The notes under the pieces are model-generated. The model made no database searches. It worked only from the letters and a program-made list of their open reading frames with translations, and was not told the DNA's origin. This document shows positions 1-64,000 of a DNA stretch of 64,000 nt, one piece after another. The number at the start of each line of letters is the position of its first letter. Position 1 is the stretch's first letter. The DNA comes from Gracilimonas sp. (GTDB lineage Bacteria; Bacteroidota; Rhodothermia; Balneolales; Balneolaceae). The stretch is from the NCBI RefSeq assembly GCF_040218225.1, contig NZ_JAVJQO010000008.1:124001-188000 (forward strand), written 5' to 3'. The translations under genes and the position numbers were made by a program.

Positions 1-2003
1 GCAAGGAGTACCAATCGGTTCAGCTAAAAGGGGAAATGAATAACTGGAATCCGGCAGCTGCTCCTTTTACAAAAGAGAATGGCGTTTGGAAAACAACCAT
101 GCTGGTGAATGAAGGAGTCTATCAGTACATCCTGATGCTGGACGGTAAAGAAACACCTGATCCTGCTAATCCCAATGCCGTAAGCAATGGTATGGGAGGA
201 ACAAACTCTGTTCTAACTGTCGGGGATATGGAGGCTGAAAAGCCAACCCTGGAAACCTATGATCATTCGGGGCCGTCCGTTTATCTAAAAACAGAAGCTG
301 CTGAAAACACCATTGTTTTTTGGGAAAACTACCAACTGAAAACACGGTATCAGGATAACATTCTGAGTTTTGAGATTCCTGCGAATGCCCGGAACTTAAA
401 ACGTTCTCACATACGGGCATGGACGTATAAAAACGGGCAGCTTTCTAATGATGTGCTCATTCCATTATCAAACGGAAATGTGATCCGAGATACCGGTGAG
501 TTAACCCGGCACGACCATCACAACTGGAATATGTATTTCGTGTTGATTGACCGCTTCATGGATGGAAATCCATCGAACACAAAAAAAGTAGATGACCCAC
601 AAATTCACCCCAAGGCAAATTATTACGGCGGTGATTTTGCCGGAATTACACAAACCATCAAAAGCGGTTACTTTAAAGATATTGGAGTAAATACTCTCTG
701 GCTTTCACCAATCACGCAGAATCCTGAAGAGGCGTATGGATTGTGGGATAAAGGAGGAGTCACCACAACCTTTTCAGGTTACCACGGATACTGGCCGGTA
801 TCTTCTTCCAAGGTAGATTACCGATTCGGGACCGAAGAAGAATTCAGAGAGCTTCTGGATGTAGCTCACCAAAATGACATGAATGTCATTCTGGATTATG
901 TCGCCAATCATGTTCATGAGCTTCATCCTGTTTACCAAAAGAACCCTGACTGGGCAACGAATTTATACCTTCCGGATGGTCGGTTAAATACCGAATTGTG
1001 GGACGAGCAACGCCTCACTACCTGGTTTGATACTTTTATGCCAACCCTTGATTTTTCAAAAGAAGAAGTCATAAATACTATGACCGACTCAGCTTTGTAC
1101 TGGGTGAAGGAATTTGAGCTCGATGGCTTTCGTCATGATGCCACCAAACATATTCAGCTTGAGTTCTGGAGAACGCTGACCCGGAAAATTAAAGATTCGG
1201 TAACTATACCGACCGGAAAAGAGGTTTTTCAGATCGGAGAGACCTATGGCAGTCGCGAGCTTATCGCCAGTTATATCAATTCTGGGATGCTGAATTCACA
1301 GTTTGATTTCAGTATCTATGATGCAGGCTTAAACACGTTTGGACAAGGCAATTCTTTCGAAGGACTGCACACTCAGCTGCAGGAAAGTTTCAATTATTAC
1401 GGTTATCACAATTTGATGGGCTATATTTCTGGGAATCACGACAAAACCCGTTTCATCACGTTAACAAGTGGTGAGGTAAGCTGGAGTGAGGATGGAAAGC
1501 TTGCAGGCTGGACCAGGGAAATTGAAGATCCTCAGGCCTTTGCCTATGACCGGTTGAGTATGTTCCATGCTTTTAATCAAACCATTCCCGGAATTCCTGT
1601 TACTTATCAGGGGGATGAATACGGTCAGCCCGGAGCCAACGATCCGGATAATCGCCGTTGGATGGAATTCAGGGAAGAAGAGCTGAGTTCGCCAGAGCTT
1701 AAAAACCGAAGTATCTACAGCAAGCTAACTGAATTACGAAATACTGAAATGACGCTTACCTATGGTGATTTCAGGTTTCATGTGGTTGACGAGAACACTC
1801 TCGCTTATTCAAGAGCCTATTTTGAAGATCAGGTTATTGCGGTTTTCAATAAATCAGATCAGCAAGAAGTGGTAGAGGTAATGCTCCGGAATGAATTTGA
1901 TTATTCAAACCTGGAAGCCCAATTCGGTAATGATTTTGTGATAGAGGAGCGGGTACTCAAAGTAACCCTGCCATCAAACAGTTTTGAAATATTAACTCTT
2001 TAA
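1..2003 (+). CDS. GH13 alpha-amylase-family enzyme (cyclomaltodextrinase/neopullulanase-like), 5' end missing
   Basis: The reading frame is already open at base 3, and the residues before the first ATG (base 36) continue a starch-binding/E-set type strand (VQLKGEMNNWNP). The true start is therefore outside the window and base 36 is an internal methionine. Counting from that methionine, a beta-sandwich N-terminal region of about 170 residues precedes a GH13 barrel. All four GH13 signatures are visible: DYVANH near 286, GFRHD with nucleophile D368, acid/base E402 in QIGET, and GNHD with D469. A C-terminal all-beta domain follows. The family cleaves alpha-1,4 (sometimes alpha-1,6) linkages in maltodextrins or cyclodextrins. 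The next genes are a second GH13 protein (7 bases on) and a sugar transporter, so intake and breakdown of malto-oligosaccharides is the likely job. Exact specificity cannot be read from sequence. Confidence 0.93.
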   Translation, partial: KEYQSVQLKGEMNNWNPAAAPFTKENGVWKTTMLVNEGVYQYILMLDGKETPDPANPNAVSNGMGGTNSVLTVGDMEAEKPTLETYDHSGPSVYLKTEAAENTIVFWENYQLKTRYQDNILSFEIPANARNLKRSHIRAWTYKNGQLSNDVLIPLSNGNVIRDTGELTRHDHHNWNMYFVLIDRFMDGNPSNTKKVDDPQIHPKANYYGGDFAGITQTIKSGYFKDIGVNTLWLSPITQNPEEAYGLWDKGGVTTTFSGYHGYWPVSSSKVDYRFGTEEEFRELLDVAHQNDMNVILDYVANHVHELHPVYQKNPDWATNLYLPDGRLNTELWDEQRLTTWFDTFMPTLDFSKEEVINTMTDSALYWVKEFELDGFRHDATKHIQLEFWRTLTRKIKDSVTIPTGKEVFQIGETYGSRELIASYINSGMLNSQFDFSIYDAGLNTFGQGNSFEGLHTQLQESFNYYGYHNLMGYISGNHDKTRFITLTSGEVSWSEDGKLAGWTREIEDPQAFAYDRLSMFHAFNQTIPGIPVTYQGDEYGQPGANDPDNRRWMEFREEELSSPELKNRSIYSKLTELRNTEMTLTYGDFRFHVVDENTLAYSRAYFEDQVIAVFNKSDQQEVVEVMLRNEFDYSNLEAQFGNDFVIEERVLKVTLPSNSFEILTL

Positions 2004-2010
2004 GACAACG

Positions 2011-3387
2011 ATGTTCATGAAGAAATTCTTTACCAACGTTCTCCCGGTATTACTGGGTTTAAGTATCATTATAGGGGGGTGCAATCAACCCGAACAAAAT
2101 TCAGACAGAGCTCCCGTAAGTTCAGTTGAGCAACTGGAATGGAGTAAGAATTCCAGTATTTACGAGATTAATGTCCGGCAGTATTCTGAAGAAGGGACAA
2201 TCGAGGCGGTTAGAAAAGATTTGCCGAGGATTAGAGAAATGGGCGTTCGGATTTTATGGCTGATGCCCATTCATCCCATTGGTGAAAAGAACAGAAAAGG
2301 CCCGCTTGGAAGTTACTATTCGGTTCAGGATTACAAAGAAGTAAACCCCAATTTTGGCACCAAAGAAGATTTTGCCCGTTTTGTAGACGAAGCGCACCAA
2401 CTGGGTTTTAAAGTGATTATCGACTGGGTGGCAAATCACACGGCTTGGGATAATCCCTGGACACAAAACCCGGAGTGGTATGAGCTGAATGAAGAAGGAA
2501 ACTTTATGCCTCCAAGAGGTACCGACTGGTCGGATGTCATTCAGCTTGATTACGAAAATGAAGAAATGCGCGCAGCGATGATTGATGCCCTCGAATATTG
2601 GGTTCGCGATTTTAATATTGACGGATACCGGTGTGATGTAGCAGGAATGGTACCCACCGACTTCTGGAAAGAAGCTATTGACTCTCTGAATAACATTAAA
2701 CCGGTATTTATGCTGGCCGAAGACGGGGAACCCGAACTGGTGAAAGAAGCCTTTCAGATGAATTATGCCTGGCAGTATGCACATACCATTCGGGAGATCG
2801 CAGCTGGACATCAAACCTTTCAGGATCTGGACAGCCTGATGCAGGAAACCGAGGCTAATTTCCCTTCTTCAGCCTATCGGATGTATTTCACATCTAATCA
2901 TGATGAAAACTCATGGAATGGTACAGACCCAGAAATGTATGGTGATAATTTCGAGAATTTTGCCGTTCTGTCGGCAACCTTATCCGGTATGCCATTGATT
3001 TATAATGGGCAGGAGTCAGGATTGGATAAACAACTTGAGTTCTTTGAAAAAGACCCAATTGAATGGAAGGAATATAAGTACCAGGGTTTTTATACAACGC
3101 TCGTTGGCTTGAAAAGAGACACGCCTGCTTTATGGAATGGAGATTTTGGGGGAGACCTCGAGTTCATTCAGGTTCCTGAAGGTTCAGAAGGTGTGTTAGC
3201 CTATAAGCGCCAAAAAGATGATAGTGAAGTGGTTGTGGTTCTCAATTTTACCGGCAACCAGCAAAGTGTACCTCTCTCAGAAGTAGGTGTTGATGAATCA
3301 TACACCACCTACAATTCTAACAGTTTAATGGTCACCTCGCAAGAGATTAGTTTTGGCCCTAACCAATGGGTTATTTTTGTTAAATAA
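2011..3387 (+). CDS. GH13 alpha-amylase lipoprotein
   Basis: A 458-residue alpha-amylase-family protein with a lipoprotein signal: a hydrophobic stretch ending in IGGC, lipidated Cys at 24. It is probably anchored in the outer or inner membrane facing the periplasm or cell surface. GH13 motifs are DWVANH, GYRCD (nucleophile D209), the acid E237 in LAED, and SNHD (D298). It is shorter than the upstream enzyme and lacks an N-terminal beta-sandwich, so the two are not simple duplicates. It starts 7 bases after the upstream GH13 gene and ends 17 bases before the MFS transporter, consistent with one transcript. A second ATG two codons in (2017) is an equally possible start. Role inferred: first cut of starch or maltodextrin outside the cytoplasm. 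Confidence 0.92.
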   Translation: MFMKKFFTNVLPVLLGLSIIIGGCNQPEQNSDRAPVSSVEQLEWSKNSSIYEINVRQYSEEGTIEAVRKDLPRIREMGVRILWLMPIHPIGEKNRKGPLGSYYSVQDYKEVNPNFGTKEDFARFVDEAHQLGFKVIIDWVANHTAWDNPWTQNPEWYELNEEGNFMPPRGTDWSDVIQLDYENEEMRAAMIDALEYWVRDFNIDGYRCDVAGMVPTDFWKEAIDSLNNIKPVFMLAEDGEPELVKEAFQMNYAWQYAHTIREIAAGHQTFQDLDSLMQETEANFPSSAYRMYFTSNHDENSWNGTDPEMYGDNFENFAVLSATLSGMPLIYNGQESGLDKQLEFFEKDPIEWKEYKYQGFYTTLVGLKRDTPALWNGDFGGDLEFIQVPEGSEGVLAYKRQKDDSEVVVVLNFTGNQQSVPLSEVGVDESYTTYNSNSLMVTSQEISFGPNQWVIFVK

Positions 3388-3404
3388 TTAATTATAGAAA
3401 GAGC

Positions 3405-4937
3405 ATGGAAAAACCAACCACACGACCACGCCTTAGCTTTTGGGAAATATGGAACATGAGCTTTGGCTTTTTGGGGATTCAATTTGGCTTTGCCCTCCAG
3501 AATGCAAACGTAAGCCGGATTTTTGAAACGCTGGGTGCTAGCGTTGATGATATCCCCATACTGTGGATTGCGGCTCCTTTAACTGGTCTTGTGGTTCAGC
3601 CGATCATTGGATACTTCAGTGATCGAACCTGGACACGATTGGGACGACGCAGACCATATTTCTTGTTTGGAGCTATTGCTGCTTCCATTGCATTGGTGAT
3701 TATGCCTAATTCGCCTGTATTATGGGTTGCAGCGGGTATGCTTTGGATCATGGATGCTTCCATAAATGTATCTATGGAGCCGTTCAGGGCGTTTGTTGGG
3801 GACATGCTCCCGTCCGAACAGCGGACAAAAGGCTTTGCCATGCAGAGTTTCTTTATCGGAACCGGAGCTGTGGTGGCATCTGCTCTTCCATGGATGCTGA
3901 GTAATTGGTTCGGAGTGGCAAATACAGCCCCCGAAGGAATTATTCCTCCCTCCGTAAAATGGTCGTTCTACCTGGGGGCGGTGGCTTTCATCAGTGCAGT
4001 GGCCTGGACGGTTTTCCGGACCAAAGAATACAGCCCGGAAGAACTTGAGCGATTCGAAGAAGCGGAGAAAGAAGAAATAGTAGATGAATCTGTGCTTCGC
4101 GAAGTACCTATTGAAGCCGGTAAGGGGCAGAATAAAATCAACCTTGGGATTATTTTTGCTGTCGTCGGTGCAATCACTACCTATCTCACTTTTGCATACG
4201 AACTTGAGAAAGAAGTGTATGTGGCAACGGGCGGTTTGATTGCTGCGGGTCTGGTTTCTTTGGTAGCCGGACTGCTTCAGAAAGGCGGTAAAACTGAACA
4301 CGGATTGGTCGTGGTGATGCACGATTTCATCCATATGCCAAAGACCATGAAGCAGCTGGCTGTGGTTCAGTTCTTTTCCTGGTTTGCTTTATTTGCTATG
4401 TGGATTTATACCACCTCCGGAGTAACGGCTCATATTTATGGTACCAGCGATACAACCTCCATGCTTTACAATGAAGGCGCCGACTGGGTGGGAGTGATGT
4501 TTGGGGTGTATAACGGAGTTGCTGCCATTGTAGCGTTTGGTTTAGCTCCTTTGGCTAAAGTACTGAGCCGCAAATGGGTCCATGCATTATCTTTAGTGCT
4601 TGGCGGCATTGGTTTGATACTGATTTATTTTATTTCTGATCCAATGATGCTCATCATTTCGATGATCGGTGTAGGTGTTGCCTGGGCATCTATTTTGGCT
4701 ATGCCTTATGCGATTTTAGCCGGATCCTTACCAGCTCAGAAAATGGGCTTGTATATGGGCATTTTTAACTTCTTTATTGTTCTTCCACAGTTGCTTGCAG
4801 CAACTATTCTTGGCTTTGTGACCCGAACCTATTTCGGTGGGGAAGCGGTGTACGCTTTAGTACTTGGGGGCATTGTGATGATCATAGCAGCGGCAACCAT
4901 GTATTTTGTGGATGATGTAGATGAACAGTCAGCTTAG
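3405..4937 (+). CDS. MFS sugar transporter, SLC45/sucrose-maltose symporter-like
   Basis: A 510-residue membrane protein with about 12 hydrophobic segments in two halves, joined by a charged cytoplasmic loop (roughly residues 203-245, rich in Glu and Lys). The loop after the second helix carries [12 protein letters not shown] (residues 73-84). The R-x-G-R-R-R-P signature is typical of the GPH/SLC45 disaccharide transporters rather than of drug-efflux MFS proteins. It follows two GH13 genes, so the likely substrate is maltose or a short maltodextrin moved with protons. No susC/susD pair is visible on this side of the cluster. A stem-loop lies directly downstream at 4945-4984. Confidence 0.9.
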
Positions 4938-4944
4938 TTCCAAA

Positions 4945-4984
4945 TAGCTCTTTAATCCTTGATAATGGGTTCATTAAAGAGCTA
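4945..4984 (+). terminator. Stem-loop after the maltodextrin genes
   Basis: A perfect 12-base inverted repeat (TAGCTCTTTAAT at 4945-4956 and its complement at 4973-4984) with a 16-base loop, beginning 8 bases after the transporter stop. It is followed by the pyrimidine-rich AATCTTCTCTATCTTTCCTC rather than a clean T run. It could end transcription or protect a 3' end. Confidence 0.5.
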
Positions 4985-5011
4985 AATCTTCTCTATCTTT
5001 CCTCAAAAAAG

Positions 5012-5539
5012 ATGCGCTTAGAACAAAAGCAATTTGTTCCATTTATGGTAGCAGTGGCAATCATTACAATGCTTGTTATTGTGTTTTCTTCCTTTAATTT
5101 TGAGCGAAAGCAACGGACGAGGTTCAATGAAAATATCGCCACATCGGATTCATTGAGAATGATTTCGTTGCGAATGCTCAATAGTCCGGATTCAACAACA
5201 ATAGCAGCACAAAAAGGAAATAAGACCTTGTTGGTATTCTGGGCCAGCTGGTCCGATAAGTCTACCTCGATGTTAAATGAAATTCAGGTATATACACTGG
5301 AAAATGACTCATTGGTAGTCCTCGCAGGACTGGTGAAAGATGCAGAAGAATCGCTGCCAGACATCCCCGAGTACCCCGGTTTCATATACCTGGATGGCAC
5401 GCATTTATTTAATCACCTGAAAGTGCCGGGTTTCCCAAGCTATATCCTGTTTGATGAAAACAGCAATGTAATTACCTCTCAAATTGGATATGAGAAAGGG
5501 GCAGGAAACGATTCCCTCAAGGTCTATTTAGATGAGTAA
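5012..5539 (+). CDS. Membrane-anchored thioredoxin-fold protein lacking the catalytic cysteines
   Basis: 175 residues. An N-terminal hydrophobic helix (about 9-28) acts as an anchor or signal, followed by a thioredoxin/TlpA-like domain. The active-site loop reads FWASWSDKST: the strand and Trp (W77, W80) match FWATWCGPC, but both redox cysteines are serines (S81, S84). The cis-proline region (GFPSYILFD, P142) is kept. The fold is recognisable, but thiol-disulfide chemistry is not possible with this site, so a binding or structural role is more likely. The gene overlaps pabC by 8 bases, so it is probably co-transcribed with folate genes, for no obvious reason. Sequence support for the fold is good; function is unknown. 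Confidence 0.78.
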   Translation: MRLEQKQFVPFMVAVAIITMLVIVFSSFNFERKQRTRFNENIATSDSLRMISLRMLNSPDSTTIAAQKGNKTLLVFWASWSDKSTSMLNEIQVYTLENDSLVVLAGLVKDAEESLPDIPEYPGFIYLDGTHLFNHLKVPGFPSYILFDENSNVITSQIGYEKGAGNDSLKVYLDE

Positions 5540-6386
5540 ATCAGCATATATGATTCTGAATGGTCAGATTATAGAAGAATCTGCCGCTGCTATTTCCCCA
5601 CTCAATCGCGGATTGATGTATGGGGATGGATGTTTTGAAACGCTGCGAAGTTACTCAGGAAAATTTCTGGGCTGGAGCAATCACGTTGAGCGACTAAAAT
5701 CGGGCTTGGAATATCTGAATATGGAATGCCCGGTTTCTCCTCGCGAATTGGAAAGTCATATCCGCACTCTTCTTAATCACAATCAACTGGAAAACACGGA
5801 AGCTATAATCCGTATTCAGTGTTGGCGAGATGGAAAAAGAGGGTATACGCCAGACTCCACCAAAGCCAGCTGGATGGTACAGGCGGGTAAACTTCAAAAC
5901 GAAGCAAAAGAACTGAAGCTTGCCGTAGCCAAAACACGCTGTATTCCTTCTGAAGCCCTCGAGCGCAAATATAAGCTGAGTAACGGACTGAACTATATTA
6001 AAGCCGCTCAGGAGGCCGGGGAACGTTCCTGTGATGATGCCTTGATGCTTACCGTTGATGATAAAGTGAGTGAGACTACATCGGCCAATATTTTCTGGAT
6101 CAAAGAAGGTAAGGTGCATACTCCGTCAGAAGAATGTGACTTACTTCCTGGTGTAACCCGGTCTATGGTTATGGATGTTATTCAAAGCTTGGGAATCCCG
6201 GTTGAAGAATCAGTTTACGATCTTTCGTCGGTCAAAAAGGCTGAGGCTGTTTTCTGCACGAATTCACTCATTGAAATTGTGGAAGTGATCTCACTGGATG
6301 ATATCCGTTTTGAAGTTAACCATCCGTTGAGCATGAAAATTAAAGTCGGATTTGAGCAATACAAGGTTCAGGAGTTTCAGAAATGA
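5532..6386 (+). CDS. pabC: Aminotransferase class IV, probable aminodeoxychorismate lyase
   Basis: 284 residues of the fold-type IV PLP family. Visible marks are GDGCFET (31-37), the PLP lysine K148 in KYKLSNGLNYIKA, and the VSETTSANIF motif with E181 that holds the cofactor ring nitrogen. The family includes branched-chain aminotransferases, D-amino-acid transaminases and aminodeoxychorismate lyase, which makes 4-aminobenzoate for folate. The last fits best: the length suits PabC and the next gene is folC, overlapping by 4 bases (ATGA). The start at 5532 overlaps the previous gene; an ATG at 5550 is an alternative. No pabA/pabB is in the window. Confidence 0.85.
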   Translation: MSKSAYMILNGQIIEESAAAISPLNRGLMYGDGCFETLRSYSGKFLGWSNHVERLKSGLEYLNMECPVSPRELESHIRTLLNHNQLENTEAIIRIQCWRDGKRGYTPDSTKASWMVQAGKLQNEAKELKLAVAKTRCIPSEALERKYKLSNGLNYIKAAQEAGERSCDDALMLTVDDKVSETTSANIFWIKEGKVHTPSEECDLLPGVTRSMVMDVIQSLGIPVEESVYDLSSVKKAEAVFCTNSLIEIVEVISLDDIRFEVNHPLSMKIKVGFEQYKVQEFQK

Positions 6387-7636
6387 AGTTATTTGATCGT
6401 ATTGAAGATGTGTGGGCCTATCTTGAATCCATCCCGATGTTTCAGAAATCCGGGACCTCAGCCGCTAATTTCTCGCTGGACAATATCCGGGCTTTTTGTA
6501 AAAGGCTTGGTAATCCGCAGGACAAATACCCATCTATTCACGTTGCAGGAACCAATGGGAAGGGGACGATTTGCTACTTATTGGAGAAAACCTACTCTGA
6601 TGCAGGCTATAAAACCGGACTGTTCACCTCTCCACATCTTTTACGCTACAACGAGCGGGTTAGAATAAATGGACAAGAAATAAGTAATGAACAACTGTTG
6701 AAGTTTTTTCAGGAGGCAAATTTACTGCTGGACGAAATTAAGCTGAGTTACTTTGAAATCAGTACGGCACTGGCTTTCTGGTATTTTGCACAGCAAGAAG
6801 TAGATCTGGCTATCATTGAAACAGGATTGGGGGGAAGGCTAGATTCAACCAATATCATCACTCCGGAAGTATCCGTCATCACAAGCATTGGCCTGGACCA
6901 TCAAGATGTTTTGGGAGATAGCCTGGAGGAGATCGCACGGGAGAAAGCAGGCATCATCAAAAAAAACAAACCGGTGGTGCTGGGCAATATCACAGGAAAC
7001 CCACTTCATGAAATCGAACGGATCGCAGAAGAACAAGAATCGACTGTTTATAGAACCGCTTCACTTGAACCGGAATACGAAGGTGGAATCATTTCACTTA
7101 AAAATGGCTCTATTAAATTTAAAACAACATTCAGGGAATCGGTTAATAAATGGAATGTTGCCTGCGTCTGGAAAGTGATTGAAATCCTCAGACAAAAATT
7201 TAAAGTTGATGAAGAGCAGGCTATACATTCTATAGAATCTTTTTCGGGTGCTCCGGGCAGGTTTGAGAAGTTGCATCCTGAACTTGAATGGTATTTCAGC
7301 GGGTCTCATAATGCTCAGGCATTGGAATCGTCTCTCAAAGCAGTGGAGGATATGAAGTCTAAGTCGGAGAGCATTCTGGTTTTTTCGGGCATGAAAGACA
7401 AACTCTCTCCAGATGTTATAGGGCAGTTACATGGGTTTAAAAAAGCATACTTTGTTGAACAGGAAGGCGAAAGGGCGGCAAAATTTGAAGATATCCGAAA
7501 ATTAATTGAGGCAGAATTAATCACTGAAAAGGGAAAAGAAATTATTTTAAATGAATTACAGACTGAGTTAGTAATTTTTATGGGAAGTTTTTACTTTTAT
7601 CCCATCGTTAAGCGGTGGACAACAAACGTATCATAA
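6383..7636 (+). CDS. folC: Bifunctional dihydrofolate/folylpolyglutamate synthase
   Basis: 417 residues of the Mur-ligase superfamily. The ATP loop is GTNGKGT (56-62), followed by the folate-binding FTSPHLLRYNERVRING segment and GLGGRLDSTN. The glutamate-ligase C-terminal domain follows, with GSFYF near the end. The enzyme adds glutamate to dihydropteroate and then extends polyglutamate tails, keeping folates in the cytoplasm. The ATG overlaps the pabC stop as ATGA, a common sign of translational coupling, so pabC and folC form a small folate operon. Length is normal for the family. Confidence 0.95.
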   Translation: MKLFDRIEDVWAYLESIPMFQKSGTSAANFSLDNIRAFCKRLGNPQDKYPSIHVAGTNGKGTICYLLEKTYSDAGYKTGLFTSPHLLRYNERVRINGQEISNEQLLKFFQEANLLLDEIKLSYFEISTALAFWYFAQQEVDLAIIETGLGGRLDSTNIITPEVSVITSIGLDHQDVLGDSLEEIAREKAGIIKKNKPVVLGNITGNPLHEIERIAEEQESTVYRTASLEPEYEGGIISLKNGSIKFKTTFRESVNKWNVACVWKVIEILRQKFKVDEEQAIHSIESFSGAPGRFEKLHPELEWYFSGSHNAQALESSLKAVEDMKSKSESILVFSGMKDKLSPDVIGQLHGFKKAYFVEQEGERAAKFEDIRKLIEAELITEKGKEIILNELQTELVIFMGSFYFYPIVKRWTTNVS

Positions 7637-7755
7637 TATCTCACCGCCTATTTTTCCTTACCTGATTGAATATCCAATGTTGTTGCCGGAATAGGGCAGC
7701 CTGATGTTCACCCCAAAATTCAGTAAGAATCATATATTTATAACAGCCACATTTT

Positions 7756-9303
7756 ATGTCAGATAATGAAACCGCCGGAATTTCGGCCGGGGAGTTAGAA
7801 TCCTTAGAGGGTAAAAAGCTTCACGAATTACAAACAATAGCCAAGTCAATTGGAATTAAACGGGTTACCGGAGTACGTAAAGTTCAGCTGATTGAACAAA
7901 TACGGGAAGAAGCCCAAAAACAGGATTCCTCTGATAGCAAAGCTTCAGACCAAAAAGATGACCGGCAAAAAAATGATTCCTCTGAGAAAGATTCAGAGAT
8001 GAAGAATTATGGGGGGCAGGATCACATCGTTTCTTACAAAAAGAAAGATGAAGAGAAGAAGGACGATTCAAAAAAGAAAAAGCATAAGCACAGTAACACC
8101 CGCCGAAAAGGTCATGAGCATAATAAGCTGCCTGAATCAGATGCGACCTCTCTGGAAGCGCGTATTAAAGAACTAGAGCCAGATCTTGGGCCATATTTGT
8201 TTAATGAAGGTACACTGGAAATCCTCCCGGATGGGTATGGTTTTCTTCGCTCAGTAAATTACAATTACAAAGCCAGTCCGGACGATATTTACGTGTCGCC
8301 ATCTCAGATTAAGCGTTTTCGCCTGAAGCAGGGAGACGTGGTGATTGGTGTAATTCGTCCCCCGAAAGTTGGAGAACGTTATTTTGCTCTGCTCCGTATC
8401 GAAGGGGTAAATGGACGTATTCCTCACGATATGGATAATCGTCAGGATTTTGAGGAACTCCTTCCGGTTCATCCCGACCAGCGGTATCGACTGGAATTTG
8501 AGGCAACTAATCATTCCACCCGACTTATTGATTTGTTTGCACCGGTAGGAAAAGGGCAGCGAGGCTTGATTGTAGCTCAGCCCAAAACCGGTAAGACTAC
8601 TATTCTGAGAAACATTGCCAATGCCGTTTCTGCCAATCATCCTGATACCAAAATTTTGATTGTGCTCATTGATGAGCGGCCGGAGGAGGTCACTGAAATG
8701 GAGCGTACCGTGAAAGGGGCAGAAGTGGTTGCTTCTACCTTTGACGAACGCCCTGAAAATCATGTTGGGCTTGCCGAAATAGTTTTTGAAAAAGCCAAGC
8801 GTCTTGTCGAAAGCGGACATGATGTACTGCTTTTGATGGATTCCATTACCCGCCTTGCACGGGCTTACAATATTACGGCATCCAACAAAGGACGAACCAT
8901 GACAGGTGGGGTAGATTCTGAAGCACTTAAAGCACCGCGACAGCTTTTCAGTTCTGCACGAAATATCGAGAACGGCGGATCGCTTACTATACTTGCTACT
9001 GCTTTGATTGATACTGGCTCCCGAATGGATGACGTGATCTTTGAGGAGTTCAAGGGTACCGGTAACATGGAAATCTACCTGGATCGCAGAATTTCTGATC
9101 GCCGCTTATATCCGGCTATCGACATCTTCCGAAGCGGAACCCGCCGCGAAGAGCTGTTGGTTTCGGATGCGGAACGCGAAAAGGTCGTCTTGTTGCGAAG
9201 GTATCTAACCAATATGAGTCCGTTTGAAGCCATGGATTTTCTGCTTGAGAAAATTAAAGGCACGAAGAACAACGAAGAGTTTCTTATCTCAATGAACAAA
9301 TGA
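7756..9303 (+). CDS. rho: Transcription termination factor Rho
   Basis: 515 residues. In order: a Rho_N SAP-like domain (about 12-50), a low-complexity linker rich in Lys, Asp, Ser and Gln (about 54-135), the cold-shock-like RNA-binding domain (about 148-215), and the hexameric RecA-type motor. The Walker A loop is QPKTGKTT (275-282), followed by [10 protein letters not shown] and the conserved [16 protein letters not shown] region. It unwinds RNA to end transcription. E. coli Rho is 419 residues; the excess is the charged linker, a feature of Rho in several phyla including Bacteroidota. It stands alone, with a 119-base leader upstream and a repeat element downstream. Confidence 0.97.
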
Positions 9304-9310
9304 TGTTAGT

Positions 9311-9390
9311 TTACAGTTAACAGTTGTCAGTGTTCAAAAAAATCTCTATTTGACCACTGACAATCTGATTACTGCTAACTGTTTACTGTA
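9311..9390. repeat. Extragenic palindromic repeat, ACAGTTAACAG type
   Basis: An imperfect inverted repeat fills the gap between rho and the next gene. The left arm begins TTACAGTTAACAG (9311-9323) and the right arm ends CTGCTAACTGTTTACTGTA (9372-9390). The core is a perfect 9-base stem, TTGTCAGTG (9324-9332) with CACTGACAA (9355-9363). The element runs up to the ATG of the following gene. Strings like this occur as dispersed non-coding repeats in many bacteria; only one copy is seen here. It could double as a rho transcript 3' structure. Confidence 0.6.
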
Positions 9391-10110
9391 ATGAACATCA
9401 ATAAATTTCTTTTCCAGAAGAGTTGGATTTATTTCGCTCTATTCTTTGGCTTTGCGCTTTGGGGATTCTGGCCCAGCTATTATTCTGATGTATCCAGAGA
9501 CTATTCTCTGCAAACTCATCTTCATGGCATTGGGATGACACTCTGGTGTTTGATGCTGATCTCTCAGGCTTACCTTATTAAAATTAATAAGCGGACCATT
9601 CATAGGTATATTGGGAAAGCTTCCTATGTATTAGTTCCTTTTATCGTAGGTTCAACAGTGGTTTTAACGCATTCCAGCCTTTATGAAAACACTCCCTATA
9701 ACAGTGAAGTATTTTCAGATCTGGCACTGATGATCAATGCCACATTGCTATTTCTCATTATTTACGGATTGGCAATCTATCATAAAAAAGATGCTCTTAC
9801 TCACGCCAGGTACATGTTTTGCACCATCTTTCCGATGTTTACACCCATAACTGATCGAATTATTTACAATTACTTTCGTCCGTTGGTTGATTTTGCTCCA
9901 ACCTTAGATGGGGCTCCTGTGGTTCCTTTCTTTGGGTTTTTGCTGGCAAATGTCATAGTAGCCGGATTCACTTTCTGGGACTGGAAATCAAACAAAAGAA
10001 AAGATGTGTTTCCAGTGGTACTGGTTATGCTGATTCTATATCACACCTCGGTATTTACCTTTCATCTTATTCCCACCTGGCGAAGTTTTGGAGAGTGGTT
10101 TTTAGGTTAG
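9391..10110 (+). CDS. Uncharacterised multi-pass membrane protein (DUF2306-like)
   Basis: 239 residues with about six or seven hydrophobic segments, spread along the whole length. Conserved-looking histidines sit at helix ends (QTHLHGIGM and RTIHRYIGKASY). This arrangement resembles DUF2306-type predicted membrane proteins, but I cannot assign a function. There is no Shine-Dalgarno-like sequence before the ATG because the repeat element abuts it. The stop codon lies inside a stem-loop shared with the convergent NlpE-like gene. Confidence 0.75.
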   Translation: MNINKFLFQKSWIYFALFFGFALWGFWPSYYSDVSRDYSLQTHLHGIGMTLWCLMLISQAYLIKINKRTIHRYIGKASYVLVPFIVGSTVVLTHSSLYENTPYNSEVFSDLALMINATLLFLIIYGLAIYHKKDALTHARYMFCTIFPMFTPITDRIIYNYFRPLVDFAPTLDGAPVVPFFGFLLANVIVAGFTFWDWKSNKRKDVFPVVLVMLILYHTSVFTFHLIPTWRSFGEWFLG

Positions 10111-10133
10111 AAATGATTCTAACGTTGTTTTTT
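10106..10133 (+). terminator. Hairpin plus T run over two convergent stop codons
   Basis: GTTAGAA (10106-10112), loop ATGA, TTCTAAC (10117-10123), then GTTGTTTTTT. The stem includes the TAG stop of the plus-strand membrane gene and the TAG stop of the minus-strand NlpE-like gene. The T run favours termination of the plus-strand transcript. Confidence 0.6.
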
Positions 10134-10562
10134 CAACCTGTATTTATCTGATAAATTACCGGTTATCCGATCTCCGTTTTGATCAAGGTGAATAAGAACA
10201 TTTTCACCAACAAAATATTGATTGGGGGGTTCATTGTTTTCAAGAGTGATTTGATTTCCAGTTTTATTCCAACTGTATCTGCCTGTTTTCTTGATTTGAT
10301 TAGGTTCTTCTTCACCCAAATAAATCATCGTAAGTTTGTAGGTAGAATCAGAAATTTCGATTTTGGTTTCAATACCTTCACAGGATGCACAGGGGGTGAT
10401 TCCAACGTATGTGCCGGTTACATCAAGGGAGTTCTGCGAAGTATGACTATTGGTGTCTTCAATCGGTGTTGGTCTCTTTTCCGAGGTGCAACCTAAAGAT
10501 GCTGCTGCCATAATTAGAAAAAGAAGAAAGGCTTTTGTGCTGAAATAAATCGGATTATCCAT
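10119..10562 (-). CDS. NlpE N-terminal domain lipoprotein
   Basis: 147 residues. A signal with lipobox ASLGC gives lipidated C25, and the mature part is a small beta-barrel. Its hallmark is GITPCASCEG, with a CxxC at C58 and C61, as in the N-terminal domain of NlpE (a copper-resistance and surface-sensing lipoprotein in enterobacteria). Stand-alone NlpE_N proteins are common in Bacteroidota. The CxxC could bind a metal or form a disulfide. The gene begins 8 bases inside the end of the hydrolase gene, so the two are likely expressed together. Function beyond the domain is unknown. Confidence 0.85.
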   Translation of the reverse strand: MDNPIYFSTKAFLLFLIMAAASLGCTSEKRPTPIEDTNSHTSQNSLDVTGTYVGITPCASCEGIETKIEISDSTYKLTMIYLGEEEPNQIKKTGRYSWNKTGNQITLENNEPPNQYFVGENVLIHLDQNGDRITGNLSDKYRLKKQR

Positions 10563-11406
10563 TGATCTCTCTCAGTATGAACTTTTTGTCTTTGTCCTGT
10601 TCGAGTTTTCCTGCTTTGGCGTGAACCGAATGATAGAAAAGCAGCAGCGAGTTCTCTTTCAGAGCCTGCCTTAAGATAAGAGTTTTAGCTTTCTTGGATT
10701 GAATGGGATCAATATCCATATGGCGCATGGCATAGTGGTTCAGGTGATGCTCGGAAGGAACCAGATCACCCAAGAAATAGGCCGTTTCACCAGCATCCTG
10801 AATTTTCACAATCTGATGGCCTGGTGTATGTCCGCCTGTTCTGATTAATTCAATACCCGGAAGCAGCTCAAAATAAGTGTCAGTAATCATCACCAGTTTA
10901 TCGTCGGCAGCAAGTTTATAGAATTCATCCAGCTCATAACCTGCTCCCAATATGTGCTTCTTTTTGTCAACCTGTTCCAGAGCATAATACCATTCTTTCT
11001 TTTGAATGAAATAATTGGCGTAGCTCATGGTGGGTTGAGTGGAAGTATTGCTATCCACAAAGGTAGATCCGGCAGCATGATCGAAATGAAGATGGCTGAG
11101 AACCACATGCGTAATGTCTGATGGGGAAAGGCCAAAAATATCGAGATTGGTAAGCAAATTTGAAGTGTCTGTATAAGAACTTTTATAATCTAATCCCCAG
11201 CCAAGCCCGGTATCCAGTAAAATATTATGTTTTCCATCCCGGATCAGAATCGGATTGATGCCAATGGCAGAAGATCTTTTTTTGATATCTGACTTTTGTT
11301 GACGTGCCGTGATATCAGCAGAATCTATTTTCTGAAAAATACCGTCATCGAAAACTTCAAAGATTCCTTCGCTGAGCTGCTCAATTTCAAACCGGCCTAC
11401 TTTCAT
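10555..11406 (-). CDS. Metallo-beta-lactamase-fold hydrolase
   Basis: 283 residues. The metal site motif HLHFDH lies at 105-110, with a further metal ligand in GHTPGH and a later histidine in YHSVHA. LLDTGLGW near 63-70 is the usual first strand-turn of the fold. There is no signal peptide, so it is probably cytoplasmic. The family covers lactonases, thioesterases and many other hydrolases; the overall look is of a quorum-quenching-lactonase-like MBL protein, but the substrate is not readable. It heads a two-gene unit with the NlpE-like lipoprotein and is divergent from the CrtI-like gene across about 86 bases. Confidence 0.88.
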   Translation of the reverse strand: MKVGRFEIEQLSEGIFEVFDDGIFQKIDSADITARQQKSDIKKRSSAIGINPILIRDGKHNILLDTGLGWGLDYKSSYTDTSNLLTNLDIFGLSPSDITHVVLSHLHFDHAAGSTFVDSNTSTQPTMSYANYFIQKKEWYYALEQVDKKKHILGAGYELDEFYKLAADDKLVMITDTYFELLPGIELIRTGGHTPGHQIVKIQDAGETAYFLGDLVPSEHHLNHYAMRHMDIDPIQSKKAKTLILRQALKENSLLLFYHSVHAKAGKLEQDKDKKFILREING

Positions 11407-11492
11407 AAACAGTGAATTAATAGAATGATTAATCAGTTTGTGTAACTTAAAAAATCTTTGCTTTCAAGCAATTCATTTTATCTTTGGCATCT

Positions 11493-13097
11493 ATGAAGAA
11501 ATACGACGCTATCATCATCGGATCGGGACATAATGGCCTGGTTACAGCCTGTTACTTAGCAAAAAACGGATACGAAGTTCTCGTTCTTGAGCGCGATTCT
11601 ACCATCGGCGGTGCAGTTCGCACTGAGACCATGTTTGAATCTGAAGAAAACCCCAATGGCTTTAGGATGGATGTGGGCTCCTCGGTTCACATTATGATTC
11701 ATCAAACTGGAATTATAGAGCATCTGGAACTTGAAAAATATGGGCTGGAGTATATCGATATGGATCCGATAATGTCGTACCCGGTTCCAACAGGGAAAGG
11801 GGTGATCCATTTCTGGAAAGATGTGGAGCGAACACTGGAATCTATCTCAAGAGTAGCCCCGGAAGATGTTGAGAACTATAAAGAGTTTATCAAATTTTGG
11901 GGAAAGATCAATAAGGGAGTGCTGAAGGCATTTATGACGAAGCCTTCGACGGGAAGCATCATGGCTGAGATGACCAAAGCTCAGATTAAAGATGGAGCCA
12001 TGTTTCGAAAAGGGGAACAGGCAGCAGGACTTCAGAAAATCTTGTCTAGCTACGGAAAAGTAGTAGATAACGCGTTCGAGAGTCCGCATATGAAGGCAGC
12101 TATACTTTGGTTTGCGGCACAGTCTGGCCCGTTGCCCGATCACTCTGCTACAGGCGATTTTGCTGGCTGGCAGTCGATGTTGCATGAGAGTGGAGCTAAA
12201 CATCCGCGTGGGGGAAGTGGTATGCTTACTCAGGCTATGAAGAATATGATTGAAGCTCATGGCGGAGAGGTTCGGGCGGATCACCCCATAAAAGAAATCC
12301 TGATTGAAAACGGCAAAGCGATTGGAGTTCGGACCGAAAAAGGGGAGGAATTCAGAGCTGGTACGATTGTTTCCAATGCGCATGTGCAAACCACAATGAT
12401 GAAAATGGTGGGAAGGAAACATTTAGACGACTCCATGTTTAAGAAAGTGGAAGATATCAATGTAGGAAATGGTTTCGGGATGGTAATCCGCTGCGCAGTT
12501 GAAGAGCTGCCTGAATATTCTGCTGCTCCCGGAGATCCTGATATTCATAATGGGATTCAGTTGTTGGCGCCTTCGGTTCAGTACATGAACAATGCGATTG
12601 GAGACTACATGCAAAAACGTCCGCCTGAGAAACCCGCTGTTTTGTGTATGACTTTCTCAAAAATTGATCCTGATGTAGCCAAAGACGGAAAACATACTTT
12701 GTTTGCCTGGGCGCAGTGGCATCCCTATGAGTTGGCTAATGGGTTGCACTGGGATGATATCAGGGAAAGGGAGGCTCAAAAAATCTATGACGTGGTAACT
12801 GAGTATGCTCCCAATATGCAAGATAAACTCATTGACTGGTATATTCAGTCTCCTTTGGATATAGAACGGAAGCACGGATTACTTCGTGGAAATGTAATGC
12901 ATGTCGAAATGAGCTTTGATCAGATGTTCATGTTTCGTCCAATTCCTGAAATGAGTCAGTACGAAACTCCTATTAAAAATTTATATTTAGCCAGCGCTTC
13001 CTGCCATCCCGGGGGAGGCGTGTTTGGGGCTGCGGGACATAATGCAGCTCAGGTTATCCTGAAAAACAACAAAAAGAAATTCTTTTCATTCAGCTGA
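11493..13097 (+). CDS. CrtI/phytoene-desaturase-like FAD oxidoreductase
   Basis: 534 residues. The N-terminal dinucleotide loop is GSGHNG within IIIGSGHNGLV (7-17), followed by ERDSTIGG, which fits FAD binding. The C-terminal segment LYLASASCHPGGGVFGAAGHNAA is the matching end motif of the phytoene desaturase/NAD(P)-FAD oxidoreductase family. No carotenoid genes (crtB, crtY and so on) are near, so this may be one of the broad all-trans-retinol-saturase/CrtI-like enzymes rather than a true desaturase. The ATG at 11493 gives a normal start right before the nucleotide-binding strand; an upstream TTG (11484) adds only three residues. Confidence 0.88.
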   Translation: MKKYDAIIIGSGHNGLVTACYLAKNGYEVLVLERDSTIGGAVRTETMFESEENPNGFRMDVGSSVHIMIHQTGIIEHLELEKYGLEYIDMDPIMSYPVPTGKGVIHFWKDVERTLESISRVAPEDVENYKEFIKFWGKINKGVLKAFMTKPSTGSIMAEMTKAQIKDGAMFRKGEQAAGLQKILSSYGKVVDNAFESPHMKAAILWFAAQSGPLPDHSATGDFAGWQSMLHESGAKHPRGGSGMLTQAMKNMIEAHGGEVRADHPIKEILIENGKAIGVRTEKGEEFRAGTIVSNAHVQTTMMKMVGRKHLDDSMFKKVEDINVGNGFGMVIRCAVEELPEYSAAPGDPDIHNGIQLLAPSVQYMNNAIGDYMQKRPPEKPAVLCMTFSKIDPDVAKDGKHTLFAWAQWHPYELANGLHWDDIREREAQKIYDVVTEYAPNMQDKLIDWYIQSPLDIERKHGLLRGNVMHVEMSFDQMFMFRPIPEMSQYETPIKNLYLASASCHPGGGVFGAAGHNAAQVILKNNKKKFFSFS

Positions 13098-13100
13098 GGT
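13096..13100 (+). promoter_or_regulatory. Shine-Dalgarno site supporting the alr TTG start
   Basis: GAGGT lies 7 bases before the TTG at 13108 and overlaps the stop of the preceding gene. No ATG is suitably placed: the next in-frame ATG (codon 30) would remove the first conserved strand. Confidence 0.55.
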
Positions 13101-13107
13101 AAATTCA

Positions 13108-14166
13108 TTGAGTTCGACACTGCATGTAAATCTGGCAAAGATTGAGCATAATTTAACTGTGATTTCTGAAAAAGTGGGTAAGCACATAAAGAAAATGGCC
13201 GTCATTAAAGATGATGCGTATGGCCATGGGGCAGTAAAGGTAGCTCAGCGCCTGAAGGATAAAGTTGATTACTTTTGTGTGGCTGAGCTGGTGGAAGCTA
13301 TCGAGCTCAGAGAGGCTGGTATAAAGAAACCCATTCTCGTATTTGAGATTCCTCCCAGGGGCAGTGAGCTTTTATACAAGCAGTATAGCATTACCGCAAG
13401 TGTTTCTGACTTATCGGTTTTTGAGCGGCTTGAACCGGGAACGGATTGTCATCTTCACTTTGATACCGGCATGTTCCGGTTGGGGATATTACCAGAAGAT
13501 GCTGAAGTTGCTCTTCAGAAAATGAAGGAGTTTGAACGCCTTAATTACACTGGAATTTATACGCATTTTGCCAACGCTGATGATCCGGGTAACCCCAGAG
13601 TTATTCAACAGCTTGAGATGTTTAACACCATTCGTGAACTTTTCCCCGACCATCTTATGGCACATGCCTGTAACAGTGGGGGATTATTTTTCTACAGTGA
13701 TGAAAATGTCCATTTTGACGCAGTTAGGTTTGGGGTTTCTTTGTATGGCTATGCCCCGGGTGACACAGAGATTAAAGGGTTGGAGCCAGCTGTTGAGTGG
13801 AAATCACATTTATTGCAGGTAAAGAGAATCAGGAAAGGTGATGCAGTGGGCTATGGAAGCCGGTGGCAAGCTCCAGAAGATGGGTGGCTGGGTATTGTAC
13901 CGGTTGGATACTCAGATGGTGTTTTCAGAACGCTGAGTGGCCAAATAAAAGTTGAAATAAAAGGTCGATTATACCAACAGGTGGGTACCATTAGTATGGA
14001 CTATATGGCCGTGTTCCTTGAGAATGATAAACTGGAACAAGGGGAATCCGTTGTGATTTTGAGAGGTGGTAACCTATCTGCGAAAGAATGGGCAGAAAAA
14101 GCAGGGACTATTCCGTATGAAATTACAACTTCTATTCACCCAAAAGTGGAAAGAGAATATATTTAG
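13108..14166 (+). CDS. alr: Alanine racemase
   Basis: 352 residues. The PLP lysine is K34 in AVIKDDAYGHG, and the second catalytic base is Y249 in AVGYGSRWQ. The C-terminal ISMDYMAV segment is typical. The enzyme converts L-alanine to D-alanine for peptidoglycan. It is a stand-alone racemase, whereas many Bacteroidota carry a MurF-Alr fusion. The start is taken as TTG because the first residues (STLHVNLAKIEHNL) match the conserved N-terminus and a GAGGT site precedes it. The gene begins 10 bases after the flavoprotein and its last 4 bases overlap the convergent FKBP gene. Confidence 0.94.
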   Translation: MSSTLHVNLAKIEHNLTVISEKVGKHIKKMAVIKDDAYGHGAVKVAQRLKDKVDYFCVAELVEAIELREAGIKKPILVFEIPPRGSELLYKQYSITASVSDLSVFERLEPGTDCHLHFDTGMFRLGILPEDAEVALQKMKEFERLNYTGIYTHFANADDPGNPRVIQQLEMFNTIRELFPDHLMAHACNSGGLFFYSDENVHFDAVRFGVSLYGYAPGDTEIKGLEPAVEWKSHLLQVKRIRKGDAVGYGSRWQAPEDGWLGIVPVGYSDGVFRTLSGQIKVEIKGRLYQQVGTISMDYMAVFLENDKLEQGESVVILRGGNLSAKEWAEKAGTIPYEITTSIHPKVEREYI

Positions 14167-14672
14167 AAAGTAATATTCTCGAGTTCGATATCAACCCAAA
14201 CGGTATCACTTGTATATGTAAAGGAACGCCCCAAATATCCAATTATGGGAGGGGTAAGTATCAGCACTCTTTTTTCTCCTTCCTTCATTCCAATGAGACC
14301 TTCTCTGAACTGTGCTTCAACAATAACATCAAATCTGCTGCCATTTGTTGTTACCAATTCTTGTCTTGGTTCTGTAACTCCGTTGGCATAGGAGCTGGAG
14401 ATTATTCGGTCTAAGTTACTTTTATATCGCTTGGTATAATAAAACTCAATTTCGTCACGGGGGCCAACTTCAAACTCACCTTCACCCTCTTCTATAACAT
14501 AAATAATAAGCCCGGATTCAGTAGTGTCAACGCTAACCGGATCAGTGGTAGAAAAGGGCTCAGGAACATCAGAAAAATCTATTCTTCTGGGGTCATTAGT
14601 ATCACAGGAAGCGAGAAAAAGTGTGACAAAAAAAGTAAGTAAAAATGAGCTTTTTAAGCGTGTATTATTCAT
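14163..14672 (-). CDS. FKBP-type peptidyl-prolyl isomerase lipoprotein
   Basis: 169 residues. The signal with lipobox FLASC gives lipidated C23, placing the protein on a membrane outside the cytoplasm. The C-terminal half has FKBP features: FREGLIGMKEGEKRVLILTPPIIGYLG followed by a final strand VDIELENITF. Several aromatic active-site positions are not classic, so isomerase activity is likely but unproven; a chaperone role on exported proteins is possible. It lies downstream of tatC on the same strand with a 117-base gap and converges on alr with a 4-base overlap. Confidence 0.83.
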   Translation of the reverse strand: MNNTRLKSSFLLTFFVTLFLASCDTNDPRRIDFSDVPEPFSTTDPVSVDTTESGLIIYVIEEGEGEFEVGPRDEIEFYYTKRYKSNLDRIISSSYANGVTEPRQELVTTNGSRFDVIVEAQFREGLIGMKEGEKRVLILTPPIIGYLGRSFTYTSDTVWVDIELENITF

Positions 14673-14789
14673 TGAGATGATAGTGTTCTCTTAATTTGAT
14701 TAGATAACGTATTAACTAAGCTACCTTCATTTTATTTCGATCAAAGATAAAGCTTCGCAGACTTAAAACCATATGATATAGGAGATAAA

Positions 14790-15650
14790 TCAACTTGAAG
14801 AGTTGGAATCTGATGTTCCTGAAATAGCTTCATCCAGTTCTTTCTTTCTTTTTCGCATGGCATACCGGCTAATCCAGATAGAAAGTTCGTAAAGTACCGT
14901 TAAGGGCAAGGCAATAAGAACCTGTGAAATTGGATCAGGTGGAGTCAGCATGGCCGATATTACCAAAGCAAAAATAATTGAGTGTCTCCGGTATTTTTTA
15001 AGTAAATCCGGCGTCAGCAACCCAATTTTGGATAGCGAGTAACTCACTACAGGTATTTGAAATATAATACCACATGCTACCACCCACATCGAAACGGAGC
15101 TAAAGTATTCATTAATATCAAAATCATTACGGATGATGTCCGATATTTGAAACTGTGCAAAAAACTGCAGGGCAAAGGGCACCAGTATGAGATAGCCGAA
15201 GGTAACCCCCAGTAAAAAGAAAAAGGTGATAAAAAATGTGCTAAAGAAGGTTTTCTTCTTTTCTTTTGACTCGAGCGCTGGCTCAACAAAAGCCCATATC
15301 TGGTAAATGAAAATCGGAGATCCGATCACAAATCCCATTACAAAAAGGGTACCCCAGAAAGTGAAAAACTGACCGGGCAACCGGCGGCTTTGGAGCTCAA
15401 AATTGACCGCATCAACCCGTAGTAGATCATACATGAAAAAGTCAGCCCGGGTAGGACCAAGCATCACTTCTTCCACGAAGAAATCAGAGAAGACAAAGGC
15501 TATGGCAACCCCAACTAAAACACCAATCAGCCCTTTGATGATACGCCAGCGTAATTCTTCCAGGTGATCCAGAAAAGACATAGTATCGGTACGATCGGCT
15601 GGTTTTTTAGCCTTGGGTGGCTCACCTTGCATGATTTGGCGCTGTTCCAA
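14790..15650 (-). CDS. tatC: Sec-independent protein translocase TatC
   Basis: 286 residues with six hydrophobic segments. The conserved cytoplasmic start FLDHLEELRWRI is present, followed by the expected helices. It is the signal-peptide receptor of the twin-arginine pathway in the inner membrane. tatA/tatB are not in the window. The start is uncertain: TTG at 15650 has AGGA six bases ahead, while an ATG at 15632 has no visible ribosome site; both keep the whole conserved domain. It follows glyA by 12 bases, so rpiB-glyA-tatC look like one transcript. The C-terminal tail is Ser-rich. Confidence 0.94.
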   Translation of the reverse strand: MEQRQIMQGEPPKAKKPADRTDTMSFLDHLEELRWRIIKGLIGVLVGVAIAFVFSDFFVEEVMLGPTRADFFMYDLLRVDAVNFELQSRRLPGQFFTFWGTLFVMGFVIGSPIFIYQIWAFVEPALESKEKKKTFFSTFFITFFFLLGVTFGYLILVPFALQFFAQFQISDIIRNDFDINEYFSSVSMWVVACGIIFQIPVVSYSLSKIGLLTPDLLKKYRRHSIIFALVISAMLTPPDPISQVLIALPLTVLYELSIWISRYAMRKRKKELDEAISGTSDSNSSS

Positions 15651-15662
15651 TTCTATTCCTGC

Positions 15663-16961
15663 TTATGCGGTTACAAAATCATAGAGGGGGAAACGGTCAC
15701 ATAAATCACGCACTTCCTGTTCTACTTTCTTATGTGTGTCTGCATCTTCAGGTTTCTGAAGTACGCGGTCAATTAAAATAGCGATTTGCTCGAACTCTGC
15801 TTCTTTCAGGCCTCGTGTGGTCATAGCAGGGGAGCCAATTCGAATTCCGGAAGTGACAAATGGACTTTCAGTATCGAACGGAACCATATTCTTGTTTACG
15901 GTGATAGCTGCTTGCCCCAAAGCATCCTCTGCAATTTTGCCATTTAAACCTTTATTTCTAAGATCGATGAGTATCAGGTGGTTATCCGTTCCTCCACTCA
16001 CAAGGTTATATCCCATTTCCAGAAACTTATTTGCCATGGCTTTGGCATTTTTCTGTGTCTGTGTTTGATATGCTTTGAAATCATCCTGCAAAGCTTCACC
16101 AAAGGAAACGGCTTTAGCAGCAATCACGTGCATGAGCGGTCCGCCTTGAGTACCCGGGAAAACGGCTGAGTCAAATACTTCACCCCAATTTTTTGTTCTT
16201 CCAGATTTAGCAGCCGTCACGCCGATTGAGTTTTCACCATCTTTACCCACTAAAATCATTCCGCCTCTTGGGCCTCGCAATGTCTTGTGAGTAGTGGTTG
16301 TAACCACATGCGCGTGGGGAAGAGGATCTTTCAGGTTTCGGGTTGCAATCAAACCAGCCGTATGTGCCATATCCATCCAAAGTAAAGCACCAACCTCATC
16401 TGCGATGCTTCTAAATGCCTCATAGTCATAGTCTCTTGGATAAGCAGATGCACCAATGGAAATCATGGTGGGTTTAACTTCGAGCGCACGGTCACGGATA
16501 ATATTCATGTCAAGACGACCGGTTTCCTTATTCACACCATAAAATTCAGCGTTATAATTTATACCTGAAAAGTTTACGGGTGAACCATGCGTCAGGTGAC
16601 CACCGTGTGACAGATCAAAGCCTAACAAAGTTTCACCTGGCTTCATACAAGCAAGATATACAGCTGCATTAGCTGTTGCACCTGAATGAGGCTGTACATT
16701 AACCCAGTCGGCTCCAAATAATTTCTTAGCTCGGTCGCGGGCAATATCCTCAACATCATCTACTACTTCGCAGCCTCCGTAATAACGTTTACCGGGATAG
16801 CCTTCTGCGTATTTGTTGGTAAGTACACTGCCCATCGCTGCAATAGTAGCTTTAGAGGCAAAATTTTCGGAGGCAATTAACTCAAGGTTATAGTTTTGTC
16901 GGTCTGTTTCTTTTTCAAGAAGGCTGAAAATTTGGGCATCTTGCTCTTGAAGAGATTTCAT
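15663..16961 (-). CDS. glyA: Serine hydroxymethyltransferase
   Basis: 432 residues with near-universal family sequence: [10 protein letters not shown] (25-34), the Q/H/S-rich [10 protein letters not shown] cofactor segment, DMAHTAGL, and the PLP lysine K226 in [14 protein letters not shown]. It interconverts serine and glycine while loading tetrahydrofolate with a one-carbon unit, the main feed for the thymidylate and purine branches. It starts 9 bases after rpiB and ends 12 bases before tatC. Length and motifs are normal. Confidence 0.97.
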
Positions 16962-16970
16962 TGGCGGCAG

Positions 16971-17411
16971 TTACTTTTTAGTTAATGATTCGATTTTATT
17001 GACTCGTCGCTCATGGCGGCCGCCCTCAAAATTAGTGGCAAACCAAGCTTCCATTATTTCTTTAATCTCAGATTCATTTAATTCGCGGCCAGGCAAACAC
17101 ATTATATTCGCATTATTGTGAAGTCGGGTCATTTTTGCTGCTTTGGTCGAATAGACTAATCCTGCCCGAACTTTAGGGTATTTATTAGCTGTCATGCAAA
17201 CACCCTGACCACTTCCGCAAACCAGAATTCCCTGTTCATGTTCGCCGCTGTTAATAACCTCAGATACTTTTATAGCAAAATCAGGGTAATCAACGGATTC
17301 TTCGGAATGCGTTCCGTAATCGACGGGAGTATGACCCATTTCTTCCAGTATTTTTTTTACAGTTTCCTTTGCAGGATATCCGGCATGATCGCTGGCAATA
17401 GGGATGATCAT
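16971..17411 (-). CDS. rpiB: Ribose-5-phosphate isomerase B
   Basis: 146 residues of the RpiB/LacAB family: IASDHAGYPAKE at the start, VDYPDFA, the catalytic-cysteine segment ILVCGSGQG, and NNANIMCLPGRE. It interconverts ribose-5-phosphate and ribulose-5-phosphate in the pentose phosphate pathway. The ATG at 17411 is used; a TTG one codon before gives no gain. It is the first gene of the minus-strand rpiB-glyA-tatC group, divergent from the inositol-monophosphatase gene across about 140 bases. Confidence 0.95.
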   Translation of the reverse strand: MIIPIASDHAGYPAKETVKKILEEMGHTPVDYGTHSEESVDYPDFAIKVSEVINSGEHEQGILVCGSGQGVCMTANKYPKVRAGLVYSTKAAKMTRLHNNANIMCLPGRELNESEIKEIMEAWFATNFEGGRHERRVNKIESLTKK

Positions 17412-17552
17412 CAAATCTTTGATTTAGGTAAGAAATTGGCTCCAAATATCCACAAAATTTGGTTGATATTAAAGGAGACCAGGAAGGAAATCCCGCATTT
17501 TAATCTCTATCTTTAATGAATCACTCATTCAATCAAAATTCAGGGTTAGAAA

Positions 17553-18362
17553 TTGAATTATTCTAAAGAGTTAGAAGTCGCAAAACAAGCAGCAAAACAA
17601 GCAGCATCAATAATCCGCGATTATGCCGGAAGAACTTCTTTTGATGTGAAACTGAAAGGTAAGAACGACCTCGTTACCGATGCCGATGTGAATTCAGAAA
17701 AAAAGATTATAGAAGTAATACAGCAGGCTTTTCCTGATGATTATATTCTGGCTGAGGAATCACAGAAGCGATCTTCTATTCCAGAAGAACGTATCTGGAT
17801 TATTGATCCCATCGACGGTACTACCAACTTTGCGCATGCTTTCCCTGTGTATTGTGTTTCTATTGCTTTATGGGAAAACAGACAGCCTAAAGTTGGGTTG
17901 GTATATGAAGTAGCCAATGATGAATTGTTTACCGCTACAGAAGGTGAGGGGGCTTTTTTGAATGGAGAAGGCATTCACATTTCGCAAAACAATGATCCTA
18001 CTTCCTCTTTGATTGGGACGGGATTTCCTTATAATAACCTGAATCTGGTGGATAACTACCTCAAGCTTTTCAAGCGAATGATGGAGAAAACCCATGGGGT
18101 CCGTCGTCCGGGTTCTGCCGCCTGGGATTTATGCAATGTGGCCTGTGGGCGGTTTGAGGGATTCTATGAATATGGTTTAAGTGCCTGGGATGTAGCTGCT
18201 GGCGTGTTGATTATTAAAGAAGCCGGAGGAGTGATTACCGATTGGAAAGGAGAGGGAGAGTGGTTATTCGGACAACGCATTATAGCTGGTAATAAATCAG
18301 TACATGCCTTTTTGTTGAACGAAATTCAGCAATGTTTTGAACAGGATGAGCTTAAAGGCTGA
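17553..18362 (+). CDS. Inositol-monophosphatase-family protein (SuhB-like)
   Basis: 269 residues. The metal-binding motifs are all present: E68/E69 in LAEES, D85-P-I-D88-GTTNF, and the C-terminal AWDVAAGVLIIKEAGG. The family dephosphorylates inositol-1-phosphate and related sugar phosphates, and some members (SuhB, CysQ) have other roles; the substrate is not readable. The start is TTG: an in-frame TAG sits at 17547-17549, so no upstream start is possible, and AGGG lies 7 bases ahead of the TTG. The first residues fit the usual N-terminal helix. Confidence 0.9.
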   Translation: MNYSKELEVAKQAAKQAASIIRDYAGRTSFDVKLKGKNDLVTDADVNSEKKIIEVIQQAFPDDYILAEESQKRSSIPEERIWIIDPIDGTTNFAHAFPVYCVSIALWENRQPKVGLVYEVANDELFTATEGEGAFLNGEGIHISQNNDPTSSLIGTGFPYNNLNLVDNYLKLFKRMMEKTHGVRRPGSAAWDLCNVACGRFEGFYEYGLSAWDVAAGVLIIKEAGGVITDWKGEGEWLFGQRIIAGNKSVHAFLLNEIQQCFEQDELKG

Positions 18363-18434
18363 AAAGATTTTTTGAAAGGTTATTTTATCAAATAAAAAAT
18401 AGCGTAACTTGGAGTTTAACTAACTACTTACCTA

Positions 18435-20399
18435 ATGGATATTTCTATCAGAAGATCAACATTGGAAGACCTCGATCTTTTGCTTCAGCTTGAACAAAAA
18501 GCGTTTCCTTATTTCCAGCAAAGTCCGCGCCGAACGCTTGATTTAAGCCTGAAGAGTACATTTCAGCAAGTATGGATTGCTGAATTTTATGATGGTGATA
18601 CGCTCAAAACAGCGGGCAGTCTTATTCTTTACATGTATAAAAAAACCATCAGAATTTTTTCCATTGTAGTTGATCCCGATTACCAGGGGCATGGAATTGG
18701 CAGGCAATTGCTTAGCCATGTGCAAAAAATAGCTGCAGAAAAAGGTGCTGAACGAATATCATTGGAAGTGAATGCCGATGATCGGAAGTTGATCGATTGG
18801 TATAAAAAAGCTGGCTTTGAGTCTACAGAACTGCTAAGTGATTATTACGAATATGGAAGGGATGGATTAAGAATGGTTTTTGAACTTCCTCATCAGGAGG
18901 GAAAGTCACGCATCTCGAACGTCATTGTGGTCGATAATCCAAAAAACTGGAAGCTTGAAGTTGCGAATGTTGAAGTGGTTTCATCCAGAGATTATACAGC
19001 AAATAACGAACAGTATGCTGATCGCCCTCTAAGGGTTTTTAATTTGTGTAATTCCTATAAGTATCAAAGTATTGGGTACTATGTTTCATTGTTGGCTTCA
19101 GCCCGGGCTCACCGTGCAATTCCCAATGTTACCACCATCAGGGACTTCCGTGATGTAGGAGTGATTCGTTCCATTGCCGATGATATTGACGAAACTATTC
19201 AGAAGGCTCTTCAAAAGTGTAAAGAGGATAAACTGGTTCTCAATATTTACTTTGGACAAACTGTAGATGATAGCTATAAGCCATTGGGACAAAAGCTATA
19301 TCAAATGTTTGAATCTCCAATATTTCAGGTTCATTTTATAAAGAACAATCGTTGGGATATAAAGAAAATCGCCCCGCTCAGCATGAATAAAGTGCCCGCT
19401 GAAGAGTTGGAATACATTCAGGGTTTTGCAAAAAGCTATTTTGAAACCAAGAGATTTCAGAGAACCAAGCTTAAGAATTATAAATACTATCTGGCTGTAC
19501 TCATTAATCCTAAAGAAGAAAATCCGCCTTCTAATAAAAGGGCGCTCAAGAAACTGGAAGATGCAGCTGATGACCTGGACATTTATACAGAATACATCAC
19601 AAAAGAAGATTATAACCGACTTTCTGAATTCGATGCCCTGTTCATACGTGAAACTACCAATGTGAATAATTACACCTATCAGTTTTCTCGGAAAGCTTAT
19701 GCTGAAGGATTAGCGGTGATTGATGATCCGTGGTCAATTTTACGCTGTTCAAATAAGATTTACCTCCACGAGCGATTGAAAATGAACAACATTCCTACAC
19801 CAGAGACAAAAGTATTCTACAAAGGAATGATGAAAGAAAAGGATTTTGCTGGACTTAAATATCCTATGATTCTTAAACAACCGGATAGTGCTTTTTCGTT
19901 GGGAGTGACTAAGGTTAAGGATGCTCAAGAGATGGAAGAATCATTAAACCGACTTTTTAAATCATCCGATTTAGTGATTGGGCAGGAGTTTCTGCCTTCG
20001 GATTTTGACTGGAGAGTAGGGGTTTTGGATAACCAGCCTTTGTTTGTGTGTAAATATTTTATGGCCAAAGGGCATTGGCAGATTTATAACTGGAAAGGCC
20101 CAAAGAAAGATCAGTCTGGTGATGCATCAACTATACCACTCAATGAGGTGCCGGCAAAGGTACTTAAAGCAGCTACAAAAGCAGCATCACTAATGGGAGA
20201 CGGACTTTATGGAGTTGACCTGAAAATGCTTGGCGACAAAGTGTATGTGATCGAGGTGAATGATAATCCTAATATAGATGCCGGAGTAGAGGATAAAATT
20301 CTTGGTGACGAGCTGTATAAAAGAGTGGTCAAATCTCTGGTAACCCGCATTGAAATGTCCCGGAACATTGAACGCTTCGTAAGTATAGAACCAGATTAG
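18435..20399 (+). CDS. GNAT acetyltransferase fused to a RimK-like ATP-grasp ligase
   Basis: 654 residues in three parts. Residues 1-150 form a GNAT acetyltransferase with the acetyl-CoA loop QGHGIGR (84-90). About 180-400 resembles the N-terminal domain found ahead of RimK-like ATP-grasp proteins. About 440-640 is the ATP-grasp core, with PMILKQPDSAFSLGV, IGQEFLPSDFDWRVGVL and the metal/ATP motif EVNDNPN (607-613). ATP-grasp enzymes of this group join an amino acid to a carboxyl group of a peptide, protein or small molecule. The GNAT part suggests that acetylation or a GNAT-like peptide transfer happens on the same product. There is no substrate peptide gene next door: upstream (72 bases) is an inositol-monophosphatase gene, and downstream bshB1 converges. 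Product unknown. Confidence 0.85.
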   Translation: MDISIRRSTLEDLDLLLQLEQKAFPYFQQSPRRTLDLSLKSTFQQVWIAEFYDGDTLKTAGSLILYMYKKTIRIFSIVVDPDYQGHGIGRQLLSHVQKIAAEKGAERISLEVNADDRKLIDWYKKAGFESTELLSDYYEYGRDGLRMVFELPHQEGKSRISNVIVVDNPKNWKLEVANVEVVSSRDYTANNEQYADRPLRVFNLCNSYKYQSIGYYVSLLASARAHRAIPNVTTIRDFRDVGVIRSIADDIDETIQKALQKCKEDKLVLNIYFGQTVDDSYKPLGQKLYQMFESPIFQVHFIKNNRWDIKKIAPLSMNKVPAEELEYIQGFAKSYFETKRFQRTKLKNYKYYLAVLINPKEENPPSNKRALKKLEDAADDLDIYTEYITKEDYNRLSEFDALFIRETTNVNNYTYQFSRKAYAEGLAVIDDPWSILRCSNKIYLHERLKMNNIPTPETKVFYKGMMKEKDFAGLKYPMILKQPDSAFSLGVTKVKDAQEMEESLNRLFKSSDLVIGQEFLPSDFDWRVGVLDNQPLFVCKYFMAKGHWQIYNWKGPKKDQSGDASTIPLNEVPAKVLKAATKAASLMGDGLYGVDLKMLGDKVYVIEVNDNPNIDAGVEDKILGDELYKRVVKSLVTRIEMSRNIERFVSIEPD

Positions 20400-20408
20400 C
20401 CTGTTAAA

Positions 20409-21152
20409 CTATCTTGGCGGGGCGCTGTCAAAAAAGGCGGTAAAGTTTTTCAGTGGCGCAGGAGAAAGGTAGTATTTGAAAACTTCTCCAAACTCAAATC
20501 CGGCAAGGTGCCCAAAATACCGGGCTCGTGCTTCCAGTTGCTTAAAGTAATTTTCGGTAGAAATGTAAGTTGAAGGCTCGTCTCCGGGTTCATTCACATT
20601 AAACTGAGTTTTAAAAGCCAACATAGAGTTCTTCTTGGTTTCCCAATGTTCAGAAATATCAAAAACAAAATCTGGTTCAATAGGCCGGTCTTGCATATAA
20701 TGAAGTATATGCGACGGACGCCAGGGTTTCTGGGATTTATCGTTTTGGTCTTTGGTTTCCAGCTTTTTCAATCCTGAATAAAAAAGGGCATCCAGAACAA
20801 GGCTGGTGCCTTTTGTGTGGTCCGGGTGTCGGTCGAAGGGAGCACCAACCAGGCATATATGAGGTTGGGTTAATCGAATTTGTTCAATTATTTTAAGCTG
20901 ATTCTCCCGGGTATTGGGGAGGAGTGAATCGCCGAGATCTAAATTTTTACGATATGAAATACCTAGTATTTCTGAGGCTTTCTTAACTTCCTGTGCACGG
21001 GTTTTGTGAGTTCCGCGAGTACCCATTTCACCTTTAGTGAGGTCAATGATGCCCACTTTTTTCCCTGAAGAGGTAAGAGAGGCGATAGTTCCTCCACAAC
21101 CTAATTCAGCATCGTCAGGATGAGAGGCAAAAACAAGAACGTCTAATTTCAT
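20409..21152 (-). CDS. bshB1: Bacillithiol biosynthesis deacetylase BshB1
   Basis: 247 residues of the LmbE/PIG-L zinc deacetylase family. The zinc motif HPDD is at 11-14 (ASHPDDAELGCGGT), followed by DLTKGEMGTRGT, and a second histidine pair in FDRHPDH. These segments match BshB1, which removes acetyl from GlcNAc-malate to make GlcN-malate for bacillithiol. This low-molecular-weight thiol occurs in Firmicutes, Deinococcus and many Bacteroidota relatives. bshA and bshC are not in the window. It ends 9 bases from the convergent ATP-grasp gene. Confidence 0.92.
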   Translation of the reverse strand: MKLDVLVFASHPDDAELGCGGTIASLTSSGKKVGIIDLTKGEMGTRGTHKTRAQEVKKASEILGISYRKNLDLGDSLLPNTRENQLKIIEQIRLTQPHICLVGAPFDRHPDHTKGTSLVLDALFYSGLKKLETKDQNDKSQKPWRPSHILHYMQDRPIEPDFVFDISEHWETKKNSMLAFKTQFNVNEPGDEPSTYISTENYFKQLEARARYFGHLAGFEFGEVFKYYLSPAPLKNFTAFFDSAPPR

Positions 21153-21291
21153 AAAAGCAATTTTTTATTCAAAATAAGGAATATTTTCAGTTTCCATAAG
21201 TCTGAAGCCTTGAGCATTTATTTTTTAAAAATGATGCAACGAAAATAAAATATGTACGTAACAGAGACGTCTTTTCACCTCAAATAATTTC

Positions 21292-22521
21292 ATGAGAATA
21301 GTAAACAGTTTCTTAGAAGGTTTCCGGATTGCTCTTCGGGCACTTAAAATCAACAAAATCAGGTCTACGCTAACGGCTCTTTGTATTATCATCGGAATTA
21401 CCATGGTAACCATAGTCGACGCAGTTACTACCGGTATGGACATTTCTTTTGAAAAGAGTATGTCTATGATGGGGCAAAATGTGGTATATGTGGAAAAATG
21501 GCCTTGGGGAATGGGAGGCGAATACAAATGGTGGGAATACCGCAACCGACAGGAAATGAAGCTTGATTATGTAGAACAAATCAGGGACTACAGTCGCTAT
21601 GCAGAAAATGTGACGGCATCAGCAAACCGGGGAACAGCTGTTCGATATCAGGAAAAGAGTGCAGAAGGAGTTGGTCTGAGTGGAACAACAGCTAATTATC
21701 TGGAAATACAGGGACTGAATATTGCTCAGGGGCGAATGTTTGTTGAACAGGAAGTCCGTTCTGGTTCGAAAGTTGCCGTTATTGGGAATACCCTGATGGA
21801 ATCACTTTTCGAATTTGAGACTCCGCTTGGAAAACAGATAAGAGTAGGAGGGCAGAAATTCACTATTGTAGGTGTGTTAGAAAAACAAGGTAAGTTCCTG
21901 GGTCTTGAAGACACTGATAACCGCATAATTATTCCGATCTCAGCATATGGTCAGATTTATGGCTTGAGATATGGGATTCAAATTGGGGTTCAATTTCCCA
22001 ATCAGGAATTGTTGAAAGAGGGTGAATATGAACTGGAAGGCATTATGCGAAGAATCCGCCAGCTTGATGCTACCGAAGACAACGACTTTGCACTGAATAA
22101 ACCCGAAGCCTTTAAACAGCAGTTGGAGGGAATGAAAGCTGGAATCTATACGGTAGGTTTTATTTTAAGTGGTCTTTCACTTTTGATTGGTGGTATTGGA
22201 GTCATGAATATTATGTTTGTATCGGTACGTGAACGCACTAAAGAAATAGGAATTCGAAAAGCAGTGGGGGCCAAAGCATGGGAAATATTAACTCAATTCC
22301 TTCTCGAGGCCATCGCCATTTGTTTACTGGGAGGAGTTATTGGTGTAGCCCTTGCCGGTGGTTTAACTTTGCTGATTAATCAGGCCTTTGTAGCTGTTAT
22401 GAATGTAAGTGTAGTGATTCTGGCTTTCAGTATTTGTACGATGGTTGGAGTTATATTTGGCTTTATTCCTGCTTACCGGGCGGCTAAATCAGATCCTATT
22501 GAATCATTGAGGTTTGAATAA
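21292..22521 (+). CDS. ABC transporter permease, MacB/FtsX type (first of two)
   Basis: 409 residues with the MacB layout: an N-terminal cytoplasmic start and first transmembrane helix (about 25-45), a long periplasmic domain (about 50-280), then three helices in the FtsX region. The signatures are IGGIGVMNIMFVSVRERTKEIGIRKAVGA and the closing PAYRAAKSDPIESLRFE. Such permeases work mechanically from the periplasm with a separate or fused ATPase; here the ATPase is separate (27770-28483). The next permease begins 1 base after this stop, so the two probably form a heterodimer. Confidence 0.93.
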   Translation: MRIVNSFLEGFRIALRALKINKIRSTLTALCIIIGITMVTIVDAVTTGMDISFEKSMSMMGQNVVYVEKWPWGMGGEYKWWEYRNRQEMKLDYVEQIRDYSRYAENVTASANRGTAVRYQEKSAEGVGLSGTTANYLEIQGLNIAQGRMFVEQEVRSGSKVAVIGNTLMESLFEFETPLGKQIRVGGQKFTIVGVLEKQGKFLGLEDTDNRIIIPISAYGQIYGLRYGIQIGVQFPNQELLKEGEYELEGIMRRIRQLDATEDNDFALNKPEAFKQQLEGMKAGIYTVGFILSGLSLLIGGIGVMNIMFVSVRERTKEIGIRKAVGAKAWEILTQFLLEAIAICLLGGVIGVALAGGLTLLINQAFVAVMNVSVVILAFSICTMVGVIFGFIPAYRAAKSDPIESLRFE

Positions 22522-22522
22522 A

Positions 22523-23746
22523 ATGCATATCAAAGAGACGACAATTCAGGCGCTGGATTCCCTAAGGGGAAATAAGCTTCGTTCATTTCTAACCCTGCTC
22601 GCTTTAGTGATTGGGGTATTTGCTGTAATAGTTTCAACGACTGCTGTGGCAGTTCTGGATAACTATTTCAAGAATACCATGAGTTTGATGGGGAGCGATG
22701 TTATTAATGTATCTAAAACTCCTGCAGTTCAAATGGGTTCTTTAAGCGACGACATTCGTAACCGCAAAGATATCGACTTCACAACGGCTGAAAGATTACA
22801 GGATATGATGAGAGTTGGGAGAGGAATGAGTCCCGACGAGTACTTTAATACCACAAAAATTAAATTCGGCGATGAAGAGACAGAGCCCAATGTGGGCGTA
22901 AGAGGAAGTAATGAAAATTACCTAGCCAACAATTCCTACGAAATCGAAGACGGCCGGAACTTCACCGGTGATGACGTACAGTATGGCAGGAATGTGGTAA
23001 TAATCGGTAAAGATGTTCAAAATGCACTGTTCAAAAACGAATACCCGCTTGGTAAAGAGATCCGCTTTGATGGAAAGCCATACACGGTTATTGGGCTTCT
23101 GGAATCTAAAGGACAGATATTCGGGCAGTCTTTTGATAACTACGTTCTCATTCCCTATACAACAGCTTTAAATGCATACGGGGGAAATAGAAATATCAGT
23201 ATACAAGTGCGTGCCCCGGAGATAGATTTTATTACGGAAACAGTAGAAGAGATTACAGGAATACTCCGAGTAATAAGAAAGGTAAGCCCGGGTGAAAATA
23301 ACGATTTCGAAATTTCAACAAATGATTCTCTTTCCGGTACTTTTGACGCTTTTACAGGAGCTCTTTATTTAGGTGGTTTTGCAATTGGTTTAATCACTCT
23401 TCTTGGTGCTGGAATCGGGGTTATGAACATAATGTTGGTTTCTGTTTCGGAACGCACCCGGGAAATTGGAGTAAGGAAAGCAGTAGGAGCAACCCGGAAA
23501 GCTATTGTGAGTCAATTTTTGATGGAAGCCATTTTCATATGTCAGATTGGAGGAATCATCGGCATGATTTTAGGAATTGGAGTTGGTAATCTCATGGCGG
23601 TTTGGATTGAAACAGAAGCAGTTATACCAGTTTGGTCAGTAATTCTTGGTTTCTTTGGGATGTTAATTGTAGGTCTTACTTTTGGTGTTTATCCGGCTTT
23701 CAAAGCTGCTAAACTTGACCCAATAGAAAGTTTGCGCTACGAATAA
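22523..23746 (+). CDS. ABC transporter permease, MacB/FtsX type (second of two)
   Basis: 407 residues from the ATG at 22523, one base after the previous stop; a TTG at 22514 would only create an overlap. Same architecture as its neighbour: helix near 20-42, periplasmic MacB-like domain, then GAGIGVMNIMLVSVSERTREIGVRKAVGA and a final PAFKAAKLDPIESLRYE. Closely related endings suggest an old tandem duplication, but the periplasmic parts differ clearly, as expected for a heterodimeric exporter. An imperfect stem-loop follows the stop. Confidence 0.93.
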   Translation: MHIKETTIQALDSLRGNKLRSFLTLLALVIGVFAVIVSTTAVAVLDNYFKNTMSLMGSDVINVSKTPAVQMGSLSDDIRNRKDIDFTTAERLQDMMRVGRGMSPDEYFNTTKIKFGDEETEPNVGVRGSNENYLANNSYEIEDGRNFTGDDVQYGRNVVIIGKDVQNALFKNEYPLGKEIRFDGKPYTVIGLLESKGQIFGQSFDNYVLIPYTTALNAYGGNRNISIQVRAPEIDFITETVEEITGILRVIRKVSPGENNDFEISTNDSLSGTFDAFTGALYLGGFAIGLITLLGAGIGVMNIMLVSVSERTREIGVRKAVGATRKAIVSQFLMEAIFICQIGGIIGMILGIGVGNLMAVWIETEAVIPVWSVILGFFGMLIVGLTFGVYPAFKAAKLDPIESLRYE

Positions 23747-23750
23747 CTTT

Positions 23751-23782
23751 TTGCAATGGAATGATTTATGCATCCAATGCAA
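23751..23782 (+). terminator. Imperfect stem-loop after the permease pair
   Basis: TTGCAATGGA (23751-23760) can pair with TCCAATGCAA (23773-23782) with one central mismatch, followed by TTTCTTAT. It may weaken read-through into the small genes, or act as a processing site. Confidence 0.35.
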
Positions 23783-23813
23783 TTTCTTATATTGAAATAA
23801 AACAAAGGGCATT

Positions 23814-24026
23814 ATGAACGAAGAAATCATCCAAAATTTAAATGAACGCCTTGACAGTGCAATAGACCGAGGCCGGGAAATTCTTGAAGACGAAGACTTG
23901 CAGGTTCGTCTGGAAGAGATAAGAGAACGATCTGAGAATACTATTCGAAGAAATCCATTAGCCTCTGTTGCTATAGGATTTGCTGTGGGATTTATAGCTG
24001 CAAAAATATTCAAGTCAGAAGATTAG
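23814..24026 (+). CDS. Small membrane-associated protein, DUF883/YtxH-like
   Basis: 70 residues: an acidic amphipathic helix (about 1-45, with NERLDSAIDRGREILEDEDLQVRLEEIRERSE) followed by a Gly/Ala-rich hydrophobic tail helix (NPLASVAIGFAVGFIAAKIF). This is the arrangement of the ElaB/YqjD/DUF883 and YtxH-type tail-anchored proteins, some of which bind ribosomes or stress membranes. It is the first of three small genes with 6-base and overlapping junctions. No enzyme motif. Confidence 0.7.
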   Translation: MNEEIIQNLNERLDSAIDRGREILEDEDLQVRLEEIRERSENTIRRNPLASVAIGFAVGFIAAKIFKSED

Positions 24027-24032
24027 ATTCCC

Positions 24033-24452
24033 ATGGAAGATGTAGGAAGCAGAATTAAACAGATTACCCGGGAACTTAAGCATTATGTTGAGACTCGTAT
24101 TGAGTTAAGTGTGCTTAACATTAGTGACAAAATCAGTTACCTGATCGGGCAGTCCATTCAACAGTTATTTGGTTATACCATACTTGGACTGGGATTAATT
24201 TTTGGTATGATTGCACTTTCCATTTACCTGGGTGATGTTTTGGATAAAGAATGGGCTGGTTATGCAATTGTTGCTTCTCCTTTTATTCTTCTGGGGTTGA
24301 TTTTTGTTGTAGCCAAACCAAAATCTATTGCCCGTAAAATTCAACAACAGATTCTTGCAGAGTTTCTGGATACACTTCCAAATCAACAGCAAGAACAAGA
24401 ACAGCTTGCACTGAAAGAAAACAAAAAGAAACAATCAGATAAAAATGGCTAA
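24033..24452 (+). CDS. Phage-holin-superfamily-like membrane protein (YqjE/Holin-X type)
   Basis: 139 residues with two central hydrophobic helices (about 48-70 and 78-98). They are flanked by an N-terminal amphipathic stretch (RIKQITRELKHYVETRIELS) and a Gln/Lys-rich tail. This matches the Holin-X/YqjE family, which in bacteria is chromosomal and typically sits beside DUF883-like genes (compare yqjD-yqjE-yqjK in E. coli). Despite the name there is no sign of phage here. It starts 6 bases after the previous gene and overlaps the next by 8. Confidence 0.72.
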   Translation: MEDVGSRIKQITRELKHYVETRIELSVLNISDKISYLIGQSIQQLFGYTILGLGLIFGMIALSIYLGDVLDKEWAGYAIVASPFILLGLIFVVAKPKSIARKIQQQILAEFLDTLPNQQQEQEQLALKENKKKQSDKNG

Positions 24453-24828
24453 AGAAAAGTTATCAAATCTCGAAAAAAAGAAAAAAGAGCTTGAGCAAGA
24501 GTTAGCCAATATTCAAAATGGGCTTGATAAGTCTATTGATGAAGTTAAGGAAGAAGTATCAACCAGTATAGCTCCAAAAAACCTGATCAAAAAATACCCG
24601 CTCCCTATAGTGGGAGCCTCGATAGTTATTGGGTTTTTACTCGGTTCAAACCGAAAGAATTCTTCATCCACGTCATCAAAAGTATACAATACCCGGAGTC
24701 ATTCAGATTCGGCTATTTCAAAAGAGATAAAGCGAATGCTTGCAAAAAAGGGACTTAGTTTAGTTCTTGATTATATCGACAACAAAGTAGCGGCATTGAA
24801 GGAGAAAGGCCGTGATTCTGACGATTGA
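24445..24828 (+). CDS. Small coiled-coil/single-helix membrane protein (YtxH-like)
   Basis: 127 residues: an N-terminal Lys/Glu coiled coil (about 4-35), one hydrophobic helix (LPIVGASIVIGFLLGS near 51-66), a Ser-rich linker, and a basic C-terminal helix. It overlaps the holin-like gene by 8 bases, so the three small genes are translationally linked. I cannot assign a function. The trio resembles the E. coli yqjD-yqjE-yqjK arrangement in type and order of proteins, but sequence similarity was not tested. Confidence 0.65.
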   Translation: MAKEKLSNLEKKKKELEQELANIQNGLDKSIDEVKEEVSTSIAPKNLIKKYPLPIVGASIVIGFLLGSNRKNSSSTSSKVYNTRSHSDSAISKEIKRMLAKKGLSLVLDYIDNKVAALKEKGRDSDD

Positions 24829-24871
24829 TTTTACAACTATTTAGCTCTTCTCTGTAAAAGGATATAAAATT

Positions 24872-24905
24872 CGAAAATAGGGCAACTAAACTGTAACTAT
24901 TTTCG
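24872..24905. promoter_or_regulatory. Perfect 9-base inverted repeat upstream of the TolC-like gene
   Basis: CGAAAATAG (24872-24880) and its exact complement CTATTTTCG (24897-24905) are separated by 16 bases, ending 46 bases before the ATG. It could be an operator or a stem-loop ending the small-gene transcript; there is no T run beyond it, which favours an operator slightly. Confidence 0.4.
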
Positions 24906-24951
24906 TCCATTCTCGTGTACAAACCCGTTAATACAAAAACGAATTATAATT

Positions 24952-26331
24952 ATGAAAAGAATACTTTCATCTACGCTACTTGCACTTCTATTATTTACAA
25001 CTTCTATATCAGCACAGGAAGCACGAACAATTTCTATTCAGGAGGCAATCCAAATTGCTCTTGAAAATAACTATCAGCTTAAGCAGGCAAAGAATAACCT
25101 GGATCTAGCTAATGAAAGTATAACGAGTGAGTATGCTGATTTTGCACCATCAATAAACAGTAGCTTTGATGGTTCAAGGACTACAGGACAGCAATTTGTT
25201 CAGGATAGGTTTAATGAAGGGTTGGATCCATTTGTCAATACTACAAGCCAGGGAGTAAGTGGTAGAGTTGGTGCAAGCATTACAGTATTTGACGGGTTTA
25301 ATAACATTATGTCATTACGTTCTAGTCAGCAGTCTAAGATCTCTTCAGAAGAAAGTTTGCAAAGAGCTAGAGAGCAAGTGATTTTCAACACTGCTTCGCG
25401 GTACCTGCAAGTTCTTTTGGATCTCCAGCTTTTGGAAATTGCACAGGAGAATCTGGAAAATTCCCAACAACAGCTTGAACAGGTTCGTGCACAGGTGGAA
25501 GTGGGGTCCCGTCCTTCAGTAGATCTATATAATCAGGAGGCACAGGTAGCAAGTGATGAATTATCTGTTACTCAGCAAGAAAATGCTCTTAAATTCAGCA
25601 AGCTTGTTTTGGTTCGTCAGCTGCAAATTGACCCACTGGGAGAGTATGAATTTACAGTACCGGAAGCAGAATTGGATGAAAAGTCCGCTAGTATGACTGA
25701 TAATGTAATGCTTAGTGAACTTATTGATCAGGCTTTGCTGAATCGGTCGGATCTTAAAAGCGACATTGCCAACATCAAAAGTTTAGAATACCAGCTTAAG
25801 ATCGCGAAAGGTAGCTTGTATCCTTCAGTTTCGGCCAGTGCTGGATTATCTACTTCATACGGAGATCAATATACTTTAGCGGGAGAAAAAGTGCCTTTCT
25901 CAGAACAGTTTTTTGATCAGCGAATAAACCGTTCTTTAGGGTTTTCTGTGAATATTCCAATTTTCCAGAATTGGAACCGGATGTACAATATTCAGTCTTC
26001 AAAAATACAGCTGAAAAATGCAGAGCTTTCATTTGATAATGCCAAGCTCCAGGTGATCCAGGAAGTAGCACAAGCATACAACGATTATACATCCTATGCG
26101 AAACAACTACAGGCATCTCAGAAATCGAGAAGAGCTAGTGAGAGAGCATTTGAAACACAACAGGAACGTTACAATGTAGGTTCAAGTACGCTGATTGAAC
26201 TAAGTCAGGCTCAGGCTAACTATGTGGAGGCCCAGTCAAACTATACGCAGGCGATGTATAACCTGATTTTTCAGGAGAAGCTGTTGGATTATTACTTAGG
26301 AAAACTAAGTGGCGACAGCGTAGAATTTTAA
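24952..26331 (+). CDS. TolC-family outer-membrane efflux protein
   Basis: 459 residues. A signal peptide ends near residue 22 (TTSISAQE). The mature protein shows the internal two-fold repeat of TolC proteins, each half with long Gln/Ala-rich amphipathic helices (for example ENLENSQQQLEQVRAQVEVGSRPSVDLYNQEAQ and the matching QERYNVGSSTLIELSQAQANYVEAQ). It forms the outer-membrane channel and periplasmic tunnel for export. The adaptor follows 39 bases later and the ATPase after that, so this is the exit duct of the local ABC exporter. Confidence 0.94.
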   Translation: MKRILSSTLLALLLFTTSISAQEARTISIQEAIQIALENNYQLKQAKNNLDLANESITSEYADFAPSINSSFDGSRTTGQQFVQDRFNEGLDPFVNTTSQGVSGRVGASITVFDGFNNIMSLRSSQQSKISSEESLQRAREQVIFNTASRYLQVLLDLQLLEIAQENLENSQQQLEQVRAQVEVGSRPSVDLYNQEAQVASDELSVTQQENALKFSKLVLVRQLQIDPLGEYEFTVPEAELDEKSASMTDNVMLSELIDQALLNRSDLKSDIANIKSLEYQLKIAKGSLYPSVSASAGLSTSYGDQYTLAGEKVPFSEQFFDQRINRSLGFSVNIPIFQNWNRMYNIQSSKIQLKNAELSFDNAKLQVIQEVAQAYNDYTSYAKQLQASQKSRRASERAFETQQERYNVGSSTLIELSQAQANYVEAQSNYTQAMYNLIFQEKLLDYYLGKLSGDSVEF

Positions 26332-26370
26332 TAAAACACCATTTAATTACATAGGGATAGGAAAGGGAAA

Positions 26371-27747
26371 ATGGCTAAAAAGAAATCTTCAACAAGCAAA
26401 TTGTTGATATGGATCGGAGGAGTGCTTGGGGTTATTGTTGCTTTGGGACTTACCCTTCGATTCACCGGAGTAATTGGTAATTCTGATACAGGTAAAGAGG
26501 TAGAAACAGCTACCGCAAAACTAAAAACGATAACTCAGCTCGTATCGGCGTCAGGTAAAGTCCAGCCAGAAATTGAGGTGATTATTCGCCCGGATGTTTC
26601 CGGAGAAATCATTGAGCTGGCTGTAAAAGAAGGCGATTTTGTTCGGGAAGGTGATTTACTTGTTCGTATCAAGCCGGATATTTACCAGGCTCAAATTGAT
26701 AATCTGAATGCTGCCTTGCTAACACAAAAAGCCAGGATGGAACAAACCAAAGCTTCTTTGATTAGGGCAGAAGCAGCCTACCAAAGAGATCAAAAACTGT
26801 ATGAAAAAGATCTGATTTCCGAGATGGACTACATTCAGTCTAAATCTGAGTGGGAATCACAAAAGGCCAATTTGAAAGCAGCTGAATATCAAATTCAAAG
26901 TGCAGAAGCTCAGTTGCGACAGGCTAAGGAAGAACTGGAGCAAACGGTCATCAGGGCACCACAGGATGGAACCGTAACCGGACTTGCCGTGGAAGAAGGG
27001 GAGCGGGTTTTAGGTAACGCCCAGATGGCGGGAACCGAAATGATGCGTGTTTCTCTGCTTGATAGAATGGAAGTTTTGGTCGAAGTTAATGAGAACGACA
27101 TCGTTAACGTTGACTTTGCTGATACTACCCGGATTGAAGTGGATGCTTACCCGGAACGAAGGTTTAATGGTGTGGTTACCGAAATTGCTAACTCAGCGCA
27201 GGTAACAGGAAGCGGGACTAATGAACAGGTTACTAACTATCAGGTAAAAGTTAGAATTATTACTCCTCATAATCTGGATAGCAGTCCTGAAAGACTTGTG
27301 CGAAATGAGGCTTCTGAAGATCCTGAAGAAATGTTTGTTCCAAAATTCCGGCCAGGAATGTCTGCTACCGTAGATATTGAAACTCAGACGGCTACTAATG
27401 TAGTATCAGTACCAATTCAGGCTGTAACTGTACGAGATTTTGCCAAGGATGAGAAAACAGGTAAAGCTGAATCAGATTCAGCTGAAATAACATTGGCTAG
27501 TTCTCAGGATGATAATGATCTGATTATTAAAGAAGAGGACATAAGAAAAGTCATTTTTGTAGTTGAAGATGGCAAAGCAGTGCGTAAAGAAGTTGAAACT
27601 GGTATTAGCGACAACACGCACATACAGATTCTTTCCGGAATCAATGCCGGAGAGGAGATTGTGATCGGGAGTTACCGAACACTTTCTAATCTTCTTAATG
27701 ATGGCGATAATGTCACTGTCAATAATAAAACGGCTACTTTCAATTAA
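26371..27747 (+). CDS. MacA/HlyD-type periplasmic adaptor
   Basis: 458 residues. One N-terminal membrane helix (about 12-30), a lipoyl-like half-domain (VSASGKVQPEIEVIIRPDVSGEI), an alpha-helical hairpin (about 105-190), the second lipoyl half (TVIRAPQDGTVTGLAVEEGERV), a beta-barrel, and a membrane-proximal domain with GISDNTHIQILSGINAGEEIVIG. An insertion with an acidic stretch lies near 368-390. The adaptor links the inner-membrane permeases to the TolC-like duct. A purine-rich site (AGGAAAGGG) precedes the ATG. Confidence 0.95.
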   Translation: MAKKKSSTSKLLIWIGGVLGVIVALGLTLRFTGVIGNSDTGKEVETATAKLKTITQLVSASGKVQPEIEVIIRPDVSGEIIELAVKEGDFVREGDLLVRIKPDIYQAQIDNLNAALLTQKARMEQTKASLIRAEAAYQRDQKLYEKDLISEMDYIQSKSEWESQKANLKAAEYQIQSAEAQLRQAKEELEQTVIRAPQDGTVTGLAVEEGERVLGNAQMAGTEMMRVSLLDRMEVLVEVNENDIVNVDFADTTRIEVDAYPERRFNGVVTEIANSAQVTGSGTNEQVTNYQVKVRIITPHNLDSSPERLVRNEASEDPEEMFVPKFRPGMSATVDIETQTATNVVSVPIQAVTVRDFAKDEKTGKAESDSAEITLASSQDDNDLIIKEEDIRKVIFVVEDGKAVRKEVETGISDNTHIQILSGINAGEEIVIGSYRTLSNLLNDGDNVTVNNKTATFN

Positions 27748-27769
27748 GTCACCTTACCAATAAATCATT

Positions 27770-28483
27770 ATGTCGAAAAAACCAGTTATTGAAATAACCG
27801 ATCTTACAAAAGTATATCAGATGGGTAATACCGAAGTTCATGCCCTTGCTGGTGTAACTTTTGATGTAAAAGAGAATGAATACATTGCTATTATGGGGCC
27901 TTCGGGCTCTGGGAAGTCGACATTAATGAATATGATTGGCTGTCTGGATACACCAACTACGGGTGATTATATCCTGAATGGCAGCAATGTTTCCAAAATG
28001 GATGATGCTGAATTGGCTGAAGTGCGAAACCGTGAAATCGGATTCGTATTCCAGACGTTTAATCTACTTCCAAGAACATCCTGTTTGGCCAATGCTGAGT
28101 TACCATTAATTTATGCCGGAATGAAGTCAGCAGAACGTAAAGAACGTGCTAAAGAGGTGCTTACTAAGGTAGGGTTAGGGGATAGGATAGACCATAAGCC
28201 TAACGAGCTTTCTGGTGGACAGAGACAGCGGGTAGCTATTGCGCGGGCACTTGTGAACCGTCCATCTATTTTGCTTGCCGATGAGCCTACCGGTAACTTG
28301 GATACTAAAACCGGGGAAGAGATTATGTTATTGTTTGAAGAACTGTACCGTCAGGGTAATACCATTATCGTGGTAACGCACGAGCAAGAGATTGCTGATC
28401 ACGCCCGTCGAATTGTACGGCTCAGAGACGGTATTATTGAATCAGATGAAAAAGTAGAAAAGCCTTTGTTGGCCGATCATTAA
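27770..28483 (+). CDS. ABC transporter ATP-binding protein, MacB/LolD type
   Basis: 237 residues. Walker [10 protein letters not shown] (43-51), Q-loop in [10 protein letters not shown], signature [15 protein letters not shown], Walker [13 protein letters not shown], and the switch His in VVTHEQEIA. The sequence is the MacB/LolD/FtsE group that pairs with the FtsX-like permeases coded 4 to 6 kb upstream. It is the last gene of the export locus, followed by a strong terminator at 28507-28537. Substrate unknown; candidates are peptides, lipoproteins, siderophores or antibiotics. Confidence 0.95.
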
Positions 28484-28506
28484 TTTGCCAGAAGCAAAAC
28501 GTGTAT

Positions 28507-28537
28507 AAAAAAAGGCGCTCAATTGAGCGCCTTTTTT
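28507..28537. terminator. Strong bidirectional terminator
   Basis: An A run, GGCGCTC (28514-28520), loop AATT, GAGCGCC (28525-28531) and a T run. The A and T runs make it work on both strands, serving the ATPase gene (plus) and the DUF6588 gene (minus) that converge here. Confidence 0.9.
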
Positions 28538-28561
28538 ATTATTGAAATATTTCTAATCAGC

Positions 28562-29689
28562 TTATCTCAAGCCAAAACCTACACCTACATTAAATGCAGA
28601 GTATGCAGATTGTGTATAGCTGGCTGAAATTCTAAAGATTGCAAGGCTAAGTCTTAAACCGGCAAATGCACGGATTTTATTGTCACCTTTAATCTCTAAA
28701 TCGATTGGAGCTTCAATTGCTTCAATTCTTTTTTCTTTCTCATTAACCGGATCATTTGGATAATCAGGATTGAATGAAGTGATAGGATACATTCCGGGTG
28801 TAGCTAACGTAGTTTTTGAAGTCTCATATCCCAATCCACCATATACGGAGATAAATGGAAGTGTTTTTCCTACAATAGCATTAAAGGTAGTAGCCGTTGT
28901 TTCAAGCTCTATGCTTTGGTCGTCCCAGGTTGAAGCGGGGAAAGTATTTTCAATTTCTGCATTTCCACCCTGAGGAACTTCTGGATCTACATTGAAATTG
29001 GCGTTGGCATCGAACTTTGTATAACCAACTTGTACCGAAAGGTCTACTGGAAGGAGTTTTCCACCAGGCAACCATTGGTTAATGCCATGCTTAACTCCAA
29101 TTCCAAACATTCCAACACCAGCATCTACAACAGGGGCGGTAAATTCAGGTACAAATCTTATAGTAAGGTCTGTGTCTTTGATAATCCCAATACTGGCTTG
29201 TACCATAGGGGCTGGAGCGTAAGCAAAACCAGTGCCACCAGGTAAGCCAAATTCTGTTACCAGCTCTTCTTGTCCGGTTTGTGGGTTTTCCAGATATACA
29301 CCCATAGTGGTGTTCGTGCTCTTATCACCAGCAATAGTGGGTGTCTCTGCACTACCGGAAGTGAGCTCCAGTTGGCTTAAATTCAAAGCAGTTACATCAA
29401 ACATCTTGTCACTTGATGGAATTACTGCCGCTGATACGTTTAAACTGATATCAAATCCTAAGGTTGGGTGTGCTTTAGCCGTATTAAACCAACCAGTGTT
29501 TAAATCTGCCCCAAAACCTTTTGTGTAAGGAGCGAGGAAGTTTTCCATTAAGATATTGGCATCTGCAGCACCACCTCTTAAAATAGCACCTGCATCCCCG
29601 AGTTGTGCTTGTACATTCCCGACTGTAGCTAGGCTTATGACAGATAAGGCACATAAGCCTTTGATTATTTTTTTGAAATTATTAAACAT
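28562..29689 (-). CDS. DUF6588-like outer-membrane beta-barrel protein
   Basis: 375 residues. A signal peptide ends near residue 28 (VGNVQA/QLGD). The rest is alternating polar and hydrophobic strands ending in a terminal strand SAFNVGVGFGLR, as in outer-membrane barrels. The pattern GDAGAILRGGAADANILMENFLAPYTKGFGADLNTGW fits the DUF6588 family of Bacteroidota-like secreted proteins, whose function is unknown. It is a single gene with its own strong ribosome site (AAGGAG, 29695-29700) and a terminator. Confidence 0.82.
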   Translation of the reverse strand: MFNNFKKIIKGLCALSVISLATVGNVQAQLGDAGAILRGGAADANILMENFLAPYTKGFGADLNTGWFNTAKAHPTLGFDISLNVSAAVIPSSDKMFDVTALNLSQLELTSGSAETPTIAGDKSTNTTMGVYLENPQTGQEELVTEFGLPGGTGFAYAPAPMVQASIGIIKDTDLTIRFVPEFTAPVVDAGVGMFGIGVKHGINQWLPGGKLLPVDLSVQVGYTKFDANANFNVDPEVPQGGNAEIENTFPASTWDDQSIELETTATTFNAIVGKTLPFISVYGGLGYETSKTTLATPGMYPITSFNPDYPNDPVNEKEKRIEAIEAPIDLEIKGDNKIRAFAGLRLSLAIFRISASYTQSAYSAFNVGVGFGLR

Positions 29690-29694
29690 TCGTA

Positions 29695-29700
29695 CTCCTT
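29695..29700 (-). promoter_or_regulatory. Strong Shine-Dalgarno site of the DUF6588 gene
   Basis: AAGGAG five bases before the ATG on the minus strand. Good matches like this are rare in the window, suggesting a highly translated gene. Confidence 0.6.
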
Positions 29701-29784
29701 GATATTTGTTGAGTGTTATCTTCTAATATCTATATAATTTTGCAGAGAGGGAATACCCATATTGAGGTATCTCATAATATAGAT

Positions 29785-30690
29785 TTAAAGGGATTCCAGC
29801 ATGTTCAGATACGAATTATACCGGCTGGCTGCTATCTTACCTTCCTCAAATGCCTGGGCTACACCGCATTTCGGTTCATGAGCGTGCGTGCAGTTGCTGA
29901 ACTGACACGTCTGTCTGGGTTCCAGCATCTCGGGAAAAAACAAAGATAATTCCCAGGGTTCGATATTCACCAACCCAAATTCGCGGATACCAGGTGTATC
30001 AGCTATATATCCGCCAAAATTAAGAGGAATAAGCTGAGCAAAAGTAGTGGTGTGCTTTCCTTTGTTTGAAAAGTCAGAAATCTCTTTCACCTTTAAGTCA
30101 TAGGAGGGATCAATAGCATTTACCAAACTTGTTTTACCTACACCAGAGGGACCAATAAAAGCTGATGTTTTGTTCTTGAGAAGCTTTTTTAACTTTTGCA
30201 GGGAGCTTTCATCTTTAATACTGGTAATTAAAAAAGTATAACCCAATTCTGTGTATAAATCTGAGAGTTCTTCCGCAAATTCGAGCCCGCCACTTTTGGC
30301 TAAATCAATTTTATTCAAAATAATAACCGGTTTTACTTCATAAGCTTCGCAAGTAACCAAAAAGCGATCTATAAAGCCTTCCTTTAGTTTTGGCTTTTTA
30401 ATGGACTGCACAACACATGCCTGATCCAGGTTTGCAACCAGTATCTGTTCGCCTTTTTTACCATGAGTAGCCTGACGGGTGATGTAGTTGTCCCGGTCAT
30501 GGATCTCCTCAATATTACCGGTTCCGTCATCGTTAAGCTCAAACTCAACCCAGTCACCAACGGCAATGGGATTGGTTACTTCTTTTTCACTTAATCGAAA
30601 GCGCCCCGGGAGGCGTGATTCTATAATCTCATCTCCGGTATCCACATGGTACCAGCTGCCGGTAGATTGTATGACTCGTCCTTTTTGCAT
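29785..30690 (-). CDS. rsgA: Ribosome small-subunit-dependent GTPase A
   Basis: 301 residues. An OB-fold N-terminus (about 1-70), then a circularly permuted GTPase: NKID (126-129) comes before the P-loop GPSGVGKTS (180-188) and DTPGIREF. The zinc-binding end is CQFSNCTHAHEPKCGV. RsgA checks late 30S ribosome assembly. Length is normal. It is divergent from the DUF6122 gene by 35 bases and followed by a 95-base gap before the DUF6588 gene. Confidence 0.96.
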   Translation of the reverse strand: MQKGRVIQSTGSWYHVDTGDEIIESRLPGRFRLSEKEVTNPIAVGDWVEFELNDDGTGNIEEIHDRDNYITRQATHGKKGEQILVANLDQACVVQSIKKPKLKEGFIDRFLVTCEAYEVKPVIILNKIDLAKSGGLEFAEELSDLYTELGYTFLITSIKDESSLQKLKKLLKNKTSAFIGPSGVGKTSLVNAIDPSYDLKVKEISDFSNKGKHTTTFAQLIPLNFGGYIADTPGIREFGLVNIEPWELSLFFPEMLEPRQTCQFSNCTHAHEPKCGVAQAFEEGKIAASRYNSYLNMLESL

Positions 30691-30725
30691 GTGACAAAAA
30701 TAAGGAAGGAAAAGAGATTAACAAT

Positions 30726-31136
30726 ATGGTTTTATCAAAAGATGAAGATCCCGTATATCACTATCTTGGTTTTCACTCATATACTTTTTTAATGCTGCAC
30801 ATACTTCTTCATTTTATTATTCCGCTGATTGTTGCTTGGGTATTCTTTCGTAAGAAGTGGAAATCGGCTTTTCTTATTCTGATAGCAACAATGATCGTAG
30901 ATGTGGATCATTTATTAGCGAATACCGTGTATGATCCGAACCGGTGTTCGATCGGTTTTCACCCTCTACATACGGTTTGGGCAATATTGTTCTACATGTC
31001 AATGTTCATGGTTCCTTTCTTTTTGAAGTCTAAAAAGCTTTCGGAAAAAGCGGGGAAGTGGAATCATTGGATACAGGTGGCAGGGCTAGGGCTACTTATT
31101 CATATGGCACTTGATGGGCTGGATTGCTTTATATGA
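30726..31136 (+). CDS. DUF6122-family membrane protein
   Basis: 136 residues with about four hydrophobic segments and conserved polar motifs near their ends: HILLHFIIP, MIVDVDHLLANTVYD, FHPLHT and HMALDGLDC. The Asp/His pattern recalls metal-dependent membrane hydrolases (YdjM-like), but no activity is known for DUF6122. A methionine near residue 23 could also be the start. A terminator follows directly. Confidence 0.78.
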   Translation: MVLSKDEDPVYHYLGFHSYTFLMLHILLHFIIPLIVAWVFFRKKWKSAFLILIATMIVDVDHLLANTVYDPNRCSIGFHPLHTVWAILFYMSMFMVPFFLKSKKLSEKAGKWNHWIQVAGLGLLIHMALDGLDCFI

Positions 31137-31142
31137 ATAAAA

Positions 31143-31168
31143 AAAGAGCGGGTTTATGCCCGCTCTTT
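31143..31168. terminator. Bidirectional terminator between the DUF6122 gene and lon
   Basis: AAAGAGCGGG (31143-31152), loop TTTATG, CCCGCTCTTT (31159-31168). The 10-base stem is perfect, with an A run on the left. It serves both converging genes. Confidence 0.88.
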
Positions 31169-31193
31169 AAGATTAGTTTAGCATTTGTTTTGA

Positions 31194-33737
31194 CTAGTCA
31201 TCATCTCGACTAACTACGTCAACGTCTTTAGCCGGCATCTTACCATTTTTACCAGTTACTGAAGCTTTGTGGGCTTCACTTACTTTAAAGAAATCAGAAG
31301 CATCCTGTACGGGTTCATCTTCAAGGATGATGTCCAGCAATGGATCCATGCGCTCCAGGTATTCTACTTCCAGGTCACCAAGTACTTCTTCTTCGATCTC
31401 AGCTACATCCTTTTCGTTTTTCTTTGGAAGTAACACTTTCTTGATTCCGGCACGCTTGGCCGCCAGCACTTTTTCTTTGATTCCACCAACAGGCAGAACA
31501 AGTCCGCGAAGGGTGATCTCGCCGGTAAGGGCAATGGTGCCTTTCACTTTACGTTGAGTGAAAATAGAAGCAATGGCTGACATTAGCGATACTCCGGCAG
31601 AGGGTCCGTCTTTTGGAACTGCTCCGGCTGGTACGTGAACATGTAAATCCCAATACTTGAAAGCTTCCTCGGGAATACCAATTTCTTCGGAATGTGCTTT
31701 CAGATAGGAAACAGCCAACATAGCTGATTCTTTCATCACATCACCAAGCTGACCGGTGATATTGAGTTTGCCCGAACCTTTCGACACGCTGGCCTCGATA
31801 AATAAGATATCACCACCGTATGGTGTCCAGGCCATCCCGGTAGCAACGCCAGGGACTGTAGTTCGTTCTGCTGCATCACTAAAGAATTTTCGTTTGCCAA
31901 GAAATTCTTCTACATCATCCGCTTCAACATCAAATTCTTCGATTTCACCAGAAGCTATTTTGGCAGCTACACCACGGCAACAACCAGCGATTTGTCGCTC
32001 CAGGTTACGTACCCCGGATTCACGGGTATATTGATCGATGAGACGCTCTATTGACTCATCAGTGAAAGAAATCTGCTCTTTCTTGAGTCCATTTTCTTCA
32101 ATTTGCTTGGGTATCAGATACTTTTTGGCAATCTGTGTTTTTTCTTCCAGCGTGTATCCACTAATATTGATGATTTCCATACGATCTTTTAGCGGAGCCG
32201 GAATGGTATCCAGAGAATTTGCCGTAGCAATGAACATCACCTTAGACAGGTCATATTCGAGCTCGAGGTAATTGTCAGTAAATGTATCATTTTGTTCAGG
32301 GTCAAGTACCTCAAGCAAGGCAGATGTAGGGTCGCCTCTGTAATCGGCACCAACTTTATCAATTTCATCCAGCATAATAACCGGATTTCCTTTCCCGGCT
32401 TTCTTCATGGCCCGGATAATTCGTCCGGGGAGAGCCCCAATGTAGGTTCTGCGGTGACCCCTAACTTCGGCTTCATCACGAATTCCACCTAAACTAAATC
32501 GCTCAAATTCTCGATTTAACGCTCTTGCAATGGATTTACCTAAACTGGTTTTACCGACACCCGGAGGGCCGTAAAAACAAAGAATAGGGGCTTTCATGTC
32601 TTGTTTTAGCTTTAACACAGCCAGGTATTCGACAATACGTTTCTTAACTTTCTCGAGTCCGTAATGATCCTCATCCAGCACTTTACGGGCGTATTCAAGA
32701 TCAAGCTTGTCTTCAGAAAATTCTTCCCAGGGTAGATCTAAAATCCATTCCACATAACTATAGATTATACCATAGTTAGGGGATGCATTTGGAGTCATCT
32801 CCAATCGCTGCAATTCTTTTTCAGCAGTTTCTCTGGCTTCGTCTGGAAGTTTTTTAGCGTTAAGTTTGTCCCGAAGCTTTTCGATATCCTGTTGTTCAGC
32901 ATCTTCACCCAGCTCTTCCTGAATCGCCTTCATTTGTTGGCGGAGGTAGAACTCCCTCTGCTGATCGTCAATATCCGATTTTACTTTAGTACGGATTTTC
33001 TCACTCATATCCAGCACCTGAACTTCCTTCTCGAGGAATTCCATAACCTTATCAAGATTCTCAGAAAACTTACGAATCTCCAGCAGTGACTGCTTATCTG
33101 ATATGGATACATTCAAATTGGAAGAAATGAAGTTCAACAGGAAGGTAGGGCTGTTGATGTTGTTGACCGCTATAGATGCCTCAGAAGGAATATTCGGAGA
33201 CATGTTGATAATCTTGGTAGCCGTTTCTTTTATGTTTCGAACCGAAGCATCCAGCTCCAGTCCTTCGATATCCATTTCTTTACTGTAAGGTTCTACATCT
33301 GCCTTAAAGTAGGGGGAGCTTTGAGTGAATTTTTTAACCTTAAAATTGGATTTGCCCTGAATTACGATGCTTTTACTGCCATCGGGCATTTTAATAAGCT
33401 TCAGAATTTGGGCAACGGTTCCAATCTTATGAAGATCCTTGTACTCTGGTTCTTCAATGTCCTCATTCTTTTGTGTGACAACACCAATTGTTTTGTCCCC
33501 ATCATAGGCTTCTTTAACCAAAGCCAGAGAACGGTCTCGGCCAACAGTGATAGGCACAACAACCCCAGGAAATAATACAGTGTTCTTTAAAGGGAGAATA
33601 GGTAGGGAATCGGGGATTTCGGCTTCCGTCAGTTCTTTTTCTTCCTCTTCCGACATCAGAGGTATAGCCTGCTCAAAGTCATCAAAATTATCGTCAGACT
33701 GGTCGAAGTTCTCAAAAAAATCAAAGCGCTGTTTCAT
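31194..33737 (-). CDS. lon: ATP-dependent protease Lon
   Basis: 847 residues from the ATG at 33737. A longer frame from GTG (33803) adds a stretch unlike the family, so the ATG is preferred. An acidic N-terminal tail ([17 protein letters not shown]) precedes the LON substrate domain (starting [14 protein letters not shown]), the coiled helical region, the AAA+ motor with Walker [10 protein letters not shown] (about 390), and the serine-lysine protease with S713 (GPSAGVS) and K756 ([11 protein letters not shown]). It degrades misfolded and regulatory proteins. A C-terminal tail of about 45 residues extends beyond the protease domain. The gene is last in a minus-strand run and ends at a terminator. 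Confidence 0.96.
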
Positions 33738-33864
33738 AAATAAAAATATCTGCAGTTTTTTCGTTTGATGTTTAGAATGCAAATACGAAGCCATATCATT
33801 CACTCAAAACAAAGCGTCAGAAACACCCGCTGCCTGTCAGTAATGTAGGGCAAAGTGGCAGTCT

Positions 33865-35379
33865 TTAAAAGTGGAACTGAAGGGTAGCTACCGAAACTCC
33901 GGTTATTGTGGGTTGATTTGTGAGTGAGTTGGGTGTAAAGAGGGCGGCAACCGAAAAATCCCAGTTCTTTGTTTCAATAGCTGTACCTACACTCAGAAAA
34001 TCCGGACGTTCAGCCTTAAACTGTACACCGCCCCGGAACGGCAGAAACTTTAAGGGGCGCAGTTCAATTCCAAAAGAGGAAATTATTTGGGTTGAATTAA
34101 AAGCATTGTTTGTGAGTCCGATACTTACATCACCCATCAGCTTTAATCGGTTTATTTCAAGCAAGGCACCTCCATGAACGGCCATCGGTAAAAGCGAGGA
34201 GAAAGAAGTTCTGTTTCTGTTCGTATTCAGGAAAGGGTTATTTTCAGCATATTGTTCAATAAAAGAAATGTACTGCCCTTTGGTGCCGGTAAACATTTCA
34301 TTACTGACAGTATTCGGCACTACAGCATTATTGGTAGTGTCGAGGTCAGTAGATATCGTAAGTTCGTTGTTGTTATAAGAAACAAAGCCAATGTCAGTCA
34401 TGGCAAAAGACAACCGTAGAGATTTTCGGGTTGGCTGCTGATCAGGACGAATGGCAGAAAGATCATTTCCAAGAGTGAGCAGATAGGTAACACCGATATC
34501 CAACCCGGCACCAACTCCGTCAAAAGTGAAATAGTCGTTATTAAAAGCGCGGGCATTGGCATTTTCAATATTGGTACCGTTCAGGTATGCTTGGGTAGAT
34601 GAAGCAAATTCCCCGGTGGCATCGTAGGAAAAAGACTGAATTCTTTGTATGGAATTTTCTTGCTGTTCGTAAACATTTTCCCATGCCGCATTCTGGTAAT
34701 TTCCACTAACTACAATTTTTGGAGCAATTCCGATAATGAAATTATCGAGCCGGGGGGTTAACCCTGTTAAAAATTGGAAAGACTCAGCATATCCAAAAGA
34801 GACTTCATGCAATGTCTGATATCTGTGGATTAAGGTTCGATCAAGTACGGTATTCCCGTCTCTATCTTCCTGAAATTCATTTAAATACCAACCCTTGCCA
34901 ACACGAAAGTTCGAGGAAGTGCGTGTTCTGATTGCCAGCGAAAAAGAATGATTTTCTCTTTTCCATTTCATGCCAAGAATAGTGGCGTCGTACCGGGTGG
35001 TGTTATTGGAGAGCGAAGCATTACGTGGATAATTCTCATCCAATATTTCATCCCGGTTCGAATCAAATGAGGTCATATTACCGGATTCGTAGGCAGCCAG
35101 ATAATCCCGGGCATTTTCATATTGCAGATTTGGAGTGTCAAAATTCTGAAAAGGATTAAAGAAAAACCCCCCGATACCAACTCCGATTGAGAAGTTTCCT
35201 TCCCGGTCTCTGATCATGAGGTTAGCAGGGTTATAAAAATTAGCATTATAATCGGTAATGTAGGTACTTCCACCACCTCCGAGAGCCATGTTTCTTGGAG
35301 TGATTACAGGTTGTGCAAGCACGGAAACGGTACTTAAACACAGGAATAGAAATATAAATATAGCCTGCCTACTGTACAT
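33865..35379 (-). CDS. Outer-membrane beta-barrel protein (DUF5723/PorV-like)
   Basis: 504 residues. A signal peptide (ends near VLAQ, 22) is followed by ITPRNMALGGGGSTYITDYNANFYNPANL, the usual opening of FadL/PorV-like barrels in Bacteroidota. Many amphipathic strands follow, and the last strand ends in VATLQFHF with a terminal Phe as for barrel insertion. It lies 37 bases after the helicase gene on the same strand. Function unknown; transport or a surface scaffold is possible. Confidence 0.82.
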   Translation of the reverse strand: MYSRQAIFIFLFLCLSTVSVLAQPVITPRNMALGGGGSTYITDYNANFYNPANLMIRDREGNFSIGVGIGGFFFNPFQNFDTPNLQYENARDYLAAYESGNMTSFDSNRDEILDENYPRNASLSNNTTRYDATILGMKWKRENHSFSLAIRTRTSSNFRVGKGWYLNEFQEDRDGNTVLDRTLIHRYQTLHEVSFGYAESFQFLTGLTPRLDNFIIGIAPKIVVSGNYQNAAWENVYEQQENSIQRIQSFSYDATGEFASSTQAYLNGTNIENANARAFNNDYFTFDGVGAGLDIGVTYLLTLGNDLSAIRPDQQPTRKSLRLSFAMTDIGFVSYNNNELTISTDLDTTNNAVVPNTVSNEMFTGTKGQYISFIEQYAENNPFLNTNRNRTSFSSLLPMAVHGGALLEINRLKLMGDVSIGLTNNAFNSTQIISSFGIELRPLKFLPFRGGVQFKAERPDFLSVGTAIETKNWDFSVAALFTPNSLTNQPTITGVSVATLQFHF

Positions 35380-35416
35380 AATTTTATTGAGCTAACGTGG
35401 GGTAATGTGCTATTTA

Positions 35417-37702
35417 CTAATCAATTACCTGCAAAGGTGCTGCTCTGAGCATTAACTTTTTTTGTCCTCTATTTTTGAAAAATACAACAACTTTGGCATC
35501 TGTTCCTAATCCTGATCTGGAAATGATCTTTCCCGGGCCAAATTTGGAGTGCATTACCTTGGTACCAACCTGGAAAGGATCTTCCCCATCTTCATAATCA
35601 TAATGAATGGTAGCGGAGGGGGATTTATAGGTTTTCTTTGTGTGAGATTGTTTCCAGTCGTATTCTATGGTTGTGTCAGAATTGCCTGATGATTTATTTT
35701 CGAACCGATCTTTTTTCTGAGTGATGGTTGCGCCTGTCTCTGTCTGTACAACTCCAGCGTCAACTTCATCCAAAAAGCGGGAACGTCCCTGACGCATTTC
35801 TTCACCAAATTTAAAACGGCTTCTGCAATGACTGAAGTATAAACGTTCTTCAGCCCGCGTAATAGCCACGTAAAATAACCGTCGTTCCTCTTCTATATCC
35901 ACATCAAAATTATCCCGGGCGCCCATAGGGAAGAGGTTTTCTTCCAGTCCAACAATGAATACACAAGGGAATTCAAGTCCTTTAGAAGCGTGAACTGTCA
36001 TCAAAGTGATGGCAGGTTTATCTTCATCAAACTTGTCAGTATCGGTAATCAGACTTATCTCCTGAAGGAAAGCACTTAAAGAGGGTTTCTCTTTTCCTTT
36101 TTCGTAATAAGAGATCGCATTCTGAAGTTCAATGATGTTATCCCTTCGCATCATCGATTCGTGAGAATTTTCTTCAACCAGTGCCCGCATATAACCCGAT
36201 TGCTCCAGCATGGCCTTCACGGTGTCCATAATACTTTCGCCGTTTTCGAGGTTGCTTCTAAGGCGGTTAATCATATCCACAAACTCACGTACGCGAGCTT
36301 TTGCTGGTTTGTAGACGTCAAGGTCTTCAATGTCCTGAATGATATTCCAGATAGAACTGCTTTCTTCCCGGGCCTGCTTGATCAAGTCCTGAATAGATTT
36401 ATTACCAATCCCACGGGAAGGTTCATTGATGATTCGAAGCAAGTTGGTTTCATCATGAGGATTAACCAGAAGCGTCAAATAGGCCAGCACATCTTTGATT
36501 TCTTTACGCTGATAGAAGGATAGCCCGCCCACTAACTGGTAAGCTAAATCCTTGCGCCGAAGCGCTTCTTCAAACACACGTGACTGATAATTCGTCCGAT
36601 ACAGAATAGCAAAATCATTGTTCTTGTAGCCATGTTTGATATTCAGATTTTGAATATGGCTGGCTACACGATTGGCTTCATCACGTTCGTCAAAGTTTTC
36701 CAGAACGGTGATGCGCTCACCATAATCCTGCTCGGTCCATAGGGTTTTGTCCAGTTGCTTGGTATTCTGCTTGATAATAGAATCTGCACACTGCAGGATA
36801 GCTTTTGTAGAACGATAATTCTGCTCCAGAGGAACCTGAGTGGCGTTCTCATAGTCTTCCTTAAAGTTCAGGATATTAGAGATGTCAGCTCCGCGAAAAG
36901 AGTAAATACTTTGGGCATCATCACCCACCACACAGATATTTTCGTACTTGGCGGCTAAGAGCTTGGTTACTTTATACTGTGCATGGTTGGTATCCTGGTA
37001 CTCATCAATAAGGATATACTTAAAACGGTCCTGATACTTTTCCAGAATTTCCGGGTGCTCTTCGAATAGCTGAATAGGCTTCACCAATAGGTCATCGAAA
37101 TCCATAGCGTTACTCTGCTTCAAACGCTTGTTATAGATTTTATAGACCCGGGCAGTGATGTCATCCAGCGTGCTGCTCACAAAGCGATCCTGATACATGT
37201 CCGCTTCAATAAGCTGATTTTTGGAGTCACTGATCTTGTTATGGATAGTTTTTGGCTTGATCTCTTTGGGATCAAAGTTCAGTTCCTGAAGAATCTGCTT
37301 AATAACCGTTTGTGAATCACTGGTGTCATAAATGGTGAAGTCAGAACCAAACCCTATTTTATCGGCTTCAAACCGCAAAATCTTGGAGAAGATAGAGTGG
37401 AAGGTGCCCATCCAGAGTTTTTTGGCCTTATCACCAATCAGGTTCTGAATCCTTTCTTTCATTTCCCGGGCGGCCTTATTGGTAAAGGTAAGTGCCAGAA
37501 TTTGTTCGGGTGCTGCTTTGTACTGCTGAAGGAGATAAGCAATCCGGTAAGTCAATACCCTTGTTTTTCCGGAACCGGCACCAGCTACAATAAGCAGTGG
37601 GCCATCGGTATGGGTGACGGCCTGCTTCTGCTGTTTATTAAGCCCTGAAAGAAAATCAGGCCTTCCTTTAGGTTCTTCAGATGGAAGTGAAAATGTTTTC
37701 AT
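35417..37702 (-). CDS. UvrD/PcrA-family DNA helicase
   Basis: 761 residues of superfamily 1A. The Q-motif (LNKQQKQAVTH) and Walker A GAGSGKT (41-47) are at the front, then DEYQDTNHAQY, VGDDAQSIYSFRGA, EQNYRST, TVHASKGLEF and VAITRAEERLY. The end has a Tudor-like segment (FQVGTKVMHSKFGPGKIISRSG), as in PcrA/UvrD where it binds RNA polymerase. Roles are nucleotide excision repair, replication restart and transcription-coupled repair. It is between valS (39 bases before) and the barrel protein. Confidence 0.95.
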   Translation of the reverse strand: MKTFSLPSEEPKGRPDFLSGLNKQQKQAVTHTDGPLLIVAGAGSGKTRVLTYRIAYLLQQYKAAPEQILALTFTNKAAREMKERIQNLIGDKAKKLWMGTFHSIFSKILRFEADKIGFGSDFTIYDTSDSQTVIKQILQELNFDPKEIKPKTIHNKISDSKNQLIEADMYQDRFVSSTLDDITARVYKIYNKRLKQSNAMDFDDLLVKPIQLFEEHPEILEKYQDRFKYILIDEYQDTNHAQYKVTKLLAAKYENICVVGDDAQSIYSFRGADISNILNFKEDYENATQVPLEQNYRSTKAILQCADSIIKQNTKQLDKTLWTEQDYGERITVLENFDERDEANRVASHIQNLNIKHGYKNNDFAILYRTNYQSRVFEEALRRKDLAYQLVGGLSFYQRKEIKDVLAYLTLLVNPHDETNLLRIINEPSRGIGNKSIQDLIKQAREESSSIWNIIQDIEDLDVYKPAKARVREFVDMINRLRSNLENGESIMDTVKAMLEQSGYMRALVEENSHESMMRRDNIIELQNAISYYEKGKEKPSLSAFLQEISLITDTDKFDEDKPAITLMTVHASKGLEFPCVFIVGLEENLFPMGARDNFDVDIEEERRLFYVAITRAEERLYFSHCRSRFKFGEEMRQGRSRFLDEVDAGVVQTETGATITQKKDRFENKSSGNSDTTIEYDWKQSHTKKTYKSPSATIHYDYEDGEDPFQVGTKVMHSKFGPGKIISRSGLGTDAKVVVFFKNRGQKKLMLRAAPLQVID

Positions 37703-37741
37703 AAAAATGATGCTTTAACCACTAATAATGTAAAGCCGTGG

Positions 37742-40429
37742 TTATCCTTCAAAATCTTTTAGCTGCTCACGCAGTTTAGCCAGACTGTCTTCTGTATCGG
37801 CTTTCTTTTTCTTTTCAAGTTCAACGACGTTTTCGGGGGCATTATTTATAAACCCTTTATTTGCGAGCTTTTTCTCGATACCAGACAGGAATCCTTCGAG
37901 TCGATCAATCTCTTTCTGAATTCTCTCTCTTTCTTTTTCAAAATCAACCAGTCCATCCAGCGGAACAAAAATTTCGTTTCCATCCACAATAGAAGAGGAG
38001 TAAACTTTTGGTTTATCAATACCAGTTGAAACCGTTAATGACTGAATACTTTCCAGCTTCTGAAGCACAATTTTATTTTTCAGAATGGACTCAGCAGTAG
38101 ACTGCTCTTTAGTACTGATCAATACATCAAGTTCTTCTTTAGGCGAAACATTTACTTCGGAGCGAATATTTCTGAGGGAAGAAACCATCTGTTGCAGGGT
38201 GCCAAAAAGCTTAATGTCAGCTTCATTCAATTTCGATTCATCGGCCTCAGGCCATTCAGAAATGAGGAGCGCTTCTTCTGCACTTCTTTCCTGAATATGC
38301 TGATAAATTTCTTCGCTGATAAACGGCATGAAAGGATGGAGGAGCTTCATAAGCTGCTCGAAGAAGCCGAGTGCGGTATTCAGTTTATCAACAGGGATTT
38401 TCTCACCGTATACCTCAGGTTTTGCCAATTCGATATACCAGTCACAGAAGTCATCCCAGATCAGGGAATATACTTTTTTGAGGGCATCGTTCAGCTTGTA
38501 GTTGTCGAAGTCCTTATTAACTTCCTGAATGGTTTGCTGAATGCGGGCCGCCATCCATCGGTCTGAAATATCATCTTTGTTGATTTCCAGTGTAGGCTCA
38601 TATTTCACTCCAGCTTCCATATTCAAGGTGAGGAAACGGAAGGCATTCCAAATTTTATTACAGAAGTTCCTGCCTTGTTCGCAAAGTTTTTCATCAAAAG
38701 GCAGGTCGTTACCGGCCGGAGTCGCAAATAGCATTCCCATCCGGATTCCATCGGCTCCGTACTTCTTAATGAGCTCCAGTGGATCAGGAGAATTCCCAAG
38801 GCTCTTGCTCATCTTTCGACCTTTTTTATCCCTTACAATACCGGTGTAATACACATTGTCGAAGGGTTTGTCATCCATGTATTCATACCCGGACACAATC
38901 ATTCGTGCTACCCACAGGAACATAATCTCAGGAGCAGTAACCAGATCTTTGGTTGGATAGTAGTACTGAAGTTCTTTATTGGCTTTACCAGTTCGGATAT
39001 ACTCCGGATCAAATACAGAAATGGGCCATAGCCAGGAAGAAAACCAAGTGTCCAGTACATCTTCATCCTGCTTAAGGTCAGAAGCTTTTAAGCCAGCATT
39101 TCCTGATTTTTCCCGGGCTTTAGAAAGGGCTTCTTCTTCAGATTTAGCAACCACATAATCATCATGGCCTTCACCAAAATAATAAACGGGTATGCGATGT
39201 CCCCACCAAAGCTGCCGGCTAATGTTCCAGTCGCGGATGTTTTCCATCCAGTGTCGATAAGAGTTTTTGAACTTTGCGGGATGAAATTCAACCGTATCGT
39301 CCATCACGTTTTCGAGAGCCGGCTTACTGAGCTGATCCATATCCACCCACCATTGGAGTGACAGGCGGGGCTCAATGGGTACATCAGTTCGTTCTGAAAA
39401 GCCCACTTTGTTTTTATAGTTTTCAACTTCTAAGAGATGTCCAGCTTCTTCCAGATCGCTGGCAATTTTCTTGCGAACGTCAAAACGGTCTTCACCTATG
39501 TATAGCTGAGCTGCTTCGCTCATGGTGCCATCGGCATTCAGCACGTCGATGGTTGCAAGGCTGTGTTTTTGACCAATTTCATAGTCATTAACATCATGAG
39601 CAGGAGTGATTTTAAGGCAACCGGTTCCGAATTCCATATCCACATAATCATCCTGAATAACGGGAATTTCACGATTGATCAAAGGCACAATCACTTTTTT
39701 CCCGTGCAGTTGTTTATAGCGCTTATCATTGGGATTTACACAAACTGCGGTATCACCTAAAATGGTTTCTGGTCGGGTAGTAGCGATGGTTACATACTCA
39801 TCTTCACCCACAATCTTATACCGAACGTGATAGAGCTTGGAATCCACTTCTTTATGAATCACCTCTTCATCACTCAGTGTGGTTTGGGCAGCAGGGTCCC
39901 AGTTAATCATTCGCTCACCACGATAGATTTTACCTTTCTCATGCAGATCGATAAATACATCAATCACGCTTTCCGAATAATCCTCATCCATAGTGAAAGC
40001 CGTACGATTCCAGTCGCAACTGGCTCCCAGCTTTTTCAATTGCTCAAGGATAATTCCCCCATGCTCATGGGTCCATTCCCAGGCATGTTCCAGAAACTCC
40101 TCGCGGGACAGGTCTTTTTTGGTAATTCCCTTTGAGCGAAGTTTGCGTACTACTTTTGCTTCTGTGGCAATGGAGGCATGGTCGGTTCCGGGAACCCAGC
40201 AGGCGTTATAGCCCTGCATTCGGGCGCGGCGAACCAGAACGTCCTGAATGGTATTGTTCAGCATGTGTCCCATATGGAGCACACCGGTAACATTGGGAGG
40301 AGGGATAACTACGGTGAAAGATTCTCGTTCATCCGGTTCAGAATGGAAATAGTTATTCTCCATCCAGTAGGCATACCATTTATCCTCAACTTTAGAGGCG
40401 TCGTATTGTGCGGGAATTTCTTTACTCAA
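37742..40429 (-). CDS. valS: Valyl-tRNA synthetase
   Basis: 895 residues, class I synthetase. HIGH-type signature HMGH (52-55), the editing domain with TTRPETILGD, KMSKS in GRKMSKSLGNSPDP, an anticodon-binding helical domain, and a C-terminal Lys/Glu coiled coil (about 825-895). The start is TTG at 40429: an in-frame TAA sits five codons upstream and no ATG lies between, while the first residues match the conserved N-terminus (YDASKVEDKWYAYW). A pair of palindromic repeats fills the gap to the upstream rsmB gene. Confidence 0.96.
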   Translation of the reverse strand: MSKEIPAQYDASKVEDKWYAYWMENNYFHSEPDERESFTVVIPPPNVTGVLHMGHMLNNTIQDVLVRRARMQGYNACWVPGTDHASIATEAKVVRKLRSKGITKKDLSREEFLEHAWEWTHEHGGIILEQLKKLGASCDWNRTAFTMDEDYSESVIDVFIDLHEKGKIYRGERMINWDPAAQTTLSDEEVIHKEVDSKLYHVRYKIVGEDEYVTIATTRPETILGDTAVCVNPNDKRYKQLHGKKVIVPLINREIPVIQDDYVDMEFGTGCLKITPAHDVNDYEIGQKHSLATIDVLNADGTMSEAAQLYIGEDRFDVRKKIASDLEEAGHLLEVENYKNKVGFSERTDVPIEPRLSLQWWVDMDQLSKPALENVMDDTVEFHPAKFKNSYRHWMENIRDWNISRQLWWGHRIPVYYFGEGHDDYVVAKSEEEALSKAREKSGNAGLKASDLKQDEDVLDTWFSSWLWPISVFDPEYIRTGKANKELQYYYPTKDLVTAPEIMFLWVARMIVSGYEYMDDKPFDNVYYTGIVRDKKGRKMSKSLGNSPDPLELIKKYGADGIRMGMLFATPAGNDLPFDEKLCEQGRNFCNKIWNAFRFLTLNMEAGVKYEPTLEINKDDISDRWMAARIQQTIQEVNKDFDNYKLNDALKKVYSLIWDDFCDWYIELAKPEVYGEKIPVDKLNTALGFFEQLMKLLHPFMPFISEEIYQHIQERSAEEALLISEWPEADESKLNEADIKLFGTLQQMVSSLRNIRSEVNVSPKEELDVLISTKEQSTAESILKNKIVLQKLESIQSLTVSTGIDKPKVYSSSIVDGNEIFVPLDGLVDFEKERERIQKEIDRLEGFLSGIEKKLANKGFINNAPENVVELEKKKKADTEDSLAKLREQLKDFEG

Positions 40430-40450
40430 AACTTCAGTTATTTAAACTAA

Positions 40451-40536
40451 TTGGTTCCGACGCAGAGCGTGCGGAACCAGTTTACTATGGTTGAATGTAT
40501 TAATAAAGCCTCGCTCTACACGCTCTGCGTTGGAGC
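40451..40536. repeat. Inverted pair of REP-like palindromes
   Basis: Two hairpins share the core ACGC-AGA-GCGT. The first is TGGTTCCG, core, CGGAACCA (40452-40479), and the second is CGCTC, inverted core, GAGCG (40512-40536). They are in opposite orientation 30 or so bases apart, the layout of REP doublets moved by REP-associated tyrosine transposases. No such transposase is in the window. They lie between rsmB and valS in the direction of transcription. Confidence 0.7.
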
Positions 40537-40553
40537 GATTGTTTGTAAACTTA

Positions 40554-41936
40554 TTATTTAACTCGTTTAAGGAGTACACCAAAGTGACCGTCACATCCAT
40601 GCTTATGCGGGAATGTTTGATAGGCTTTACCTTCTTCAGCCAGTACTTCTTCCGGCAGGTAGTCTTCCAGCGGCTCGAGTTCAAAGTTGTCGTACTTTTC
40701 AAGGAACTTGGTGATTTGCTCCATATTCTCTTCCGGCTCAAGTGAACAGGTGCTGTATACCAAACGTCCACCACGCTTCACCATGTTGGCAGCTTCTTCC
40801 AGCAACTGCTCCTGAAGCTCAACTGCGTTTTTTAATCCTTCTTCGTCACGTCTCCAGCGCAGGTCGGCTCGTTTACTCAGAACACCGGTACCTGTACAAG
40901 GTGCGTCTAAAAGAACGGCATCTGCCAGTCCGAGAGAGACTTCAAGTACATCTCCTCGGCGTATTTTTATATTCTCAGCCCCATAGTTAAGCGCACTTTC
41001 GGCCAGTTTCTCTAATCTTGGAGAAGAAATATCTACAGAGAGAATTTCGCCTTCTGCCTGCATCAGGTCAGCCATCATAATCGACTTTGTACCAGGGGCA
41101 GCACAAAGGTCAAACACTTTTTCACCGGGTTGAGGATCCAAAATAGTAGGAGCGAATCCGGCTGCAATATCCTGAACCAGACAAATTCCTTTACTCAATA
41201 GTCCCTTTTCGATAAAAGGTTGAACAGACTCGACCTTATAATAGTAAGGCAGCCAATTGCTTGGTTCTGCTACTACATCCATCTTCTCCAGGCGGAGCTC
41301 AAAATTTTCCGGCTTGGTTCTCAGGGTATTAACTCTCACATAGTAATGTGGTCTGGTGTTGTTAGCTTGCATAAGCTGGAAGGCTTCACGTTCCCCAAAA
41401 CGCTTTCTCCATCGTTCTACCATCCACTCGGGGTGAGAGAAAGTAGTAGCTACCAGTTTGTTGCGATCCTTGAATGCTGGTTTAGGAAGTTTCTCGCGAT
41501 CACGCTGTAAATTTCGCATGATGGCATTCACTAAGTCACCGGTTTTAGAACCGAGTTTCATTTTAGCAATTTCGACAGCTTCATTAATAGCGGCATAATC
41601 AGGGGTGCTGTCCATAAACAGCATATCATAAATAGCCAACCGGAGTATATTCTTTAATCCGGGCTTCATTTCAGCTACAGAAACGCTGGAAAATTCATCA
41701 ATCAAAAAATCCAAATAGCTGCGCTTGCGTAAAATATTCTGAACGTATTCACGGACCTGTGCACGTTCTCTGGGTTCCAGTTCATTGGCCTGGTCATAAT
41801 CCAGCTTTTGATTCTCATCAAAGTTTATAAGAATGTCTACACTTACCGAGCGTTCTGATAATTCAGTTTCCAAAGGAGTCGAGTTTTTAAATTGGGGTTG
41901 CCTGCTACAAAAAAAGGTGATTTCCGTCACCTTCAT
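40554..41936 (-). CDS. rsmB: RsmB/NOP-family 16S rRNA (cytosine-5) methyltransferase
   Basis: 460 residues. An N-terminal NusB-like helical domain (about 20-165, containing DYAAINEAVEIAK) is followed by the PUA-like linker and a SAM methyltransferase with LCAAPGTKSIMMAD. Cysteines of the catalytic pair are in DAPCTGTGVLSKRADLRWRR and YSTCSLEPEEN. The NusB domain separates RsmB from other NOP/Sun enzymes. It methylates C967 of 16S rRNA in E. coli numbering. The exact start is uncertain, since the first 15 residues look unlike the domain. Confidence 0.9.
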   Translation of the reverse strand: MKVTEITFFCSRQPQFKNSTPLETELSERSVSVDILINFDENQKLDYDQANELEPRERAQVREYVQNILRKRSYLDFLIDEFSSVSVAEMKPGLKNILRLAIYDMLFMDSTPDYAAINEAVEIAKMKLGSKTGDLVNAIMRNLQRDREKLPKPAFKDRNKLVATTFSHPEWMVERWRKRFGEREAFQLMQANNTRPHYYVRVNTLRTKPENFELRLEKMDVVAEPSNWLPYYYKVESVQPFIEKGLLSKGICLVQDIAAGFAPTILDPQPGEKVFDLCAAPGTKSIMMADLMQAEGEILSVDISSPRLEKLAESALNYGAENIKIRRGDVLEVSLGLADAVLLDAPCTGTGVLSKRADLRWRRDEEGLKNAVELQEQLLEEAANMVKRGGRLVYSTCSLEPEENMEQITKFLEKYDNFELEPLEDYLPEEVLAEEGKAYQTFPHKHGCDGHFGVLLKRVK

Positions 41937-41953
41937 GCTATGGATGATGCAAT

Positions 41954-41982
41954 AAAACGAGCCACGGTTTTAGGCGCGGCTC
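41954..41982 (-). terminator. Terminator of the MuiA-family gene
   Basis: On the minus strand: GAGCCGCG (41982-41975), an 8-base loop, CGTGGCTC (41966-41959) and GTTTT. All eight pairs form in RNA with one G-U. It lies between the MuiA-family gene and rsmB. Confidence 0.8.
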
Positions 41983-42049
41983 AATAGCTTGTAAAGATAA
42001 AATTTTAACAGGGGAGTTGCTAATGTAAGTATACTCTTTTAGCAGAATT

Positions 42050-43636
42050 TTAGTATCTGATTTGCTGATTTGAGGGATACTCGACCTGATAGCCGAATTG
42101 CACGGATTCAGAGCTTTTGGGAGCAAGGGTTATTGTCCAGGTTACTATACCTGTTTGTTTGTCCAGGGTTCCGCCAGAAATGCGATTAGCTTCTACCTTA
42201 ATATCTTCGTTTCTGGAAACAGGAAGCTGGTCTTGAATAGTTATTGTGATTGTCTCTGACTTTGTATTTCTGATATTGATTTCCCAGGCATTTTTCTCAC
42301 GTACTCTGTTTCCAAAGAAATTCCGTTCTTCAAAATCCCGGAGCTTAGTTCGTTCAATTACGATGCTTTCATCCCGCCCAAGTGAAACGGAAAGAGTGTC
42401 ATTAAAAGAATTGGGGTTAATTCGGGTAGTACCGATAAAACTGTTTTCAAAATAGATGTTAGCCTCTCCGGCAATTAAATTAAGATCATCCCAGTTCGAC
42501 ATCTTTCCAATCAGGAAAGCATAGGGAGAATACTTAGGTATGGTGGAATAGGAGTAATCGGTATCAACTTCTGCTCGTTTAATTTCAACAGTATGTGCTT
42601 TTCCGTCTGATGGAACCGAGTATGGTGTATTTATTTTATAACTGAATGAAGTTTGGCTTTCCATTTCTTCAACAGGAGGTGGGGCAGGCAGTGCCCTTTC
42701 TGCTTCCATGAGAGCATCAGCTTCTGAATATCCGGTTACCACAACTTCACTTAGTGCTCTTTGTTTAGCCTGTGGGGGTAGCGTTTCAATAAAATCTACG
42801 TAGGTAGTAGAGATGTTGGGTAATGTCGCATTGGCCGCAGGATTACCGGAATTTATGGTTAGATTTACATCATCCCAATCCACTCCTGTGTTTTGGTAGA
42901 CCTCTGCCTTGTAGTGTATGTTTATTGGTGATGAAATGCCTTCCGATCTTACATCATAAGACGGAGTCCAGCCCGCCGATCGAACCAAATAACTAAGGAA
43001 AAATGTCAAGGTTTGGTCCTGATCTGAGCTAACTTCAGCAATCACTTCAGAAAAACGTTCTCTTTGCCCACTGTTTAATTCTCTTAGTTGCGCACTGATT
43101 TTGTTTAATTCATTCTGCTTAATATTGATCTTTTGATTAATAGTAATTTGCTCTCTCTCAAGTTTAGTAGCCCGTTCACGGTAAAGATCCAGAAACTGTG
43201 TCAGCTCAGCTGCAGTTAGTTCATTATTATCAACGATGGCCGTTGTGCCTTCCAGCAACCTAATCTCACGTTGTATAACATTACGGTCAGAACTCAGAAA
43301 GTTTATTTGTTGTTGAAGTGTATCCCGCTGGTTCTCAAGTTCAATAATAGCCGGGTTCTTTTGCTGACTGGTAAAATAATTATATCTCTGAGTGATGGAT
43401 AGTACGGTGAATTTTCCATCTGCTTTAAGTTGAATGCTATTTTGATTGATTGCAGAAGTGAGTTTTTTAAAAACGATAATATTCTTTCCGGCTTTTAGGT
43501 TCACATCAGCTATGCGCTGTATCTGTGCCTGCTGCCTGAAAACGGTAACCTCCTCAACATCTGAAGAAACCATAATAGAATCTGTTGGAGTGAACATGGC
43601 AGAAAATAGAGACAGAGCAAAGAAGAGGATATTCAT
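42050..43636 (-). CDS. MuiA-family protein (DUF4140 + DUF4139)
   Basis: 528 residues. A short signal peptide (about 1-17), then the DUF4140 strand VEEVTVFRQQAQIQRIADVNLKAG, a long coiled coil (about 95-190), and the DUF4139 region (WTPSYDVRSEG, YQNTGVDWDDVNLTINSG, and the end WTITLAPKSSESVQFGYQVEYP). This is the mucoidy-inhibitor MuiA family, secreted or envelope proteins of unclear function. Residues 295-303 read LSEVVVTGY, a TonB-dependent receptor plug-like motif placed in a variable proline-rich insert. It ends at a good terminator. Confidence 0.88.
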   Translation of the reverse strand: MNILFFALSLFSAMFTPTDSIMVSSDVEEVTVFRQQAQIQRIADVNLKAGKNIIVFKKLTSAINQNSIQLKADGKFTVLSITQRYNYFTSQQKNPAIIELENQRDTLQQQINFLSSDRNVIQREIRLLEGTTAIVDNNELTAAELTQFLDLYRERATKLEREQITINQKINIKQNELNKISAQLRELNSGQRERFSEVIAEVSSDQDQTLTFFLSYLVRSAGWTPSYDVRSEGISSPINIHYKAEVYQNTGVDWDDVNLTINSGNPAANATLPNISTTYVDFIETLPPQAKQRALSEVVVTGYSEADALMEAERALPAPPPVEEMESQTSFSYKINTPYSVPSDGKAHTVEIKRAEVDTDYSYSTIPKYSPYAFLIGKMSNWDDLNLIAGEANIYFENSFIGTTRINPNSFNDTLSVSLGRDESIVIERTKLRDFEERNFFGNRVREKNAWEINIRNTKSETITITIQDQLPVSRNEDIKVEANRISGGTLDKQTGIVTWTITLAPKSSESVQFGYQVEYPSNQQIRY

Positions 43637-43750
43637 AGATTCAATTTCTTAATTAAAGTTAGTTATTCAACATTGAGGTTGGAATAAGAAATATCCTGAA
43701 TTTTTACGCTAATAAAATCTCAGGCTATTATTGTCTTATAAAAAAAGAGA

Positions 43751-44494
43751 CTACTCAACCTCAACCAGTTTTTGGTTGTATTTAAAAGAGAATATTTCAT
43801 CGTTTAAAGGCAGGTAAAGAATTACTTCATCAGCTTTTAGTGTTTTTCTGAAAAAAGTTTTACCCGTTATATAATTATCAGGTAAGAGAGTTGTTTTCCT
43901 TAGCGTTTGAGTTTTCCAATATTCTCGCTGTTGCTGGGTATCAAGCTGGTCGTATTCTATTTCTGCTGCCTGATAGCTTCTGTAAAAACGGTCTTCCTGA
44001 TGGGCTCTGTACATTTCGTTTTTCTTATCCTGACTCATATCGCTGACTTCAGCTGCTACCGACATAGTTATTTCTGCTGTAGTAAGCAGAGCTGAGCTTA
44101 TGCTTTGATTTATTTCCTCAGCTTGCAACCTGGAAAGTTTCTTATCAATCTCGAGTAAATGTTCTTCCGGGTTCTCAGCTTTCACAATTTTCATAGAGTC
44201 TTTCTGCATCATAACAGGTCTGTAAAAATACTTTTCAGGATCTACATTAAGCTCAGTCTCAGATTCATTATAAACTCCCATATCAAAAACGTAATAATCG
44301 CCAACTTCGCGATCGTACGTAAGTTCTACAGTTATCCCACCTTTAGATTGTGTCAGGAATTCTTGCCCCTGATGCCAGAAACGCTGTTGTTCTTCAGTTC
44401 CTTTTAATAAAGAGATTGGCTCAGGTGTTACACAACCGGAAAGAAAAAATAGGGTGGGGATGATTATTAGAAAAGGAAAGATATTTATTTTCAT
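43751..44494 (-). CDS. Uncharacterised lipoprotein
   Basis: 247 residues. Lipobox FLSGC gives lipidated C21. The mature part begins with a beta-rich segment (GITVELTYDREVGDYYVFDMGVYNESETELNV), then a long helical stretch (about 110-190, Gln/Glu rich), and a closing beta segment (ADEVILYLPLNDEIFSFKYNQKLVEVE). I do not recognise the family. The first part has the look of a DUF4352-like immunoglobulin-type fold, which is a guess. It is divergent from atpD over 215 bases and 114 bases ahead of the MuiA-family gene. Confidence 0.7.
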   Translation of the reverse strand: MKINIFPFLIIIPTLFFLSGCVTPEPISLLKGTEEQQRFWHQGQEFLTQSKGGITVELTYDREVGDYYVFDMGVYNESETELNVDPEKYFYRPVMMQKDSMKIVKAENPEEHLLEIDKKLSRLQAEEINQSISSALLTTAEITMSVAAEVSDMSQDKKNEMYRAHQEDRFYRSYQAAEIEYDQLDTQQQREYWKTQTLRKTTLLPDNYITGKTFFRKTLKADEVILYLPLNDEIFSFKYNQKLVEVE

Positions 44495-46209
<1,715 letters not shown>

Positions 46210-46226
46210 ATCAATCAGGTATTTTC

Positions 46227-46484
46227 ATGAGCACATTTAATGCACAAATTTTAACTCCAAACGGATCTCTATTTGAGGGAGAAGTAACAGGAGTGAAGTT
46301 ACCTGGAACACAGGGCAGTTTTGAAGTCAAGGCAAATCACGCGCCTATTGTTTCTACTTTGGAAAAAGGGAACGTACTGGTGCGTAAGAATGATGGAGAT
46401 TCAAACTTTTCGATCTCCGGTGGATTTGTTGAAGTTAATAACAACAAACTCACATTGTTGGCAGAATCTGTAGAAGAAGCCTGA
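46227..46484 (+). CDS. atpC: ATP synthase F1 subunit epsilon (short form)
   Basis: 85 residues, all in the N-terminal beta-sandwich (FNAQILTPNGSLFEGEVTGVKLPGTQGSFEVKANHAPIVSTLEKG). The usual C-terminal helical hairpin that inhibits ATP hydrolysis is missing: the frame stops at VEEA instead of continuing for another 45-50 residues. Short epsilon subunits are known in Bacteroidota relatives. A terminator follows 31 bases after the stop. Confidence 0.95.
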   Translation: MSTFNAQILTPNGSLFEGEVTGVKLPGTQGSFEVKANHAPIVSTLEKGNVLVRKNDGDSNFSISGGFVEVNNNKLTLLAESVEEA

Positions 46485-46514
46485 TTCTGACACCATTTAT
46501 TATTTAGTGTTAAG

Positions 46515-46540
46515 AAGCCGGTGGGAACATCGGCTTTTTT
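46515..46540 (+). terminator. Terminator of atpDC
   Basis: AAGCCGGTG (46515-46523), loop GGAA, CATCGGCTT (46528-46536) with one G-U pair, followed by further T residues. A classic intrinsic terminator. Confidence 0.9.
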
Positions 46541-46589
46541 ATTTGTGATATATACTATATTGGTAGTAGTAACTAAATAAATAATTCCC

Positions 46590-47495
46590 ATGAGATTTAT
46601 CTGCCTTCCGTTTTTTGCGCTTATGCCGCTTATCAGCCTGGCTCAGCAACAACCCGATACCTCTTTTACGATTAATATTGATACACCTTACTATGAGGCA
46701 GGCGAAGGACCTGTAATATGTTTTGATTCGGCGCATAATAATTTTCACACACTGAATGGAGGATTTGCTCCCACAGCCTATATACTTAGAAAAGATGGGT
46801 ATCAAACAGTAGCTTTTCCCGAACCAGCGGAAGATGAAAAGAAACTGGAAACCTGCGATATTTACCTAACAGTGAATCCGCTTCATAAAAGTAATCTTGG
46901 CAATTGGCAACTTCCGAATCCTCCGGTTTATTCTGATCAAGAAGTTGACACTATCAGAGACTGGGTTGATAAAGGAGGTCGTCTTTTCCTCATAGCCGAT
47001 CATATGCCATTTCCGGGAGCAGCTTCAAGTCTGGCCAAAGCTTTTGGATTCGAATTCAGTAATGGGTTTGCCCAGTTGAATAAAGAGGGAAATACTCCAG
47101 ACATTTTCAGCCTGGAAAATGACAGGCTGAAGCCGAGTGCTGTTACAGATGGAATTACTTCGGTAACTTCCTTTACAGGTTCGGCCTTTAAGTATCCTTC
47201 GAAAGCATCGCCAGTCATGGTTTTCAAAGAAGGAGATCGTAGCCTGGAACCTGAGATAGCCTGGCAGTTTTCAGATACTACTAAAACAGTAGACCTTACA
47301 GGATATACTCAGGGGGCAATAATGGAGTATGGGGAGGGACGGTTAGCCGTTTTTGGAGAAGCCGCTATGTTCACCGCTCAAAAGATTACCAATGCACAAG
47401 GGGAATTTAAGTTTGGGCTCAATAACGAAAACCTGGCTCCGCAGAACCTGCAATTTTTACTGAATATTATACATTGGCTGGATGAAGGCCGGTAA
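46590..47495 (+). CDS. Secreted protein of unknown function, DUF4350/GATase-like fold suspected
   Basis: 301 residues with a signal peptide ending near residue 19 (LISLAQQQ). Then alternating strands and helices: VICFDSAHNNFHTLNGGF, CDIYLTVNPLH, VDKGGRLFLIADHMPFPGAASSLAKAFGFEF, and FGEAAMFTAQ...LLNIIHWLDEG. This resembles DUF4350-type domains with a class-I glutamine-amidotransferase-like fold, as in putative periplasmic carbohydrate-binding or hydrolase proteins. No catalytic cysteine is visible. Function unknown. It converges on the PBP gene with a 3-base gap. Confidence 0.75.
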   Translation: MRFICLPFFALMPLISLAQQQPDTSFTINIDTPYYEAGEGPVICFDSAHNNFHTLNGGFAPTAYILRKDGYQTVAFPEPAEDEKKLETCDIYLTVNPLHKSNLGNWQLPNPPVYSDQEVDTIRDWVDKGGRLFLIADHMPFPGAASSLAKAFGFEFSNGFAQLNKEGNTPDIFSLENDRLKPSAVTDGITSVTSFTGSAFKYPSKASPVMVFKEGDRSLEPEIAWQFSDTTKTVDLTGYTQGAIMEYGEGRLAVFGEAAMFTAQKITNAQGEFKFGLNNENLAPQNLQFLLNIIHWLDEGR

Positions 47496-47498
47496 TGA

Positions 47499-49820
47499 TT
47501 ACCAGCCTATACGTCCTTTGTCTTTATCTTTAACCAGCTCATTTTGAGTTTTATCAGGGTCTTCTGGCATTACAAATCCCGGCGGTGGATCGAAGGCATC
47601 ATACTTCCAGTACGCCTCATCATCTGCAGTTGCGTAGTTGATAAAAGTTCCGACAATTGGAAGTGCAGAACGGGCACCCTGACCTATATAAGTGTCTTCA
47701 GGGAAACGAATTCTGCGGTCGGCACCACCTACCCAGGCGCCCATTACAATGTGAGGCATCATGGCCACAAACCAGTTATCAGCACTGTTTTGAGTGGTCC
47801 CTGTTTTACCCGCCACATCCTGTCGAACACCATATACATTTCTTAATCGAACTCCGGTTCCGTAGAAATCTTCACCACCACGGATTACACCACGCAACAT
47901 ATCAGTAATGATATAGGCTGTTTCCTGGCTGATTACTTCTTTGGTATAATCAGGATAAAATTCCTTTAGAATATTTCCTGCTCTGTCCTCAATACGTGTA
48001 ATCGCTATGGGCTCAATATGAACTCCTTTATTGGCAAAAGTAGTATAGGCACTTGTTAATTCAAGGAGCGAGACTTCCGCTGTTCCCAACGCAATGGAAG
48101 GGTAGGCAGGAGTATTACTCATATCAATACCAAGATTGGACGCCATTGCTTTAATTTTGCGGGCAGCAGGGTCCAGTTCCCAGAGTTTATTTGTTCCGGG
48201 AGCTCCGGCAATTTCCGGAAGCAAACGAACGGTAACATTATTCATACTTCGTGCCAGGGCTTCTCTTAAAGATACATTGATCGGACCATCATGAACCGAT
48301 TCATCTTTAGGATTCCATATTTTGCCAGCCCGGTCACGAAAGGTGACGGGAAACTTGGAAAACTTATGATATGGCTTATATCCATTATCAATAGCTACTG
48401 CATACACAAATGGTTTAAAGGTAGAACCAGCTTGCCGTCGGGATTGATAGACATGATCATATTGGACATTCCCGTAGTCCGTTCCTCCAACCCATGCTAA
48501 TACTTTACCGTTGCTGGGTTCAATCGCCACAAAACCTGATTCAAGCTTGGTTCTTGCTCTTTTCACAGAGTCTACAAAAGCAGTGTCTGCAAACAGGGAG
48601 TCAAAAACGACTTTTTCAATTTTGGTGTCGTATTGAGAAAAACCATTTTTGTAACGATCGGTTTCCCGTAAAAACTGCCGAAGGAATAGTGGATTCTCAT
48701 TCCAGAATTTATCCATGTATTCGCCACCTGGAGAAGTCCATTCATCTTCATAAATCTTTTGCAGCGAATCCAGCTTGGTTTTAACAGCCCGTTCGGCATG
48801 ACGTTGTAACCTTGAGTCTATGGTGGTATAAATTACCAGTCCATCCTTGTAAAGATCATAACCATTTTCTTCCAGCCAGGGCTGAACTTGCTGGCGAACA
48901 TATTCCCCAAAATAACGGCTTTGGCGGCCTGTCTTGAAAGGAGGATGATAATCCAGTTCGATGGGCTCTTCAGTCAAAGTCACATATTCCAGATCCGTTA
49001 AAAAGTTTCGTTTATGCATCTGAGAAAGAACAATGTCTCTTCTCTGTTTAGATCGCTCTGGAAAAATCCGGGGATTGTAGGCGTAAATAGCCTGTAGCGA
49101 ACCAACCATCATAGCCGATTCATTTATATTTAATTCCTTGGCAGGTTTACCATAATGCGTTTGAGCGGCTGCTTCAATGCCGAAGGTCGAGTTTGGAAAC
49201 TCCACTGTGTTCAGGTACATCTCGGCAATTTCACGTTTGGTATAGCGCTTTTCTAGCTGAGCTGCTGTAATCATTTCCCTGAACTTCCGGGCAATCGAAA
49301 ATTCCTGACCAATTTTTTTATACAGGTTTCGTGCCAGCTGCTGGCTAATGGTAGAAGCACCTTGCCAGCGGCCATTTATCAGGTGCCAGGGGATAGCTAG
49401 CGTAGCATACATATCAATTCCCCAGTGAGTATAGAACCGGTGGTCCTCAGTGGCAACAAGAGCATCAATTACATGTGGCGAGATATCTTCATAACGAACC
49501 CATTTCCGGTTTTCAGTAAAATACTTGTCAAGGGTAACACCATCACGGCTTCTGACCTCAGAAGCAATGGCAGTTTCAGGATTCTCAAATTCATCGGCAG
49601 AAGGAAGTCCCTGGAACAGATAGAATACATAACCTGTAACAAGCAGGAATAAGACTCCGGCTATGCTTCCAGTCCAAATCCATGCTTTACGATAGGATGG
49701 TGAAGAGCTTGAAGGGGCTGATTTCTCTTTCTCTTTTCGCTCTTTTAATACTTTTTTTCTGTACTCCGGATCGTTGAAGTACCGCTTATGATCGATAGGT
49801 TCGTTCTTGTCGTCGCTCAT
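47499..49820 (-). CDS. Class A penicillin-binding protein (PBP1A type)
   Basis: 773 residues. A basic cytoplasmic tail, one membrane helix (about 45-69), the glycosyltransferase (GT51) domain with its catalytic Glu in ATEDHRFYTHWG, then the transpeptidase: SxxK in AGSTFKPF, SMNN, and KTGT in AGKTGTTQN. It polymerises and cross-links peptidoglycan outside the inner membrane. The start is ambiguous: ATG at 49820, or TTG at 49829 which overlaps the LpxH stop as TTGA and has GAGGG six bases ahead. It is the last gene of the polyprenyl synthase-LpxH-PBP group. Confidence 0.93.
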   Translation of the reverse strand: MSDDKNEPIDHKRYFNDPEYRKKVLKERKEKEKSAPSSSSPSYRKAWIWTGSIAGVLFLLVTGYVFYLFQGLPSADEFENPETAIASEVRSRDGVTLDKYFTENRKWVRYEDISPHVIDALVATEDHRFYTHWGIDMYATLAIPWHLINGRWQGASTISQQLARNLYKKIGQEFSIARKFREMITAAQLEKRYTKREIAEMYLNTVEFPNSTFGIEAAAQTHYGKPAKELNINESAMMVGSLQAIYAYNPRIFPERSKQRRDIVLSQMHKRNFLTDLEYVTLTEEPIELDYHPPFKTGRQSRYFGEYVRQQVQPWLEENGYDLYKDGLVIYTTIDSRLQRHAERAVKTKLDSLQKIYEDEWTSPGGEYMDKFWNENPLFLRQFLRETDRYKNGFSQYDTKIEKVVFDSLFADTAFVDSVKRARTKLESGFVAIEPSNGKVLAWVGGTDYGNVQYDHVYQSRRQAGSTFKPFVYAVAIDNGYKPYHKFSKFPVTFRDRAGKIWNPKDESVHDGPINVSLREALARSMNNVTVRLLPEIAGAPGTNKLWELDPAARKIKAMASNLGIDMSNTPAYPSIALGTAEVSLLELTSAYTTFANKGVHIEPIAITRIEDRAGNILKEFYPDYTKEVISQETAYIITDMLRGVIRGGEDFYGTGVRLRNVYGVRQDVAGKTGTTQNSADNWFVAMMPHIVMGAWVGGADRRIRFPEDTYIGQGARSALPIVGTFINYATADDEAYWKYDAFDPPPGFVMPEDPDKTQNELVKDKDKGRIGW

Positions 49821-49825
49821 GTTGT

Positions 49826-50596
49826 TCAATTATTTCCCTCGAAAGGTAAAAAAAATTTTGATGCCGCCTTCCACTTAACGAGTTGCATTCCATCTTTGTT
49901 ATACAAAGCCAGTGTCCGATGGTTAAAAAATGTTCCCAGATTTATATAGTCTCCACGGGAAAATGTTTCCACTCTTGGTACATGATCATGACCACTTATT
50001 ATAAAATCTAGATTATGGCGTTCAAATATTTTCTTAGCCTGCCTGTTTAGCGGCTCCGGATTATGATTGTTTCTTCTTCTTGTGAGCGATGAAAACATTT
50101 TCATGGTGGCCAAGCCGGTTTCAGGAGAAAGTATTTTCTGATAGGTGCTTACAAAAGTTGGGTTTCTAAGAAGCCGGTGAAAAGCAGCTCTTGGGAAATC
50201 AATTTTGTTAGCAGCCACTCCATCTCCATGCATCAACAGAAATCGTTTTTCATTTATTTCAACTAGACGGAAATTGGATTCCAGTTCAAAACCTCGTTCT
50301 TCAAAATGCCCGAAGGTCCAGTTATCGTGATTTCCGGTAATGAAGAGGGCAGGGGAAACATTCTTGTTGTAGTCTTCAAAAGCATCTAACACATTTTTGC
50401 CCAAATCAGGCACAAAACCTTTCTCAGGATATTCCATCCAATAATCAAAAAGGTCGCCCAGAATGTGAATTTTAATATGCTTTTCTTCGCAAAATTGAAT
50501 TAAGGCAATTAAGTCCTGCTCAATTTGTTTATTCGTTTCAGAAGAGAAAGCACCCAGGTGTACGTCTGATATGAAAACGTGCTGCTTGAAATCCAT
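49826..50596 (-). CDS. lpxH: UDP-2,3-diacylglucosamine diphosphatase (LpxH family)
   Basis: 256 residues of the metallophosphoesterase fold: SDVHLG, LGDLFDYW, GNHDNW, MHGDGV and GHDHVPR provide all metal ligands. LpxH hydrolyses UDP-diacylglucosamine to lipid X in lipid A synthesis at the inner membrane. The YWMEYP and RRRNN segments are as in Bacteroidota LpxH-like proteins. LpxH-like paralogues of unproven activity exist, so the assignment is probable. It begins 5 bases after the polyprenyl synthase stop. Confidence 0.88.
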   Translation of the reverse strand: MDFKQHVFISDVHLGAFSSETNKQIEQDLIALIQFCEEKHIKIHILGDLFDYWMEYPEKGFVPDLGKNVLDAFEDYNKNVSPALFITGNHDNWTFGHFEERGFELESNFRLVEINEKRFLLMHGDGVAANKIDFPRAAFHRLLRNPTFVSTYQKILSPETGLATMKMFSSLTRRRNNHNPEPLNRQAKKIFERHNLDFIISGHDHVPRVETFSRGDYINLGTFFNHRTLALYNKDGMQLVKWKAASKFFLPFEGNN

Positions 50597-50601
50597 CAGA
50601 A

Positions 50602-51621
50602 TTATTTTTTCCGGGTAATTACAAAATGAATCAGATCAGCAAAATCTTGTTTAGCTGATGAATCCGGAAGAGATTTTAAACCATCAATGGCTTTATTGGC
50701 ATAATCATACATCGACTGTTTTGCATATTCCATTCCTCCATTTGAATGGACAAATTCAACTATGTCATCCACATTCTTAGATGATTTTTTTCGTTTTTTC
50801 ATCAGTGCCCGAATGTGAGCCGCGTCTTTTTTCGACGCATGTTCAAAGGCCTTTATTAATGGAAGGGTAACTTTCCTTTCCTGAATATCATTTCGGGTTG
50901 GCTTGCCGACATCATATACGCCATAATCAAAAAGATCGTCCCGAATCTGAAAAGCAATTCCAATCCACATTCCGATATCACTCATTTTTTGGTGAACCTC
51001 TTCATCATCGGTAACAGAAACCGCACCGCACTCACAACAAGTAGAAATCAGGCTGGCGGTTTTTTCGGAAATGATCTGGAAGTACCGTTCTTCAGTCATG
51101 TTAAATAAGCCCGCTGTTTTCAGCTGTCTTAATTCACCCTCACTCATTTTTTGCACCGCCCGTGACTGAACCTCTAAAAGATTATGCTCTTTATTCTCGA
51201 GCGCTATCAGTAAGCCTTTTGACAGTAAATAATCACCTAACAGTACACCTGCCTTGTTCTTCCAAATCTTATTGATACTTACAAATCCCCGGCGGCTATT
51301 GGCTTCATCAACTACGTCATCATGGATCAGGGTTGCGGTGTGCAAAAGCTCGATCATGGTTGCAGCGATATAACTTCGCTGATTGATTTCCCCGAATAAA
51401 TTGGCACTCATAAAAACAAGAGTTGGGCGAAGCTCTTTGCCCTTTTGCCGCAACAGGTAGTTGATTATTTGGTCGAGTAAAAAAACATCCGATTGAATGG
51501 TTTCTTTAAAAAAACTCCTGAATTCCGACAAGTTTTCGGAAACAGGGGCTGTAATTTCTTTCAAAGTCTTGCGGGTAACGGTCTCCGAATTTATCTGTTC
51601 TAACTCTTGGTTATCAATCAT
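50602..51621 (-). CDS. Polyprenyl diphosphate synthase
   Basis: 339 residues from the ATG at 51621 (a TTG one codon earlier is not needed). The first Asp-rich motif is DDVVD (101-105) and the second is DDLFD in QIRDDLFDYG, both binding the magnesium-diphosphate of the allylic substrate. It is the trans-isoprenyl synthase family that makes octaprenyl, heptaprenyl or similar chains for quinones. The chain length cannot be read with confidence. It heads the three-gene envelope group, divergent from pfkA by about 98 bases. Confidence 0.92.
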   Translation of the reverse strand: MIDNQELEQINSETVTRKTLKEITAPVSENLSEFRSFFKETIQSDVFLLDQIINYLLRQKGKELRPTLVFMSANLFGEINQRSYIAATMIELLHTATLIHDDVVDEANSRRGFVSINKIWKNKAGVLLGDYLLSKGLLIALENKEHNLLEVQSRAVQKMSEGELRQLKTAGLFNMTEERYFQIISEKTASLISTCCECGAVSVTDDEEVHQKMSDIGMWIGIAFQIRDDLFDYGVYDVGKPTRNDIQERKVTLPLIKAFEHASKKDAAHIRALMKKRKKSSKNVDDIVEFVHSNGGMEYAKQSMYDYANKAIDGLKSLPDSSAKQDFADLIHFVITRKK

Positions 51622-51719
51622 CAATTGTGTTGAAATTTTCTTAAACTTGTCGGTGTGATAATTTACTCATAATACGAAACAATTATTTACTCTCAATCAC
51701 TCACTCTCATTGAAAATTT

Positions 51720-52709
51720 ATGTCCGAAGATTTAATTAAAGTTAAAACTATTGCAGTTTTGACAAGTGGAGGGGACTCTCCCGGAATGAACGCAGCTGTT
51801 CGGGCTGTGGTCAGAGCTGCCGCACAATCTGAAATTAATGTATATGGAGTTAAGCACGGCTACTATGGTTTGATTCACGATGAATTTGTAAAAATGGACA
51901 CCCATTCTGTGTCAAATATTATTCAGCGCGGTGGAACCATTTTGAAATCAGCGCGCTCTGAAGAATTCCGTACAGAAGAGGGCAGAGCTAAAGCTGCTGA
52001 AAACTTAAAAAATTACGGTATTGATGCGCTCGTGGTAATCGGAGGAGATGGAACATTTACCGGTGCTAATAAACTCAGTAAAGAGCACGGAATTAACGTA
52101 GTTGGAGTTCCTGCTACTATTGATAATGATATCATTGGAACAGACGAAACGATTGGATACGACTCTGCACTGAATACAGCTCTTGAAGCTATTGATAAAA
52201 TCCGGGATACTGCTGATGCCCATGAGCGGATGTTTCTGGTTGAGGTGATGGGACGTGATACCGGATTTATTGCTCTTGAAACAAGTATTGCCAGTGGCGC
52301 TGAAATTGCCCTTCTTCCTGAAGAACTTACAAATGTAGAGGAGGTAAAGCGTCAACTTAATAATATGCTGAAAGAGCAACGCCGAAGCAGCCTCATAGTT
52401 GTTGCAGAGGGCGATGAAACTGGAGGGGCGATTAAGCTTGCTGAAAAAATTAAAGACGATTTCTCACAATATGATATGCGTGTTTGTATCTTGGGCCACA
52501 TACAACGAGGTGGTGCTCCAACAGCGCGTGATCGTGTTTTGGCCAGCCGATTGGGGGCAGCAGCCGTAAAAGTGTTACTTGAAGGTCACAGCGAAGTGAT
52601 GGTAGGGATAGTCAATAACTCATTGAAGATTACACCTATGCGAGTTGCAATTTCCAAAAAGAAAGAATTAGACCACACATTAATTGAACTAGCAAAAATA
52701 CTAAGGTAG
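51720..52709 (+). CDS. pfkA: ATP-dependent 6-phosphofructokinase
   Basis: 329 residues. TSGGDSPGMNAAVR at the start, GGDGTF and PATIDNDIIGTD in the active site, VEVMGR, and GHIQRGGAPTARDR at the end. The Gly after GGD and the Ala before TIDND argue for ATP rather than pyrophosphate as phosphate donor (PPi enzymes carry Asp and Lys there). It commits fructose-6-phosphate to glycolysis. pgi follows 2 bases later, so the two are almost certainly co-transcribed. Confidence 0.95.
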   Translation: MSEDLIKVKTIAVLTSGGDSPGMNAAVRAVVRAAAQSEINVYGVKHGYYGLIHDEFVKMDTHSVSNIIQRGGTILKSARSEEFRTEEGRAKAAENLKNYGIDALVVIGGDGTFTGANKLSKEHGINVVGVPATIDNDIIGTDETIGYDSALNTALEAIDKIRDTADAHERMFLVEVMGRDTGFIALETSIASGAEIALLPEELTNVEEVKRQLNNMLKEQRRSSLIVVAEGDETGGAIKLAEKIKDDFSQYDMRVCILGHIQRGGAPTARDRVLASRLGAAAVKVLLEGHSEVMVGIVNNSLKITPMRVAISKKKELDHTLIELAKILR

Positions 52710-52711
52710 TA

Positions 52712-53998
52712 ATGATCAATTGTGATATAAGTTTTGCCCGAAAATTCATTCAGGATGATGCGTATTTAAAGGCTCGGAAAAAAGCAGATACAGCACTGGA
52801 ACAACTGAAGAATAAGACCGGACCTGGCTCAGAGTGGTTGGGTTGGCGTGACTTACTAGCAGATCCAAATGATGCAGAAATTGAACATCTGGGTTCTTTG
52901 GGTGATGAAATACGTTCTAAAGCAGACATTTTTATTGTATGTGGAATTGGCGGTTCTTATTTGGGTGCAAAGGCTGTGATCGATGCGCTGTCTCCACATT
53001 TTGGCAGCAAAGGGCCAGAGATAATATATGCTGGTCATCATATGGGAGGGAAATATCTTGAACAGCTTCTGAAATATTTGAAGACCCCAAAGGAGAATGG
53101 CGAACCTAAAAACATCTACTTGAATGTAATTTCAAAATCCGGCTCAACCCTTGAGACCGCTCTTGCTTTTAGAATGCTCCGCGAGCTTTTAGAAGAAATG
53201 TATGGAGAGGATTCTTCGAAACGTATCATTTGCACTACCAGTAAAACAGGTGGACTTCTAAATAAGCTGATTGATAAAAAAGGATACCGGAAGTTTATAA
53301 TTCCTGAAGATGTGGGAGGAAGGTACTCGGTACTCACACCAGTAGGCTTGCTACCTATTGCTGTTTCAGGAATTGATATACGTACTCTGTTTTATGGAGC
53401 TGTATCAGCTTATAATGCCTACGAAGATAATGCTGAAGATCTTCTGGAATATGCTGCGCTCAGAAATGCTATTCACGAGTCTGGAAAAACGATCGATGTT
53501 TTTGCAACGTTTGAGCCTGAATTAACCTCATTGGGCGGATGGATACAGCAGCTTCTGGGAGAAAGTGAAGGGAAACAGGGTAAAGGTATTTTCCCGACAG
53601 TTGCTACTTTTTCTACTGATTTGCATAGCCTTGGTCAGTTTATTCAGCAGGGTAAACGAAGCCTGATGGAAACATTTATCATTGTTGAAAAGCCTTTTTC
53701 TAAACTTGAAGTAAATGAGCTGGAAGGCAACGACGATGAGCTGAATTATTTGGCTGGCAAGTCATTTCATGAAATTAATACTAAAGCCAGGGAAGGAACA
53801 ACAGAAGCACATTTCGAAGGTGATGTCCCCATTGTGAAGATTTCAATGTCAGCTTTAAATGCTGAAAACATTGGAAAGCTGATTTATTTCTTCGAGCTTT
53901 TAACCGGAATATTTGTGTATAGTTTAGGGGTTAATCCATTCAACCAGCCAGGCGTGGAAGACTATAAAAAAGCGATGTACCGTCTGCTTGGTAAATAA
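52712..53998 (+). CDS. pgi: Glucose-6-phosphate isomerase
   Basis: 428 residues, the compact form of the family. IVCGIGGSYLGAKAVIDAL, VISKSGSTLETALAFR and VGGRYSVLTPVGLLPIAVSG bind the sugar phosphate, and QPGVEDYKKAM is near the end. It interconverts glucose- and fructose-6-phosphate, directly ahead of the PfkA step. The deoxynucleoside kinase gene follows by 12 bases. Confidence 0.95.
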   Translation: MINCDISFARKFIQDDAYLKARKKADTALEQLKNKTGPGSEWLGWRDLLADPNDAEIEHLGSLGDEIRSKADIFIVCGIGGSYLGAKAVIDALSPHFGSKGPEIIYAGHHMGGKYLEQLLKYLKTPKENGEPKNIYLNVISKSGSTLETALAFRMLRELLEEMYGEDSSKRIICTTSKTGGLLNKLIDKKGYRKFIIPEDVGGRYSVLTPVGLLPIAVSGIDIRTLFYGAVSAYNAYEDNAEDLLEYAALRNAIHESGKTIDVFATFEPELTSLGGWIQQLLGESEGKQGKGIFPTVATFSTDLHSLGQFIQQGKRSLMETFIIVEKPFSKLEVNELEGNDDELNYLAGKSFHEINTKAREGTTEAHFEGDVPIVKISMSALNAENIGKLIYFFELLTGIFVYSLGVNPFNQPGVEDYKKAMYRLLGK

Positions 53999-54010
53999 CA
54001 AAATCAATCT

Positions 54011-54646
54011 ATGGATCAGGAAAATAAATCAAAATATGTAGCGGTAGCCGGGAATATTGGTGCCGGGAAGTCATCATTAACTGGATTGCTGGCAAAGCAT
54101 TTTAATTGGGAAGCATTTTACGAATCGGTGGATGATAACCCTTATCTCCAGGATTTTTATGAAGACATGCGACGCTGGAGTTTTAATCTTCAGATTTACT
54201 TTTTGTCAAGCCGGTTTCGTCACCAGAAAGAAATGCTGAATGATGATGTCAACTTAATTCAGGACAGGACTATTTATGAAGACGTGGAGATTTTTGCCAA
54301 GAATCTTCACAACATGAATCTGATGAGTGACCGGGATTTTGCCAACTATGAAGCGCTCTTTAATGAAATGAGTTATTACCTGCGTCCGCCAGACTTATTG
54401 ATCTATTTACGTGCGCAGGTTCCCACTTTGGTGAAGCAAATTCAGCAGCGGGGAAGGGATTATGAGAACACGATACGGATTGAATATTTAGAGCGATTGA
54501 ATAATCTTTACGAAGACTGGATAGGACGTTATCCCCATGAAAAACTCATTATTGACACCGATGACCTCGATTTTGTGAATAATGAAGAGGATTTAGGGAA
54601 GGTAATTGATCTGATTGACCAGCGAATGTTTGGTTTATTTAATTGA
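54011..54646 (+). CDS. Deoxynucleoside kinase
   Basis: 211 residues of the dNK family: P-loop GNIGAGKSS (14-22), a Glu-containing FYESVDDNPYL, and LIQDRTIYEDVEIFA as the DRx motif, with a lid RGRDYE. These salvage kinases phosphorylate deoxyadenosine, deoxyguanosine or deoxycytidine. The specific substrate is not determined. It joins sugar metabolism upstream with the DUF177-rpmF group downstream. Confidence 0.93.
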   Translation: MDQENKSKYVAVAGNIGAGKSSLTGLLAKHFNWEAFYESVDDNPYLQDFYEDMRRWSFNLQIYFLSSRFRHQKEMLNDDVNLIQDRTIYEDVEIFAKNLHNMNLMSDRDFANYEALFNEMSYYLRPPDLLIYLRAQVPTLVKQIQQRGRDYENTIRIEYLERLNNLYEDWIGRYPHEKLIIDTDDLDFVNNEEDLGKVIDLIDQRMFGLFN

Positions 54647-54687
54647 TTGAACCACAGATGTATAATGCTTATTTTAGGTAGCTATTG

Positions 54688-54692
54688 AGGAG
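54688..54692 (+). promoter_or_regulatory. Shine-Dalgarno site fixing the DUF177 gene start
   Basis: AGGAG lies 7 bases before the ATG at 54700. The longer frame starting with TTG at 54685 would contain this site, so the ATG is the true start. Confidence 0.7.
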
Positions 54693-54699
54693 ATATTTT

Positions 54700-55203
54700 A
54701 TGCTTAAGTTTAAGATCTTTGAAATACCTGAAGAACAAAGTGAGAAAAACCTCGATCTGAGCTCAGAAGAGCTGGATTTAGGAGACATCACTTTTAAAGG
54801 TGGTTCTTTACATATTGATTTTTATCGCACCATGCAGTTTGTTCGCACTCAATTTACCATTGATGCGAAGGTAGAACTGGTATGTGACCGATCTCTTGAT
54901 GCATTCGATTATAATGTAAAACAAGACTATGAGGTGCTTTTCAAAGCTGAGGAAATTGAAGAATCAGCGGATGAAAATGGAGCGGTAAGAAACTATGATC
55001 ATGCAAGCAAGCAAATAGATTTAGAGCAGGATGTTAGAGATACCATTTTGCTGAATCTCCCAACAAAGAAATTACATCCCCGCTTTCTGGACGAAGACGG
55101 AAATCCAAAGGAAGTTCTGAATGAGAAATTCGGTGATATTCCTGAAGAAGACGAAGAAAAAATCGATCCGCGGTGGGAAAAATTGAAAGAATTAAAAGAT
55201 TAA
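54700..55203 (+). CDS. DUF177 (YceD-like) protein
   Basis: 167 residues. The central segment FTIDAKVELVCDRSLDAFDYNV is the family hallmark (one Cys-x-Arg where many members have CxRC), followed by an acidic middle and the conserved DLEQDVRDTILLNLP. DUF177 proteins sit immediately before rpmF in most bacteria and have been linked to 23S rRNA metabolism. rpmF begins 18 bases downstream. Confidence 0.9.
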   Translation: MLKFKIFEIPEEQSEKNLDLSSEELDLGDITFKGGSLHIDFYRTMQFVRTQFTIDAKVELVCDRSLDAFDYNVKQDYEVLFKAEEIEESADENGAVRNYDHASKQIDLEQDVRDTILLNLPTKKLHPRFLDEDGNPKEVLNEKFGDIPEEDEEKIDPRWEKLKELKD

Positions 55204-55221
55204 CGATACAAGGTATATTTA

Positions 55222-55401
55222 ATGGCACATCCAAAACGAAGAACGTCAAAAGCCCGCAGAAATAAGCGTCGTGCACACCACGCAATTTCTGATGTAAATC
55301 TAGCTAAATGTTCTAACTGCGGAGCTCTCCATCGCTACCACCATGCATGTGCAGAGTGTGGTTATTATCGCGGCCGTCAGGTAATGAAAGCAGCTAACTA
55401 A
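55222..55401 (+). CDS. rpmF: 50S ribosomal protein L32
   Basis: 59 residues. It begins MAHPKRRTSKARRNKRRAHH, with the zinc-ribbon CSNCG...CAECGYY near 38-53. Basic N-terminus and two CxxC pairs identify L32. It is followed by plsX after 11 bases, the widespread DUF177-rpmF-plsX order. Confidence 0.97.
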   Translation: MAHPKRRTSKARRNKRRAHHAISDVNLAKCSNCGALHRYHHACAECGYYRGRQVMKAAN

Positions 55402-55412
55402 AAAACTGATAT

Positions 55413-56396
55413 ATGATTGTTGCAGTAGATGCAGCCGGTGGAGATTATTATCCTAAGAATCCTGTAGAAGGGGCGCTTCAGGCCGTTAAAGAAAATAGTG
55501 ACCTCACTGTTCTTCTTGTTGGTCCGAAAGCTCAGATAGATAAGGAACTCGCTAACCATGATTATGATGAAAAGCGGGTTCTTGTTCATGATGCTCCTCA
55601 GGTTATTGGGATGGAAGAATCTCCAGCGCAGGCTGTAAAAACAAAGCAACAATCCTCTATTGTAGTTGGTGTTGGCCTTCATAAAACCGGAAAGTGTGAT
55701 GCATTTGTAAGTGCTGGTAATACCGGTGCTTTACTTGCGGCATCCATGTTTGGGCTGGGGAAGCTGGAGGGAGTGCTCCGTCCAACCATCGCTGCCTATT
55801 TCCCAACTATTAAAGGTTTTCGCCTGTTGGTTGATGCCGGTGCAAATCTTGAAATAAAGCCTGAAGCAGCTGTTCAGTTTGCTAAAATGGGACAAATCTA
55901 CTGCCAGCAAATTCTGAAGATTGACAACCCTAAAGTTGGTCTTCTCAATGTTGGGGAAGAAGAGGGGAAAGGCACCGATCTCCTCAAAGAAATTCACACT
56001 GAGCTGAAAAATCATAAAAACTTTATTGGTAATGTAGAAGGCAAGGATATTCTTCCCGGCAAAGCCGACGTATTTTTATGTGATGGCTTGGTTGGTAATA
56101 TTATTCTGAAATTTGGAGAGTCGATCCCGGAAATCGTTCAGCAAATGATCGGTGGAGCAGTACAGGAAATGGGACTTTCCAAAGAAGAAATCGGACAAAT
56201 TCAAAAAGTATTACATACTGCTTTATCATCATTTAATTATGAAAATGTGGGCGGTATCCCTTTCTTAGGCGTAAATGGAGTGAGCATTGTCGGACACGGA
56301 GGAAGCTCGCCCCTCGCTATTAAAAATATGATCAAAAGTGCTGTTCAAACCGTTGAACATGATGTGAATGGCAAAATCGTAGCATCTCTAAACTGA
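55413..56396 (+). CDS. plsX: Phosphate acyltransferase PlsX
   Basis: 327 residues. [19 protein letters not shown] at the start, [17 protein letters not shown] in the middle and [22 protein letters not shown] at the end are the family anchors. PlsX makes acyl-phosphate from acyl-ACP, feeding phospholipid synthesis at the membrane. It starts the fatty-acid cluster that continues with fabH. Confidence 0.96.
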
Positions 56397-56409
56397 GCTA
56401 AAACTCTTC

Positions 56410-57402
56410 ATGGAAGTAAAACGAGCAAAAATTACATCGGTAGGACATTATCTGCCTGAAGATCGAATGACTAACAAAGATCTTGAAAAACTGGTAGATA
56501 CCAATGATGAATGGATTAGGACACGAACAGGAATTGAAGAACGCCGAATTTTAAAAGACCCTGATAAAGCAACGGCTTTTATGGGGGCTGAGGCAGCTAA
56601 AGAAGTCTTAGAAAATCGGGGAATCTCAGCGGATGAGATTGATCTTATTATCGTTGCCACGGTAACTCCTGATTATTTATTTCCTGCAACTGCTTGTTTG
56701 GTTCAGGAGAAAATTGGTGCAAAAAATGCTTTCGCTTTTGACTTATCGGCTGCTTGTTCGGGTTTCCTTTACGCTTTAAGTACGGGTGCCATGTATATTG
56801 AATCTGGCCGTGCCAAAAAAGTATTGGTGATTGGAACAGATAAAATGAGTTCGATCCTCGACTTTACTGATCGCACAACGTGTATTTTATTTGGCGATGG
56901 AGCAGGTGCTGTTCTGTTGGAAGAGTCTGAAGATGGAACGGGAATCATAGATCAAAAACATTATACAGAAGGCGATTCTGAATGCAGCCTTTACCAGCCA
57001 GCAGGGGGTAGCAGAAATCCTGCTTCCGAAGAAACTGTAAAAAGTGGAATGCACTATCTGCAGCAAGATGGTCGTGCTGTTTTCAAAAAAGCAACGATGG
57101 GGATGGCTGATGTTTCCCTCGAAATCATGGAGCGCAATAATCTTGATCCAGAAGACGTAGCCTGGTTGGTTCCACATCAGGCCAACATGAGGATTATTGA
57201 TGCTACAGCCCGCCGAATGGGACTTTCGAATGAGAAAGTAATGATCAATATTAATAAATATGGAAATACAACAGCGGCTACAATTCCGCTTTGTTTGTAT
57301 GATTGGAAAGATAAATTGAATCATGGCGACAATATCGTTCTGGCCGCTTTTGGTGGAGGATTTACGTGGGGCGCTATTTATTTAACCTGGGGGATGAAGT
57401 AA
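56410..57402 (+). CDS. fabH: 3-oxoacyl-ACP synthase III (KASIII)
   Basis: 330 residues of the thiolase fold. Active-site C116 in [13 protein letters not shown], His in VPHQANMRI, and Asn in [12 protein letters not shown] form the KASIII triad. It starts fatty-acid synthesis by joining acetyl-CoA (or a branched acyl-CoA) to malonyl-ACP. It lies 13 bases after plsX and 1 base before fabD. Confidence 0.97.
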
Positions 57403-57403
57403 G

Positions 57404-58291
57404 ATGAGTACCGCCTATTTATTTCCGGGACAAGGGTCACAGTTTGTTGGAATGGGAGAAGAGTTGTTTGACTCAAACCCGCATGCAGCAAAATATTTCG
57501 ATAACGCTAACGATATTTTAGGCATCGACCTTAAAAGTATTATGTTTGAAGGGCCACAGGAAAAGTTGACTCAAACTGAGTTTACTCAACCCGCCATTTT
57601 TCTTCATTCTGTAGCGTTGTTTAAGACATTGGGTGCAAATCCAGACATGGTTGCCGGGCATAGCCTGGGTGAGTTTTCTGCATTGGTAGCTTGTGGAGCC
57701 GTTTCATTTGAAGACGCGCTTAAAATAGTCCGTCGCAGAGGCGAGCTGATGCAAAAAGCCGGAACGGATAATCCGGGGACGATGGCAGCTGTTATTGGAA
57801 TGGACGATGAAGTAGTAGAAAAAGTATGTATGCAAGCTACGGAAGAATCAGGAAAGGAAGTTATTGCTGCAAATTATAACTGTCCCGGTCAGTTGGTGAT
57901 TTCGGGATATCAGGAAGCAGTAGAAAAAGCGGTAGAGCTTGCTAAAGAAAATGGAGCAAGAATGGCAAAATTGTTACCTGTAAGTGGAGCCTTTCATTCC
58001 TCTTTAATGCAGCCGGCTTACGACGGTTTAAAAGATCAACTGGAGAAATTGGCCATCAGCGAAACAAATTGTCCGATTTACAGTAATTACACAGCTGAGG
58101 CCACCACTGATCCCGAAGAAATAAGATTAAATTTGTTGAACCAGTTGTTGAATCCGGTTCGCTGGACTCAAACCCTGAACAACATGAGTTCTAACGGAGC
58201 AGATTCTTTTGTAGAAGTTGGTCCTGGAAAAGTTCTTCAGGGCTTGGTAAAAAGAACATTGAAAGACGTAGAAATTTCAGGACATCAATAA
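57404..58291 (+). CDS. fabD: Malonyl-CoA:ACP transacylase
   Basis: 295 residues. FPGQGSQFVGMG (7-18), catalytic S87 in GHSLGEFSALV, a conserved Arg in IVRRRGELMQ, and the second catalytic residue His in SGAFHSSLM. It moves malonyl from CoA to ACP. fabG follows 7 bases later. Confidence 0.97.
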   Translation: MSTAYLFPGQGSQFVGMGEELFDSNPHAAKYFDNANDILGIDLKSIMFEGPQEKLTQTEFTQPAIFLHSVALFKTLGANPDMVAGHSLGEFSALVACGAVSFEDALKIVRRRGELMQKAGTDNPGTMAAVIGMDDEVVEKVCMQATEESGKEVIAANYNCPGQLVISGYQEAVEKAVELAKENGARMAKLLPVSGAFHSSLMQPAYDGLKDQLEKLAISETNCPIYSNYTAEATTDPEEIRLNLLNQLLNPVRWTQTLNNMSSNGADSFVEVGPGKVLQGLVKRTLKDVEISGHQ

Positions 58292-58298
58292 AAGACCT

Positions 58299-59048
58299 AT
58301 GAGTTTATCATTAGAAGGAAAAACCTGTTTGGTAACCGGAGGAAGCCGGGGAATAGGAAGAGCCATTGCGCTTAAACTGGCTGATTTCGGAGCCGATGTA
58401 GCTATAACTTATGCACGCTCAGCTGATGCGGCAGAAGAAGTAAAAGCAGAAATTGAGGCAAAAGGAAGAAAAGCAAAAGCACTTCAGGCAGATGCCGTAA
58501 ATTTTGAACGTGCTGAAGAAGTGATTAATGAAATTGTGAATGACTGGGAAAAGCTGGATGTAATTGTAAACAATGCCGGCATCACTAAAGATAATCTCAT
58601 TCTTCGCATGAGCGAAGAGCAGTGGGATGATGTAATTACTACAAACCTGAAGAGTATTTTTAACTACTCAAAAGCGGCGGCCAAACCCATGATGAGGAAT
58701 CGTGGCGGATCAATTATCAATATAAGTTCTGTAGTAGGGATCTCAGGAAACGCCGGGCAAAGTAATTATGCTGCATCAAAAGCAGGTATTATTGGGTTCA
58801 CAAAATCTTATGCTAAAGAACTGGCATCCCGAAATATTCGTGCAAATGTTATTGCTCCGGGATATATTCTCACCGACATGACTGGTGAGCTTGACGAAAA
58901 AGTTTTAGAAGGCATCAAAGCTGAAACTCCGCTGGGAAGAGCCGGCGAAGCTGATGAAGTAGCTGATGCCGTAGTATTTCTGTCATCAGACATGAGTTCA
59001 TACATTACAGGAGAAGTAATTCGTGTGGATGGCGGTATGGCAATGTAA
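58299..59048 (+). CDS. fabG: 3-oxoacyl-ACP reductase
   Basis: 249 residues, short-chain dehydrogenase. NADPH loop TGGSRGIG (13-20), NNAG (91-94), and catalytic Ser (143/144), Y157 and K161 in SNYAASK. It performs the first reduction in each elongation cycle. A 100-base gap follows before acpP, where an extra promoter might lie (an AT-rich stretch includes TTGAAA and TATAAC), but the spacing is not ideal. Confidence 0.97.
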   Translation: MSLSLEGKTCLVTGGSRGIGRAIALKLADFGADVAITYARSADAAEEVKAEIEAKGRKAKALQADAVNFERAEEVINEIVNDWEKLDVIVNNAGITKDNLILRMSEEQWDDVITTNLKSIFNYSKAAAKPMMRNRGGSIINISSVVGISGNAGQSNYAASKAGIIGFTKSYAKELASRNIRANVIAPGYILTDMTGELDEKVLEGIKAETPLGRAGEADEVADAVVFLSSDMSSYITGEVIRVDGGMAM

Positions 59049-59148
59049 CCGTAATGTATATTGCAGATGCCAAGCTGAATTTTTAAGTTGAAAACACTTA
59101 TTTTATAAAAATTATAACTACCAACTAATCACTGAAAAAGGACACAAA

Positions 59149-59388
59149 ATGTCACAAGACGTAGAATCAAAAGTAAAAGCTATCATTGTAGATAAACTTG
59201 GTGTAGATGAATCAGAAGTAGCAGCTGATGCAAACTTCACTAATGATCTTGGAGCCGATTCTCTGGATACGGTAGAATTGATCATGGAATTCGAAAAAGA
59301 ATTCGATCTCAGTATTCCTGACGAAGACGCTGAAAACATCGCCACTGTAGGAGATGCCGTTAGCTATCTTTCAGGAAAACTTTCTTAA
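59149..59388 (+). CDS. acpP: Acyl carrier protein
   Basis: 79 residues, strongly acidic. Phosphopantetheine is attached at S38 in [12 protein letters not shown]. It carries the growing acyl chain for the Fab enzymes around it. A purine-rich AAAAAGGACA precedes the ATG. fabF follows after 35 bases. Confidence 0.97.
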
Positions 59389-59423
59389 ATTAGTTTAATA
59401 CGTACTACATATAATACATTCCT

Positions 59424-60668
59424 ATGAGCACTCGCAGAGTTGTAGTAACAGGTATCGGTGCCTTTACCCCTATCGGTAAAAGTGCACCGGACTTCTGGAA
59501 CGGTTTAGTTTCAGGTAAAAACGGAGTCCGGCCTGTAGAACATTTTGATACAACCGACTTCGCCACAAAATTTGCTGCTCAGATTGAGGACTACGATTAC
59601 TCCAATTACTTCGATCGCAAAGAAGCCCGCAGGTTAGATAAAGTAGCTCAGTATGCCCTTATCGCCTCTGGTGAAGCACTCGAAGACAGTAAACTTGATC
59701 TGGAAAAGATAAATAAGGACGAGGTTGCTGTATTGGTGGGAACCGGTATCGGTGGCATGGAAACTTTCTATGAGCAGTCGATATCTTTTCATGAGCATGG
59801 ACCAAGAGGGGTTTCCCCATTTTTTATTCCTATGCTCATCCCGGATATCGTATCTGGCCAGATATCTATACGATATGGATTCAGAGGTCCGAATTACTGT
59901 GCCGTTTCTGCATGCGCTACGGGTTCTCATAACATCGGGCTGGCTTATGATACCATTAAATATGGACAGGCAGATTATGCCGTTGCTGGTGGTACTGAAG
60001 CTCCGGTTACCCGAATTGGTATTTCCGGCTTCAACAGCATGAAGGCAATGTCTACCAGAAATGATTCTCCCGAAACAGCTTCACGTCCATTCGACAAAGA
60101 TCGTGATGGATTTGTATTGGGTGAGGGTGCAGGTATTTTTATTCTCGAAAGCCTGGATTCTGCACTTGATCGCGGAGCCCGTATTTATGGAGAAATCAAA
60201 GGGTACGGCTTTTCTGCTGATGCACATCACATCACTGCTCCAGATCCTGATGGAAATGGAGTAATACTGTCGATGACTAAAGCCATGAAAGCTGCAGGCA
60301 TTAAGCCAGAAGACGTTGATCATATCAACATGCATGGAACTTCCACACCGTTAGGAGATATAGCTGAGACAAATACCATTAAGAAAGTATTTGGTGATCA
60401 TGCGAAGAAAATAAACCTGAACTCGACTAAGAGTATGCACGGTCATACTTTGGGAGCGGCAGGGGCTATTGAATCTATCGCAGCTTTATTAGCTATTTAC
60501 CATGGTATGGTTCCACCTACCGTTAATATCGAGAATCAGGATCCGGAATGTGATCTTAACTACACAGCAAATGAAGCTGTAGTTCGAGATATTGAATATG
60601 CACTTAACAATGCATTTGGGTTCGGTGGCCATAATTCAACCCTCGTATTCAAAAAGTACAAGGACTAA
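59424..60668 (+). CDS. fabF: 3-oxoacyl-ACP synthase II (KASII)
   Basis: 414 residues. Active-site C164 in AVSACATGSHN, His in HMHGTSTPLGD and a second His in KSMHGHTLGAAG make the KASI/II triad. It elongates acyl-ACP and helps control membrane fluidity. rnc begins 6 bases downstream, the usual acpP-fabF-rnc order. Confidence 0.97.
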   Translation: MSTRRVVVTGIGAFTPIGKSAPDFWNGLVSGKNGVRPVEHFDTTDFATKFAAQIEDYDYSNYFDRKEARRLDKVAQYALIASGEALEDSKLDLEKINKDEVAVLVGTGIGGMETFYEQSISFHEHGPRGVSPFFIPMLIPDIVSGQISIRYGFRGPNYCAVSACATGSHNIGLAYDTIKYGQADYAVAGGTEAPVTRIGISGFNSMKAMSTRNDSPETASRPFDKDRDGFVLGEGAGIFILESLDSALDRGARIYGEIKGYGFSADAHHITAPDPDGNGVILSMTKAMKAAGIKPEDVDHINMHGTSTPLGDIAETNTIKKVFGDHAKKINLNSTKSMHGHTLGAAGAIESIAALLAIYHGMVPPTVNIENQDPECDLNYTANEAVVRDIEYALNNAFGFGGHNSTLVFKKYKD

Positions 60669-60674
60669 ACATTT

Positions 60675-61421
60675 ATGCCCGATTGGTTCAGGTCTCTTTT
60701 TACAAAAAAGAAGAAATCAGATCTTAGCCCTGAACTTAAAAGCAGAATTAAGAAATTAGAAAGGATCGTTGGTTTTGAAATCGACGATCCTTCTCTTTTT
60801 TTGAAGGCTTTACGTCATCGCTCCACGCTTTCCCAGGAGCAGTATGAAACCTATGATTCTTATGAACGCCTCGAGTTTTTAGGGGATGCTGTACTTGACT
60901 TAATTGCAGCTGAAATCCTGTTTAACCAATATCCGGAGAAAGACGAAGGCTTTCTCACTAAGGTAAGGGCAAAATTAGTTCGGGGAGAAACGCTATCCGA
61001 CTTTTCTAAAAAACTAGGAATCGAAGACTTGATGGAATTGGGAGAGAGAAACGGTGGCACAAAAGTTTCCAAGAGTATCCTTGCTGATGCATTCGAATCA
61101 ATAATAGCAGCAATTTATATCACCAAAGGATATCAACATGCTTACCAGTTTGTAGATAATGTTATTCAGAAAAATCTGGTGATAAAAGAGCTTATCAACA
61201 CTCTCGACAACTACAAAAGTGCTTTGCTCGAACATGCTCAGGCTGAGAAAATGCCTATACCCCGATATGAGCTTGTCAGTGAAAGCGGGCCGGGGCATAA
61301 CCGAACGTTTGAGGTTAAAGTATTAATAGGCGAGAACCAGCTTGGAACTGGTATTGGTAAGAGCAAGAAAAAGGCAGAACAGAAAGCTGCCAGAGAAGCA
61401 CTGAAGAGTATTAAAGACTGA
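60675..61421 (+). CDS. rnc: Ribonuclease III
   Basis: 248 residues. The catalytic signature YERLEFLGDAVLDL (63-76) is followed by a second acidic cluster (ADAFESIIAAIY), then a double-strand RNA-binding domain (about 178-248, ending KKKAEQKAAREALKSI). It cuts double-stranded RNA in rRNA and mRNA processing. A short basic N-terminal extension (FTKKKKSDL) precedes the domain. Confidence 0.97.
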   Translation: MPDWFRSLFTKKKKSDLSPELKSRIKKLERIVGFEIDDPSLFLKALRHRSTLSQEQYETYDSYERLEFLGDAVLDLIAAEILFNQYPEKDEGFLTKVRAKLVRGETLSDFSKKLGIEDLMELGERNGGTKVSKSILADAFESIIAAIYITKGYQHAYQFVDNVIQKNLVIKELINTLDNYKSALLEHAQAEKMPIPRYELVSESGPGHNRTFEVKVLIGENQLGTGIGKSKKKAEQKAAREALKSIKD

Positions 61422-61533
61422 TTAGAAAGTTTCTCTTTTCATTTGTAGAAATCAACACTTCTAAACTTGTTTTTTGATGGATTAAGCCCGATTCTTAGCC
61501 CGTCCACCTCAGGCTGATTCAAAAGGAATAACC

Positions 61534-62916
61534 ATGTTTGTTCAACTCATAAAACCGGAATTCGAAGAGCTTATCGCTTCCAAAGATTGGGTTGCCCTGA
61601 AAGAGGTTTTGAATGATGTGCCAGCCGTAGACATCTCTGATCTTTTACTCGAGCTTCCGGGTGATATCGCTGTGGTTGTTTTCCGTTTGCTCAAGAAACC
61701 GGTGGCAGCAGATGTTTTTGCAGAGCTCCCATCTTCGAAAGGAGTAGAGTTGCTGGAGCTGTTCAGTAAGCAGCAGTTGAGTGATGTGATGGGTAACCTG
61801 GAACCGGATGAGCAGGTCTCTATTTTGGAAGAACTTCCCGGCCACTTAACCCAACGGGTGATGAATTCCATCAACCGGGAAGATCAAAAGCAATTAAAGA
61901 AACTCCTTGGCTATCCGGAAGAAAGTGTAGGTCGTTTGATGACCCCTCGCTATGTTCGGGTGAAATCTGATTGGTCGATAGAACGGAGTATGGCCCATAT
62001 CCGTAAATATGGAGAAACTGCAGAAACCATCAACGTTATTTATGTGGTTGATGATAAAGAGCATCTTATTGATGACCTGCGGATCACTCATCTGATCCTC
62101 GCAAATCAGGAAGACCATATTGAAGTGTTGATGGATCGTTCTTTTGAAGCTCTTTCAGTATATGATGATCAGGAAGAAGCGGTTAAAATGCTGGCTAAAT
62201 ATGACCGTGTTGCCTTACCAGTTGTAGACTCTGATGGTGTACTTGTAGGAATTGTGACAGCTGATGATGTTATTGATGTAGCTGAAGAAGAGACCACCGA
62301 GGATATGCAGAAAATGGCCGGTATGGATGCTTTGGATGACTACTATTCCCAATCGTCCATTTTCGACATTGTTAAAAAGCGTCTCTGGTGGTTGATCGTT
62401 CTTTTTGTTGGGCAGATTTTAACGGCCATTGCGATGGGAGGCTATGAAGAAGTACTTCAGAAAGTTGTAGCACTGTCATTCTTTGTTCCGCTAATCATTT
62501 CAAGTGGCGGTAATTCAGGTTCACAGGCAGCGACCTTGGTGATACGAGCCTTGGCAACCGATGATCTTAAACCCGAAGATTGGAAAAAAGTTTTCAGGCG
62601 TGAATTTACTTCAGGTCTTATGCTGGGAGGTTTAATAGGACTATTAGGCTTTTTCACACTAATTGGATGGGATTTGATAGGCGGGGCAGAATTGACAAAG
62701 ACTGTATTTCTTACCGCAGGTGTTATAGGGTTGAGCCTTTTTTCAATTGTGTTATTTGGAAATTTTACCGGAGCTATGCTGCCTTTTTTCCTTTCCAAAA
62801 TGAATCTTGATCCGGCTGTTTCTTCTGCTCCTTTTGTAGCAACTATTGTGGACGTAAGCGGAATCATTATTTATTTTACCATAGCAATTGTACTTTTAAG
62901 CGGAACCTTACTTTAA
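61534..62916 (+). CDS. mgtE: Magnesium transporter MgtE
   Basis: 460 residues. An N-terminal helical superhelix domain (about 1-130), two CBS domains (about 135-255, with GRLMTPRYVRV and VDSDGVLVGIVTADDVIDV), a plug helix, and five membrane segments (about 285-460) with FVPLIISSGGNSGSQAATLVIRAL. The cytoplasmic domains sense internal magnesium and close the channel. A good ribosome site (AAAGGA) lies before the ATG. Confidence 0.96.
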   Translation: MFVQLIKPEFEELIASKDWVALKEVLNDVPAVDISDLLLELPGDIAVVVFRLLKKPVAADVFAELPSSKGVELLELFSKQQLSDVMGNLEPDEQVSILEELPGHLTQRVMNSINREDQKQLKKLLGYPEESVGRLMTPRYVRVKSDWSIERSMAHIRKYGETAETINVIYVVDDKEHLIDDLRITHLILANQEDHIEVLMDRSFEALSVYDDQEEAVKMLAKYDRVALPVVDSDGVLVGIVTADDVIDVAEEETTEDMQKMAGMDALDDYYSQSSIFDIVKKRLWWLIVLFVGQILTAIAMGGYEEVLQKVVALSFFVPLIISSGGNSGSQAATLVIRALATDDLKPEDWKKVFRREFTSGLMLGGLIGLLGFFTLIGWDLIGGAELTKTVFLTAGVIGLSLFSIVLFGNFTGAMLPFFLSKMNLDPAVSSAPFVATIVDVSGIIIYFTIAIVLLSGTLL

Positions 62917-62932
62917 AGCCCAAAATATTTCG

Positions 62933-63781
62933 ATGAAAGCATATCATGATCTTGTAAAAAGTGTACTCGAGAATGGAGTCAGAAAAGAAAACCGAACCGG
63001 TACGGATACGATCTCAAATTTTGCTGAATTTTATAAAGTAGATCTCTCCGAAGGCTTCCCTTTATTGACGACTAAAAAAGTCTACTTCAGGTCAGTCATT
63101 TTGGAGATGCTTTGGTATTTAAGGGGAGAAGATCACATCCGTTGGCTTCGCGATGAAAACGATTGCCACATTTGGGATGCCTGGGCTGATGACGATGGAC
63201 ATGTTGGCCCCATTTACCCCGTGCTTTGGAGAAGATTTCCATACTTTGAAAAGGAGTCGGTACGCTTTGAGGGAAATGGCTCAGCACTCGATAAAGAAGT
63301 ATGGGTTCGTAAAGAATTCGATCAGGTACAACGGGCTATTGATATGTTGAAAAACAACCCAAACAGCCGAAGGATAGTTGTGAGCGCCTGGCATCCCGGG
63401 TTATTGGATCAAATGGGACTTCCGCCATGTCACCTCATGTATATTTTCAATGTAGCAGATGGAAAATTGAATTGTCATCTGACTCAGCGCTCCGGAGACG
63501 TTGCTCTTGGAATACCATTTAATCTGGCCTGTTATTCTGCCTTAACTATGGCAATTGCTCAGGAAGTGGGGCTGGAACCGGGCACTTTTGCTCATTCTAT
63601 TGTGGATGCTCATATCTATGTAAATCATGTGGATGGATTGAAAGAACAACTGACCAGAAAACCTAAACCTCTTCCAACACTTAAGATATCAAAGAAGCCG
63701 GTTGATGAACTCACATTCGATGATTTCATTTTGGAGAACTATGATCCGGATCCGGTGATTAAATTTGAGGTCGCAGTATGA
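62933..63781 (+). CDS. thyA: Thymidylate synthase
   Basis: 282 residues. Catalytic C166 in LPPCHLMY, the folate/dUMP site RSGDVALGIPFNLACY and the end DDFILENYDPDP. It makes dTMP from dUMP, using methylene-tetrahydrofolate. Two oddities: a loop of about 20 residues around 103-126 not found in the 264-residue E. coli enzyme, and GPIYPVLW in place of GPVYGxQW (Pro for the Gly after the active-site Tyr). Its TGA overlaps the folA ATG (ATGA). Confidence 0.93.
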   Translation: MKAYHDLVKSVLENGVRKENRTGTDTISNFAEFYKVDLSEGFPLLTTKKVYFRSVILEMLWYLRGEDHIRWLRDENDCHIWDAWADDDGHVGPIYPVLWRRFPYFEKESVRFEGNGSALDKEVWVRKEFDQVQRAIDMLKNNPNSRRIVVSAWHPGLLDQMGLPPCHLMYIFNVADGKLNCHLTQRSGDVALGIPFNLACYSALTMAIAQEVGLEPGTFAHSIVDAHIYVNHVDGLKEQLTRKPKPLPTLKISKKPVDELTFDDFILENYDPDPVIKFEVAV

Positions 63782-64000
63782 TTATTACTCTTGTTGCTGC
63801 TCACGATCCCAATTTGGTAATAGGTAAAGATGGTGGACTTCCATGGCGATACCCGGAAGATTTAAAGCATTTCAAGAGAACTACCGTTGGTGGCACCATA
63901 ATCATGGGTAGGGGAGTATTTGAAGAATTAAACGAGATTCCACTTCCTGAAAGAAAAAATATCGTGCTTTCTACCACTCAAACTTATGAGAATGCAGACA
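63778..64000 (+). CDS. folA: Dihydrofolate reductase, 3' end outside the window
   Basis: The first 74 codons are visible: IITLVAAHDPNLVIGKDGGLPWRYPEDLKHFK then IIMGRGVFEEL and NIVLSTT, which are the DHFR N-terminal strand, the LPW loop, the Asp of the substrate site and the NADPH strand. It recycles the dihydrofolate produced by ThyA. The ATG overlaps the thyA stop by 4 bases (ATGA), so the pair is translationally coupled. The gene runs off the right edge. Confidence 0.95.
   Translation, partial: MIITLVAAHDPNLVIGKDGGLPWRYPEDLKHFKRTTVGGTIIMGRGVFEELNEIPLPERKNIVLSTTQTYENAD

Follow-up and report, generated by a model that had tools for sequence, protein, structure and literature searches.

The gene of interest occupies positions 18435–20399 of the forward strand in a 64,000-nucleotide stretch of Gracilimonas sp. 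DNA (the window): a 654-aa ORF with an ATG start and no internal stops, and the sole RLAN gene of the 3.54-Mb genome. Pfam places three domains in the protein, all with matches exceeding the curated cut-offs: Acetyltransf_1 (PF00583) at residues 16–128 (E = 1.3e-16), RLAN (PF14401) at residues 185–327 (E = 6.8e-44; 149.6 bits versus a gathering score of 25) and RimK/ATP-grasp families at residues 438–616 (E = 1e-9 to 9e-7). The GNAT, RimK-type N-terminal and ATP-grasp domains proposed in the initial annotation were all recovered, by Pfam as well as by structure matches, and both motifs that it named, QGHGIGR (84–90) and EVNDNPN (607–613), lie where it had put them. The features are:

18435–20399, forward strand: whole gene, GNAT-RLAN-ATP-grasp fusion, 654 aa (ORF check, Pfam)
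18435–18884, forward strand: GNAT domain, RimI-like, residues 1–150 (PF00583; model compared with RimI 2cnm)
18684–18704, forward strand: predicted acetyl-CoA loop QGHGIGR, residues 84–90 (conservation in fused homologues)
18765–18767, forward strand: E111, aligns with the glutamate of the RimI LEV motif (21/21; RimI alignment)
18801–18803, forward strand: Y123, aligns with the RimI tyrosine after LEV (21/21; RimI alignment)
18921–19454, forward strand: RLAN domain, residues about 163–340, ATP-grasp-like predicted fold, probably non-catalytic (PF14401; model)
19479–20372, forward strand: pre-ATP-grasp and ATP-grasp ligase domains, residues 349–646, RimK/LysX-like (structure matches to LysX and RimK)
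19755–19757, forward strand: K441, putative ATP-binding lysine, aligned with the first RimK lysine (163/163; alignment)
19875–19877, forward strand: K481, putative ATP-binding lysine (163/163; alignment)
20217–20219, forward strand: D595, metal ligand by alignment (163/163)
20253–20273, forward strand: EVNDNPN, residues 607–613, with putative metal ligands E607 and N609 (163/163 and 162/163)

Ligase residues were assigned from an alignment with RimK and LysX, those of the GNAT domain from one with RimI. On the basis of these alignments, we take K441, K481, D595, E607 and N609 to be the equivalents of the RimK ATP and metal residues, and E111 and Y123 to correspond to the catalytic Glu and Tyr of RimI. 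K441, K481, D595 and E607 are shared by all 163 homologues compared, N609 by 162 of them; among the fused homologues (n = 21) G89, E111 and Y123 are present in 21/21, Q84 and G87 in 19/21 each. Decay of the GNAT or ATP-grasp sites, which the initial annotation had named as a finding that would speak against it, is not what we observed: with E111, Y123, G89, K441, K481, D595 and E607 invariant, the key residues of both active sites are intact as judged from conservation, and neither domain is decayed.

A whole-protein AlphaFold2 model built from 31 sequences reached a mean pLDDT of 82.9 and a pTM of 0.49, so that the relative placement of the domains in this model is unsure. Residues 2–156 of the model match RimI 2cnm (Z 22.2, rmsd 1.7, 148 aligned), and residues 349–646 match LysX, RimK and ArgX with Z 26–27 (LysX 3vpd 27.3, RimK 7qyr 26.8). 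RimK adds amino acids to S6, LysX and ArgX add them to LysW, and RimI acetylates S18. As these closest structures all act on proteins, the main rival to the interpretation preferred below is a protein modifier: its ATP-grasp domain would extend a cellular protein by one or more amino acids, at the C-terminus or on a side chain, and its GNAT domain would acetylate the N-terminus or the added residue. We consider this possible but rather doubtful. The window gene has the ATP-grasp fold and the ATP/metal residues in common with RimK, LysX and ArgX, and the GNAT fold and the conserved Glu and Tyr in common with RimI. However, it differs from the ligases in its additional GNAT and RLAN domains and from RimI in that its GNAT is fused, and it stays below the NCBIfam cut-offs of both families, which argues against a protein modifier: 68.2 bits versus 143.4 for the RimK family TIGR00768 and 64.7 bits versus the equivalog cut-off of 86.4 for RimI TIGR01575.

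The RLAN domain modelled alone gave a pLDDT of 90, and all 50 matches listed for this model by Foldseek belong to the ATP-grasp superfamily (E = 2e-5). The best structure matches were ArgX, RimK and LysX (Z 10–11.8), with ArgX reaching Z 11.8 over 171 of 189 residues (rmsd 4.4). A profile–profile comparison of RLAN with ATP-grasp families returned nothing (hhalign probability <2%), and a search for sequence relatives of RLAN among solved structures gave nothing below E = 0.08; since sequence profiles lend no support, the fold match, which we regard as likely, is drawn from predicted structure. The RLAN model covers its structural targets end to end and lacks the ATP-binding lobe, and its putative metal-ligand positions, placed by secondary structure, are not conserved. 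On this model RLAN looks like a truncated and decayed relic of an ATP-grasp unit that would no longer be catalytic.

In order of domains, RLAN followed by ATP-grasp, the protein is an RLAN-type ATP-grasp amidoligase, and the partner that is usual for this type, although not strictly defining (GNAT or GCS2/FGase), is present as a GNAT domain in the same chain. According to the Pfam entry PF14401, RLAN ligases go with GNAT, C39-like peptidase or GCS2/FGase neighbours; an association with GNAT and C39-like peptidases was reportedly described by Iyer et al. in 2009. We compiled 166 RLAN loci: 80 from a species-genome scan, 80 from family searches, five from plasmids and the window itself, some of which are duplicates because the sources overlap. 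For 80 of the loci from family searches 13-kb stretches were taken, and all loci were scored for partners using profiles made from partner sequences. Reduction at 80% identity left 95 representatives (23 fused, 27 GNAT-C39, 14 GNAT alone, 28 GCS2 and 3 without a partner, including L181). The fused form was found at 36 of the 166 loci and in several phyla; Draconibacterium and Labilibaculum are among the relatives that have it, whereas Winogradskyella has the GCS2 form. The initial annotation was right about the single chain but incomplete, as other genomes have the fusion too. Full-length homologues with this fusion (46–73% identity) come from many separate genomes, some of them of cultured strains, and so it is real, neither a chance event nor an assembly error. 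RLAN ligases as a whole were present in 81 of 397 sampled Pseudomonadota genomes and in 30 of 247 sampled genomes of the window's own phylum; this patchy spread in the own phylum argues against a core ribosomal target of a protein modifier. One locus (L157) carries a 298-aa partial RLAN-ATP-grasp gene, possibly a shortened ligase, whose end is overlapped by a GNAT-C39 gene.

Upstream of the fusion gene, at a distance of 72 nt and on the same strand, lies an inositol-monophosphatase-like (IMPase-like) gene (17553–18362); downstream, a convergent bshB-like gene is only 9 nt away. These gaps leave no room for an adjoining precursor gene, and a comparison of short ORFs near the 36 fused loci found none kept beyond close relatives, which bears out the earlier remark that a precursor gene is missing; a precursor of a ribosomally made peptide beside the fused gene was rejected accordingly. 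The bshB-like and IMPase-like neighbours are likewise kept only in close relatives (L002, L003, L141–L143). A functional link to them was rejected, and their proximity is probably coincidental, as had been suspected for the bacillithiol-deacetylase-like and phosphatase genes. Promoter and terminator scans differed little from shuffles. Beside main-clade fused loci no C39, GCS2 or FGase genes were found, nor do members of this clade share any neighbour family except among close relatives: the fused form is mostly a solitary gene. Housekeeping modifiers often stand alone as well, a point in favour of the protein modifier.

The usual form in Pseudomonadota, a GNAT-C39 protein paired with an RLAN ligase, does not apply here, as no C39-like domain occurs in or beside the gene (DUF3335-type peptidases were searched for in its vicinity). 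Nor does the operon of C39, RLAN ligase, GCS2 and FGase: neither GCS2 nor FGase lies beside the gene, and no FGase was found in its own genome. The genome does contain one distant GCS2-like stretch (L221; G000:C6:579460-580173) within a 657-aa open frame, and a similar frame of 649 aa occurs in G248. No member of the C39 family of the GCS2 operons was found in the own genome, and a search of other fused-form genomes gave a single weak partial match (E = 3.4e-4 over 47 positions), which is no partner of the ligase. The initial annotation had linked the gene to amidoligase and peptidase systems, correctly so. C39-like genes accompany many unfused ligases, but the main-clade fused form has dropped C39. 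These peptidases would fit a maturation pathway for a ribosomally made peptide, in which the precursor would be encoded elsewhere and the C39-like peptidases of the relatives would cut its leader; graspetide ATP-grasp ligases act on precursors (PMC8939145). With no short ORF kept beyond close relatives at the 36 fused loci and the GCS2-operon C39 family missing from the fused-form genomes searched apart from the weak partial match, we judge such a pathway improbable.

Over all 166 loci a GNAT partner was found for 88 ligases, a GCS2 partner for 76, both for 0 and neither for 2, that is one or the other near 164/166. Profiles alone gave 87/76/3; L181, whose GNAT-C39 ORF overlaps the ligase gene, was reassigned to GNAT by hand. 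The two ligases without a nearby GNAT or GCS2 are L098, from a Pseudomonas aeruginosa plasmid, and L174. The GNAT partner is part of the ligase chain (36 loci) or encoded next to the ligase, in the latter case either by itself or joined to a C39-like peptidase, which in the examples examined by Pfam is PF11814 (DUF3335); GCS2 usually comes with FGase, and the examined operons consist of C39-like, RLAN-ATP-grasp, GCS2 and FGase members. From this comparison the acetyltransferase is seen to replace another ligase, GCS2, that accompanies the RLAN ligases of other bacteria. Exclusion is complete in the sample, yet it reflects few independent events, because the GNAT/GCS2 split needs only two changes on the tree. 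That GNAT and GCS2 never occur together would be expected if the two catalyse alternative reactions at the same amine. Free amino acids are the substrates of those GCS2 enzymes whose function is known, and the alternative partnership with GCS2 and FGase points to small substrates rather than to a protein modifier.

In the ligase tree the main fused clade (20 rows) adjoins the GCS2 group. At its base lies L025 (Verrucomicrobiia MAG, 5820–7811), with unfused GNAT and RLAN-ATP-grasp genes separated by 3 nt, likely an intermediate stage before fusion. A second fused group (L210, L156, L159) sits among the GNAT-C39 ligases, and its GNAT domains also fall among GNAT-C39 GNATs in a GNAT tree of few columns and many weak forks. 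A single origin was rejected when all fused rows were held together (p-AU 0.013, a somewhat flattering value because the tested group was chosen with the tree already known): the fusion arose at least twice. In L210, L216 and L218 (Pseudomonadota; second group) the fused gene is accompanied by a convergent separate GNAT-C39 gene, which places two GNAT domains beside one ligase. Two independent fusions point to GNAT and ligase acting together. They argue, along with the several adjacent arrangements and the invariant GNAT catalytic residues, against the view that unrelated domains were fused by accident or that the GNAT domain merely tunes the ligase; nothing speaks directly for this view except that the GNAT sequence varies more than that of the ligase, and we hold it to be very improbable.

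A precedent is Ngg (TIGR03103), which likewise carries an N-terminal GNAT and a C-terminal ATP-grasp domain in one chain and whose product is an acetyl dipeptide: it acetylates a glutamine and forms a peptide bond to a second one, yielding N-acetylglutaminylglutamine (PMC8070244). In contrast to the window gene, Ngg has no RLAN domain by Pfam, and its GNAT falls in a separate clade. Identity between the two, compared for five Ngg loci (L136–L138 left out), is about 22% over a short ligase stretch. The window gene was absent from the TIGR03103 matches at E up to 0.001, the best score in the genome being 30.1 bits, elsewhere, versus a cut-off of 569 bits, and no asnO amidotransferase gene lies beside it, the neighbours being the IMPase-like and bshB-like genes. 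Membership in Ngg was rejected on these grounds.

The reading we prefer, at somewhat less than even confidence, is by analogy with Ngg: a one-chain, two-step amide synthetase that would make an N-acetylated short peptide or isopeptide. The C-terminal ATP-grasp domain would convert a carboxylate into an acyl phosphate and couple it to a second amino acid through the latter's amine, the carboxylate probably belonging to a Glu-like amino acid or a short peptide. The RimI-like N-terminal GNAT would acetylate a free amine, either on one of the partners or on the product, and RLAN would probably contribute to the substrate pocket or to an internal pseudo-dimer interface. A substrate common to both domains, acetyl as the group transferred and a small product are inferences. 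The computed basis consists of the domains, the intact residues, the alternation, the absence of partners and the RLAN fold match. In favour of an amide synthetase, GNAT accompanies RLAN ligases in several arrangements and was fused to them twice independently, the catalytic residues are invariant, the fusion needs no peptidase or precursor gene beside it, and Ngg sets a precedent for acetylation and ligation by one protein (PMC8070244). Against it, the similarity to Ngg is only distant, and the two changes on the tree weaken the alternation as support. Moreover, a small product is at odds with RimK and RimI, close structural relatives that modify ribosomal proteins, and with the C39-like peptidase on many unfused GNAT partners, which suggests a peptide substrate. 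More speculatively, and in our estimate unlikely, the ligase would be a fused pseudo-dimer, with RLAN as a decayed, dead ATP-grasp unit beside a live one, and the alternation between GNAT and GCS2 would represent N-acetyl and glutamyl-type versions of a single undescribed small-peptide class.

RLAN ligases with GNAT-C39 or GCS2/FGase neighbours contain the same RLAN domain, ATP-grasp domain and GNAT partner as the window gene, whereas here GNAT is fused and no peptidase, GCS2 or FGase gene lies beside it. As the association of RLAN, GNAT and C39 was already known, the peptidase-free single-gene form is a variant and not a new kind: the fusion is a conserved single-gene version of a known enzyme pair. 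The searched literature (RLAN, PF14401 and the gene combination) contained no biochemically assigned homologue and gave no RLAN substrate, although these ligases occur in about a fifth of the sampled Pseudomonadota genomes and an eighth of those sampled from the own phylum. The alternation narrows the possible products, as it predicts an acetyl-capped product in the GNAT group and a glutamyl-type product in the GCS2 group, and the fusion, with ligase and acetyltransferase in one protein and no conserved partner genes, offers the simplest form in which to search for the substrate.
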